Assembly (NCBI GenBank): GCA_012026835.1
Contig: VEPN01000024.1
Span: forward strand, 1-42,604
Length of the DNA stretch: 42,604 bases
Direction of reading: 5' to 3'
From: Candidatus Methanoperedens sp.
Lineage (GTDB): Archaea > Halobacteriota > Methanosarcinia > Methanosarcinales > Methanoperedenaceae
Both the position numbers and the translations under genes were made by a program. Below the pieces are notes generated by a model, which had not been told where the DNA came from, did no database searches, and worked only from the letters and a program-made list of their open reading frames with translations. Shown here piece by piece: positions 1 to 42,604 of this stretch. Every line of letters starts with the position of its first letter. Position 1 is the first letter of the stretch.

Positions 1-163
1 CATCTGCTGATATTGGCTCCGTAAACTGACTTTTAGCATACTATATCAACATGAACTATTTATTTATAGGTGTCAACTTATTGACGGGAGTTGCCTAAGA
101 ATACTGCAAGTTATACCTGTTCCATTTGTCTATTTAGCATGTTCATTTGTTCAGATCCCCATG

Positions 164-1114
164 TTACTGAAATCTCTTTAACTCTTTAGCCCTGTACTCC
201 AAAAGACGGGCGCGGACCACGGAAAATATCACAGCGGCTACCAGGATGCCAGCTATTACACTCAATGAAACAAAAGTAGGCACTTTATAGTAGTCGGATA
301 TCAGCATTTTTGTCCCGACAAAAGTAAGTATGGCTGAAAGCCCGTAATTGAGATAATAGAACATGGGCATTATCCCTGCAAGGGCAAAGTAGAGCGCACG
401 CAAGCCTAAAATTGCGAATACGTTCGAGGTATATACAATAAACGCATCGGTAGTTATCGCAAGAACCGCAGGTATGGAATCCACGGCAAAGAGTACATCT
501 GTACTCTCAACAACAAGAAGTACGATGAACATCGGTGTTGCAAAGTATTTTCCTGCTCTTTTCACAAAAAACTTATCATCTTCATAATTTTCTGTAACAG
601 GCATTAACTTGCGGAAATATCTAAGCACAGGATTTTTTTCAGGGTCTATCTTTTTATCTCCATGCAGTGCCATCTTGATGCCTGTAATGATAAGGAAAGC
701 CCCAAAAATATATATGATCGCGTGAAATTGTTCAATAAGCGTGATACCAGCGGCAATGAATATCGCGCGCATTACAAGGGCGCCAAGGATACCCCAGAAG
801 AGGATCTTATGCTGGTAGATCGATGGAACATGAAAGTAAGAGAATATCATTAAAAAGACGAACAGGTTATCAACGCTAAGAGCCTTTTCTACCACGTAAG
901 CGGTCAGGAAATCAAGAGCCTTCTGCGGACCAAACAAAAAGTAAACTCCGATATTGAATAATATGGAAAGCGATATCCAGAAAATACTCAATAGAAGGGC
1001 TTCTTTGATCTTGATGACATGGGATTTCCGATTAAATACACCAAGATCCAGGGCAAGCATTAAGAAAACAAATAAAATAAATCCAATCCATAATAGGCTT
1101 TGTTGATCAAGCAT
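164..1114 (-). CDS. TerC/Alx-family integral membrane protein
   Basis: This is a 316-residue polytopic membrane protein of the TerC/Alx/YkoY family, whose bacterial members are implicated in manganese or other metal-ion export at the cytoplasmic membrane. About eight or nine hydrophobic segments are visible. Family marks are the acidic residues in membrane helices: Asp23 in ALDLG, Glu76 and Asp82 in EKALSVDN, and a second inverted-repeat copy in ESTDVLFAVDSIPA. Length is normal for the Alx-like branch. The start has a GAGG ribosome site six bases upstream. A TATA-like ATATTTAAACTAT lies about 50 bases before the gene; I see no yybP-ykoY type riboswitch fold in the short leader. The gene is transcribed alone. 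The family call is strong; the substrate is unknown. Confidence 0.88.
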   Translation of the reverse strand: MLDQQSLLWIGFILFVFLMLALDLGVFNRKSHVIKIKEALLLSIFWISLSILFNIGVYFLFGPQKALDFLTAYVVEKALSVDNLFVFLMIFSYFHVPSIYQHKILFWGILGALVMRAIFIAAGITLIEQFHAIIYIFGAFLIITGIKMALHGDKKIDPEKNPVLRYFRKLMPVTENYEDDKFFVKRAGKYFATPMFIVLLVVESTDVLFAVDSIPAVLAITTDAFIVYTSNVFAILGLRALYFALAGIMPMFYYLNYGLSAILTFVGTKMLISDYYKVPTFVSLSVIAGILVAAVIFSVVRARLLEYRAKELKRFQ

Positions 1115-1245
1115 TTTTTCCTCTTAAAGTTTTTAACTTTTACACTAGTTTATAACAGTATAGTTTAAATATTTTGTCATAATTACAAATATATATTCAT
1201 AAAAAGTATTTCATCGATAGATTCAATGATTTCAACCGGTTCACT

Positions 1246-2268
1246 TCAAATTCTGTCGCGCCCTATTTTTTTCTTTGATAGTCTTTCGATGGTCATGTGG
1301 TTGGGAGATTTCTGGTTTTCAATTATATGCCCGCATCTCAGAGCGCCGGAATAAATTGCCCGGCCTGCATCGCTTCTAATTATTACAGTTGTCCAGCCTG
1401 TTGGGGATCCCGCGCTCCCAACTGATATATCCGCATACTTTGAAGTAAAATCCACACAAACACGGCAGTTGGATCTTACAAAATTCCTTATTTCAGCATT
1501 TTCGACAAGAATTTTGCTTCCATCGGCAAAGGTTATGTTGAGACCGTTTCCTGTCATCTTGAATTTCTTAGCATTTTGCATATCTATTTTAGTTTTCAGG
1601 TACTCTAAGAAACTGCTATCAAACTGTTCCATACAGAAAAGCCCTATATTGAACTTGATCAAGTCAGATGGTTCAAGTACTGCCCCCTCAATATCGGGAA
1701 CTTGCATGTTCCTCAGGGCAAGTATCTGGCAGGGAGTTCCAACTAACCCTAACCTTGCCTCCCTACCTTTCACATTGCCGTTCCTGGAATGAGAAAGAAG
1801 TGCCTGGTATGTAGGTGAGGGAGAATACCGTACACCAGCCGACGAGACAAGTTCCTGGTATGTCGATGCTATTATGGGGACGGGTTTCAGGTCTTTTACA
1901 CCAGACACTACAGCGCCGTCTATCAAACCTCTACTCAATGCATACCAGAGAAGGCTCGTGGTTACCCCTCCATCCTGGCATACTTTCAGAATACCCTCGT
2001 CGGTACTCCTCGCAGAACGGATAATAGCATGCCTGTCAAGGATTTCCCAATCTTTTTGCAGTTTCTGAGATATCTCTCCTGCTCTCGGGCAGACAATATT
2101 GCATAACTGGCAGCTTGAGCATTCTTGTTTCATGACAGGGAGATCCTCAAAAACGAGGTTTTCAAAGCGGCACATAATGGTACAGATACTGCAGCCGGTG
2201 CAGAGTCCTTTATCAAGTATCTCGGATTTCAACGTTCCAAAACCAGGTACCGGGTAATGATCAATCAT
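1246..2268 (-). CDS. FrhB-family F420-dependent iron-sulfur flavoprotein
   Basis: A 340-residue stand-alone member of the coenzyme F420 hydrogenase/dehydrogenase beta-subunit family. The N-terminus carries two ferredoxin-like [4Fe-4S] motifs, Cys23/26/29/33 and Cys50/53/56/60; the FrhB core follows, with the QDGGVTTSLL segment near residue 98, GLVGTPCQ, and the late NCRVC...ADISVGSAGSP block typical of FAD/F420 binding. Relatives move electrons between F420 and ferredoxin or a larger complex (FrhB, FpoF, FdhB). No hydrogenase, formate dehydrogenase or Hdr gene is adjacent, so the partner is unknown; soluble ferredoxin is an inference. It has a GGAG ribosome site. The motif spacing does not look like a textbook FpoF, so I give no symbol. 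Confidence 0.85.
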   Translation of the reverse strand: MIDHYPVPGFGTLKSEILDKGLCTGCSICTIMCRFENLVFEDLPVMKQECSSCQLCNIVCPRAGEISQKLQKDWEILDRHAIIRSARSTDEGILKVCQDGGVTTSLLWYALSRGLIDGAVVSGVKDLKPVPIIASTYQELVSSAGVRYSPSPTYQALLSHSRNGNVKGREARLGLVGTPCQILALRNMQVPDIEGAVLEPSDLIKFNIGLFCMEQFDSSFLEYLKTKIDMQNAKKFKMTGNGLNITFADGSKILVENAEIRNFVRSNCRVCVDFTSKYADISVGSAGSPTGWTTVIIRSDAGRAIYSGALRCGHIIENQKSPNHMTIERLSKKKIGRDRI

Positions 2269-2390
2269 TCTTTCTCCATTTTTGATGATAATGTTTAAAC
2301 ATGATATTTTATTATAGTATATGAGAAATTATTTATAGTTTGTGTTGAACTTAGGGTGTAATAAATCATTTCAGAAAAAGCAAATTTATT

Positions 2391-2933
2391 ATGTTACTAA
2401 GAAATCCAGATGGAGATATACCGAAAATAGATAAGACGGCTTATGTCTGTAAATCAGCGATGGTCACAGGGAATGTCGTTATCGGGAAGAATGTATTTGT
2501 CTCCCCTCACACCAGCATTCGTGCCGATGAACCTGGTTCCGCGATAATAATAGGAGACAATTGCAATATTCAGGATAATGTGATAGTACATGCCCTGGCA
2601 AATACAAAAGTAACGATTGATGATTTTACATCGCTTTCTCATGGCTGTATTGTGCATGGGCCGATCAATATAGGTAAGATCTGTTTTATCGGGTTCAATT
2701 CTGTTGTATTTGATTGCTTAATCGGGAACAAGTGCTTTATTTCACATAGAGCCCTGGTAAAAAATGTCAGTATCTCTGACAGAAGGATTGTAGAAGATGG
2801 GGGAGTAATTAATAAACAGGATGATGCAAATAAACTTGGGGAAATTACAGGAGAAATTTTAGAATTCATGGATAATGTTGTACAAACGAATATTATGCTC
2901 GCCAGAGATTATTCCAGACTCAAGGAGGTATGA
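2391..2933 (+). CDS. gamma-class carbonic anhydrase-like left-handed beta-helix protein (CamH type)
   Basis: A 180-residue hexapeptide-repeat protein of the gamma-carbonic anhydrase family. The three metal-binding histidines are all present: His67 (VIVHAL), His84 (LSHG) and His89 (VHGP), as are the Arg44-Asp46 (RADEP) and Gln61-Asp62 pairs that hold the active site in Methanosarcina Cam. The acidic loop with the proton-shuttle Glu84 of Cam is missing, as in the shorter CamH relatives, so catalysis of CO2 hydration is plausible but not certain. There is no signal peptide, so it should be cytoplasmic. No clear Shine-Dalgarno precedes the ATG. Its last codons contain the ribosome site of the next gene, indicating coupling. 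Confidence 0.85.
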   Translation: MLLRNPDGDIPKIDKTAYVCKSAMVTGNVVIGKNVFVSPHTSIRADEPGSAIIIGDNCNIQDNVIVHALANTKVTIDDFTSLSHGCIVHGPINIGKICFIGFNSVVFDCLIGNKCFISHRALVKNVSISDRRIVEDGGVINKQDDANKLGEITGEILEFMDNVVQTNIMLARDYSRLKEV

Positions 2934-2936
2934 AAT

Positions 2937-3137
2937 ATGGTTTTAGACGATTTGTTAGATATGTTTGAAAGGGACGAGAAGGATGACAAACCCAGAAAAC
3001 GAGATAGAAACGAAAATGATAAAAATAATGAGAAAAAAAGAAAAAAATATGATGAAGCTGAAGAACGGGAAGATGGAAACGATGAACGGGGCAAAAAAAG
3101 GGGATTTTTTGATAGAATTTCAGAATTATTTGACTGA
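2937..3137 (+). CDS. small highly charged protein, unknown function
   Basis: A 66-residue protein made mostly of Asp, Glu, Lys, Arg and Asn, with hydrophobic patches only at the ends (VLDDLLDMF at the N-terminus and FFDRISELF at the C-terminus). The middle is expected to be disordered or coiled. A near-perfect AAGGAGGT lies seven bases before the ATG and is embedded in the last codons and stop of the upstream carbonic anhydrase gene, which argues strongly that this ORF is translated. No family is recognised. The two terminal amphipathic segments could be docking helices; that is inference only. Confidence 0.65.
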   Translation: MVLDDLLDMFERDEKDDKPRKRDRNENDKNNEKKRKKYDEAEEREDGNDERGKKRGFFDRISELFD

Positions 3138-3163
3138 TATAACCTGCACATAGGTAGAATTTC

Positions 3164-3571
3164 ATGAAATTGATTGGCAATGGCAAATCAAAAGACATAC
3201 ACATGGCAGATGACGGGGATATAATTTTTGATTTCACGGATCTTAAAATCCTGCCGGTCGAGGTCATATGGCGGAACTACGTAGCTGGTTCGCTGTGGCG
3301 CCGCTTTGAAAAGGGGGATATTAAGCTTCCGGCCTTTACAGAGGCAAGAGAAGGAGCATTAATACCCGGCGGCATGATTGAATTCACCACCAAGTTCGAA
3401 GCTCAGGGTAGACCGGTGAATACAAAGGAGATACTCGATTCAGGCTGGATGACCGGGAAGGAACTCGAGTACATATCAAGGATTACGGAAAAAATCAATG
3501 ATATCATGTTCGACTGTCTTCTTCGGAAAGATATGAGATTTTTAAACGAATTACAAAAGATTAATAATTAA
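3164..3571 (+). CDS. shortened SAICAR synthetase (PurC)-like protein
   Basis: A 135-residue protein that matches pieces of PurC (purine synthesis, joins CAIR and aspartate). Recognisable blocks are the N-terminal GNGKSKDIH strand, the ILPVEVIWRNYVAGSLWRRF block (substrate-binding region of PurC) near residues 28-47, and IEFTTKFEAQGRPVN near residues 71-85. Compared with the usual 235-240 residues, about 50 residues are missing between the first strand and the PVEV block, and the last third (VDFKLEFG and the D-E-x-S/P-D-x-x-R-x-W end) is absent. No frameshift or internal stop is seen. It may be a repurposed paralogue or a gene in decay; normal PurC activity is unlikely. Confidence 0.65.
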   Translation: MKLIGNGKSKDIHMADDGDIIFDFTDLKILPVEVIWRNYVAGSLWRRFEKGDIKLPAFTEAREGALIPGGMIEFTTKFEAQGRPVNTKEILDSGWMTGKELEYISRITEKINDIMFDCLLRKDMRFLNELQKINN

Positions 3572-3587
3572 TACGTATATTTTTGGA

Positions 3588-3866
3588 GTGATGGAGATAG
3601 ACGAACTGACAAGATGGGTATTGAGCGTGGACAGAAGGTTGCTGGTAATGAAGGAAATCCACGAAAATGAACTGATAAAAACATCCGAGATTGCCGAAAA
3701 GACAGGCAGGTCTTTGCAGAATATAAGTCATGCCTTGCGGGAACTTGAAGAACAAGGACTGATAGAATGCCTCACTCCTGAAAAGCATACGTGGAAGAGG
3801 TATATTCTGACCGAGAAAGGCGTACAGATATTCGAAAAATTCAAGAGAGAACATCTATTTAATTAA
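3588..3866 (+). CDS. winged helix-turn-helix DNA-binding protein
   Basis: A 92-residue (91 from the ATG) protein with a winged-helix fold: the helix pair LIKTSEIAEKTGRSLQNISH, then ALRELEEQGLIECL and a wing leading into RYILTEKGVQIFEKF. This is the ArsR/MarR-like archaeal regulator pattern. The start could be GTG at 3588 or ATG at 3591; a GGAG overlaps the GTG, so neither has ideal spacing. It follows the PurC-like gene by 16 bases and may share its transcript. No sensor domain is present, so the signal is unknown. Confidence 0.75.
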   Translation: MMEIDELTRWVLSVDRRLLVMKEIHENELIKTSEIAEKTGRSLQNISHALRELEEQGLIECLTPEKHTWKRYILTEKGVQIFEKFKREHLFN

Positions 3867-4050
3867 GGATATGACTTTGCATTTACCCTTGTAACAGAAC
3901 TTGGGATACTGGTAGGCGAGACGCTACTTCTGTTAATTCTTTGATTCAACTCTTACCTTACAAATGTACCGTATCGCTATAATTCTTGAATAACCTACGC
4001 CTTTTTATAAAGTTCTATTTATTACAATATATTTTGTTATAAACATAACA

Positions 4051-4060
4051 TTTAAGTATA
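4051..4060 (+). promoter_or_regulatory. TATA box for the ChrB-like/cobalamin operon (leaderless)
   Basis: TTTAAGTATA is a good archaeal TATA element. Its centre lies about 27 bases before the ATG at 4081, so transcription should start at or within a base or two of the start codon. There is no Shine-Dalgarno, consistent with leaderless mRNA. The rest of the 214-base gap before the gene shows nothing I can name. Confidence 0.5.
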
Positions 4061-4080
4061 TTGCGTTTGTTCTATGATCT

Positions 4081-4605
4081 ATGAAATGGATATTACTTAT
4101 AATCAAATCGACAAACGTTTCATCAAGGGACAGGATGTTCATCTGGCGGAATATAAAAAACACCGGTGCGGTTTCACTATCCCATTCGGTCTATATATTA
4201 CATGACACTGAAGATAACAGAACCATAGCAATAGATATTGCCAGGATAATAAATGAAAGAAATGGCGAGGTTTTACAATTTTTTGCTGATACCCTGAATG
4301 AAGGGCAGGAGCAGAAATTAAATAAACTCATCGCAGAAGAGATTAATACTGAAATCAAAGAATTTTCTATAGAATGCGACGATTTTATTGCAGATGTAAC
4401 AAAGAGAATTTCAAATAAAAAATTTAAGGTTTTTGAATTGGAAGAATTGAGCGATGACATCCATAAACTTGACAGGTGGAGATTAAAGTTGATCCAGAAA
4501 CACGGGCTTGACCCGGATAAAATAGAGATTTTGAATAATCAAATCGGAAAATGCAAAGAAAAACTGAATGATTTTGAAGAAAAAATCCTCAAAGGTGATA
4601 AGTAA
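4081..4605 (+). CDS. ChrB N-terminal-domain-like protein
   Basis: A 174-residue protein whose N-terminal half resembles the ChrB_N domain: WILLIIKSTNVSSRDRMFIWRNIKNTGAV, then a short hydrophobic strand and a gap up to a C-terminal helical region (residues 105-174) likely to form a coiled coil. In bacteria ChrB regulates chromate export, and isolated ChrB_N proteins occur widely with unknown roles. The stop TAA shares its last base with the ATG of the downstream CbiL-CbiH gene, so the two are translationally coupled. Here the context suggests a link to corrinoid or metal physiology rather than chromate; no ChrA is nearby. Confidence 0.65.
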   Translation: MKWILLIIKSTNVSSRDRMFIWRNIKNTGAVSLSHSVYILHDTEDNRTIAIDIARIINERNGEVLQFFADTLNEGQEQKLNKLIAEEINTEIKEFSIECDDFIADVTKRISNKKFKVFELEELSDDIHKLDRWRLKLIQKHGLDPDKIEILNNQIGKCKEKLNDFEEKILKGDK

Positions 4606-5966
4606 TGTTAATAGGAATCGGTCTTGGCCCCGGAAATCCCGACCTCCTCACCCTGGCAGCCGTAAAAGCATTGAAGGAAAGCAGGAAAGTGTACGTGCCT
4701 GGAAAAATGGCCGCCGAACTTGTGGCACCTTATGCAAAGGCGGATGTGCTGGATTTCCCTATGATACAGGATGAAGCGGAATTATCAAAATTATGGGAAA
4801 CCAACGCAGGAATAGTAGCACGTGAGGCAGAAAAAGGTACGGTTTCATTTGCTGTGATCGGGGACCCCAACTTCTTTTCCACCTTTTCTCATCTTCGAAG
4901 GACAATCAAGGAAAAATACCCGCATATCGGGATTACAACAATTCCGGGCGTGAGTGCCATAACAGCCCAGGCATCCAGGACTAATATAAGCATTGAAGGC
5001 TCATTCATAGTTAGTGACGGTTCACCTGCGGATACAAAAATTATCCTGAAAACAAAGAATCCTCAAAAGGCAAAAGAAGAGCTGACAAAGGAAGGTTTTA
5101 ATGATTTTATTTACGCAGAGCGCCTGTTCATGGGAAATGAAAATGTAACCTGCAACATTCCGGAAAAAGGAGATTATTTCAGCATGCTTGTGGCCAGGCG
5201 TTACAAACCAGGCATCCTGCCGAAAGGAAAACTTTATATTGTAGGCATAGGGCCGGGAGCGGTAGAGCAACTTACAGGTAAGGCAAAAAATGCACTGGCT
5301 GAGTCTGAATATATTATCGGCAACGGCACATATCTTGACCAGATTGCAGAAATCACGAAAAATTCAAAGATCATAAGAAGCGGGATGGGAGGGGAGATTG
5401 AGCGCGCCAGGAAGGCGGTCGAACTCGGAAGAGATCATGTTGTTTCAATAATCAGCGGAGGAGATGCCAATGTTTACGGAATGGCAGGATTGGTGCTTGA
5501 GGTGGCTGAGAAAGAGAGAGAAATAGATATCGAGGTAATTCCGGGTGTGACTGCCCTGAGCGCGGCAGCTTCTCTTCTTGGGGCGCCACTTGTGAATGAT
5601 TTTTCTGTGATCAGCTTAAGTGATCTTTTGACTGGTATCGAAACGATTAAGCATCGTCTCAATAAAGCTGCTGAAGCCGATTTTGCAATAGCTATCTATA
5701 ATCCTAAAAGCAGGAACCGACGGCATAACTTTGAGGGGGCCATAGAGATTATTAGAAAATACAGGAATGATAATACCCCTGTGGGGATTGTTAAAGATGC
5801 GACACGGGAGGGGGAGACTGTTATTGCCACGACTCTTGGGAGAGTAATGGAGTATAATGATATTATTGATATGAGCACGATAGTATTAATCGGAAACAGC
5901 GAATCGAGGCTATGGGATAACAGGATAATAACGCCGCGGGGTTACCAGAGGAAATATGCATACTAA
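4605..5966 (+). CDS. CbiL-CbiH fusion: cobalt-factor II C20- and C17-methyltransferases
   Basis: A 453-residue fusion of two SAM-dependent tetrapyrrole methyltransferases of the anaerobic cobalamin pathway. Residues 1-205 match CbiL (cobalt-factor II C20-methyltransferase): GIGLGPGNPDLLTLAAVKAL at the N-terminus, then VIGDPNFFSTFSHL and TIPGVSAITAQASRTNI. Residues from about 208 match CbiH (cobalt-factor III C17-methyltransferase): YIVGIGPGAVEQLT, GNGTYL, SIISGGDANVYGMAG, VIPGVTALSAAASLLGAPLVNDF and AIYNPKSRNR. The two reactions are consecutive, so fusion could channel the unstable intermediate. The analogous CobI-CobJ fusion is known in actinobacteria. The gene is coupled to the ChrB-like gene and is not surrounded by other cbi genes. 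Confidence 0.9.
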   Translation: MLIGIGLGPGNPDLLTLAAVKALKESRKVYVPGKMAAELVAPYAKADVLDFPMIQDEAELSKLWETNAGIVAREAEKGTVSFAVIGDPNFFSTFSHLRRTIKEKYPHIGITTIPGVSAITAQASRTNISIEGSFIVSDGSPADTKIILKTKNPQKAKEELTKEGFNDFIYAERLFMGNENVTCNIPEKGDYFSMLVARRYKPGILPKGKLYIVGIGPGAVEQLTGKAKNALAESEYIIGNGTYLDQIAEITKNSKIIRSGMGGEIERARKAVELGRDHVVSIISGGDANVYGMAGLVLEVAEKEREIDIEVIPGVTALSAAASLLGAPLVNDFSVISLSDLLTGIETIKHRLNKAAEADFAIAIYNPKSRNRRHNFEGAIEIIRKYRNDNTPVGIVKDATREGETVIATTLGRVMEYNDIIDMSTIVLIGNSESRLWDNRIITPRGYQRKYAY

Positions 5967-6009
5967 TGTTATTGCTCAGGAAATTAAGACAAGGTTTCAT
6001 TGAAGGTAT

Positions 6010-6795
6010 ATGAGCATTAAAACAATCGGGCTTACAAAATACTTCGGCAATCTATGCGCCGTCGATAATGTAAATCTTGATGTCGGGAATGAAATTTTCG
6101 GGTTATTAGGCCTGAACGGTGCAGGCAAGACCACAACAGTGCTGATGCTCACAACGCTTTTAAAACCATCTATAGGCGAAGCTTATGTATGCGATTTTGA
6201 TGTTGTAAGGGAAGCCGGGGAAGTTCGCAAGGTCATAAGTTACGTGCCTCAGGACATGGCAGTGGATATTAAATTAACAGGCAGGGAAAACGTTATGCTG
6301 TACGCCAGGTTGTACGGCGTGGCAGACAGGAACAAGAGAGTCGATGAGGTACTTGGATTGATGGGACTTGCAGGGAGGGCAAACGACAGGGTGAACAGTT
6401 ACTCGGGAGGAATGCGAAGGCGCCTTGAACTTGCCCAGGCCCTGGTGCATGAACCGCGGGTGTTGTTCCTTGATGAGCCCACGCTTGGACTGGATGTAGC
6501 TGCAAGAAAAAAAATGTGGGAGTATATTTCTTTGCTGAAGGAAAATGGCGTCAGCATTTTTATAACAACCCATTATATGGATGAGGCGGATAAATTCTGC
6601 GACAGGGTAGCGATAATGGACCGCGGAAAGATCGTTGCTATGGACTCGCCTGCGAAATTGAAGGATAGTATCAAGTCTTTATCGATAAAGGAAACTTCGC
6701 TTGATGATGTTTTCCTGCAAAAGGTGGGCGCAGGAGGGGAACAGGGCGGTTTTGACGAATATAAATTCAGGACACTGCTGCGGAGAAGGAAATGA
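6010..6795 (+). CDS. ABC-2 type transporter ATP-binding protein (DrrA-like)
   Basis: A 261-residue ABC ATPase. Walker A is GLNGAGKTT (residues 34-42), the Q-loop is YVPQD (78-82), the signature YSGGMRRRLELAQAL (131-145), Walker B VLFLDEPTLGLD (151-162) and the H-loop His188. The C-terminal tail TSLDDVFLQ is typical of the DrrA/CcmA branch that drives ABC-2 exporters of drugs, lipids or polysaccharides. The permease gene overlaps it by four bases (ATGA), so they form one transporter at the membrane. A GAAGGT ribosome site precedes the ATG. The substrate cannot be told from sequence. Confidence 0.93.
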   Translation: MSIKTIGLTKYFGNLCAVDNVNLDVGNEIFGLLGLNGAGKTTTVLMLTTLLKPSIGEAYVCDFDVVREAGEVRKVISYVPQDMAVDIKLTGRENVMLYARLYGVADRNKRVDEVLGLMGLAGRANDRVNSYSGGMRRRLELAQALVHEPRVLFLDEPTLGLDVAARKKMWEYISLLKENGVSIFITTHYMDEADKFCDRVAIMDRGKIVAMDSPAKLKDSIKSLSIKETSLDDVFLQKVGAGGEQGGFDEYKFRTLLRRRK

Positions 6796-7517
6796 AGGAA
6801 ATTTTTTACTATTTTGAAAGGGATTTAAAGCGCTGGATGAGGTCAGGGAAATCCGTATTCTCCTCGCTTGCCATGCCTGCGGCATGGCTTGTATTTGTAG
6901 GTCTTGCCCTTCCTATCCGTTTCACAGACAACTATCTTGATTTTATTACCCCGGGCATTCTTGTCATGACCATGCTCTTTGCCTCGCTGCAGGGAGGTAC
7001 GCTTTTGATTTTTGATAAGATACTTGGTTTCTTGAATAAGTTCCTGGCCCTGCCTGCACCAAGGGAAAGCATTCTCTTTGGAAAAATTCTTTTTATCGCT
7101 TTCAGGGGCCTGTTACAATCAACCGTAATCCTTGTGATGGCAGTATTGCTGGGAGTAAAAATGCACAGCTTCATGACTGTTCCCCTCACCTACCTTGTTC
7201 TATTCATTTTTGGAGTATTGTTTTCTGCGATAGCCACGACAATAGCCCTGCTCGTGGATGACTACGACAGCTATTCTGCAATGAACAGCATGGCAAGTAT
7301 GCCGCTTTTCTTCACAAGCAGCGCACTTATGCCCTATGAAATGATGCCCCAATGGCTTCGGATTATAGCTTCTCTAAATCCAGTCAGCTATGCGATAGAT
7401 ACTGTAAGGGCCCTTTTTTCAGGGAACTTCTTGCTGGATGGGATGTTCGGTCTCATTGCAATGGTTATAGTTGTCCTAACGGTCAGCGTGTACGTATTCA
7501 GGAAAGCAACAGTTTAA
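6792..7517 (+). CDS. ABC-2 type transporter permease
   Basis: A 241-residue membrane protein with about six hydrophobic segments and the ABC-2 family signature region around SAMNSMASMPLFFTSSALMP and MPQWLRIIASLNPVSYAIDTVRAL (residues 163-213), characteristic of DrrB-like permeases. It overlaps the ATPase gene by ATGA and forms a homodimeric permease with it by analogy. Length is usual for the family. Export is inferred from the family; the substrate is unknown. Confidence 0.92.
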   Translation: MKEIFYYFERDLKRWMRSGKSVFSSLAMPAAWLVFVGLALPIRFTDNYLDFITPGILVMTMLFASLQGGTLLIFDKILGFLNKFLALPAPRESILFGKILFIAFRGLLQSTVILVMAVLLGVKMHSFMTVPLTYLVLFIFGVLFSAIATTIALLVDDYDSYSAMNSMASMPLFFTSSALMPYEMMPQWLRIIASLNPVSYAIDTVRALFSGNFLLDGMFGLIAMVIVVLTVSVYVFRKATV

Positions 7518-7576
7518 GTTTTTATGAATCAGTTAAAAAATATTTACGGACTTGGTCTGTTTCAATTGAAGTGTAG

Positions 7577-7591
7577 AATATTTATATATCT
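7577..7591 (+). promoter_or_regulatory. TATA box for the lipoate ligase operon
   Basis: An AATATTTATATATCT stretch sits about 57 bases upstream of the TTG start of the LplB gene. Transcription would begin near 7610, giving a leader of about 30 bases that contains the GGAGGT ribosome site at 7631-7636. Confidence 0.45.
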
Positions 7592-7641
7592 TCATGTCAT
7601 CCTGTTAAACTGTAATTATCAGGAGAAATTGGAGGTTAATT

Positions 7642-7923
7642 TTGATAACGCATTCCAGCCGGAAAGTCAAAGAAGGAAAAATTGTAAAAGTGGAGGTTGA
7701 CTGCGAGGATGTCATTAAAAAGCTCAGGATCACAGGTGATTTCTTCCTGCATCCGGAAGATGTCCTTGATGATATTGAAAAAACCATGGTTGGCCTGAAA
7801 AAAGATGTAAGTTTTGAAACATTGGTCATCAAAATTAATGATATAGTTAAGAATAACGATGCCAGGATGATCGGCATAAGTCCTGAGTCCATCGCGGAAG
7901 TCTTGAGGGAGGCGCTAAAATGA
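7642..7923 (+). CDS. lplB: lipoate-protein ligase accessory subunit, LplA C-terminal domain (LplB)
   Basis: A 93-residue protein that matches the separate C-terminal domain of archaeal bipartite lipoate ligase, which is needed to activate lipoate and charge lipoyl domains. The start codon is TTG; a full GGAGGT five bases upstream fixes it, and no ATG lies near. Recognisable features are the EGKIVKVEVDCEDVIKKLRITGDFFLHPED segment and a C-terminal helix. It overlaps the catalytic subunit gene by four bases (ATGA). The order accessory-then-catalytic and the tight overlap support a heterodimer. Confidence 0.85.
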   Translation: MITHSSRKVKEGKIVKVEVDCEDVIKKLRITGDFFLHPEDVLDDIEKTMVGLKKDVSFETLVIKINDIVKNNDARMIGISPESIAEVLREALK

Positions 7924-8666
7924 GATGGAGAGTTATAGGGCTTGAAACCCACGATGCTTATATCAACATGGCCCTTGATGAGGCAATAAGTGAAGGTATA
8001 AGAACTGGCTCATCCCCGCCTACCATAAGGTTTTACAACTGGGAACCAGGCGCAGTTTCCATAGGTTATTTCCAGGGCATAAGGGATGAGGTCAATCTCG
8101 AAGTATGCAGGGAACTGGGCGTGGACTGTATAAGACGCTGGACAGGCGGCGGGGCGGTTTATCACGATTCTGGGGGCGAGTTAACATACAGCGTGATCGC
8201 CCCTGCCGGCGTATTCCCAAAGAATATAATTGAGTCTTACAGATTAATATGCGGATGGATAATAAGGGGTCTTGAAATCCTTGGAATTGAAGCAGAGTTC
8301 AGGCCGGTCAACGATATTCTTGTAAAGGATAAAAAAATCTCAGGAAGCGCCCAGACAAGGAGGGGAGGGATTTTATTGCAGCATGGAACCCTGCTTTACG
8401 GGCTTGACCTGAAAACGATGTTCAGCGTTCTTAATGTTAGCAGGCAGAAGATTACAGATAAGATGATCAAGAGCGCAGAGGAAAGGGTCACCTGTGTCCT
8501 GATGCACCGGGAAGCGGGCAGGGAAGAGGTTTATGAGGCTCTCCTTAAAGCTTTTACTGAGGACAAGGACTATGGGTTCGGTGCATGGAACAGGGATGAG
8601 CTTGTAAGAGCCAGGGAGCTTGCTGAAAAGAAATATAAAAGCGAGGAATGGACGTTTTTAAGATAG
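7920..8666 (+). CDS. lplA: lipoate-protein ligase A, catalytic subunit
   Basis: A 248-residue cytosolic ligase that attaches lipoate to acyl carriers such as GcvH or 2-oxoacid dehydrogenase E2. Motifs are RRWTGGGAVYHD (residues 72-83), NDILVKDKKISGSAQ (131-145) with Lys139 at the lipoyl-AMP binding position, and QHGTLLYGLD. The usual C-terminal domain is missing but is encoded by the preceding gene, as in Thermoplasma. No lipoyl-domain protein is encoded in the window. It implies use of scavenged or octanoyl-derived lipoate in this archaeon. Confidence 0.92.
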   Translation: MRWRVIGLETHDAYINMALDEAISEGIRTGSSPPTIRFYNWEPGAVSIGYFQGIRDEVNLEVCRELGVDCIRRWTGGGAVYHDSGGELTYSVIAPAGVFPKNIIESYRLICGWIIRGLEILGIEAEFRPVNDILVKDKKISGSAQTRRGGILLQHGTLLYGLDLKTMFSVLNVSRQKITDKMIKSAEERVTCVLMHREAGREEVYEALLKAFTEDKDYGFGAWNRDELVRARELAEKKYKSEEWTFLR

Positions 8667-9007
8667 AACTTATGGAGTGCGGAGGCAAAATGGAGTACTA
8701 TCGAGCTGAGAGAATATATCCAATAACGAGTTAGAGTCAAACAGTGGGCAGGAAGCGGGAGTGGAATCTGCGTTGTTTTGTTTAAAATAGATACCTGCCC
8801 ACAATGTTATTTTAACAATACATCTATTTAAAACCATTCATGTATATGAACATGAGAGCGGTGGCTGCATGAGTTACATCAAAAATAGCAGGTTAGGAAA
8901 TATTTGGTTAGTTAAAAAGGCTGCTATTGATGAGTTCAGGCGAGCGAATGCAAGGAATTAACCTGGCAAAACCGTAAGGCATAAACTTGATTATCCCCCG
9001 ACATATT
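8667..9007. other. intergenic stretch with degraded sequence
   Basis: A 341-base stretch without a convincing intact gene. It holds a 9-base inverted repeat (GTGGGCAGG at 8744-8752, CCTGCCCAC at 8794-8802, loop 41) and a fragment resembling the end of an excisionase-type DNA-binding domain (listed separately). The inverted repeat could be part of a decayed element; no terminal repeats or target duplications could be paired. Confidence 0.4.
8791..8961 (+). pseudogene. possible remnant of an excisionase/MerR-type helix-turn-helix protein
   Basis: The frame is open from just after a TAG at 8788 to the TAA at 8959-8961. An ATG at 8869 opens the last 30 codons, which read SYIKNSRLGN, IWLVKKAAIDEFRRANAR. 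This resembles the end of excisionase-family domains (recognition turn, basic strand, then 'k.a.eef' helix) with a few residues missing in the wing. The front of the domain is not recognisable. It lies near the other mobile remnants of the 9-14 kb zone. This is a weak call by pattern only; it may be chance. Confidence 0.25.
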
Positions 9008-9526
9008 ATGAATGTGGACTGGATCTCACATTTGCTGTTTGGACTTACGCTTAGTGCAATCCTGCTGAAAGACAGGTCTCGCGGAAAAATGGCACTCGTA
9101 GCAGCCGCCAGCCTGTTGCCCGATCTTGATATACTCTGGTATCATCGAAGTGGATTACATTCACCGCTGGTTTTACTCATATTAGCACTGCTACCTGCTA
9201 TCCGGAATCGTGCTTTTTTTGCTCCAATACTTACCGGTTTCCTGTCGCATTCAGCCCTTGATATCTTCCTGTTTGATAATTCTAATCACGCAATTAAAGA
9301 CCTGGCTAATCAGGTTGTAGCAAATGAAAGCATGGCTCAAAGCATTGAGGCGAGCATAACGAATTACATAGCGGCCGACGGAATCATGCTTTTCTATCCG
9401 TTCAGCAGTGAAAAATATTCCATAACCTTAAGCGAAGGAAACTATACAATTATAGCTGGTTTTATTGCAGCAGCCGCCGTATTTACCCTTGTATGGCTGT
9501 ACTTTAAGGAATACCGCAGGAGATAG
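9008..9526 (+). CDS. DUF457/YdjM-like membrane-bound metal-dependent hydrolase
   Basis: A 172-residue protein from the ATG at 9008; a TTG at 8987 would add seven residues but is not needed. It has the DUF457 pattern: an early VDWISHLLFG with His, then LLPDLDILWYHRSGLHSPL with clustered Asp and His, and GFLSHSALDIFLF. These residues probably bind metal at the membrane surface. Four or five hydrophobic segments are seen, the last just before the C-terminus. Members are annotated as inner-membrane metal-dependent hydrolases, but the substrate is not known. It converges with the S-layer gene, 18 bases apart. Confidence 0.8.
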   Translation: MNVDWISHLLFGLTLSAILLKDRSRGKMALVAAASLLPDLDILWYHRSGLHSPLVLLILALLPAIRNRAFFAPILTGFLSHSALDIFLFDNSNHAIKDLANQVVANESMAQSIEASITNYIAADGIMLFYPFSSEKYSITLSEGNYTIIAGFIAAAAVFTLVWLYFKEYRRR

Positions 9527-9544
9527 ATTTTCCACTCAAGATTA

Positions 9545-10708
9545 TTATATTCTTTTTTTCTTGAAGATAGATACCGCACCAAGTGCAACTATTGCTATAA
9601 TAACTTCAAATCCAGGTGTTTCTTTCGATTCAGACATAATCTCTTTAGGAAGCGCTGCCGATGGGTCTGCTGTTATGGCTGAAGTCGGGGATAGCGTGGG
9701 GCTGTCAGTCTTTGTCTCATATTCAACTACAGGATAGAACCTTAGGGTTGGGCTATCTACTACCCTGAAATTCATGCCGCCAATCAGATCAACAATGCTG
9801 TCCTGTGGAAGGATTAGCAGGCTGTCTGTAGACATACGTATCTGGTCCACGTCTGCTTCACGTACCTTAAAGACACCGTATTGATCGTCAGCTTTGATCT
9901 CTGTAACACTTGTATCTATCGCCCATGTGTATCTGAGTTGCATTATCTCTGCCGGCTCCTCAGCAGGGAACGTAACTAACGTGACAAATACGGGCACACC
10001 TATTTCGTCTCCGAGGCTCTTCTCAACATAGGTGTATATTTTCGCGTCTGAGATGACTTTTTCGTCTTTCTTTATACCATCCTTGTTCAGAGTGAGCAGT
10101 GCCGGAGGCCATGCCCTGGCATCGATAGATTGTGCTGTCAGAGTCCAGCCGCCTCCAACATCCCACGATTCACCCGCAGCAAGTGTCTTCCTTTCCGCTT
10201 GGCCATGCTCAATCACCAGGTTCGCAAGTCTATTTGTCTTGTTCTTGAGCGCCACATACTTTTTAGCCTGCCAGCCAACTATCTTGTAGCTACCTGCAAC
10301 TGCGCTCATATCACCGGCGCCAAACCCTTCAAGTCCTGCTGCTGTAGCGGCTGCAGCATCTCCATTAAACCTTTCCTCTACAACCTTGAGCTGCTTGGCA
10401 TCTCCCCGTGTGCTGTATATCAGGTTATTTTCGGCAATGGTTCTGCCTGGTACCCCGGAGGTAAGCGTTGGTATCAGTGTCAGATTTTCATTTCCGAGTT
10501 CATCTGTGGCATCATAGTAAAATCCTGCAAAATTCTGCGGTCCCCATGATACGAAACCTGAACTGAGGTCCAGGTAATTTCTAATACCTGCTGTTTCATT
10601 CGCTATCTGTCCGCGAATCTCAACCTTGGTTGCACCTGCTGAATTTGCAGTTAAAAATACACACAGTAGTATAAATACCGAAATTGTAAATGAGCTTATT
10701 CTTTTCAT
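9545..10708 (-). CDS. single-domain methanosarcinal S-layer protein with C-terminal anchor
   Basis: A 387-residue secreted protein. It has a signal peptide (residues 1-26, ending NSAGA), one S-layer domain of the methanosarcinal 'S-layer family duplication' type (SSGFVSWGPQNFAGFYYD, then YKIVGWQAKKYVAL, GESWDVGGGWTL and GVPVFVTLV), a Thr/Ser/Pro linker around residues 335-350, and a PGF-like C-terminal tail (TPGFEVIIAIVAL then KKKR). Typical S-layer proteins of Methanosarcina carry two such domains; this has one, so it is more likely a minor envelope protein. The C-tail suggests archaeosortase processing or a membrane anchor. Confidence 0.85.
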   Translation of the reverse strand: MKRISSFTISVFILLCVFLTANSAGATKVEIRGQIANETAGIRNYLDLSSGFVSWGPQNFAGFYYDATDELGNENLTLIPTLTSGVPGRTIAENNLIYSTRGDAKQLKVVEERFNGDAAAATAAGLEGFGAGDMSAVAGSYKIVGWQAKKYVALKNKTNRLANLVIEHGQAERKTLAAGESWDVGGGWTLTAQSIDARAWPPALLTLNKDGIKKDEKVISDAKIYTYVEKSLGDEIGVPVFVTLVTFPAEEPAEIMQLRYTWAIDTSVTEIKADDQYGVFKVREADVDQIRMSTDSLLILPQDSIVDLIGGMNFRVVDSPTLRFYPVVEYETKTDSPTLSPTSAITADPSAALPKEIMSESKETPGFEVIIAIVALGAVSIFKKKRI

Positions 10709-10734
10709 TTTTCTTTAGACTCGTCTTTTGCCAT
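10705..10734 (-). other. nine-codon upstream ORF overlapping the S-layer gene start
   Basis: An ATG at 10734 opens a reading frame MAKDESKEK whose TGA overlaps the S-layer ATG as ATGA. This geometry would allow termination-reinitiation. It may equally be chance, since no strong ribosome site is seen before it. Confidence 0.2.
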
Positions 10735-10854
10735 GTTTTTATTGTAATCACAATAATTTAAGGATTTGCTGATATAATTATATGATCTACTGAACAGAAC
10801 CTTCGGTGCAGCTTGGGATAAATATAAGAGATCCCAGGATACTCTTTTCCACAA

Positions 10855-11274
10855 TTACTTTCTCAGGGGAAGAAGGAAGAATCCAATTTTTTCAAAATCT
10901 CCATCAAATGAAAAAGCTTTTTCTATATCTCTTTTTTTCATCAATGCAAAACTTGTGCAGTCTGTGAAGCTAAGCTTCTTATCATAATAAGTTCGGAACA
11001 ATTCCCATGCATATCCAAATATTTCACTGCCAATCTCAATTTTTTCAATAACTCTTGATGCAAGAATATCGTTTCCCCATTCAACTGCTTCATTATGTCC
11101 AACCGAGTAGCGAATTCTTGTGAGGGTCTCATCAATTATATAATCCGAAGTGATTAATTTCTTCACCCGGATCTTGCCATTCTTTATTTCTTCAAGAAAT
11201 TGTACTGCAGCAGCATGATTTTTATCTTTTTCATTCACAAGGGCAAGAAAAGCTGATGTATCTATAAAAATCAT
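10855..11274 (-). CDS. PIN-domain ribonuclease toxin (VapC family)
   Basis: A 139-residue PIN-domain protein. The metal-binding acidic residues are visible: Asp5 (FIDTSAF), Glu49 (DETLTR), Asp105 (SFTDCTSFALM) and Asp124/Asp126 (FDGDF). Such toxins cleave tRNA or rRNA in the cytoplasm until bound by the antitoxin. It overlaps the upstream antitoxin gene by ATGA. A hairpin of GGGAT and ATCCC with an AT-rich loop lies just past its stop at about 10813-10840. The pair lies in the accessory zone and may stabilise it. Confidence 0.88.
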   Translation of the reverse strand: MIFIDTSAFLALVNEKDKNHAAAVQFLEEIKNGKIRVKKLITSDYIIDETLTRIRYSVGHNEAVEWGNDILASRVIEKIEIGSEIFGYAWELFRTYYDKKLSFTDCTSFALMKKRDIEKAFSFDGDFEKIGFFLLPLRK

Positions 11275-11507
11275 TTCTTTCCCTCATAGATTTCGTCATG
11301 GTTCTCCGATAGATCCTTTGAGGCACGGAAGGTATGCATCTTGAAAAATGGATCTTCTTTATCAAAACCTGATTTTTCCCGGACCCATTCCAAAACAGCT
11401 TCTCTTATGGCTTCCTTGATCGAAATACCCTCTTTTTCTGCAGTCTTCTTGAGTTCATGATATATATTTATGTTCAGTTCGCTCTGGATATATTTGATTT
11501 CAGACAT
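11271..11507 (-). CDS. VapB-type ribbon-helix-helix antitoxin
   Basis: A 78-residue protein with an N-terminal ribbon-helix-helix pattern (strand IQSELNINIYHELKKTAEKEG, then ISIKEAIREAVLEWV) and a charged C-terminal tail that would wrap the PIN toxin. It precedes the toxin gene with a four-base overlap, the classic antitoxin-first order. It probably represses its own promoter, which would lie in 11508-11580. The family was assigned by fold pattern and context. Confidence 0.8.
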   Translation of the reverse strand: MSEIKYIQSELNINIYHELKKTAEKEGISIKEAIREAVLEWVREKSGFDKEDPFFKMHTFRASKDLSENHDEIYEGKK

Positions 11508-12177
11508 TTCGCATCAACATTTCAAGATGCCATTTAAACATTAAATACGTTATGTTCAAACTGGTTTATGGTGCAAGTTACAGGATTATAGGTAGTTACC
11601 AATCCATGGATTCACCATATAAGGTTATTCATTTTTTACAGCAGCAGTAGCCTTTAGTGTTCACTCCCCTGTTATTATATTAGCCAAAAAAACTATGAGG
11701 AGTAAACATTGGAATTTGATGTAGATAAACCTGTAAAAATCTATTAGAATAAATATATCGGCTTAACCGATAAAAATGAAGAAAAGTTTGTAGATGCGAC
11801 CTCAGAGCATAGTGTTTGTGCATCGAAGTTCTTGGAAGAGCTTAATCTTGATCCTATAATGCCCGAACTGAACAAGTATCATTCGGTTCCCGAAGGCAAA
11901 GAGGATTTTCCAAGAAGTGCGATGTTCAAGGCATGATCTTCAGGAAAATCAAGAAAATCAGGTACTACAAGAAGACTGAAGATTATCTCATTGACTATCC
12001 AAGAGAAGCTATAGAGCTTGATTTCAACGTCGATCAAAATGCACCTGAGTAGCTTAACAGGATTGCAGCATAGGATTGTAGAAAATCTTTCTTCAGTTGC
12101 CTATTTGACATAAGGGGTAAAAAAAGTTACCAACGATTTATAGGGGTCCTGGTAACCACCATGACTATAAAGTAATA
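11508..12177. other. 670-base intergenic stretch of mobile-element debris
   Basis: Between the VapB gene and the AT-rich membrane protein there is no intact gene. It contains the broken transposase (11709-12052). The flanks hold several copies of a short GTTACCA/GGTAACC word (about 11597, 12127 and 12151 in opposite orientations), which might be eroded ends of an insertion, but I could not pair them into convincing terminal repeats. Confidence 0.5.
11709..12052 (+). pseudogene. broken transposase, N-terminal fragment
   Basis: A decayed transposase start. From a TTG at 11709, preceded by GGAG, the frame reads EFDVDKPVKIY, meets a TAG at 11745, resumes as NKYIGLTDKNEEKF...PRSAMFKA, and then needs a one-base shift near 11930 to continue as IFRKIKKIRYYKKTEDYLIDYPREA to a TAG at 12050-12052. 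The AMFKALIFRKIK...EDYL segment is typical of the N-terminal dimerisation/HTH part of IS4- or IS5-like transposases; the exact family is not resolved. The DDE catalytic domain is absent, and terminal repeats could not be identified. Confidence 0.6.
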
Positions 12178-13515
12178 TTGTTGAAAAGTATATATATTAA
12201 TAAGTATTTTACCTTTCCTGTGGATATTCTAGATATACTAACAGTAACACTCCCAAAAGATATTTATCAATTTATCATTGTCTATGGCTTCGCATACTTT
12301 TTGTTAATCTTTTATGGAACGAAACAATGGGATAAATATTCAAGTTTTGAGAAGGTTGTTTTTTCGGTTCTATCAGGTTACGTTGTTTGGGTTTTTTTCG
12401 TTTTCCCAATTTCATTTTTTATGAATACATTGGATGTATTCCAACGTGAATTGTCAGATATAAAATATACTGACCTATATAAGTATCTGTATATATTTAA
12501 TTATATATTTGCGTATTTAATAGTATGGAGATTGCTATTTAGCAAACAACCATTAAGAGATAATAAAATTTTCTTCAAATTCACAAAGTACTTGATAACG
12601 GCAATCTTAATTATTTTTTTTATGGCGGATTACCTATATCTTGTATCGTTTACTTTTTCAGAATATCAAGAATATTTGGGTTATGCTATGTATTCTTTCT
12701 TCTATTTATTAGCTATTTCCATATTTTATTTGATTTTTTTAGAAATATATGGAGAAAAATTTATAATAATTTCCAAAATCAAAAAGGATAATTCATTTAA
12801 GAATCTCTATTGCAGGTTAATATTTTTAAAATATATTATTTTAAAACGAGAAAAAAAGATAAAGCAATTAATAGTAGGGATCTTTATTATCGTAGTCATA
12901 GCTTTCCTTTTTATAGGGTATTATTCTTTAAAAACAACCACTCAACTTGAAGAAGAAGAACCTGATAGACTTATTATTGATTCCATGTTCATTACTCGCG
13001 CAAATCGTACTGTTTCAGGGGATTTTTTTGTTAGGCAAAATTATAGTGTAAAGTTCGGAGCAATACCATGGGTAAAAATTAAGCCTAATATAACCTTAAA
13101 AAATAGCCTCGATGAACCTACAAATCTTTATCCTTTTAGGGGAGACTATTTGTTAATAAATAATTCGCGGTTTAACACGACAAATATTATTTTATATGGC
13201 AAAAAAGAAATAAGTAACTTGCCTAACTCTTATTTCTATGAATTAGAGATTAGCAGTTTAAATGATACAGTCCAAAAATGGGATATAATATTCAATAATA
13301 GCTATAATTATACTATTGAAATCAATGAGGCTATTATTGATCCCATGAGAGAGCTTAAATTTATTAATTACAGTCGTAATAATTTGAGCTTAGGCGATGT
13401 TATTAATGAAGACCAAAGAATAATTATCAGACGTGTATGGATTGCACCAGATCTTTCAAAGATTTATTCAAATCGGTCAATTTCCTTATTTTTTGAGAGT
13501 AAAAATACAGATTAG
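12178..13515 (+). CDS. AT-rich, sequon-rich membrane protein of unknown function
   Basis: A 445-residue protein not assigned to any family. It has about six hydrophobic segments (roughly residues 31-47, 60-81, 104-120, 137-156, 168-190 and 230-248), then a soluble C-terminal domain of about 190 residues with eleven N-x-S/T sequons, so the C-terminal part is probably outside the cell and N-glycosylated. The start is one of two tandem TTG codons (12178 or 12181) without a ribosome site. Base composition is far more AT-rich than the neighbours, and it lies between a broken transposase and a broken integrase. It is probably transferred cargo of a mobile element. Confidence 0.7.
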   Translation: MLKSIYINKYFTFPVDILDILTVTLPKDIYQFIIVYGFAYFLLIFYGTKQWDKYSSFEKVVFSVLSGYVVWVFFVFPISFFMNTLDVFQRELSDIKYTDLYKYLYIFNYIFAYLIVWRLLFSKQPLRDNKIFFKFTKYLITAILIIFFMADYLYLVSFTFSEYQEYLGYAMYSFFYLLAISIFYLIFLEIYGEKFIIISKIKKDNSFKNLYCRLIFLKYIILKREKKIKQLIVGIFIIVVIAFLFIGYYSLKTTTQLEEEEPDRLIIDSMFITRANRTVSGDFFVRQNYSVKFGAIPWVKIKPNITLKNSLDEPTNLYPFRGDYLLINNSRFNTTNIILYGKKEISNLPNSYFYELEISSLNDTVQKWDIIFNNSYNYTIEINEAIIDPMRELKFINYSRNNLSLGDVINEDQRIIIRRVWIAPDLSKIYSNRSISLFFESKNTD

Positions 13516-13524
13516 AGAACTTGA

Positions 13525-13746
13525 TTAGTTAAAATACCTTAAGTTCGCCTTATCATAAATCTCCTTCAGCACTTCAGGGCTGAAATCACTGTAATGCCTT
13601 GCCAGCACACTTTGCGGCACCCTGCCGCAAAAGGCATCAACATACCTATCCCGCTTGGCCCTCAAAAGTTTACCGCCTCTTAATCCTGATGAAGCAAGTG
13701 GAATACAACTCAATAAGCCATTTAAAAAACTGATAACAACAGTAAC
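13525..13746 (-). pseudogene. tyrosine integrase remnant, internally deleted, adjoining tRNA-Lys
   Basis: The frame (open into the tRNA) reads PLASSGLRGGKLL, which matches the box I region with the catalytic Arg of archaeal tyrosine integrases, then jumps directly to DRYVDAFCGRVPQSVLARHY and SDFSPEVLKEIYDKANL, the C-terminal end of archaeal integrases with the HY of the catalytic site. The 80-100 residues normally between these blocks are gone and so is the N-terminal half. It starts exactly where the tRNA gene ends and points away from it. This is the scar of an element integrated at the tRNA 3' end. It is not a functional recombinase. Confidence 0.75.
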
Positions 13747-13819
13747 GGGCTGGGAGGGATTTGAACCCACGGCCGTCGGATTAAGAGTCCGACGCTCTGC
13801 CTGTCTAAGCTACCAGCCC
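13746..13819 (-). tRNA. tRNA-Lys (anticodon CUU)
   Basis: On the minus strand the sequence folds as a cloverleaf: acceptor GGGCTGG/CCAGCCC, D arm GCTT...GAGC, anticodon stem TCGGA/TCCGA with loop CTCTTAA giving anticodon CUU (lysine), five-base variable loop, and T arm with TTCAAAT loop. The discriminator base is G, as expected for archaeal tRNA-Lys, and CCA is not encoded. There is no intron. The T stem has one U-U mismatch (positions 50-64). The 3' end adjoins an integrase remnant, so it is the attachment site of a past element. A TATA-like TGTATATATC lies about 35 bases upstream. Confidence 0.92.
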
Positions 13820-13871
13820 ATCAAAGGCTTTCTCCTAATAATACTCTCCCGATATATACATTTCGAATCCT

Positions 13872-15272
13872 CTAAAACTCAGACAGCTTAAGCTGTCTCT
13901 TGCCACATCGCTCACCCGGTATTTCAACCGGATAAATCCCTGTCAAACATCCCAGGCACAGGTCATCTTCAGGTATGCCTATTGATTTCACAAGCCCGTC
14001 AATACTTATATACCCCAGCGAGTCAGCATTGATCAGTGCTTCAACCCCTTTTACTGATTTATGTGCAGCTATAAGCTCTTCCCGTGTTGCCATATCAATA
14101 CCCAGGTAGCAGGGTGAAATAATAGGAGGACTGCCGACCCTCATGTGTACTTCCTTTGTCCCGGATTTTCTCATCAGGTCGATTATGCGCCGCGATGTTG
14201 TTCCTCTCACAATGCTGTCTTCCACGAGCACGATACTTTTACCCTCGATATTGGGCTTTATCGTGTTGAGCTTGAGCCTGACGGCGGTTTCTCTCATATC
14301 CTGCCCCGGCATTATGAAAGTCCTGCCGATATACCTGTTTTTCATAAGCCCCTCCATATAATCTATCCCCGACTTCTTTGAAAAACCTATTGCATACGTG
14401 ATCCCGGAATCCGGCACAGGAGAAACAATGTTTGCTTTTACCGGATGTTCTTCAAAAAGGGTCGAGCCAATGCGCATCCTTGTATTATATACAAGCTCGC
14501 CGTCGATGATAGAGTCAGGCCGTGCAAAATAGATATATTCAAAAACGCAGTGGGCTGCATTTCTGGATTTGACCAGTTGATGGCTCTCGTAAGATCCGTT
14601 GCTGAATATTATCATCTCACCCGGCACAACATCACGGATAAGCTGGCCACTCAATATATCAATGGCCGCGCTTTCCGATGCTACCACGAAACCGTTATCA
14701 ATCCTCCCGATGCATAGAGGCTTGATACCAAGCGGGTCCCTCACAGCTACAAGCCTGTTATCCACAAGGAAGACAAGCGAGTAGGAGCCGATGAGCCTCC
14801 TTATTAATTCCTTGACTGAATCTTCAAGGGAATTGTGCATGAGTTCTTTCACAAGCAGGTGGGCTATGACTTCAGTATCTGAATCTGATAAAAAGATCCT
14901 GCCTTCTTTTTCAAGCTCTGTTCTTAAATCTCTTGAATTGACAAGATTCCCATTATGAGCTATAGCAATCGTCCCGCTTTTGAAGCTAACAAGAAGAGGC
15001 TGGCAATTTTCAATCCTTGACCCGCCGGTAGTGGAATACCGGACATGCCCTATTCCCACATGGCCTTTCAGTTTTTGTATATCTCCCCTGTTAAAAACAT
15101 CGGGCACAAGGCCCATACCTTTTAAAGTCCTGACCTGTACGCCATCATGGACTGTGATCCCTGCGGACTCCTGTCCCCTGTGCTGAAGAGCATAAAGTGC
15201 GTAATATATAGACAATGCAGCAGGCGATTCTTTTTTAAAAGAAACGCCTACAACGCCGCATTCTTCATGCAA
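13872..15272 (-). CDS. purF: amidophosphoribosyltransferase
   Basis: A 466-residue enzyme for the first step of purine synthesis, making phosphoribosylamine from PRPP and glutamine. The glutaminase domain has the nucleophile Cys5 behind a four-residue propeptide (MHEE), plus RGQESAG, HVRYSTTG and the AHNGNLVN block. The phosphoribosyltransferase domain has the PRPP loop VLVEDSIVRGTTSRR at 349-363. Cys242, Cys388, Cys439 and Cys442 occupy the positions of the [4Fe-4S] ligands of the Bacillus-type enzyme, so an iron-sulfur cluster and propeptide processing are expected. It ends a likely LSm-L37e-PurF operon. Confidence 0.96.
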   Translation of the reverse strand: MHEECGVVGVSFKKESPAALSIYYALYALQHRGQESAGITVHDGVQVRTLKGMGLVPDVFNRGDIQKLKGHVGIGHVRYSTTGGSRIENCQPLLVSFKSGTIAIAHNGNLVNSRDLRTELEKEGRIFLSDSDTEVIAHLLVKELMHNSLEDSVKELIRRLIGSYSLVFLVDNRLVAVRDPLGIKPLCIGRIDNGFVVASESAAIDILSGQLIRDVVPGEMIIFSNGSYESHQLVKSRNAAHCVFEYIYFARPDSIIDGELVYNTRMRIGSTLFEEHPVKANIVSPVPDSGITYAIGFSKKSGIDYMEGLMKNRYIGRTFIMPGQDMRETAVRLKLNTIKPNIEGKSIVLVEDSIVRGTTSRRIIDLMRKSGTKEVHMRVGSPPIISPCYLGIDMATREELIAAHKSVKGVEALINADSLGYISIDGLVKSIGIPEDDLCLGCLTGIYPVEIPGERCGKRQLKLSEF

Positions 15273-15290
15273 CAGTGGTCACCTTATAAT

Positions 15291-15461
15291 TTAATATCCG
15301 CACTTTTCTTGCCATTTGTAGCTTCGCATACGTGCGGTCTTACCAAATCCGCACGACGCACACATCTTTGTATGGGTATTGAATGAAACGCTACCGCACC
15401 TTCTACATTTTATGTGTGTCTTGTGCTGGCGTTTACCCATTGAGGGTGTACCTTTTGACAT
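15291..15461 (-). CDS. rpl37e: large ribosomal subunit protein eL37 (L37e)
   Basis: A 56-residue zinc-ribbon ribosomal protein. It begins [20 protein letters not shown] and has the two zinc knuckles Cys19-x2-Cys22 (CRRC) and Cys34-x2-Cys37 (CASCGFG), followed by the basic [10 protein letters not shown] tail, all diagnostic for L37e. An AGGTGAT ribosome site lies a few bases upstream of the ATG. It sits 17 bases after the LSm gene and 18 bases before PurF on the same strand. The LSm-L37e pair is a conserved archaeal gene order. It was too short for a simple length-filtered ORF scan. Confidence 0.95.
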
Positions 15462-15478
15462 TTGTTATCACCTTTTGT

Positions 15479-15694
15479 TTATGGGGATATGAATACTATA
15501 TTATCCCCGCGGACTACTACTGTTCCAAGTTTCTTTGTTTCGTTCTCTTTTATTTCCTCGGCATTTGCCAGGACAAGGTTCATATGCATGTCATATCCCT
15601 GCAATTCACCTCTGAATTCCCTGGCACCTTTTAGCCGTATCAGCACCGATTTATTTAATGCATTGTTTAAAATGTCGAGGGGTCTGTTTCCCAT
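15479..15694 (-). CDS. LSm/Sm-like archaeal RNA-binding protein
   Basis: A 71-residue Sm protein that forms heptameric rings binding U-rich RNA. The Sm1 motif ([27 protein letters not shown], residues 16-42) and Sm2 motif ([13 protein letters not shown], 57-69) are complete. The start at 15694 is chosen because AAGGAG sits six to seven bases upstream; a longer frame running to 15937 on this strand overlaps the divergent PUA gene and is not credible. It leads the operon with L37e and PurF. Confidence 0.95.
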
Positions 15695-15781
15695 AAAACG
15701 CTCCTTAATAAAGTTTATTAAACCATTAACGCAATAGTGCTCTTGAGTTGTCAGAAGAATACTTAAAACTATTGGTGGCAA

Positions 15782-16264
15782 ATGAAGATAAAATCGAGGA
15801 ATATACTCAGAAAGACTGATGAAAAGGCACTCATCAATGACATAGTTGAAGCTTTCGGGGATGCGAGCGCTTTTGCGGATAAGAAACTTGAAGATGTCCT
15901 GACTGATGAATGTGAGTTCATATTCGTGGAGGGACAACCGCTTTTGTTCAAAATAGAGGGGAAAATCTTTCCCACGGTCAGGGGTGCTCTTAAATTAAAT
16001 CCAAAGCGAAGAAGGGTCGTTGTGGACCCCGGGGCAGTGAAGTTCATTATAAACGGCGCGGACATAATGGGTCCGGGAATAGTAGAAGCAGACCCTGATA
16101 TAAATGAAGGCGACCTAGTAATAGTGGTGGAGCAGGCACATGGAAAGGCCCTTGCAATCGGAAGGGCTCTTGTGCCTGGCAAGGACATGGCCGGGAAAAA
16201 AGGCAAAACTGTCAAATCGATCCATTATGTAGGGGATGAACTCTGGAAGCTTGAACAGAAATAA
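15782..16264 (+). CDS. archaeal PUA-domain RNA-binding protein (MCT-1/Tma20-like)
   Basis: A 160-residue protein with an N-terminal helical/beta domain (residues 1-75) and a C-terminal PUA domain (about 76-155: [24 protein letters not shown], then [21 protein letters not shown]). This layout is that of archaeal relatives of MCT-1 and eIF2D, thought to act with tRNA or the ribosome. A GGTGG ribosome site is directly upstream. It is divergent from the LSm operon with an 87-base shared promoter region. Confidence 0.88.
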
Positions 16265-16324
16265 ATAGCTTTAACAGAAATAGATAAATAGAAATATAAA
16301 GTAAGAAGTAGAGGTGATGATTTA

Positions 16325-16693
16325 ATGGTAAAATTTTTGGATAAGCTCATAGGAAGCGGTAAGAAACCAAAATCCGAGGCTGAGGAATACCAGGAACTTA
16401 ATCTTTCGGAATTCGAGGAAGGTTTCAAGGATGAGCCGGCTAACATGTTCTTACGCATAGCCGAACTCGGAGGTCTTGAACTGCTCCCTGAACTGAAGAA
16501 ACAGGTTTACGAAGGAAATGTACTTATTATCGATGTGTCACCTGCAAAACATGACAAACTGCTTTTTGACAGGGCTATCAAGGACTTAAAACAGGTAGTT
16601 AACGATGTTCACGGGGATATTGCGCTTGTTAAAGAAGACCAGGTCATCGTAACGCCCCGCGGAATGCGAATTGACAGACAAAAATTAAAGTGA
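16325..16693 (+). CDS. sepF: archaeal SepF, FtsZ membrane anchor
   Basis: A 122-residue protein of the SepF/DUF552 family, which links FtsZ to the membrane in archaeal division. An amphipathic N-terminal helix (MVKFLDKLIG) fits membrane binding, an acidic linker covers residues 15-40, and the core beta-sandwich (NVLIIDVSPA, DRAIKDLKQVVNDVHGDIALV, QVIVTPRGMRI) ends the protein. A strong GAGGTGAT lies six bases before the ATG. The downstream ZPR1-like gene starts on a GTGA overlap, so the two are coupled, as in many euryarchaea. Confidence 0.92.
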   Translation: MVKFLDKLIGSGKKPKSEAEEYQELNLSEFEEGFKDEPANMFLRIAELGGLELLPELKKQVYEGNVLIIDVSPAKHDKLLFDRAIKDLKQVVNDVHGDIALVKEDQVIVTPRGMRIDRQKLK

Positions 16694-17265
16694 ATAAAGA
16701 AATACCTTTAACAGTTACCAGAAGTACCTGTCCGCTGTGTAATAAGGAGCTTGTGACAAACTGGGTCGAGCAAGACATCCCTTTTTTTGGCGAAGTTATG
16801 CACATAACTTCGCTGTGTGAATGCGGGTTCAGGTATTCTGACACATTGATAATGTCCCAGCGTGAGCCTGTGCATTTTGAATTTACAGTAAAGTCCATGG
16901 ATGACCTGAATGTCCGGGTGGTCCGCTCCACATCAGGGACAATAAAGATACCCGAACTCGGGGTAGATATCGAACCCGGACCTGCTTCGGAATCCTTTAT
17001 ATCGAATATCGAAGGTGTACTTGACAGGGTGGAGGAGATACTTGATATGGTGATACGATGGGGAGAAGAAGAAAAGACTGAACGGGCACATGAGCTCAAA
17101 TGCATCATCGGCAAAATAAAGGCTGGAGAATCAGAAGTCACAATCGTGATTGAAGACCCGATGGGCAACAGTGCCATAATAGCAGAAAAAGCCATCCGAA
17201 GGAGACTTACGGATGAAGAGGCCGCTCTCCTGAAAACAGGGATTGTAATATTTGAGACAACTTAA
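16690..17265 (+). CDS. ZPR1-type zinc-finger protein
   Basis: A 191-residue archaeal ZPR1-domain protein. The zinc ligands are Cys14, Cys17, Cys43 and Cys45 (CPLC and CEC), followed by the GFRYSDTLIMSQREPVHFEF block and the A-box-like beta-rich domain. Eukaryotic ZPR1 assists eEF1A folding; an equivalent role for the archaeal protein is plausible but unproven. The GTG start overlaps the SepF stop. Length is usual for the archaeal single-module form. Confidence 0.9.
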   Translation: MNKEIPLTVTRSTCPLCNKELVTNWVEQDIPFFGEVMHITSLCECGFRYSDTLIMSQREPVHFEFTVKSMDDLNVRVVRSTSGTIKIPELGVDIEPGPASESFISNIEGVLDRVEEILDMVIRWGEEEKTERAHELKCIIGKIKAGESEVTIVIEDPMGNSAIIAEKAIRRRLTDEEAALLKTGIVIFETT

Positions 17266-17280
17266 AACCTCCACTCTTAT

Positions 17281-17973
17281 TTAACGGACAAGTTCCGGCG
17301 GTATGCTCCCGTTATGCAGAGCCGTTGCAATGAGTGCGCCGCTGATATCTATTTTTTTGAGCATGTTGATATCATCCATATCCCTGACTCCCCCGCCGGC
17401 AAGGATATCATGGCTGGAATATCCTGCAACCAGCTTGAAGAAATCCATTTCAATTCCGGCTCCGGTTCCGACTCTATCCAGATTCAGGATGATAATGTCT
17501 TTGATTTCATAATTATTTAGTAATTTTACAAGTTCCCCTGGTCGGGTTTCCATTTTCCTGTCTGTTGTTAATACCCTGCCGCCTTTTATATCGATACTCA
17601 CATTAATCCTTCCGGGGAAGCGCTTTGCTGCTGTTTCTATAAGGTCTAATGAAGCGGTTTCAGTGCCCAGTATTACAGTATCGGCAATATCGGCGCATTT
17701 CTCTATATCGTCCATATTTTGCACTCCCGTATCTACCATGGTCTTTGTTCTTGACGATATTTTACCGATCAGCTCAAAATTGTCCCCTTTATGCTGGAGA
17801 CGGTCAAGGTCAGCGATGTAAACCTCTTTCGGCCTGAGTGCAGAGATTATTTCAAGAGGAGCTGATGAACTGGTTATCATACTCTGTATGGGTCTGTATT
17901 TTGACCTCTCCCCTCTGATTGCATGAACAGCAATACCATTAAGTATATCAAGAACGAAAATAACTCGAAACAT
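17281..17973 (-). CDS. HisA-like TIM-barrel protein (COG1411 type)
   Basis: A 230-residue relative of the histidine-pathway isomerase HisA. Two aspartates sit where HisA has its catalytic pair: Asp9 (FVLDILNG) and Asp128 (VSIDIKGG). Phosphate-binding loops are seen at DTGVQNMDD and at LAGGGVRDMDDI. The protein departs from true HisA in the N-terminal substrate loop (GERSKYRPIQS), which is shared by methanogen-type HisA paralogues of unassigned function. Methanofuran enzyme MfnB lies about 2 kb away, so a role in C1-cofactor synthesis is possible, but that is inference. No other his gene is near. Confidence 0.8.
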   Translation of the reverse strand: MFRVIFVLDILNGIAVHAIRGERSKYRPIQSMITSSSAPLEIISALRPKEVYIADLDRLQHKGDNFELIGKISSRTKTMVDTGVQNMDDIEKCADIADTVILGTETASLDLIETAAKRFPGRINVSIDIKGGRVLTTDRKMETRPGELVKLLNNYEIKDIIILNLDRVGTGAGIEMDFFKLVAGYSSHDILAGGGVRDMDDINMLKKIDISGALIATALHNGSIPPELVR

Positions 17974-18368
17974 TTCTTATCAATTCCCGCATCCTATTTT
18001 CGACTATCTATTATAGATATTTTTCCTGTGCCCGGATTTTAAAATTATATTCAACACTTAATATTTGAAACATATCTCATAAGCGCTTTGCGTTCTTCGC
18101 GTGCTTTGCAGTGTATGATTTTTGCCACCGCAACTCTTTTATATACACAACCTCAAAGGTAAATAATGCTGGTATTTTATCTGGCATCGGGGTTACTGGG
18201 ATGGTTTAGGATACTGGCATGAGCTTGGGGATATAAACTGTAGAATTTATTATCCTTGAATCCATGCTTCTTTGCAACAGCCAGAGATGACATTAATAAT
18301 GCATGCTGAAAAGCTTGTAACCCTGCTGTGGATAAAAACGTATGAAAAATCAATCAGGGGGAATATAG
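17974..18368. other. 395-base intergenic stretch
   Basis: No intact gene of normal size. It contains a GC-richer word around 18080-18113 (GCGTTCTTCGCGTGCTTTGC) resembling dispersed repeats seen in several prokaryotic genomes, a good TATA box (TTTTATATA at 18137-18145), and right after it an 18-codon hydrophobic ORF (18166-18222). A GGGGG ribosome site at the end serves the Rieske oxidoreductase. Confidence 0.5.
18166..18222 (+). other. possible leaderless 18-residue hydrophobic microprotein
   Basis: An ATG lies about 25 bases after the centre of a strong TATA box (18137-18145), so a transcript would start right at it. The 18-residue product (MLVFYLASGLLGWFRILA) could be one membrane helix. 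An AGGT also precedes the ATG. It may instead be chance within an untranslated RNA or promoter region. Confidence 0.25.
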
Positions 18369-19907
18369 ATGGAAAAGAATGTTTCAGAAAGCAAATATGA
18401 ACCTCCGGGCAGGGCAGAATCATTCTGGATAGCAACAACTCCGGAAACTGAATACCCTTCCTTAACAGAAAATGTTTCTGTTGATGTGGCAATCCTGGGT
18501 GGGGGGATCGCAGGGATAACTTCGGCATTATTTTTAAAGAAGGCTGGTTTAAATGTTGCCGTTATCGAGTCGCAAAGAATCATAAAAGGGGTAACAGGGT
18601 ACACGACAGCCCATATCACTTCTGCTCACAATCTAATCTACGATTATCTTATTGATCACTTTGGTAAAGATGGGGCACAGCAGTATGCCGATGCTAATCA
18701 GGAAGCGATTGAGAGAATTGCCCAGCTGGTGGAAGAGCATAATATAGACTGTGACTTTAGAAGAACTTCGGAGTATATTTATGCAGAAAGCAAAGAGGAT
18801 GTAGAGAAACTTGGGCGCGAATTTGAAGCCGCAAAAAGCCTCGGCCTCCCTGTATCCTATATGGACGCTGCGCCTTTGCCATTTAAGACCTATGGTGCTA
18901 TTCATTACAAGAACCAGGCACAGTTCCATCCGCGTAAATACCTGTTATCTCTGGCTAAACTTATCCCGGGTAACGGCAGCTTTATTTTCGAAAATACTCG
19001 CGCGCTTGATGTTGAGGAGAGCGAGCCGCACAGAATTAAAACCGACAGAGGCTATCTCATAGCAAAAAACGTTATTATCGCTACGCATTTTCCATTTCTT
19101 AACCAGGGAATGTTTTTTGCGCGCATGGAACCTTACCGTTCGTATGTATTAGGCGTCCGGATTGCCGATGAAGTACCGGAAGAGATGTTTGATAGCAGTA
19201 AAGACCCATCTCATTATATCCGTACACAGCCCACTCCTGATGGTCTTCTTGTCATTGTGGGAGGTGAAGATCATCCCACAGGCCATGCAGCCAATACGGT
19301 TGAGCATTATGAACGACTGGAGCAGTTCGCCAGAAATCATTTCCAGATTAAATCAATCGACTATCACTGGTCTACCCAGGATAATTATTCATTTGATAAG
19401 GTTCCTTTTATTGGAAGATTTACCCCGGGCAGCAAGCATCTTTATGTAGCTACAGCTTTTAAGGGCTGGGGCATGACCCATGGTATGGTCGCAGCTACAA
19501 TACTGTCAGATTTAATTCTTGGCAGGTCAAATCCGTATCAGGAACTATATAATCCGGGCCGTTATAAGCTCCTTACCACGGGAGGTAAGTTGATTACTCA
19601 GAATATACAGATTGCTGAGACGCTCCTTAAAGGCAGGCTTTCTAGACCCGAAAAATTTTCTAGTATCAATATCAGAGAAGCTAAAGTTGTGGATGTTAAA
19701 GGTGAAGAAGTTGCTGTCTATAAAGATGATAAAGGAAATATCCATGCGGTTTCTCCTGCATGCACCCACATGGGATGTATCGTCAGCTGGAACAGTGCTG
19801 AAAAATCATGGGACTGTCCCTGTCATGGTTCACGCTTTAATTTCAACGGGGAAGTTATCCATAGCCCGGCTGTAAAAAATCTTGAAAGGAAGGAGATTCA
19901 GGAGTGA
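18369..19907 (+). CDS. FAD-dependent oxidoreductase with C-terminal Rieske domain
   Basis: A 512-residue protein joining a DAO/DadA-type FAD oxidoreductase to a Rieske [2Fe-2S] domain. The FAD-binding Rossmann motif is VDVAILGGGIAGITSALFLKKAGLNVAVIE start at residue 39, with a late FAD-contact motif TAFKGWGMTHGM. The Rieske domain at about 425-505 has cluster ligands Cys465/His467 and Cys483/His486 and a likely disulfide pair Cys470/Cys485, as in high-potential Rieske proteins. Such fusions are found in many bacteria and archaea; the substrate is unknown. No signal peptide, so cytoplasmic. It stands alone with a GGGGG ribosome site. Confidence 0.9.
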   Translation: MEKNVSESKYEPPGRAESFWIATTPETEYPSLTENVSVDVAILGGGIAGITSALFLKKAGLNVAVIESQRIIKGVTGYTTAHITSAHNLIYDYLIDHFGKDGAQQYADANQEAIERIAQLVEEHNIDCDFRRTSEYIYAESKEDVEKLGREFEAAKSLGLPVSYMDAAPLPFKTYGAIHYKNQAQFHPRKYLLSLAKLIPGNGSFIFENTRALDVEESEPHRIKTDRGYLIAKNVIIATHFPFLNQGMFFARMEPYRSYVLGVRIADEVPEEMFDSSKDPSHYIRTQPTPDGLLVIVGGEDHPTGHAANTVEHYERLEQFARNHFQIKSIDYHWSTQDNYSFDKVPFIGRFTPGSKHLYVATAFKGWGMTHGMVAATILSDLILGRSNPYQELYNPGRYKLLTTGGKLITQNIQIAETLLKGRLSRPEKFSSINIREAKVVDVKGEEVAVYKDDKGNIHAVSPACTHMGCIVSWNSAEKSWDCPCHGSRFNFNGEVIHSPAVKNLERKEIQE

Positions 19908-20027
19908 TATTAAATTATAAGATATGGAAGATAGAAAGGATAGAAAGAAATGTTAAAGACATAATTTTGTACAGCATAACAAATTCGAAACATAAATGTA
20001 TAAGAGCATCTAATAGGCCCAACGACT

Positions 20028-20732
20028 ATGAAACTACTCGTAAGCCCCATCAATGTTGAAGAAGCAAAAATCTCAAGGCTTGGCGGCGCGGATATCATCG
20101 ATGTGAAAAACCCAAAAGAAGGCTCACTCGGTGCAAATTTCCCATGGATGATAACGGCTGTAAAAAAGGCGGCAGGAACTACTCCTGTAAGTGCTACCAT
20201 AGGCGATTTTAATTATAAACCCGGAACAGCCTCACTTGCTGCATTGGGTGCGGCTGTGGCAGGGGCTGAATATATCAAAGTGGGATTATACGATATCCAG
20301 ACAAAGGAGCAGGCCTTTGACATGCTGGTAAATATCGTCCGCTCTGTAAAAGATTACGACAGGAATAAAAAGGTCGTGGCCTCAGGTTATTCGGATTACC
20401 GGCGGATCAATTCCATATCGCCTTTTGAGCTTCCTGAAATCGGTGCAAAAGCCGGCGTGGATGTAGTTATGATGGATACTGGTATCAAGGATGGCCGTTC
20501 GACGTTTGAGTTCCTGAATGAGCAGGAGCTTACCGTGTTTGTCAAAGACGCAAAAAAGCACGGACTTAAGACGGCCCTGGCTGGAACGATTAAGTTTGAA
20601 GACATTGCGGCCCTCAAACGTATCTCCCCGGATATCATTGGGGTCAGGGGCTGTGTTTGCGGCGGGGATCGGAATTCATCCATCAAGCAGGAACTTGTTG
20701 AGAAGTTAAAAAAAGAGATTAACCAGGCATAG
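20028..20732 (+). CDS. mfnB: (5-formylfuran-3-yl)methyl phosphate synthase, methanofuran biosynthesis
   Basis: A 234-residue TIM-barrel enzyme that makes the furan ring of methanofuran from two glyceraldehyde-3-phosphate molecules. The Schiff-base lysine is Lys27 in IIDVKNPKEGSLGA, next to Asp25, and a second active-site lysine is Lys84 in EYIKVGLYD. The VVMMDTG and GVRGCVCGGDR phosphate-site blocks are intact. Presence of this gene ties the organism to a methanofuran-dependent C1 pathway. A TATA-like CATAAATGTATA about 30 bases upstream suggests a very short leader. No other mfn gene is in the window except possibly the HisA-like gene. Confidence 0.93.
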   Translation: MKLLVSPINVEEAKISRLGGADIIDVKNPKEGSLGANFPWMITAVKKAAGTTPVSATIGDFNYKPGTASLAALGAAVAGAEYIKVGLYDIQTKEQAFDMLVNIVRSVKDYDRNKKVVASGYSDYRRINSISPFELPEIGAKAGVDVVMMDTGIKDGRSTFEFLNEQELTVFVKDAKKHGLKTALAGTIKFEDIAALKRISPDIIGVRGCVCGGDRNSSIKQELVEKLKKEINQA

Positions 20733-20846
20733 TCGCAAAGTTTTTTATACATGTTTGCCAGTGATATTTTTTGGATGAGGCCGGATAATACATCTCTCCT
20801 ACTTTTTTTCTGGCACCAGTACTTGGGTCAAGTTTGGGAAAAAGCA

Positions 20847-20854
20847 TTTAAATA
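20847..20854 (+). promoter_or_regulatory. TATA box for candidate ncRNA
   Basis: TTTAAATA is a consensus archaeal TATA box, preceded by an A/G-rich BRE-like AAAAAGCA. There is no ORF downstream on this strand; the predicted start near 20873-20877 falls at the left arm of the hairpin. Confidence 0.5.
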
Positions 20855-20861
20855 GTAAAGA

Positions 20862-20995
20862 AAAAGAGTAACCTTTGCAGAAAAGAAAAAAGTAGGTGGG
20901 TTGGGGAGTGGTGGATCTTCTCATGCAAAGGTAACCTCTTTCTTCATATTTATGATATAAAAACTTTTTGATGGAAGTTCAGGGATTTTTTTTTC
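20862..20995 (+). ncRNA. candidate structured non-coding RNA
   Basis: ACCTTTGCA (20871-20879) pairs perfectly with TGCAAAGGT (20924-20932), enclosing a purine/GU-rich loop with GTAGGTGGG, TTGGGGAGTGG and GATCTTCTC. A second pairing AAAGAG with CTCTTT (about 20862-20868 with 20936-20941) extends the stem across a small asymmetric loop. A consensus TATA box sits 20-25 bases before the left arm, and T-rich runs at 20965-20970 and 20986-20994 could end the transcript. It matches no RNA class I know (not tRNA, C/D, SRP or RNase P). The strand is inferred from the promoter. Confidence 0.4.
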
Positions 20996-21053
20996 TTACA
21001 TTAATTCTAACAGTAGGCGGATCATCCAAAAAACAAGAAAAGCAAGGGAATAT

Positions 21054-22031
21054 TTAAATGTTTTCCTCTTTTTCCTTTACGCGCCCTGCCATCCATATCA
21101 AAAACAGGGCCGCAACAATGCCTACAAGAGTCATCCCTCCTGTATTATCGGGCCGGTTTTTATCCAGTTCCTGAAGCGGTGCAAGCAGGATAAAGAAACC
21201 AAGAGCCCCTGATGCCAGTGCCAGTTGATGTCTTTTTGACCATGCTGCACCGTTGCCTGACATCTTCAATACCTTCAGGCTTACCAGTATGACAGGCCCT
21301 ATCACCAGAAGTATGGTCAACAAAGGATGAAGCCCGGTGTTAGGCAAAGACCAGCTAATAAAAAAGAAAGAAAAGGTCGAAAGGAAACCTGCAACTACAA
21401 ACCAGCGGGAGCTGGGGACGCTTATGTTTTTGGGGATAAATAATGTATCTGGCAGCCGCCTCGCCAGCTTAATCAGCCCAGATACAATTATAATTGTCAG
21501 GAGATAGTGAACTAACGGCGGCCTGTACGGGGTAATAAATAGGAAACCAAAAATCACAACCGCGACCATCAATATACATAGTTTTCTGAAAGTTCGCGTG
21601 CTGACCCATGGTTCAGATTGTCGCATCGGGAACATCAAACCTGCCAGAAGGATAGGGATTGCAATACTGAAAACAGTATGGTATATGGTAAGTTGCAGGC
21701 TCCACACCCAGTTGATGCCAGCCCACCTGCCATAACTGCCCAGGATACCGAGATCAATCCAGCCGGGATCAAAAAAGCTTTTAACCATTAATCCTTCCTC
21801 AATGATCCCGTACGCTGCACCCAGTACCAGCAGTGTGGCCCAGCCCTTCCCCCACCGAAAAGTCAGCTCACGGGCTATTATGGCACCGCTTCCATACAAG
21901 GCCGCCAGTAATAAAAAGACAACGGGATTGAAGAACTCAGCAGGCGGCGATGAACCCGACAGTAACTCGCCAACCATCGGTGACAGGAAGAATAGTACCA
22001 GCGCCGGAGATAATATCTTTTGTTTTAGCAT
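21054..22031 (-). CDS. polytopic membrane protein, unknown function
   Basis: A 325-residue protein with about nine or ten hydrophobic segments. A possible functional site is IIEEGLMVKSFFDPGW near residues 76-91 with a Glu pair, followed by QLTIYHTVFSIAI near 113-125. The EE and H spacing is loosely like CPBP intramembrane proteases but the order and spacing do not fit well, so I do not assign it. The C-terminal tail is charged and probably cytoplasmic. It stands alone between the candidate RNA and the Nif3 gene and is transcribed divergently from Nif3. Confidence 0.75.
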   Translation of the reverse strand: MLKQKILSPALVLFFLSPMVGELLSGSSPPAEFFNPVVFLLLAALYGSGAIIARELTFRWGKGWATLLVLGAAYGIIEEGLMVKSFFDPGWIDLGILGSYGRWAGINWVWSLQLTIYHTVFSIAIPILLAGLMFPMRQSEPWVSTRTFRKLCILMVAVVIFGFLFITPYRPPLVHYLLTIIIVSGLIKLARRLPDTLFIPKNISVPSSRWFVVAGFLSTFSFFFISWSLPNTGLHPLLTILLVIGPVILVSLKVLKMSGNGAAWSKRHQLALASGALGFFILLAPLQELDKNRPDNTGGMTLVGIVAALFLIWMAGRVKEKEENI

Positions 22032-22088
22032 TTGTTAATCAAGGATTTATCGTAAATATTATTTTTCTTATAATTATGTTAAACAATA

Positions 22089-22096
22089 TTTAAATA
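22089..22096 (+). promoter_or_regulatory. TATA box, leaderless start of the Nif3 gene
   Basis: TTTAAATA is centred about 27 bases before the ATG at 22120. No Shine-Dalgarno is present, consistent with a leaderless transcript. Confidence 0.5.
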
Positions 22097-22119
22097 AATC
22101 TGCTTACAACAGAATACTC

Positions 22120-22863
22120 ATGGACCTCAAAGAAATAATTCCAATTCTTGAATCTATCGCGCCGTTGGAATTGGCCGAGGATTTCGACACTGGTAGGATC
22201 GGTCTTGTCCTTGACCGCGCAGCCGATGTGAATAAAATCGCTGTGGCGCTTGACCCCACGGATCAGGTCTTAAAGGAGGCGGCACGCCTCGGCGCAAACC
22301 TGCTTATCACCCATCATACTTTGCTCTTTGATCCTGTAAATATAATATCAAAACGCCTGTCTGATACTTTGAGGCTCGCTATCGATAACGATATATCTAT
22401 CTACACAATGCATACGAACTATGATAAAGCAGAAGGCGGGGTGAATGATGTGCTTGCCCGGATACTGGGATTACATGCTATCGAGCATCTTACCCTGGGA
22501 AGACTGGGCAAGATAAAGCCGTGCAGTGCCCCTGAATTCGCATCTTTTGTAGCCCGCAAGCTGGATACCCATGTACAATATGCTGGTGAAGGGGAAATAG
22601 AAAAAATCATGGTGGTCGGAGGAAGCGGTTTTAGAAGGGAATATCTCGAAACTGCGATTGCTCACGGCGCCGATGCCCTTGTATCAGGAGAACTCAGGCA
22701 TGATGCCTTACGCTACTCAGGGGAGCTATGCCTTTTTGATGCCACTCATTATGCCACAGAAGCACCTGCCATGAAAAATTTGTGCGGGCGGCTGCCGGTA
22801 GAGTCGGTATTTATAGAGGATAAGGGAAAAAAAGTCTGCTTTCATTTAAGACATGAGCAGTGA
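22120..22863 (+). CDS. Nif3-like dinuclear metal-centre protein
   Basis: A 247-residue protein of the Nif3/DUF34 family (also called GTP cyclohydrolase 1 type 2 homologue), which forms toroidal hexamers with a di-metal site. Metal ligands are visible: His65/His66 (LLITHHTLLF), Asp102 (HTNYDKAEGGVND, with His98), and His and Glu in FDATHYATEAPAMK near the C-terminus. It is the short form without the inserted PII-like domain. Function is unsettled across the family. It appears monocistronic and leaderless. Confidence 0.92.
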   Translation: MDLKEIIPILESIAPLELAEDFDTGRIGLVLDRAADVNKIAVALDPTDQVLKEAARLGANLLITHHTLLFDPVNIISKRLSDTLRLAIDNDISIYTMHTNYDKAEGGVNDVLARILGLHAIEHLTLGRLGKIKPCSAPEFASFVARKLDTHVQYAGEGEIEKIMVVGGSGFRREYLETAIAHGADALVSGELRHDALRYSGELCLFDATHYATEAPAMKNLCGRLPVESVFIEDKGKKVCFHLRHEQ

Positions 22864-23036
22864 TGTGAGAATTAGAGCAATTATTAATATAAATTAAGAC
22901 CATATAGAAAAATAATTTAAAACAAAAATAATATTTTTATATCATATGTTGTAATTATCTCCCCCTTCCGGGAAAAATAAAGGCCTAACCAACCCTAAAG
23001 AAGGTCACAATAGAAGTATAGACGTTTCAAAAATAA

Positions 23037-24446
23037 TTAATCGCTAATAAGAGAACTACTATAATCTTTTAAACAGCTCAGACAATTATCAATCTGGTCC
23101 TCATCAACATATACATATGGAACATTAGCGTACTTTCCTATGTCCTCAACATTGAGCCCAAAATTTCCTATAGCATATTTAATCGAACCGTTAACATCGA
23201 TTGGTATATCCTTTCCAGCAGCTATATTAAAAGGTTCAAATTTAGCATGAGAAACCATAATCTTACAAGCTTCAATTTTAAGGTGCTCTGCCAACCATTC
23301 TTCCAATTTATCATGATTATTGCGTGCATCTTTAACCAAATCATTATTCGGTTCGCCTTCAATTTTTTTATTGAATTCAAAAGCATGTTTCCAGCAAGGC
23401 TTCAAAAATTTATGCTCTCTCCACATACTATATAAATTCGAAATCTTTTTGGATTTTTTGGCATTTGTTCTTATTTCAGAAATTATGTCATAATCATCTA
23501 TGAATTTCTCAGTTATAGCGCTTTTGGAAAAAAAATCCTCCGCTTTAATCCGTTCTTCGTCAATAAGGGTGCTAATCATCTTCCTTAGCAGGGTGTCTGT
23601 AAATACGACTTTATGATGCTGGTAAACCCACATATACACTTGATTTCTTCCAACAATTAGGTTTGTAACCAAGCTTAATCCCTTTCCACTTAGAACCAGA
23701 TTATTCTTATCAGATACTGTATACGACATCAGCAATCTTTCTTTGTCCAAACTTGCAAGGGATGCCCCAGTCATATAATTATCCCGAAGCAAATAATCAA
23801 ATTTATCTACATCTATTGAAGAATTTAGTATATTTGCTAAAACCCTATAGTGACTTCTTTTATCTTTGGGCACGTCTTTGCAAACTCTACCAAGTATTAT
23901 CGCACAAACATTTCTGGGATTCACTTTCAACTCATTTAATTTATCAATATAATGGGATAATACGATAGAGCAACTCATTAACTCATGTGGAGGTTTGCTT
24001 CTCAATATTTGTTCTGTGTTATCATGGCTATCTATTATGAACTCCAATTGATTTTTCAAATCTTTGACCAATGAATCTTTTTCTTTATCATAAAAATCTT
24101 CACATACATGGGAGAATGGAGCATGTCCGATATCATGAAGTAGACAAGCATAACGGAGAGTTTTTTTGGTCTCATCAACTTCGTTTTCATTCAATTTTTC
24201 CCAAAAATCTAAATTAGTATCATTCGCATTGTTAATTACATTGTCGAGAACCGATGTACCTAAAGACATGACCCCTAAGCTATGTTCAAACCTGCTATGT
24301 GTTGCACCTGGATAGGTAAAATACGCAGTACCTAAGTGAAATATATTACGTAAACGTTGAAAACAAGGTGTATCAATTATTTTTTTATCATCATTATTAA
24401 TTTTAATAAGATGATGCACAGGGTCTTTTATGTAATGGCTCGCCAT
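23037..24446 (-). CDS. COG1078-type HD-domain phosphohydrolase
   Basis: A 469-residue HD hydrolase related to dNTP triphosphohydrolases and SAMHD1-like proteins. The N-terminus has the family opening YIKDPVHHLIKINN and IDTPCFQRLRNIFHLGTAYFTYPGATHSRFEHS. Metal ligands are His55 (RFEHS), His104-Asp105 (LLHDIGHAPFSH) and an Asp in SIDVDKFDYLLRDNYMTG near 212-217. The C-terminal 200 residues are divergent and contain many Lys/Asn codons, in keeping with its AT-rich DNA. It follows a winged-helix gene by 30 bases. Such proteins act on dNTPs or other nucleotides; an antiviral role is possible but unproven. Confidence 0.87.
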   Translation of the reverse strand: MASHYIKDPVHHLIKINNDDKKIIDTPCFQRLRNIFHLGTAYFTYPGATHSRFEHSLGVMSLGTSVLDNVINNANDTNLDFWEKLNENEVDETKKTLRYACLLHDIGHAPFSHVCEDFYDKEKDSLVKDLKNQLEFIIDSHDNTEQILRSKPPHELMSCSIVLSHYIDKLNELKVNPRNVCAIILGRVCKDVPKDKRSHYRVLANILNSSIDVDKFDYLLRDNYMTGASLASLDKERLLMSYTVSDKNNLVLSGKGLSLVTNLIVGRNQVYMWVYQHHKVVFTDTLLRKMISTLIDEERIKAEDFFSKSAITEKFIDDYDIISEIRTNAKKSKKISNLYSMWREHKFLKPCWKHAFEFNKKIEGEPNNDLVKDARNNHDKLEEWLAEHLKIEACKIMVSHAKFEPFNIAAGKDIPIDVNGSIKYAIGNFGLNVEDIGKYANVPYVYVDEDQIDNCLSCLKDYSSSLISD

Positions 24447-24476
24447 AAAAAATTATATATAATAATACCAGCTTTA

Positions 24477-24911
24477 TTATGTGGAACTATTGTTGTTATC
24501 AGTGGGCAGTGCATTAATTAACTCATCTAATGTTTCCAATATGTTGGGCGGTACACCTCTGGAAATCACTGAGATGTCATCACTTAATCTGATTCCCCTA
24601 TCAGTTATTTTGTATATAATCGAGCCTTTACGTTCTTCTATGAGCCCAGCCGATTTAAAAAAAAGTAGTTCCCTATCTAAAGTTTCGCTGTATATTGTAT
24701 CACCAAATGGTTCAAAGTCCATGGGTACTATTATTTGCCGGTCTGCAAGTTCACCGCAAAGATTCTTTAAGTTGCATTTTAATTTTTCTCTTTCTTCCTC
24801 TCCAAATTTCCTTAAATAACGTAAAAGAAGTATGTAAGAGTCCAATTTCAGCCATTTCTCATTTTGTTCCTGTTCCTCAATATTTAATTCCACCCCAATA
24901 GCGCCAACCAT
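24477..24911 (-). CDS. winged-helix-like protein paired with the HD hydrolase
   Basis: A 144-residue protein from the ATG at 24911, chosen because GGAGG lies seven bases upstream; a GTG at 24938 would add nine residues. The C-terminal half looks like a winged helix ending in LLFFKSAGLIEERKGSIIYKITDRGIRLSDD, the pattern of archaeal HTH proteins. The N-terminal half is a charged helical region. It is 30 bases upstream of the HD gene on the same strand and shares its AT-rich composition. It may regulate the pair or bind the HD protein. A 9-base inverted repeat lies about 100 bases upstream. Confidence 0.65.
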   Translation of the reverse strand: MVGAIGVELNIEEQEQNEKWLKLDSYILLLRYLRKFGEEEREKLKCNLKNLCGELADRQIIVPMDFEPFGDTIYSETLDRELLFFKSAGLIEERKGSIIYKITDRGIRLSDDISVISRGVPPNILETLDELINALPTDNNNSST

Positions 24912-24938
24912 TAGCCTTCCTCCATTTTCATAATTCAC

Positions 24939-25243
24939 ATACCGTAGCTTTCTCTTGCTATACCACCTGTGTTCTTAATTTCGTTACATTTATTCTAATG
25001 ATTATGATGATAATTGTGCTAATTATCATGTGCATCTTTATGATATTATATGTCTATTGGATATTTATTGTTTTCTATCTGTTTTTTGAGAATAGTAGTT
25101 ATTCGCATATCCCATATTCTCTACTCCCATATATTTGTTATAATTAAGAGTATTAAAACTTTCTGTGTATCATGGTAAAATAATTTACGTTCTGTCTGTA
25201 TACTATGATCCCGCCAGTTCTTTCATCCCGGCGGAGCAGTATC
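24939..25243. other. AT-rich intergenic gap
   Basis: A 305-base gap between the winged-helix gene and the end of Elp3 (both on the minus strand). Apart from the 25007-25029 inverted repeat I see no gene or RNA in it. It should contain the promoter of the winged-helix/HD pair. Confidence 0.5.
25007..25029. repeat. perfect inverted repeat, candidate operator of the HD/winged-helix pair
   Basis: ATGATAATT and AATTATCAT form a perfect 9-base inverted repeat with a five-base spacer (GTGCT). It sits about 100 bases upstream of the winged-helix gene within a 305-base AT-rich gap (24939-25243) that holds no gene. It could be the binding site for the winged-helix protein or a hairpin in a leader. Confidence 0.4.
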
Positions 25244-26842
25244 CTATAATTTTTTCATCATATAAGGGCCTTCCAGCTTATACCCGAATTTCCTGTAATA
25301 ATCCCTAACCCCAATCCCGCTTGTTACTGCTATTTTTTCATATCCGCCGGACCTTGCGGTCTCTTCGGCCTGCAAGAGGAGCTCTTCCCCGTATCCTCTG
25401 TGCTGCCATTGTTTTTCCTCTGCGCTTATTCCAGGCGGCACCATCGAACCATAGACATGCAATTCACGCACAAGAGCAGCTCCTGTAAGTTCCTGCCTGT
25501 GGGGAGTATAAGGGAAACGAAGCCTTACGAACCCGATCAATAAATCCTTCTCCATGTCTTCAAAGGAAATGAAATGTTCCTGGCCTTTGCATGCCTTATA
25601 TTTTTCCACTGTCAGTTCGATGTTTCCAGGCTCGATACCGGCAAGTGAACCGTGGCCTACTTCGCGGCACCTGATACAGCGGCATTTTCCGCCCATTTCC
25701 AGAAGTCTCTGTTTTGCAAGCTGCCTGATATTGCTTTTCGTTATGCCTGCAAGCACCTGGTAGGCCGGGATGTCACGCTGGATCCTCTGAAGCCTGACCC
25801 ATTTCGGCAGGATCGACTTGACCCTTGCCAGTAGTTCCACAGCCTCCTCAACTTGAAGCGGAGCATAGTTCCCAAGTTCCCACATCCCGTGAAGCCGCGT
25901 TCCTTCTGTTACCAGCGTAGGATATATCTTAAGATAATCAGGTTTGAAGCGTTCATCCTCAAACAATGCCTCAAACATTCGAAAATCCGATTCCACAGCC
26001 GATCCTGGAAGACCCGGCATCATATGGAACCCCACTTTAAGACCGCTATCACGAAGCCTCATATTTGCATCCGCGCTTTCCTTCACAGAATGACCCCGCT
26101 GTATTCCTGCAAGGATGAAATCATGAGTGCTCTGGACACCTATCTCCACTTTTGTTGCGCCAAGACCAAGGATAGTATCGATATGTTCATTTTCCGTCCA
26201 GTCGGGTCTTGTTTCGATAGTTATCCCGACGTTCCTTATCCTGGCCCGTTCATTTGCGGATTGGGCTTCTTCGATTGAACCATATGTGCTTCTCCATTTC
26301 GTACCATAAAAATCATTCATGGCCTCGATGGCGCGCCTGATGAACCACTCCTGGTAGCATAGCGTGCGGGATGTAAAAGTCCCGCCCATAACGATAAGTT
26401 CAGCCTTCTCTACAGGATGGCCTATTTGTGAAAGCTGGCTTAAGCGCGATGTGACCTGCCTGTAAGGGTCAAAATCATTCTCAAAAGCCCTCCTTGCCGC
26501 GGGTTCCGCCCCCATATAGCTTTGCGGGGAGTGATACTTTGATTCCGGACCCCCGGGGCAGGGCAGGCAAAGTCCATGCGGGCATGGCGCAGGTGAGGTC
26601 ATGGCAGCTATGACCGCAACGCCAGATATGGTCCTGACAGGTTTTATCTGGAGGAGTTCAAGAACCTCCTGTTTCTCCTCCTCCTTTGCTGCCGCAAGTA
26701 TCCGGGAATTGCCCGGAAGAGAAGATAATCTGCAGCGTATGCTGATATCTTTCTTTGCTGCATTAAGCTCCTGCTGTGTGGTTATCTCTTTTCGCAGAAG
26801 CTTTTCTATAAGTTCCCTGAATGCGAAATCTATTTCGTCCAT
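25244..26842 (-). CDS. elp3: Elp3, tRNA uridine-34 carboxymethyl synthase (radical SAM/GNAT)
   Basis: A 532-residue stand-alone Elp3, which modifies wobble uridine of tRNA using SAM and acetyl-CoA. The radical-SAM cluster cysteines are Cys87, Cys92 and Cys95 (CPHGLCLPC). The core includes FTSRTLCYQEWFIRRAIEAMN, ITIETRPDW and the LPGSAVESD loop. A zinc site CRCIRCREVG lies near 390-400. The GNAT acetyltransferase domain fills the end, with QHRGYGEELLLQAE as the acetyl-CoA loop. Archaea lack the other Elongator subunits, and none is near. It is divergent from a lipoprotein gene across a short promoter region. Confidence 0.96.
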   Translation of the reverse strand: MDEIDFAFRELIEKLLRKEITTQQELNAAKKDISIRCRLSSLPGNSRILAAAKEEEKQEVLELLQIKPVRTISGVAVIAAMTSPAPCPHGLCLPCPGGPESKYHSPQSYMGAEPAARRAFENDFDPYRQVTSRLSQLSQIGHPVEKAELIVMGGTFTSRTLCYQEWFIRRAIEAMNDFYGTKWRSTYGSIEEAQSANERARIRNVGITIETRPDWTENEHIDTILGLGATKVEIGVQSTHDFILAGIQRGHSVKESADANMRLRDSGLKVGFHMMPGLPGSAVESDFRMFEALFEDERFKPDYLKIYPTLVTEGTRLHGMWELGNYAPLQVEEAVELLARVKSILPKWVRLQRIQRDIPAYQVLAGITKSNIRQLAKQRLLEMGGKCRCIRCREVGHGSLAGIEPGNIELTVEKYKACKGQEHFISFEDMEKDLLIGFVRLRFPYTPHRQELTGAALVRELHVYGSMVPPGISAEEKQWQHRGYGEELLLQAEETARSGGYEKIAVTSGIGVRDYYRKFGYKLEGPYMMKKL

Positions 26843-26912
26843 TGCGCTATCATATAGTTCTGGTGGATAATTAAGATTGGGAAATAAAAAGAGCTTCTAT
26901 GCCTATCCAAAA

Positions 26913-26922
26913 CTATATATAG
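26913..26922. promoter_or_regulatory. palindromic TATA box between elp3 and the lipoprotein gene
   Basis: CTATATATAG is its own reverse complement and lies between two divergent genes. For the plus-strand gene it would start transcription near 26943. On the minus strand it would give elp3 a leader of roughly 50 bases. Use in both directions is inference. Confidence 0.4.
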
Positions 26923-26926
26923 TCAG

Positions 26927-26948
26927 ACCTTTCTATTAATAGAAAGGT
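26927..26948. promoter_or_regulatory. 22-base perfect palindrome, candidate operator
   Basis: ACCTTTCTATT followed immediately by its reverse complement AATAGAAAGGT makes an uninterrupted 22-base palindrome. It begins four bases after the TATA box and ends eight bases before the ATG at 26956, covering the predicted transcription start and part of the AGGTGG ribosome site. A dimeric repressor bound here would block the promoter. If transcription started further upstream, the RNA hairpin would also hide the ribosome site. Confidence 0.55.
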
Positions 26949-26955
26949 GGCAAAC

Positions 26956-27747
26956 ATGAAAAGAATGTTAACTATCCTATTGGTAATTGCGGCTATCCTG
27001 ATCTCAGGATGCGTATCGACAGTGAATCCGGTTAATCCCGAAGATGTCATCGTAAAGGTTTCACCTATAACGGCGAAGGAATTTCAGGAAATTGAATTCT
27101 CATTAAGTGTGCTGAATAATGCAACTGAACCCATTGATAATGTCAAGGTTGCATCGTTTGATCCATTTACCGTACTGGCAGGTGGAAATGTGAATATCCC
27201 TGCAAGAACAAAAGAAGAACCATCTTTTGTCTCCCTGAATGCGAAAGTCCAGGCAGGGGGGTTCAAGGATACAAATAATATAACAACTCTGGCATTGTCC
27301 TATGCCTCAGGAAAGGATAAGGACGGGAAAGCGATAATAAAGACAAAGACAGTCCCTGTACAGACAACTGTACTCCCTGACGCAAAACTGCAATTCGTGG
27401 GCTTTGTTAAAGACCCTGGAAGCAGATCAGGAGCAGAGCTTACAACATGGACAATAGAAAAAGGCGGAAATGCCACGATAACCTTCTCAGTTAAAAATGA
27501 GGGAAAGACAACGATAGATGAAAATACCCTTAAAGTGTTTGTTGATATTGAAAACAAGAGAATCGGCTCCAATGCCACATTTGAAATAGGGGAAGCAATG
27601 GCAAAAGGCGGGACATCCTATACAGAAGCTGTCGTGCTGCCAATAATTAAGAATGCACCCAACGGTGAAACCGACGTTATTGTTACGCTGCTCATGGACG
27701 ACAAAATCATTGATAAAAAGACATTGCAGCTTACTGTAAAACTCTAA
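26956..27747 (+). CDS. secreted lipoprotein with Ig-like/CARDB-type domains
   Basis: A 263-residue protein from the ATG at 26956; AGGTGG lies five bases upstream, while a GTG at 26947 would add only three residues. The signal peptide ends in a lipobox (LISGC), so the mature protein is probably lipid-anchored outside the cell. The rest is beta-rich in two halves, with patterns such as IEFSLSVLNNATEPIDNVKV and ATITFSVKNEGKTTIDEN that resemble CARDB/NEW3-type adhesion or binding domains. It heads a cluster of envelope proteins on the plus strand. Function is unknown. Confidence 0.78.
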   Translation: MKRMLTILLVIAAILISGCVSTVNPVNPEDVIVKVSPITAKEFQEIEFSLSVLNNATEPIDNVKVASFDPFTVLAGGNVNIPARTKEEPSFVSLNAKVQAGGFKDTNNITTLALSYASGKDKDGKAIIKTKTVPVQTTVLPDAKLQFVGFVKDPGSRSGAELTTWTIEKGGNATITFSVKNEGKTTIDENTLKVFVDIENKRIGSNATFEIGEAMAKGGTSYTEAVVLPIIKNAPNGETDVIVTLLMDDKIIDKKTLQLTVKL

Positions 27748-27754
27748 GATCAAA

Positions 27755-28660
27755 ATGAGATATACAGGATTTTTATTTTTTCTCTTACTCCTTGCCAGCC
27801 TTCTTATTAGCGGTTGTCTCAGGGAATATTCCAATGTCGAAATAACATCGATCGATGTAATGCCTTCACGGCAGGATGAAGGGACAAAACTGGCGATAAC
27901 ACCCTATATACAGAATAACCAGGATAGGGATACCGGCATACTGACAGTAAAAGTCAAGATAAGGGAATTTTCAACAAACCTTATCGTTGCCGAAAAAGAT
28001 GCCGATATCGGATATATTAAAAGTAAATCCACATATACCAACAGTATTACACTTGTGGTTGCCAGCCCAGGCGAATACGTGGTTGAGGTCGAGATTTATG
28101 AGAACGGAAAATTACTGACCCAGAATGGCGTTCCTGTAACTATAAAGCCCAAACCCGATTCCACGCAGCCGGCAGAAATCAAGCTGACAGACATGAACCT
28201 TAAAATAACTAAGCTCTACAACGATGCAACGGTTGCAGTGGTTGATATTTCTCCTGGAATATATAATGAGGGAGGCGACTCTAAGCCCCTGACCATGGAA
28301 GTGACAGCGCGGATGGACCAGTATACCGCTGATATAAAACTTGATGAAATCGGTTCAGTTAAAAGTATGAATTATGCAAGGGGCAAGGTGACCTTTGATA
28401 TACCAAAGAATAAAGAATACAGTTTTACTGTAACTGTTAAAGAAAACGGGAAGACGATAGTCACCGGAAGAGTAAGCGAGAAAATAAAACTCAGTGAGAT
28501 AAAATATAATGAACCCAGAACGTATGTTTTCATCGAGGAAGGTAAACCTATAGAGAGGGCTCCGGCGGCCGGAACAAAATCAGAGCCAGGTTTTGAATCA
28601 GCGATCGCCATGATAGGTCTGCTACTGGTATACTTCGTATTGATAAGAGTAAGAAGGTGA
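27755..28660 (+). CDS. surface protein with both lipobox and PGF-CTERM-like tail
   Basis: A 301-residue envelope protein. The N-terminus is a lipoprotein signal (LLISGC, Cys21), followed by two beta-rich repeats (residues 25-135 and 145-255) that resemble each other in layout. The C-terminus is EPGFESAIAMIGLLLVYFVL then basic residues, which matches the PGF-CTERM signal for archaeosortase A. Carrying both an N-terminal lipid site and a C-terminal sorting signal is unusual. It lies seven bases after the first lipoprotein gene and four bases before a small membrane protein, so they form one operon. Confidence 0.8.
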   Translation: MRYTGFLFFLLLLASLLISGCLREYSNVEITSIDVMPSRQDEGTKLAITPYIQNNQDRDTGILTVKVKIREFSTNLIVAEKDADIGYIKSKSTYTNSITLVVASPGEYVVEVEIYENGKLLTQNGVPVTIKPKPDSTQPAEIKLTDMNLKITKLYNDATVAVVDISPGIYNEGGDSKPLTMEVTARMDQYTADIKLDEIGSVKSMNYARGKVTFDIPKNKEYSFTVTVKENGKTIVTGRVSEKIKLSEIKYNEPRTYVFIEEGKPIERAPAAGTKSEPGFESAIAMIGLLLVYFVLIRVRR

Positions 28661-28664
28661 TAAG

Positions 28665-28925
28665 ATGAACGATGAAGCGATAAATGTCGATGAGAAAAGA
28701 ACCAATGAGTCAGACCCATTTAAAAAACTGATCAACATTGCTATGGTGATAATGCTTGTAGCATTGATTTTCATTGCATTGTTCACCTTTTTTTTCAGCA
28801 TGCAAAGCGCTATAGGAGCCCTGTTAGCCCCTCAGTATGTGGAACTTACAAGGGCGATATTCAGCCTTGTGGTGCTTGGTGCCGGGATTTATCTTGTAAA
28901 AATGTTTTTGTCTAAAAAATGGTGA
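28665..28925 (+). CDS. small two-helix membrane protein
   Basis: An 86-residue protein with a charged N-terminal 20 residues and two hydrophobic segments (about 24-48 and 62-80), ending in KKW. An AAGGTGAT overlapping the end of the upstream gene is its ribosome site. No family is recognised. As the last gene of the lipoprotein operon it may anchor or assist the two lipoproteins; this is inference. Confidence 0.7.
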   Translation: MNDEAINVDEKRTNESDPFKKLINIAMVIMLVALIFIALFTFFFSMQSAIGALLAPQYVELTRAIFSLVVLGAGIYLVKMFLSKKW

Positions 28926-28944
28926 AATCGCCAGTTTTTTCTTA

Positions 28945-29334
28945 TTATTTTTTGGTCAATCCCAACAAGATATAAATCCCTATTATCATTGCCATGGCCG
29001 GCCATATCGGAACATCCAGTGAATAATACCTGGCTATCCCCAGAAGCAATCCCGTGATCCCAAGACCAACCGAGAAATTGCTGATTTCTATATGCCAGAA
29101 AATCCTTAGTGCATTTAACAAAATCAGTACTGAACCGCTGCCTGCCAATATAATAATCCATTTCTGATTATTATCTATTGTACCGGCACTTTCAAGAATG
29201 AAACTTCCTCCAAGGATTATGAAAAATAATGCCCATGATAGTTTTTTGAGCCTGTAGTTGAGCATATGTCTGGCAATGAGTGTTTTTTCATCCATTACGA
29301 CTTCTACTTTTACCATAATGTTCCTGAATAGCAT
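28945..29334 (-). CDS. four-helix membrane protein, unknown function
   Basis: A protein of up to 129 residues with four hydrophobic segments (about residues 33-50, 58-76, 85-101 and 109-126). An ATG at 29316 (residue 7) has AGGA four bases upstream and may be the true start. No motif is recognised. It converges with the lipoprotein operon. Confidence 0.6.
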   Translation of the reverse strand: MLFRNIMVKVEVVMDEKTLIARHMLNYRLKKLSWALFFIILGGSFILESAGTIDNNQKWIIILAGSGSVLILLNALRIFWHIEISNFSVGLGITGLLLGIARYYSLDVPIWPAMAMIIGIYILLGLTKK

Positions 29335-29379
29335 CTTAGAGTTTAAGCGTTACGACAAAAGAATAAAATCCAGACGTTT

Positions 29380-29430
29380 ATATAAAAAATAAATAAGGAA
29401 GCCGGCAGGGATTACCCCAAATACTGCCGG
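29380..29430 (-). terminator. hairpin terminator after the GltB-like gene
   Basis: Reading the minus strand, CCGGCAG (29430-29424) pairs with CTGCCGG (29408-29402) around a 15-base loop, followed by a T-rich tract (CTTCCTTATTTATTTTTT). It lies 15 bases past the stop of the GltB-like gene and probably ends the four-gene operon. Confidence 0.55.
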
Positions 29431-29444
29431 ATTTAAAAGTGAAT

Positions 29445-31025
29445 TCAGGAATTAAGAATCCCCTCAACCTCTTCCTTATCCACATCCATTATATATGGAA
29501 TACCCGAAACCTCGGCCGCTTCTTTTGTAATAGCTGCAATATCGTTCCGTTCGATATACTGCATCGCGAATTTTCTGTTCCCTGTCATCAACTGGCGCAC
29601 GCCCTGAGCGAGGCGCTGGAAGTATGTGTAAACGCCGATAGCGCCTGGGGGTATATCGCCGAAGCTGCCGTTGTATTTCTTCCTGAGTTCAGGCGCTGTT
29701 ATGAATATCTCATCGATGCTGCTTCCGAACCTGCTGATGTAAACCGGGACCTTCCCTTCATTTACCTTCCTGCCGATAGTCTTGCCTACCATGGCTGCGG
29801 CAAGCGGCGCACGGGCCATTCCCACGATCTTGAAGTATGGCGCGCCAAGGGACAGCGCTTTGACGGCCTGGTCTTCAAGCGTGATACCGCCTGCTATGGC
29901 TACATCGGGTATGAACTCGCCCCGTTCATCCAGTTTCTTAAGGTAATTGTACAAAAGCGAGTATATCTCAACCTGCGGCACGCCCCATTCGTTCATCATT
30001 CTCCAGGGGCTCATTCCTGTGCCGCCACCCGCACCATCAACAGTCAGGAGGTCAAGTTCAGCCTTGCTTGCAAACTTCACAGCACGGGCAAGGTCCACAG
30101 GCCTGTAAGCGCCTGTCTTCAGGAACACATGTTTGGCACCTGCATCACGCAGTTCCTGCACTCGTTTCATGAATCCCTCTTCAGTCACCATGCCAACGCG
30201 GCTGTGCCTTTCGAATTCATGGAAACTTCCGGCATTGAAGGCAGCGATCACATCGGGGTCCATGGGGTCGGGAAGCACCACATATCCGCGGCTTCGAAGG
30301 AGCTGTGCCTTCTTCAGGGAATTAAGCTTTACCTCACCGCCTATGTTCTTTGCTCCCTGTCCCCATTTGAGTTCAACCGTTTCGACGCCGAGTTTTTCCA
30401 GGGCATATTCCTGCACACCGAGATAAGTATCTTCCACATTCGCCTGGACAATAATATCGCCGTAACCGTCCCTCTGCCACTTACGGTACAACTTGACCCT
30501 GCTTGAAAGATCCGGGGAATCGATGACTTTGCCGTCCTCGATCGTAGAATCGGGGTCCATACCGCACACGTTTTCACCTATCGTAAGGGGCACACCTGAA
30601 ATTGCAGAGCCTATTGCAAGCCCGTCCCAGTTGCCTTTCGCGACCGCGGTGCTTCCAAGACCGGGGATGATGAAGGGTAGCTTCAGCTTGATATCCTTCT
30701 CCTTACCAATCCTCACTTCAAGGTCAACATTGGGAAATAGCGCCACGTCGCTGTTCGCTTCTATCCCGTGGGCTCCGACCGCAGTTCCAAGGATTGTGAA
30801 ATGGCTCAGATCAAGCGGGTATTCTTTCTCCGAAGCCGAAGTGATTATCCCGAAAGGCTGGGGATATATGACCTCTGCACCCCTGTAAGCGGACTTTCCG
30901 ATCTCGCACATGCCGATGCATCCGTCCACACAGGTGACGCACATCCCGCTTAAAGGGCTTACAGACCCTTCTGTTCTGTTCTTTGTCAGCGTTGCCGCCG
31001 TTGCATTTACTTTTGTCAATGACAT
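29445..31025 (-). CDS. FMN-binding glutamate synthase-like protein, paralogue 1
   Basis: A 526-residue protein of the archaeal FMN-dependent glutamate-synthase family (GltB central/FMN barrel without the glutaminase domain). An N-terminal four-cysteine motif (Cys29, 32, 36, 40) probably binds an iron-sulfur cluster. The FMN/2-oxoglutarate barrel is marked by VELKWGQGAKNIGGEVK, FLKTGAY and DLLTVDGAGGGTGMSP. It is the fourth gene after NuoE/NuoF/NuoG-like genes, 61 bases downstream of the third with its own AGGAGGA site. A close paralogue is encoded divergently upstream. Glutamate synthesis is one option; a non-glutamate FMN oxidoreductase fed by the diaphorase is another. Confidence 0.85.
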   Translation of the reverse strand: MSLTKVNATAATLTKNRTEGSVSPLSGMCVTCVDGCIGMCEIGKSAYRGAEVIYPQPFGIITSASEKEYPLDLSHFTILGTAVGAHGIEANSDVALFPNVDLEVRIGKEKDIKLKLPFIIPGLGSTAVAKGNWDGLAIGSAISGVPLTIGENVCGMDPDSTIEDGKVIDSPDLSSRVKLYRKWQRDGYGDIIVQANVEDTYLGVQEYALEKLGVETVELKWGQGAKNIGGEVKLNSLKKAQLLRSRGYVVLPDPMDPDVIAAFNAGSFHEFERHSRVGMVTEEGFMKRVQELRDAGAKHVFLKTGAYRPVDLARAVKFASKAELDLLTVDGAGGGTGMSPWRMMNEWGVPQVEIYSLLYNYLKKLDERGEFIPDVAIAGGITLEDQAVKALSLGAPYFKIVGMARAPLAAAMVGKTIGRKVNEGKVPVYISRFGSSIDEIFITAPELRKKYNGSFGDIPPGAIGVYTYFQRLAQGVRQLMTGNRKFAMQYIERNDIAAITKEAAEVSGIPYIMDVDKEEVEGILNS

Positions 31026-31086
31026 TTTAAATCCTCCTGATATTTGGGCTTATATTTTTTTAATTAATTTAATTCAAATCTATTCA

Positions 31087-31800
31087 TTATTTCACATCTT
31101 CCGGCCGTTTCACACACGAAAGGCACGGCACCATGAAGCACATTGCATCGTCGTACTTTGCCGCACATACTGCTTCTGTGTTCAGACACCCGCTGCACAA
31201 CGTGGTTTTTGCCTCAGGCCCCTGGCATCGCAATTCGCATGCAGGACAGATATACATGCATGCACCGCATTTTCGGCACTCTTCAGACGTCATGTCAAAA
31301 GGTGTGGTGATATACCTGTCTGTTCCCCTGCCTGCGTATCCGATGGCCTTTGCCATCATCTGTTCCTCGCACATTCTCACGCAGAGACCGCAGAGTATGC
31401 AATCATCGTTCAATGGTTTGAACCTGACTTCCTTGAGTTCCAGCATCGATGCCATATCCTGCAGTTTCTTTGAACCCGGACACCGCGCTATAAGGAGTTC
31501 CAGAATCATTTTTCTGGTCTTTATTACCCGGTTGCTGTGGGTACGCACTTCCAATCCTTCAATGACCGGATGCATGCATGATGCTACAAGTTTTGTCCTG
31601 TCGCCGCTTCCTACCTCCATCACGCAGAGCCTGCATACACCGTAAGGTGTCAGACCTTCATCATAGCAAAGCGTCGGGATATAAAGGCCATAGAACTTTG
31701 CAGCTTCAAGCAGGCTCCAGTTCGGGTCAGCCTGCACCTGTGCGCCATTGAGCATGAATGTGACCATCTCGCCTTTTTGTCTCGTAATGTTCCTTGACAT
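31087..31800 (-). CDS. NuoG/HndD N-terminal-like iron-sulfur subunit, no catalytic domain
   Basis: A protein of about 237 residues from the ATG at 31800, which follows a GGGGTGAT site; a GTG at 31809 overlaps the NuoF stop. The N-terminal [2Fe-2S] plant-ferredoxin-type domain (TLCYDEGL, VCRLCVMEV, ASCMHP) is intact. The usual His-Cys3 cluster (H-x3-C-x2-C-x5-C) is degenerate: the segment reads LLIARCPGSKKLQDMA. Two [4Fe-4S] motifs follow (CILCGLCVRMC and CRKCGACMYIC), and the last 45 residues add eight cysteines. There is no hydrogenase or molybdopterin domain, so it is an electron-transfer subunit that should link the NuoEF diaphorase to a partner. Confidence 0.85.
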   Translation of the reverse strand: MSRNITRQKGEMVTFMLNGAQVQADPNWSLLEAAKFYGLYIPTLCYDEGLTPYGVCRLCVMEVGSGDRTKLVASCMHPVIEGLEVRTHSNRVIKTRKMILELLIARCPGSKKLQDMASMLELKEVRFKPLNDDCILCGLCVRMCEEQMMAKAIGYAGRGTDRYITTPFDMTSEECRKCGACMYICPACELRCQGPEAKTTLCSGCLNTEAVCAAKYDDAMCFMVPCLSCVKRPEDVK

Positions 31801-31805
31801 TTCAA

Positions 31806-33656
31806 TCACCCCTTCCTCACTGCATCGAATTTACATACATCGTAGCAGATTCCGCATTTGATGCATTTTGCAGTATCAAGAACATGCGGCTGTTTCTTTT
31901 CGCCTTCGATTGCTCCCGAAGGACAGTTCTTCAAACAACGGCCGCATCCCGTGCAGCTTTCTTCATCAATGCCGTATATGATGAGCTCCCTGCACACTCC
32001 TGCCGGGCATTTGTGGTCTCTTATGTGAGCCACATATTCATCCCTGAAATATCTCATCGTGGAAATCACGGGATTTGCAGCAGTCGTTCCAAGACCACAC
32101 AGGGAAGCGTCCTTCAGCACCCCGGAGAGGTCTTCGATAAGGGAAAGGTCTTCCATCCTGCCCCTGCCTTCGGTGATGTCCGTGAGTATCTCACCCATCC
32201 GCAGCAGTCCTTCCCTGCAGGGCGCGCACTTGCCGCAGGATTCTTCCTGCAGGAAATTTGTGAAATACCTTGCAAGGTCCACCATGCATGTATCTTCATC
32301 CATCACTATCATGCCTCCGGACCCCATCATGGAACCCACTTTTGTCAACTGCTCGTAATCAACAGGCATGTCTATCAGGCTTTCAGGAATGCAGCCTCCG
32401 GATGGCCCACCTGTCTGTACGGCCTTGAACGCCTTGCCGCCCGGGATGCCTCCGCCAATGTCATAAATTATCTCACGGAGACTGATACCCATAGGGACTT
32501 CCACAAGACCGGTGTTGTTGATCTTACCGACAAGACTGAATACCTTTGTTCCTTTGCTTGATCCTGTGCCTATTGCAGAGTACCATTCAGGGCTTTTATT
32601 AATTATCAGGGGCACGTTTGCCCAGGTCTCAACATTGTTCAGGTTAGACGGCCTGTCCCACAATCCTTTCTCGGAAGTATGGATGTATTTAGCTCTTGGT
32701 TCACCGGGTTTCCCCTCCAGTGAAGCCATAAGCGCTGTCGATTCGCCGCATACGAACGCACCGCCTCCCCTGTTGACCTTCACATCAAAACTGAACTCTG
32801 AACCCAGGATATTTTCTCCAAGAAGACCTGCCTCCCTTGCCTGTTTAATGGCAATGGTCACATTCTTGAGTGCAAGTGGATATTCGTTTCTTACATAGAC
32901 ATACCCTTCATTAGAACCTATAGCATAAGCCCCGATGATCATTCCCTCAAGGACGCTGTGAGGATTCCCTTCAAGGATACTCCTGTCCATAAAAGCGCCG
33001 GGGTCGCCCTCATCCGCATTGCATATGACATACTTAATATCTCCAATGGCATCACGGGTGGATTCCCACTTTCTTCCAGTCGGGAAACCGCCGCCTCCGC
33101 GGCCCCGTAAGCCGGATTTTTTAACTTCATCAATGACTTGTGAGGGTTTCATGCCGTCCAGCACTTTTGCAAGGGCAGAGTAGCCCCCTATCGCAAGGTA
33201 ATCCTCCAAATTATGCGGATCGATCCTGCTATTATTTCTCAAAATAAGACGCATTTGCTTTTTATAGAAGGGCACATCCTCTTCCTTCTTAACACGTCTG
33301 CCCGTCCCGGTATCGATATAAAGAAGCCTGTCAACAATCCTGTCATTCATGATTGTTTCTTCAACTATTTCGGCGGCGTCTTTTACGCCCAGCTTCTGAT
33401 AGAAGATTCCCTGTGGAAAGATAAGGGCGATAGGTCCACTTTCACAAAAACCGTGACATCCCGTTGTCCGGATGTCCACTCTGTCTGCCAGGCCTTTAGC
33501 CGATATCTCGTTAACGAATGCATCCCTTACTTCCAGGCATTGTCTGGCCAGGCATCCCGGCCCTCCGCATACCGCAATGCAGGTTTTGTTCGGGTCTTTT
33601 TTTGCTATTATTCCGCTTCGAAGGTCTTCAAGTTCCTCTATTGATTTTAATTTCAA
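31806..33656 (-). CDS. NuoF/HndC/HydB-like NAD(P)H diaphorase subunit
   Basis: A 616-residue flavoprotein with HydB-type architecture: an N-terminal thioredoxin-like [2Fe-2S] domain (CGGPGC, CHGFC), the NuoF core with FMN/NADH loop GLRGRGGGGFPTGRKW and NADEGDPGAFMDR, the N3 cluster SCGKCAPCREG plus LCGLG, and a C-terminal domain with two [4Fe-4S] motifs (CTGCGRCLKNCPSGAI and CIKCGICYDVC). The C-terminal ferredoxin domain is the mark of soluble, often electron-bifurcating complexes rather than respiratory NuoF. The start is TTG with GGTGA seven bases upstream. It lies 11 bases after NuoE and overlaps or abuts the NuoG-like gene. Confidence 0.93.
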   Translation of the reverse strand: MKLKSIEELEDLRSGIIAKKDPNKTCIAVCGGPGCLARQCLEVRDAFVNEISAKGLADRVDIRTTGCHGFCESGPIALIFPQGIFYQKLGVKDAAEIVEETIMNDRIVDRLLYIDTGTGRRVKKEEDVPFYKKQMRLILRNNSRIDPHNLEDYLAIGGYSALAKVLDGMKPSQVIDEVKKSGLRGRGGGGFPTGRKWESTRDAIGDIKYVICNADEGDPGAFMDRSILEGNPHSVLEGMIIGAYAIGSNEGYVYVRNEYPLALKNVTIAIKQAREAGLLGENILGSEFSFDVKVNRGGGAFVCGESTALMASLEGKPGEPRAKYIHTSEKGLWDRPSNLNNVETWANVPLIINKSPEWYSAIGTGSSKGTKVFSLVGKINNTGLVEVPMGISLREIIYDIGGGIPGGKAFKAVQTGGPSGGCIPESLIDMPVDYEQLTKVGSMMGSGGMIVMDEDTCMVDLARYFTNFLQEESCGKCAPCREGLLRMGEILTDITEGRGRMEDLSLIEDLSGVLKDASLCGLGTTAANPVISTMRYFRDEYVAHIRDHKCPAGVCRELIIYGIDEESCTGCGRCLKNCPSGAIEGEKKQPHVLDTAKCIKCGICYDVCKFDAVRKG

Positions 33657-33667
33657 TCAATTCACCT

Positions 33668-34123
33668 TCAGGCTTTTTTTAAGAGGCTCTCAACCTTTAT
33701 CGGGGTCATCTGGCCGTGGTATTCTTCGTTATTGACAACAACAGGGCCTAAAGCGCATGCACCCACGCAGTTGACCGTCTCAAGCGTATATTCCCCATCC
33801 TTTGTTGTGCCGCCTGCTTCAATACCCAGCTTGCGCTCAAACTCTTCCAGTACCTTTTTTGAGCCCCTGACATGGCAGGCCGTACCCATGCATACGTGTA
33901 TCTGTTGCCTGCCTTTGGGTTTTAAACTGAAGGCCTTAAAAAAAGTCGCCACGCCAAAAACCTGGACGCGCGGAATATCAAGCTGCTTTGCCACGTATTC
34001 CAGCGCAACTTTTGGCAGGTACTTGTATTCAGCCTGTACATCCTGCAAGATAGATATCAGCGAACCCTGTTCAGCATTGTACTCGTCAATTATTGAATCC
34101 AGCCTGGATTCATCAATCGTCAT
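33668..34123 (-). CDS. NuoE/HndA-like [2Fe-2S] thioredoxin-fold subunit
   Basis: A 151-residue NuoE-family subunit. An N-terminal helical bundle (residues 5-70, with LPKVALEYVAKQLDIP and VFGVATFF) precedes a thioredoxin-like [2Fe-2S] domain with Cys78, Cys83, Cys119 and Cys123 (CMGTAC, CVGAC). It partners NuoF in diaphorase modules. It is the first gene of the operon and has a GGAGGA site six bases before the ATG. Confidence 0.93.
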   Translation of the reverse strand: MTIDESRLDSIIDEYNAEQGSLISILQDVQAEYKYLPKVALEYVAKQLDIPRVQVFGVATFFKAFSLKPKGRQQIHVCMGTACHVRGSKKVLEEFERKLGIEAGGTTKDGEYTLETVNCVGACALGPVVVNNEEYHGQMTPIKVESLLKKA

Positions 34124-34142
34124 ATGATTCCTCCTGTTCCAT
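34113..34142 (-). other. nine-codon ORF overlapping the NuoE start
   Basis: An ATG at 34142, with its own GGGAGG seven bases upstream, opens MEQEESYDD and stops at 34113, ten bases inside the NuoE gene. The NuoE ribosome site lies within it. It could tune translation of the operon or be a coincidence of two purine-rich sites. Confidence 0.3.
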
Positions 34143-34272
34143 ATTAGTTCCTCCCGGTGATTTTCGATTTTTTAATAATCGGGCGCTACCTGGCATATGG
34201 CCTGCTTTGAAGCAAATCACTGCCGATAGCCATCATTATCCTCTATACGCTCACCCCTCTCCTACCATAGAG

Positions 34273-34282
34273 TATATAAATA
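34273..34282. promoter_or_regulatory. TATA-like element in the divergent NuoE/GltB2 promoter region
   Basis: TATATAAATA reads as a TATA box on the plus strand, and the same bases give TATTTATATA on the minus strand. On the minus strand it would start the NuoE operon near 34250 with a leader of about 125 bases. A second, better TATA box serves the plus-strand gene. Confidence 0.4.
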
Positions 34283-34320
34283 CAAGTGATTTAATCAAAT
34301 AAGAAAAATATATCCACGAA

Positions 34321-34382
34321 GGAAATCGCCTTCCGCTTCCTTAGCACAATATTTATATAGAGGAAACTCCCTTCCGCTTCCT
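34321..34382 (+). promoter_or_regulatory. direct-repeat operator flanking the GltB2 TATA box
   Basis: Two 21-base direct repeats, GGAAA-n3-CCTTCCGCTTCCT, start at 34321 and 34362, exactly 41 bases apart, identical at 18 of 21 positions. The TATA box TTTATATAG (34352-34360) lies between them and the predicted transcription start (near 34381) is inside the second copy. The spacing of about four helical turns suits a regulator binding one DNA face. Which protein binds is unknown. Confidence 0.55.
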
Positions 34383-34421
34383 GTTGCACTTCTTTAAAAA
34401 TAAACTGTCTGGAGTGAAAAA

Positions 34422-36011
34422 ATGAATCTTAGACAACCAAATGCGAATGAAGCGACGCAAACATTTAATCGCTCAAAGAGCGTATCCCCGATGTCAGGGA
34501 TATGTACCAGATGTATAGATGGATGCCGCGGGAATTGTGAGATATTCAAATCCTCATTCAGGGGAAGGGAAGTTATTTACCCCGGGCCTTTCGGGACAAT
34601 CACAGCAGGTGCGGACAAGAACTACCCTGTGGATTACTCTCACCTGAACATCCAGGGCTATGCTGTCGGGGCCTTCGGGCTGCCCGATGGAGAAGATCCG
34701 AATCCTGATACTGCGGTATTCCCGAGGGTCGATACGAAGACCGAATATGGCTGGGATAAGAAAGTCAGGATGAAAGTGCCTATTTTCACAGGCGCGCTGG
34801 GCTCGACTGAAATCGCGCGGAAAAACTGGGAGCACTTTGCGGCTGGTGCTGCGATCTCAGGTATAACGCTTGTATGCGGAGAAAACGTGTGCGGCATAGA
34901 CCCGGGACTTGTGCTTGACAGCAACCACAAAATAAAGAAATCCCCTGAAATGGACAGGCGGATTGAGACATATAAAAAGTACCAGCAGGACTACGGCGAG
35001 ATTCTTGTCCAGATGAATGTGGAAGATACAAGGCTTGGTGTAGCTGAATATGTATCCTCAAAACATGATCTGGATACAATCGAACTGAAATGGGGACAGG
35101 GAGCCAAATGCATAGGCGGCGAGATCAAAGTCAACAGTATAGAGAGAGCTTCCGAACTTAAGAAAAGAGGCTATATCGTAACACCCGATCCCGAAGATGC
35201 TGCAATAAAGGCAGCCTATAAAGATACTGCCATAAAGGAGTTCGAGCGGCACTCAAGGCTTGGTTTTGTCACAAAAGAAGGGTTCTTTGATGAAGTTGAC
35301 CGCCTGCGCGACCTTGGATTCAAGAGAGTTACTTTGAAGACAGGCGCATATTCAATGGCCGAAGTCGCAATGGCATTGAAGTATTGCTCCGAAGCAAAGA
35401 TCGACCTCCTGACATTTGACGGCGCGCCGGGAGGAACTGGAATGAGCCCCTGGCCAATGATGGAAGAATGGGGTATACCGACTTTTTACCTGCAATCGCT
35501 GGTCTATGAATTTGCAGAGAAGTTGAGCAATAAAGGCATGAGAATACCAGACCTTGCCATGGCAGGCGGTTTCTCAAGCGAGGACGGCGTGTACAAGGCG
35601 CTTGCAGTGGGTTCACCGTATGTGAAAGCTGTGTGCATGGGCCGCGCACTCATGATACCCGGTTTTGTGGGTAAGAACATCGGCAGATGGATAAAGGAGA
35701 ACGACCTCCCGAAGACAGTCTCTGAATATGGCACAAAGGTCGAAGAGATCTTCGTATGCTATGAGGAACTCGCCCAGCGCCTCGGGGATGATATCAAACA
35801 TCTCCCGCTCGGGGCTCTCGGTGTTTACACATACGCCCAGAAGTTCAGGACAGGGTTGCAGCAATTGATGGCTGGCTCCCGCAGGTTCAGGATTTCGGCA
35901 ATCAATCGCCGGGATGTCATGGCGCTGACTGAGGAAGCTTCAAAGATCTCAGGCATACCCTATGTCATGAATGCATACCGCGAAGAGGCTGAAGCGATAC
36001 TGGATGAGTGA
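34422..36011 (+). CDS. FMN-binding glutamate synthase-like protein, paralogue 2
   Basis: A 529-residue paralogue of the minus-strand GltB-like protein, about half identical by eye in aligned blocks. The N-terminal cysteines are Cys28, 31, 35 and 39 (CTRCIDGCRGNC). FMN barrel motifs are TIELKWGQGAKCIGGEIK, TLKTGAY and DLLTFDGAPGGTGMSP. Unlike paralogue 1 it has an extra Cys in the KWGQGAKC block. GGAGTG lies five bases before the ATG. It is divergent from the NuoEFG-like operon and may be its alternative or additional partner. Confidence 0.85.
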   Translation: MNLRQPNANEATQTFNRSKSVSPMSGICTRCIDGCRGNCEIFKSSFRGREVIYPGPFGTITAGADKNYPVDYSHLNIQGYAVGAFGLPDGEDPNPDTAVFPRVDTKTEYGWDKKVRMKVPIFTGALGSTEIARKNWEHFAAGAAISGITLVCGENVCGIDPGLVLDSNHKIKKSPEMDRRIETYKKYQQDYGEILVQMNVEDTRLGVAEYVSSKHDLDTIELKWGQGAKCIGGEIKVNSIERASELKKRGYIVTPDPEDAAIKAAYKDTAIKEFERHSRLGFVTKEGFFDEVDRLRDLGFKRVTLKTGAYSMAEVAMALKYCSEAKIDLLTFDGAPGGTGMSPWPMMEEWGIPTFYLQSLVYEFAEKLSNKGMRIPDLAMAGGFSSEDGVYKALAVGSPYVKAVCMGRALMIPGFVGKNIGRWIKENDLPKTVSEYGTKVEEIFVCYEELAQRLGDDIKHLPLGALGVYTYAQKFRTGLQQLMAGSRRFRISAINRRDVMALTEEASKISGIPYVMNAYREEAEAILDE

Positions 36012-36017
36012 ATAATT

Positions 36018-36060
36018 AAAAAGGCTTTGCAGAAAGCAGGGCCTTAATATTTTCTTTATC
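36018..36060 (+). terminator. hairpin terminator after GltB-like paralogue 2
   Basis: AAGGC and GCCTT bracket an inner TTGC...GCAG pairing at 36018-36047, followed by TATTTTCTTT. It sits just after the stop codon at 36009-36011. Confidence 0.45.
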
Positions 36061-36130
36061 TCCTTTTGTACGGAAAGTTTTATCTTATTCTGAACCCATA
36101 AATGAGTAGCATCTCAAAAATGAGTGGCAT

Positions 36131-36778
36131 ATGGATATATTATCTTTAAAAAAACTTGCACTTCTGGGCGCTCACCAGAAGCCCCTGGAATTATCATCCA
36201 TTGAATTCGCATCGCATATAGATTCAAGCCAGCAGACGGCAGCCAGGAAGCTTAAAAACCTTGAGGAAGAAAATCTCATTTCAAGGCAGATATTGCCTGA
36301 AGGACAAATGATATCCATTACTGAAAGCGGGCTTTCATTGCTGCAGCAGGAATTGAATGATTACCAGGAGATATTTTCAGGTAATGGAGGTAAAAAGATC
36401 CTGAGCGGTAAGGTGATCACCGGGCTGGGGGAAGGCCAGTATTACATTTCTCTTGCCGGATACAGGGTGCAGTTTCAGGAAAAACTGGGATTTGACCCGT
36501 ATCCCGGCACATTAAATATCAAACTTGACCAGCCAAGCATAGAGCTTCGAAAGAGAATTAGCGGAGCAATCAAGATATCAGGATTTACAGACCAGAACAG
36601 GACGTTCGGAAGGGGCTCGTGCTTTAACGTTAAAATCCGGGACATCATGGGGGCCGTAGTTATTCCGGAACGCACACATTACCCTGAGGATATTATAGAG
36701 ATAATAGCGCCTGTGAACCTGAGAGATTATTTCAATATAGAAGATGGAAGCAGTGTTGATGTGGAGGTAATAAAATGA
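36131..36778 (+). CDS. ribK: CTP-dependent riboflavin kinase with N-terminal HTH
   Basis: A 215-residue archaeal riboflavin kinase that makes FMN using CTP. Residues 1-85 form a winged helix-turn-helix (SSIEFASHIDSSQQTAARKL, then NLEEENLISRQIL); residues 90-215 form the RibK barrel, with SGKVITGLGEGQYYISL and FDPYPGTLNIKL as nucleotide and flavin contacts and RTFGRGSCFNVKI. The HTH suggests it regulates its own or other flavin genes. It overlaps RibB by ATGA. It lies directly downstream of FMN-dependent GltB2. Confidence 0.94.
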   Translation: MDILSLKKLALLGAHQKPLELSSIEFASHIDSSQQTAARKLKNLEEENLISRQILPEGQMISITESGLSLLQQELNDYQEIFSGNGGKKILSGKVITGLGEGQYYISLAGYRVQFQEKLGFDPYPGTLNIKLDQPSIELRKRISGAIKISGFTDQNRTFGRGSCFNVKIRDIMGAVVIPERTHYPEDIIEIIAPVNLRDYFNIEDGSSVDVEVIK

Positions 36779-37461
36779 ATTTTGAAAAAGCAATAGAAGC
36801 TATCAGGCATGGAAAAATGATATTATTATATGATGCTGAAGACAGGGAAGGTGAGACTGATCTTGTGATTCCCGCGCTTTCAGTCACACCTTCAGACGTT
36901 GCACGAATGCGCCGTGATGGCGGGGGACTGATATGCGTGTCCATATACGGGAAGGCCGCCGACAAACTGGGATTGCCTTTTTTTTCTGATATATTAAAAA
37001 GCGTTTCTTTGAACGGCCATAAGTCCCTCCGTACCCTTATTGAAAAGAAAGGGGATATCCCGTATGACGCCCGTTCCTCGTTCTCCCTCTGGGTAAACCA
37101 CAGGGACACGTTTACAGGCATAACCGACAACGACAGGGCTCTCACGATCAACAGGATAGGTGAGACCGTGGATAAGGTCATGAAAGGGAAAAATATCGAT
37201 TTCGGGGAGGAATTCAGGTCTCCCGGCCATGTAGCCCTGTTACGGGCAGCCTCCGGACTTCTTGAGGAGCGGCGCGGCCAGACGGAATTATCTATAGTGC
37301 TGGCATTGGTGGCAGGGATAAGCCCTTCGATGGTGGTATGCGAGATGCTCGATGATAGAACCGGGAAAGCGCTCTCAAAGGAAGATGCAAAAAGGTATTC
37401 GATGAACCATAATATGCCTTTTGTTGAGGGAAAGGATATCCAGGGATTTCGTTTCCAGTAA
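36775..37461 (+). CDS. ribB: 3,4-dihydroxy-2-butanone-4-phosphate synthase
   Basis: A 228-residue enzyme that makes the four-carbon unit of riboflavin from ribulose 5-phosphate. The metal and substrate loop is DREGETD (residues 23-29), followed by MRRDGGGLICV, and the late motif FRSPGHVALLRA with the metal-binding His. GGAGGT precedes the ATG inside the end of ribK, so translation is coupled. Stop codons of this gene and the convergent RPA gene abut exactly. Confidence 0.94.
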   Translation: MNFEKAIEAIRHGKMILLYDAEDREGETDLVIPALSVTPSDVARMRRDGGGLICVSIYGKAADKLGLPFFSDILKSVSLNGHKSLRTLIEKKGDIPYDARSSFSLWVNHRDTFTGITDNDRALTINRIGETVDKVMKGKNIDFGEEFRSPGHVALLRAASGLLEERRGQTELSIVLALVAGISPSMVVCEMLDDRTGKALSKEDAKRYSMNHNMPFVEGKDIQGFRFQ

Positions 37462-38586
37462 TCATTTGCGGATTACCTGGATACCGGTCCTTGCTCCTGC
37501 GCTCAGTTCTATTTCCTCGTTCCTTCCTGATTTTGCGTAAGCATCAATAATGCAGATTTCGCTTCCGATATCAAGTTCATTGACAAGGTTTGCATGTTCA
37601 CCCCACAGGGCAACCTTTATACGGCCTGTCTCATCAGAGATATATATATTCGATACCCTGCTCTTTGTCCCGTCGGGGCGCTCAAATTCCCTTATTTCAT
37701 CTATCCCTGAAACATGGCCTTTAACACTGTAAGCAGAATTAATCTCGATATCTGCAATAGGTGTCAGGGGTTCGCAATAATCAACAGAAGCGTTGCTTTT
37801 TACAATGCTCCCACCTGAACCAAGCTGCAATTCAGTCTGGTTGCTGAAAGTGTTTTCCCGGGAATATGCGTTCATTATTTCTACAGTATCCCCTGCATTA
37901 AAACCCGGAGTTTCAGCTTTGCTGTCCCACAGAGTCAGCTTTATCTTTCCCGTGTCATCCCCGACAGTGATGTTCCTGACCTTTCCTGCTGTCCCGTCTT
38001 TTCGCTGGAATGTCTTTATTGTCCCTGTATCGATTACCCTGGCAACGATATTCAGGCCGTTGATCCCGGGCTTGATATCACTGATCTTTACAGGTTTAAC
38101 GTTCACTGCTACATCTATATCTACATGCTCGATACTTCCGCCCCGCCCTACGCTGACCTCAAGTCCCCTCTGGCCTTCTTTAATATACCCTTTCACTTTG
38201 AGGCTCTGCCCCGCTTTTATATCTCCTATCTTCACGAGATCGCAGGCTTCATCCCATAGCGCGGCTTTAATAGAGCCCGTGTCATCTGCAAGTGTCAGGT
38301 TAACGACGCGGCCCGTAGTGTCGTTATCACGTGAGAATTCACGGATATCCCCGACAGAGAGCACTTTTGCGATAAAAACGACATTGCCTTTATCCGGTGC
38401 CATATCCCTGATCTTTATCGTCTCGTTTATTCCCATCTCGCTTACCACAAGCATGGCTGCGGTTTTGGAATCGCACAGGCCGTTCATCATTGCAACTTTT
38501 CCCTCGACCATTGTCTTGAATTCATCAGGATTGATTTTTCCATCAAGCTTCCTGTAAACCTCTTCAATCTCTTCGAAACTCACCAT
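37462..38586 (-). CDS. RPA-like ssDNA-binding protein with three OB folds
   Basis: A 374-residue replication protein A homologue. After an N-terminal helical segment (1-55) come three OB folds at about 65-160, 170-265 and 275-370, each with the pattern V.N...DDTG.I...LWD (NLTLADDTGSIKAALWD, NITVGDDTGKIKLTLWD, NIYISDETGRIKVALWG). No C-terminal zinc finger is present. It fits the methanosarcinal RPA group that binds single-stranded DNA in replication and repair. It precedes no replication genes here; an Ogg1-like glycosylase lies upstream on the same strand. Confidence 0.9.
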   Translation of the reverse strand: MVSFEEIEEVYRKLDGKINPDEFKTMVEGKVAMMNGLCDSKTAAMLVVSEMGINETIKIRDMAPDKGNVVFIAKVLSVGDIREFSRDNDTTGRVVNLTLADDTGSIKAALWDEACDLVKIGDIKAGQSLKVKGYIKEGQRGLEVSVGRGGSIEHVDIDVAVNVKPVKISDIKPGINGLNIVARVIDTGTIKTFQRKDGTAGKVRNITVGDDTGKIKLTLWDSKAETPGFNAGDTVEIMNAYSRENTFSNQTELQLGSGGSIVKSNASVDYCEPLTPIADIEINSAYSVKGHVSGIDEIREFERPDGTKSRVSNIYISDETGRIKVALWGEHANLVNELDIGSEICIIDAYAKSGRNEEIELSAGARTGIQVIRK

Positions 38587-38687
38587 GCTTTCTAAAAAGA
38601 AAAAGTCCGATAAAAGGTTTATGGTTCGTTACAGGTATTTTGGGATAAAATGTTCAAATGGGACGAGCTTTCATTTCCTGTTTTAAC

Positions 38688-39542
38688 TTAACCCAGATCC
38701 TCCATATACAGATATTCCTGGGCATACCCGCAATATTTCCCGAAATATCGGCGGGCAAAATCGGCAATTTCCTCCCTCTTCTTACTTTTTTTTACGTCTT
38801 TCCAGTTCTGGCCATAAAACCTGTCCATGATATGTTCAATATGCGTGTCCACTGGAAAAGATTCAAGTTTCCCGAATGCAAAAAGCAGCACGCAATCAGC
38901 TATCTTGTTCCCGACGCCTTTTACCTTCACAAGTTCCTCGCGCCCCTGACCATAGGACATGTCTTTTATCCCGTAAAGGTCAAATTCGCCGTTTACAATA
39001 GTATTCGCGATGCCAAGGACATAAGGGGCGCGAAACCCGAGTTTGCACTGCTCCATGTCGCATGCATCTATTCCAGCAAGCTCCTGGGGTGAGGGGAAGG
39101 AAAAGTAACCCTTTGTGATTTTTTTGCCAAAACACTCGCTCATGCGCCTGATGGAATTGGTGATATTCCTTATGGTGTTGTTGCTTGAACAGATGTATGA
39201 TACCAGGCATTCCCACGGGTCCTGCCGGATGAGATGCAGGCCCCTGTATTTTATAATTAATGAATCCATCAGCCTATCTCTATTGATTTGTGAATATATT
39301 ATTTCCATATTATCATCAAGCCTGAAATAATCCGTAATGAATTTTTTTTCAAGAGATGAATCTATAATAAGTTCATCACCTTCCTGTTTTATCCTTATGA
39401 CTTCGTTGTTGACCACGCCACTCCACCAGTCTTTTTTTTCCCACCTGAAGACCTGACCGCAGGAAAGGGTATAATCAAGATTAACATCTTTCGTATAAAT
39501 ACGGTACACATATAACAATACCTCGCATGTTTTGAAATACAT
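38688..39542 (-). CDS. Ogg1-like 8-oxoguanine DNA glycosylase
   Basis: A 284-residue HhH-GPD glycosylase/lyase of the OGG1 type, which removes 8-oxoguanine. The N-terminal domain has LSCGQVFRW; the core has QDPWECLVSYICSSNN (108-122), the helix-hairpin-helix VKGVGNKIADCVLL with catalytic Lys213, and PVDTHIEHI with catalytic Asp232. This is closer to eukaryotic/OGG1 form than to the short archaeal AGOG. No ribosome site is seen before the ATG. It implies some exposure to oxidative damage. Confidence 0.92.
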   Translation of the reverse strand: MYFKTCEVLLYVYRIYTKDVNLDYTLSCGQVFRWEKKDWWSGVVNNEVIRIKQEGDELIIDSSLEKKFITDYFRLDDNMEIIYSQINRDRLMDSLIIKYRGLHLIRQDPWECLVSYICSSNNTIRNITNSIRRMSECFGKKITKGYFSFPSPQELAGIDACDMEQCKLGFRAPYVLGIANTIVNGEFDLYGIKDMSYGQGREELVKVKGVGNKIADCVLLFAFGKLESFPVDTHIEHIMDRFYGQNWKDVKKSKKREEIADFARRYFGKYCGYAQEYLYMEDLG

Positions 39543-39577
39543 TACGGTTCTAAATTATAAATCTCAATATTCAATAA

Positions 39578-39586
39578 TTATATATA
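39578..39586 (+). promoter_or_regulatory. TATA box for PAS regulator, leaderless TTG start
   Basis: TTATATATA is centred about 24 bases before the TTG at 39605. A transcript would begin at or next to this codon, which supports the TTG start despite the lack of a ribosome site. Confidence 0.45.
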
Positions 39587-39604
39587 CAGAGTCGGATTTA
39601 GGAA

Positions 39605-40690
39605 TTGGATAAAAACGGTACAGGTGAGAATTTGGCCAGACCATTTCAGTCGATTGATGGAAATGAGGACTATTTCAGAATGATAATAGATTCATCCCCG
39701 GATGGAATAATGGTTGTAGATGAACAAGGTAGATTTGAATTTGTGAACGATTCTTTTTGTAGAATAACCGGCTGGCCGGAGGATGAAATAATTGGTCATC
39801 ATATTAAAAAAATGATTCCTGAAGATGAGCGCAATTTTGTCATCCGGCAGTGGGATGATGTCCGGGAAGGAATTCCGGGTGATTTTGAAACGAAAATAAT
39901 GACCAAAAGTGATGAGATCAAATATGTAAAAGTGACCCATACATTGAACACAATAGATGGGAAAAAGAAGATTGTATCCATTACCAGGGATATTACGGAT
40001 TTTAAAAAGTATGAATCAGGCCTAAAAGAATCCGAGGCAAAATACAGGGAACTTTTTGAGAATGCCGATGACCCCATGTACACCCATGACCTTGAGGGAC
40101 GCTTTCTTTCAGTGAACAAAATGGGGCTGAAGATACTGGGAGGTTCGGAAGAGGAAATCATCGGATCCAATGTATCACAGTGGCTTGCACCCGATAGTTA
40201 TAACGTATTCAGGGAACGCGTGAAAAAGATACTTGCAGGGCAGCCTGTGGAAGAGCCTGTGGTAATCGAGGTCATATGCAAAAACGGGGAACATAAATGG
40301 GGAGAGGTGAGAACGAGGTTGTTCAGGAATGGGGACAAGATAATAGTCCATGGCATAGCAAGGGATATTACAGAAAATATGACGCTTAAGCAAGAACTGA
40401 ATAAATCAAATAAACAGCGCAAGCTTCTGTGCTATCTGATCGGAGGTACGCGCGGGGGAAAAAACCGTGCATTGATATTGAAACATCTTGTTGACAGGTC
40501 TTATAATGCGCATCAGTTAGCTAAACTTCTGGGTATGGATTATAAAACTATCAGGCATCATCTTAAAGTCCTTATTAAGAATGGGATTATCACAAAAGGC
40601 AATGACGGATACACTGATTTGTATTTTTTATCAAAAAATGTTGCAGAAAGCCTGTATTCCTTTTCAGATAACAAAGAGAAGATACATTAA
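39605..40690 (+). CDS. PAS-PAS-HTH one-component sensor regulator
   Basis: A 361-residue protein with two PAS domains (about 20-135, DYFRMIIDSSPDGIMVVDEQG; and 140-265, KYRELFENADDPMYTHDLEG with the PAC end WGEVRTRLFRNGDKIIVHGIARDIT) and a C-terminal ArsR-like winged helix (about 285-345: NAHQLAKLLGMDYKTIRHHL, then KVLIKNGIITKG). There is no kinase domain, so the sensor acts directly on DNA. No membrane segment, so cytoplasmic. The start is TTG. It may control the neighbouring surface-protein/ABC genes, but that is only proximity. Confidence 0.87.
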   Translation: MDKNGTGENLARPFQSIDGNEDYFRMIIDSSPDGIMVVDEQGRFEFVNDSFCRITGWPEDEIIGHHIKKMIPEDERNFVIRQWDDVREGIPGDFETKIMTKSDEIKYVKVTHTLNTIDGKKKIVSITRDITDFKKYESGLKESEAKYRELFENADDPMYTHDLEGRFLSVNKMGLKILGGSEEEIIGSNVSQWLAPDSYNVFRERVKKILAGQPVEEPVVIEVICKNGEHKWGEVRTRLFRNGDKIIVHGIARDITENMTLKQELNKSNKQRKLLCYLIGGTRGGKNRALILKHLVDRSYNAHQLAKLLGMDYKTIRHHLKVLIKNGIITKGNDGYTDLYFLSKNVAESLYSFSDNKEKIH

Positions 40691-40844
40691 TCCCTAACTC
40701 CGCCTGATTTACCCAATATTTTTTAAACTTAGCATTATAAAAGTTATTATTTACAAAAAATAAAGGAATCGGTATTAATTTCTTTAAGAATTTAAAGCAT
40801 AGCTATCTTAAGAAATAAGAGTGCTACGATTATATTAGATTATT

Positions 40845-40940
40845 ATGGCAATAGACCCTATATGCAAAATAGCAGCCCATGAAGCAAATACCCAGAGCAT
40901 GTTCATTTTCCAGATAAAAACCTGTTATTTGTGGGGATGA
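40845..40940 (+). pseudogene. truncated YHS-domain fragment
   Basis: A 31-codon ORF begins MAIDPICK, the signature opening of YHS-domain metal-binding proteins, and continues for the length and spacing of the YHS domain (HEANTQSMFIFQIKTCYL aligning with the usual 'DEkta...y.GktYyFC') before stopping where the C-x-P-G-C part should follow. The last half of the domain is therefore missing. The TGA overlaps the ATG at 40937 as ATGA. It is either a remnant or a coupled leader ORF for the next gene. Confidence 0.4.
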
Positions 40941-40942
40941 AA

Positions 40943-41809
40943 ATGAAGAAGATTACTGGTTTATTGATGCTACTTCTCATAATTACCCTTTCCCCTTCTG
41001 TTTTTGGGGCAGACTCCAGTAACTCTGCACTATCACCAGATGACAGTACCTCTTTCACCAAAATCTATGTGGATGGATTCAGCGTAAATTCCAATGGCTT
41101 CAAGCTTATCCTGAGGACTTATGAACGACACCAGGAGATACATTTTAAACCTTTTCTTGCTGATATCGAGTATATCATTATGACAGAAGGGCGGGTCATT
41201 TATTCAGAGAAGGTTGAACAGATCACATTATCCGCAGGTAGCGGAGGAGAAATTGTCCTTGATCACCATGGGCATGTAGCTCTTGAAGCAGGTAAGAATT
41301 ATACTGGCATGGCAAAAATTTACATATACGACCAGGGTACTCCTGAATATTATCTGGCCGAAAGCTCGAATTTTACGGCCAGGAACGACGCCGATATTAC
41401 CGAAGTGTACGGTGACAGCATAGGTGCAAGTGCTACCATTAAAAGCAAGTCTATGGTTCCCCTTGATGCTAAAATCATCTTCAATTTGAAACAGGATGGA
41501 AGGGTCATTGAAACAAAAGAAATTGCAGCTCCTTCTATTATGTCAAACGACAAAGAAAAAACTGTGAACATCCTGTGGAGTGACAATTTAAAAGAAGGTA
41601 CATACATGGTTTCAGTGAGGTTGGAAGGGAATGATATCACAGTTAACCACGATAAGGTCTTTACTGTTGAGAAAAGGGCAGCTTCGACTGCTGCCAGATC
41701 CACGACCCAACCGGCAAACAGTAGCGGTCACAGCGTTCCAGGTTTTACTCTGATTTCAGTGATTTTATCGATCTTTGCTCTTACCCTGATACGCAGATGG
41801 AGGAGGTAG
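40943..41809 (+). CDS. secreted PGF-CTERM surface protein
   Basis: A protein of 288 residues if it starts at the ATG at 40943, which has GGGGAT properly spaced; ATG 40937 and GTG 40931 are alternatives. It has a signal peptide (MKKITGLLMLLLIITLSPSVFGA), a beta-rich ectodomain of two parts, a Ser/Thr-rich linker (AASTAARSTTQPANSSGHS) and a PGF-CTERM tail (VPGFTLISVILSIFALTL then RRWRR) for archaeosortase processing and lipid anchoring. The ABC permease gene follows by three bases, so the two are likely partners. Confidence 0.82.
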   Translation: MKKITGLLMLLLIITLSPSVFGADSSNSALSPDDSTSFTKIYVDGFSVNSNGFKLILRTYERHQEIHFKPFLADIEYIIMTEGRVIYSEKVEQITLSAGSGGEIVLDHHGHVALEAGKNYTGMAKIYIYDQGTPEYYLAESSNFTARNDADITEVYGDSIGASATIKSKSMVPLDAKIIFNLKQDGRVIETKEIAAPSIMSNDKEKTVNILWSDNLKEGTYMVSVRLEGNDITVNHDKVFTVEKRAASTAARSTTQPANSSGHSVPGFTLISVILSIFALTLIRRWRR

Positions 41810-41812
41810 GGA

Positions 41813-42604
41813 GTGCCTGTTGACATACGTTCAGCCCTGTTCTACTCAAGAAGAGATATTCTTAAAAACAAAAAAATATTCATATTTATAACATTATCCA
41901 TTATTTTCGCAACTGCAAATATCATTGCCATTAACGGGCTTATGGATGGGATGATATACGATTTTGTTGACAACACGGTTGAATCGTCTATAGGCCACTT
42001 GAACATCTACCCCGATGATAATGAGCGTTTTATTGATGGGCTTGGTATAAAGGAACAGAGGCTGGCAGCGTTAAAAGAGGTAGAGGCATATTCACCAAGG
42101 CTCTCTGCAAGCGGAGTCTTATCACACAAAGAACTTTCTGCGCCTATCGTAGTTCTGGCCCTGGATCCTGAAAAAGAAAGGAAAGTGACAGAACTCCTCC
42201 AAAAACTCGACAGGGGCGCGCCTATAGACTCCAATGATAAGAATGCCATTCTTATTTCCTATCGTCTTGCAGAAGACCTGAAATTAGATGTCGGGGATGA
42301 AGCGGAGCTTGCCTTTGAGAACGGACAGGTCAAATTATATAATGTAAAAGGGATTGTCCGGACTGGAGACAAAGATTTTGACGGCTCCACAGTTGTAATG
42401 CCTCTTATTGAGGCTGATAGGCAGCTTGCAATTGATAATAGTGCTTCCGTTATCCTGATCAGGCTTTCGGATAAGGACCTGGCAGGTACATACAAGCAGG
42501 GGTTAATGCAGGATCTTGAAGTAAGTAATATTAAAACATGGAAGGAAGAGACCGAATTCTTGCTAAGTTTTGCAGATGCATGGAAAGGTTTTACTGCTGT
42601 TATA
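41813..42604 (+). CDS. LolC/E-MacB-type ABC transporter permease, cut by window end
   Basis: The first 264 codons of a permease that continues past the window. The GTG start has GGAGGT five bases upstream. The opening SALFYSRRDILKNKKIFIFITLSIIFATANIIA shows a first membrane helix (about residues 22-42), followed by a large extracytoplasmic domain (NTVESSIGHLNIYP, then VVLALDPEKERKV and NAILISYRLAEDLKLDVGD), the layout of MacB-PCD/FtsX permeases. The next helix appears to begin at the edge (FADAWKGFTAVI). It follows the PGF-CTERM protein and probably forms a lipoprotein- or substrate-export system with an ATPase beyond the window. Confidence 0.85.
   Translation, partial: MPVDIRSALFYSRRDILKNKKIFIFITLSIIFATANIIAINGLMDGMIYDFVDNTVESSIGHLNIYPDDNERFIDGLGIKEQRLAALKEVEAYSPRLSASGVLSHKELSAPIVVLALDPEKERKVTELLQKLDRGAPIDSNDKNAILISYRLAEDLKLDVGDEAELAFENGQVKLYNVKGIVRTGDKDFDGSTVVMPLIEADRQLAIDNSASVILIRLSDKDLAGTYKQGLMQDLEVSNIKTWKEETEFLLSFADAWKGFTAVI

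What the first reader, a model, noticed from the sequence alone, without database searches (positions are those of the whole stretch)
20847..20995. Orphan promoter driving a stem-loop RNA with no ORF
A consensus TATA box precedes a 9-base perfect stem (extendable by six pairs) closing a 44-base purine/GU-rich loop, with T-rich ends and no coding capacity. It fits no RNA class I can recognise.
Basis: partly seen in the sequence, partly recalled or inferred. Interest (0 to 1): 0.6.

Follow-up and report, generated by a model that had tools for sequence, protein, structure and literature searches.

The report
C-rich hairpin sRNA in methane-oxidising archaea
The hairpin is real and conserved, but the RNA is made from the opposite strand to the one proposed: it belongs to an uncatalogued set of small regulatory-type RNAs in Methanoperedens, archaea that eat methane, with related hairpins across their whole order.

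Summary
Observation confirmed, interpretation partly supported. The TATA box, 9-bp stem and 43-nt G-rich loop are present, non-coding and conserved: relatives occur in 27 of 31 genomes of the genus, and a search of 84,980 species found the upstream element only in Ca. Methanoperedens and close relatives.

The structured RNA is on the minus strand. Across 26 homologues the stem holds 97.7% of pairs with compensatory changes. Its wobble pairs are G-U on the minus strand (18 versus 1 the other way). Only the minus strand has a TATA box the right distance (28-31 nt) from the stem base. The minus RNA (about 20932 to 20871) is a hairpin with a C-rich, U-tract loop.

The genome holds a second hairpin family with the same C-rich core: 14 copies in this genome, one of them in this window, and present in 31/31 genus and 106/120 order genomes. 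Rfam has none.

It probably drives a short G-rich antisense RNA.

Most likely function: sRNAs that base-pair with G-rich mRNA sites such as ribosome-binding sites, titrated by the G-rich RNA. Transcription, targets and mechanism are inferred.

The parts
20871..20932 (-). Type I hairpin sRNA (core): 5' arm ACCUUUGCA(U) at 20932-20923, 3' arm (C)UGCAAAGGU at 20880-20871; predicted 5' end at about 20932
   Evidence: 26-sequence alignment, 97.7% of stem cells paired, compensatory changes, G-U on this strand; minus fold z -6.4
20892..20917 (-). C-rich loop core GAUCCACCACUCCCCAACCCACCUAC (proposed seed); its CCACUCCCCAACC is shared with the best type II hairpins of the genome
20880..20892 (-). U-rich tract of the loop (CUUUUUUCUUUUC); candidate Sm/Lsm-type binding site (inference)
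20954..20971 (-). Minus-strand promoter TCAAAAAGTTTTTATATC: BRE-like A tract plus TATA box (TTTATATC 20961-20954), 29 nt from the stem base
   Evidence: conserved as TCAAAAAGTCTTTATA; spacing 28-31 nt in 27 of 28 homologues; sequence
20822..20842 (+). Upstream element CTTGGGTCAAGTTTGGGAAAA: two imperfect 11-bp direct repeats (CTTGGGTCAAG / TTTGGGAAAA), proposed activator site
   Evidence: found only in Ca. Methanoperedens and close relatives among 84,980 species; at most six per genome
20847..20854 (+).
20877..20946 (+). Predicted G-rich antisense RNA (start about 20877, 3' end unknown); G-rich core 20892-20917 GUAGGUGGGUUGGGGAGUGGUGGAUC, complementary to the sRNA loop
   Evidence: TATA to G-rich core 41-58 nt in both class A and class B loci, including loci without the hairpin; 13-nt perfect match to type II loops
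8741..8805 (-). Sister type II hairpin sRNA in the same window: GUGGGCAGG..CCUGCCCAC, loop with UUCCACUCCC
   Evidence: model R2, E 1.2e-5, not in the training set; stem and fold
8824..8833 (-). TATA box TTTTAAATAG of the sister hairpin, 31 nt from its stem

Best explanation
The locus carries two overlapping, oppositely transcribed non-coding RNA genes. (1) The minus strand makes a hairpin sRNA of about 62 nt or more, starting at its stem base, that presents a C-rich seed (CCACCACUCCCCAACCCACC) and a U tract in a large loop. (2) The plus strand, from a promoter with its own upstream element, makes a short G-rich RNA complementary to that loop. The hairpin is one of a large set of C-rich-loop hairpins (about 15 in this genome), many of which share the core CCACUCCCC(AACC). 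Proposed mechanism: the hairpins act in trans by pairing their C-rich loops with G-rich mRNA sites, chiefly ribosome-binding sites, and the G-rich RNA titrates or destroys them as an antisense or sponge RNA. Shown here by comparison: the hairpin, its strand, the promoters' positions, the distribution, the shared core and the complementarity. Inferred: transcription itself, mRNA targets, RBS masking, the sponge role, and a role for SmAP/Lsm at the U tract.
For: Stem 97.7% paired with 14 double-changed cells. Wobbles 18 G-U versus 1 A-C on the minus strand, 15 versus 1 after merging close relatives. Minus TATA to stem 28-31 nt in 27/28; plus 21-25 nt in 25/28; in Methanolobus psychrophilus BRE/TATA elements lie about 19-22 nt from the TSS (PMC5378194), which puts the minus start at the stem base. 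Minus strand more stable relative to shuffles in 28/28, mean z -5.2 versus -1.8. The two units are lost independently: type Ib hairpins keep stem and minus TATA but lack the plus element, while class B loci keep the plus element and G-rich core but lack the hairpin. Type II: 31/31 genus genomes, 5-28 copies, and 106/120 order genomes, mostly with a TATA about 30 nt upstream in the cases read. The window's G-rich RNA matches four G000 type II loops over 13 nt. RBS masking is an established sRNA mechanism in the same order (sRNA41, sRNA154, sRNA162 of M. mazei: PMC5867862, PMC6560208, PMC3510493).
Against: No expression data were available. The C-rich loop pairs best near start codons, but a reversed loop does so equally well, so no target specificity is shown. 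The 9-nt complement GGGGAGTGG next to ATG is not enriched in G000: its only hit is the locus itself. G-rich RNAs do not pair better with their own neighbouring hairpin than with others. A sponge role is therefore plausible only.
Confidence: 0.62

Rival explanations
1. One reading: the plus-strand promoter at 20847 drives a plus-strand stem-loop RNA with a G-rich loop, which is the functional molecule.
For: The plus promoter and upstream element are conserved, and the G-rich core stays 41-58 nt behind the plus TATA even where the hairpin is gone.
Against: TATA to stem spacing of 21-25 nt puts the start inside the 5' arm; wobble pairs are G-U on the minus strand almost only; plus fold z -0.7; type Ib hairpins keep the stem without any plus promoter.
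Confidence: 0.1
2. Only the minus hairpin RNA is functional; the conserved plus element is its 3' part or terminator (minus UAUUUAAAUNNUUUUCCCAAACUUUACCC) rather than a promoter.
For: The block lies just downstream of the minus hairpin and contains U runs.
Against: Class B loci have the same block plus TATA followed by a G-rich segment and no minus type I hairpin; type Ib hairpins lack the block.
Confidence: 0.15
3. A mobile or selfish repeat (MITE-like) whose hairpin and promoters are structural leftovers.
For: Several dispersed copies per genome (up to 7 type I and 28 type II matches) and some tandem type II copies.
Against: No terminal inverted repeats at the ends of the conserved block were seen; stems diverge with compensatory change; some sites are shared between species (for example the aminopeptidase-like or BtuR/hydantoinase-like neighbours of L006, L008, L009 and L024); order-wide conservation of type II.
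Confidence: 0.08
4. A DNA-level element: the inverted repeat is a binding site or recombination/replication signal, not an RNA.
For: Inverted repeats and a G-rich strand can act as DNA.
Against: The G-U bias is expected of RNA pairing and has no meaning in duplex DNA; TATA-to-stem spacing is fixed on one strand.
Confidence: 0.05

Closest known systems
Methanosarcina mazei sRNA41 (Buddeweg et al. 2018)
   Same: Intergenic sRNA in the same order that masks ribosome-binding sites in polycistronic mRNAs (PMC5867862, PMC6560208). Type II hairpins with a duplicated ACCCCCCACUCCCC core exist in the large-genome g19/g20 genomes, likely Methanosarcina.
   Different: No overlapping G-rich antisense gene is described in the papers read. 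Type I was not found convincingly outside the genus.
Methanosarcina mazei sRNA162 and sRNA154
   Same: Intergenic sRNAs that mask RBSs; sRNA162 lies next to an ArsR-family regulator gene and overlaps a neighbouring transcript in antisense (PMC3510493). Half of the type I loci lie next to a PAS-ArsR regulator gene.
   Different: sRNA162 is 191 nt with three stem-loops and a single-stranded linker seed, found only in Methanosarcina; type I is a single hairpin with a loop seed.
Nine conserved cold-induced sRNAs with an upstream 'cold box' in Methanolobus psychrophilus (PMC5378194)
   Same: A set of conserved sRNAs sharing a motif upstream of their promoters; mutual antisense sRNAs in one intergenic region are reported too.
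Bacterial sibling sRNAs with C-rich loops (e.g. 6C RNA, cuckoo/CcsR RNAs) and sponge RNAs (from memory)
   Same: Multi-copy hairpins exposing C-rich seeds that can pair with G-rich ribosome-binding sites; counteracted by antisense or sponge RNAs.
   Different: No homology: Rfam scan finds nothing; archaeal promoters; the loop itself carries the U tract.

Membership tests
Any Rfam 15 family (including 6C RNA) | Covariance-model match | tested here: not met
   No match at gathering score in this region of the window; no match up to E=1 in six loci with members of the hairpin types
tRNA / tmRNA | ARAGORN match | tested here: not met
   Only tRNA-Lys at 13745-13820
Type I hairpin family defined here (model R1) | 10-bp stem RCCUUUGCAG/CUGCAAAGGY, C-rich then U-rich loop, minus TATA 28-31 nt upstream | tested here: met
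   72.4 bits, E 3.4e-16 (the window copy is in the training set); spacing 29 nt
Type II hairpin family defined here (model R2) | 9-bp stem AUGGGCAGG/CCUGCCCAU with U-tract then C-rich loop | tested here: not met
   R2 does not list 20868-20935 at E<=1 but does list window 8741-8805 at E 1.2e-5
M. mazei sRNA41 | Sequence and genomic neighbours of the published gene | not testable with these tools
   Paper not held
M. mazei sRNA41 | Masks RBSs of ACDS mRNA | not tested
   No experiment; only a general G-rich RBS pairing test, not specific
RBS-masking trans-acting sRNA | Loop pairs specifically with ribosome-binding sites | tested here: inconclusive
   Best upstream pairing near -12 to -4, but a reversed loop does the same
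sRNA/sponge pair | Second RNA complementary to the seed | tested here: met
   Antisense at the locus; 13-nt perfect match to four type II loops
sRNA/sponge pair | Both RNAs expressed and abundance of one lowers the other | not testable with these tools
   Needs RNA-seq and genetics
MITE | Terminal inverted repeats and target-site duplication | tested here: inconclusive
   None apparent on reading the ends of the conserved block; empty sites not searched

The most novel reading that the evidence does not exclude
A genus-wide post-transcriptional network in anaerobic methane-oxidising archaea: about 5 to 30 sibling hairpin sRNAs per genome sharing one C-rich seed core, controlled together by one to six G-rich antisense RNAs made from a promoter with a dedicated upstream element, often next to a PAS-ArsR sensor-regulator that may read the cell's redox or energy state.
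Probability: 0.25. Interest if true: 0.85.

Novelty: new variant of a known kind. Interest (0 to 1): 0.6.

Why it matters
The text searches made here found no regulatory RNA described for Methanoperedens, archaea that oxidise methane without oxygen, and Rfam has no model for these hairpins. Type II hairpins occur across nearly the whole order, including what are probably cultured, genetically tractable Methanosarcina, so function can be tested there. The type I locus, with an sRNA and its complement made from opposite strands of one 150-bp stretch, is a compact case for asking whether archaea use antisense sponges to control sRNA families.

Tried and rejected
Plus-strand RNA as the main product: rejected by wobble strand, promoter spacing, z-scores. 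Known RNA class: Rfam at gathering and E<=1, ARAGORN, none. Small peptide on either strand: no ORF of 60 aa or more between 20753 and 21053; tiny frames noticed in the window copy (minus MKKEVTFA, plus VDLLMQR) are not present in the homologues checked by eye. Type I outside the genus: six weak R1 hits (E 5e-5 to 0.01) were read and look like chance hits without a TATA at the right place. Targets: 17-nt G-rich complement in the own genome finds mainly sister hairpins; 9-nt complement beside ATG not enriched in G000; start-codon duplex scan not specific. Co-evolution of G-rich RNA with its neighbouring hairpin: not seen. A first pattern for type II with too short a loop found one copy only and was replaced by a model. 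Viral contigs: no exact match to the 24-nt core.

Full report
What was claimed and what is there. The sequence bears this out: TTTAAATA at 20847-20854, a perfect 9-bp stem (20872-20880 with 20924-20932), a 43-nt G-rich loop, T-rich flanks. No ORF of 60 aa or more lies between 20753 and 21053. The left neighbour is MfnB (20028-20732, 4-HFC-P synthase family PF04476; an overlapping minus frame runs to 20752), the right one an unassigned 325-aa gene (21054-22031, minus).

The source. The upstream element, searched in 84,980 species, hits 23 contigs. All are Candidatus Methanoperedens or Methanoperedenaceae, or archaeal MAGs labelled Methanosarcinales or uncultured whose contigs match genomes of the window's genus. 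The window is therefore from a Methanoperedens genome, of 3.3 Mb in 116 contigs.

Conservation. BLAST of the intergenic stretch finds relatives in 27 of 31 genomes of the genus, best E 1.9e-59, often several copies. The conserved block runs from an upstream element TTTGGGTAAAGTTYGGGAAAA, through a plus TATA, the stem RCCTTTGCAG, a G-rich loop TAGGTGGGTTGGGGAGTGGTGGTATC, the second arm, and ends at ATAATATAAAGACTTTTTGA, which read on the other strand is TCAAAAAGTCTTTATA, a BRE/TATA-like promoter.

Which strand. Four lines agree on minus. (a) In 26 aligned homologues the ten pairs are standard in 97.7% of cells, with 14 double-changed cells in 3 pairs; 0 of 500 shuffles reach the observed covariation score. 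The 18 wobble cells are G-U as read on minus, against 1 A-C cell that would be a wobble on plus; 15 against 1 when near-identical copies are merged. (b) The minus TATA lies 28-31 nt from the stem base in 27 of 28 copies, the plus TATA 21-25 nt in 25 of 28. In the related Methanolobus psychrophilus BRE/TATA elements lie about 19-22 nt from mapped starts (PMC5378194), so an 8-nt box starting 28-31 nt upstream puts the minus start at the stem base and the plus start inside the 5' arm. (c) The minus strand folds better relative to shuffles in 28 of 28 (mean z -5.2 versus -1.8). (d) A subfamily (type Ib, loops with CCUAUCC) keeps stem and minus TATA without any plus element.

The second transcript. 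The plus promoter is nevertheless probably real. In class B loci the same element and TATA are followed, about 30 nt on, by GGTGGTATTGAAATAAGC and the G-rich core, with no type I hairpin. The distance from plus TATA to G-rich core is 41-58 nt in class A, class B and plus-only loci where it could be measured. Minus-only and plus-only loci both exist, so the two units are kept separately. In four class B loci (L048, L054, L057, L078) a same-strand type II hairpin with a complementary loop follows at once.

A second hairpin family. Searching the own genome for the G-rich core turned up further hairpins: stem AUGGGCAGG/CCUGCCCAU, loop CUUUUUU..CUAACCCCCACUCCCCAA, TATA about 30 nt upstream. A covariance model of ten of them (R2; 98.9% paired, 3 pairs with double changes) finds 14 copies in this genome at E<0.01, including one in this window at 8741-8805 minus with its own TATA at 8833. 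It finds 5-28 copies in each of 31 genus genomes and at least one in 106 of 120 genomes of the order, 19 of 21 genera. The distant copies read by eye mostly have a TATA about 30 nt upstream. A sub-group in this genome has a palindrome close to GTTCGTATATATACGAAC between TATA and start. Rfam knows none of them.

Function. The window's G-rich RNA pairs over 13 perfect bases (GGTTGGGGAGTGG) with four type II loops of the same genome, more stably than shuffled hairpins, so cross-talk in trans is possible. Targets of the hairpins are unresolved. C-rich loops pair better just upstream of start codons than further upstream, but a reversed loop does too, and the 9-nt complement beside ATG is not enriched in this genome. 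RBS masking is the established mechanism of M. mazei sRNA41, sRNA154 and sRNA162 (PMC5867862, PMC6560208, PMC3510493) and is the best guess here. Half of the type I loci (18 of 36) have a gene with PAS domains and an ArsR-type winged helix close by, just upstream of the hairpin on its strand in the cases read; only 3 of 43 type II loci do, and these neighbour class B elements. In this window that gene is absent.

Verdict.

Noticed in passing
window 8741-8805 (minus), TATA 8833-8824: A type II C-rich-loop hairpin between a lipoate-protein ligase gene (7920-8666) and a YdjM-like gene (8987-9526); R2 E 1.2e-5, not in the training set.
   Followed up: yes
L185, L186, L188, L190, L191, L192 (G000 loci): Six sRNA promoters of the own genome carry a palindrome close to GTTCGTATATATACGAAC between TATA box and predicted start: a likely repressor operator shared by one sub-group of the hairpins.
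   Followed up: partly
L003, L010, L012, L013, L033 and 13 other type I loci: A PAS/ArsR-type winged-helix regulator gene lies next to the type I hairpin, just upstream on its strand in the cases read; candidate binder of the TTTGGGTAAAGTTTGGGAAAA element.
   Followed up: partly
L020 (minus), L050 (minus), L054 (plus), L051, L056: A third hairpin type (stem like GAGGAACGAAC..GTTTGTTCCTC, loop with CCTATCC) is transcribed divergently from, or in place of, the G-rich element, with a related promoter motif TTTGGGTATAATCTTGGAAAA.
   Followed up: partly
L228-L230, L232, L233: In the large-genome g19/g20 genomes (likely Methanosarcina) the type II hairpin has a duplicated ACCCCCCACUCCCC core; in those read for genes it lies beside an MFS transporter gene and often a membrane pyrophosphatase gene.
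   Followed up: partly
L182 (G000:C72): A type II hairpin with its own TATA lies between two genes of what looks like a succinate dehydrogenase/fumarate reductase operon, on the coding strand (judged from the protein sequences).
   Followed up: no
L186 (G000:C53:79461-79515): A hairpin lies about 550 nt upstream of a carbon monoxide dehydrogenase-like gene (judged from its sequence), of interest because M. mazei sRNA41 acts on the ACDS genes.
   Followed up: no
window 12178-13515 (plus): A 445-aa ORF of unusually low G+C (27.8% in 12001-13000) with no Pfam match, close to tRNA-Lys (13745-13820): possible recent acquisition.
   Followed up: no
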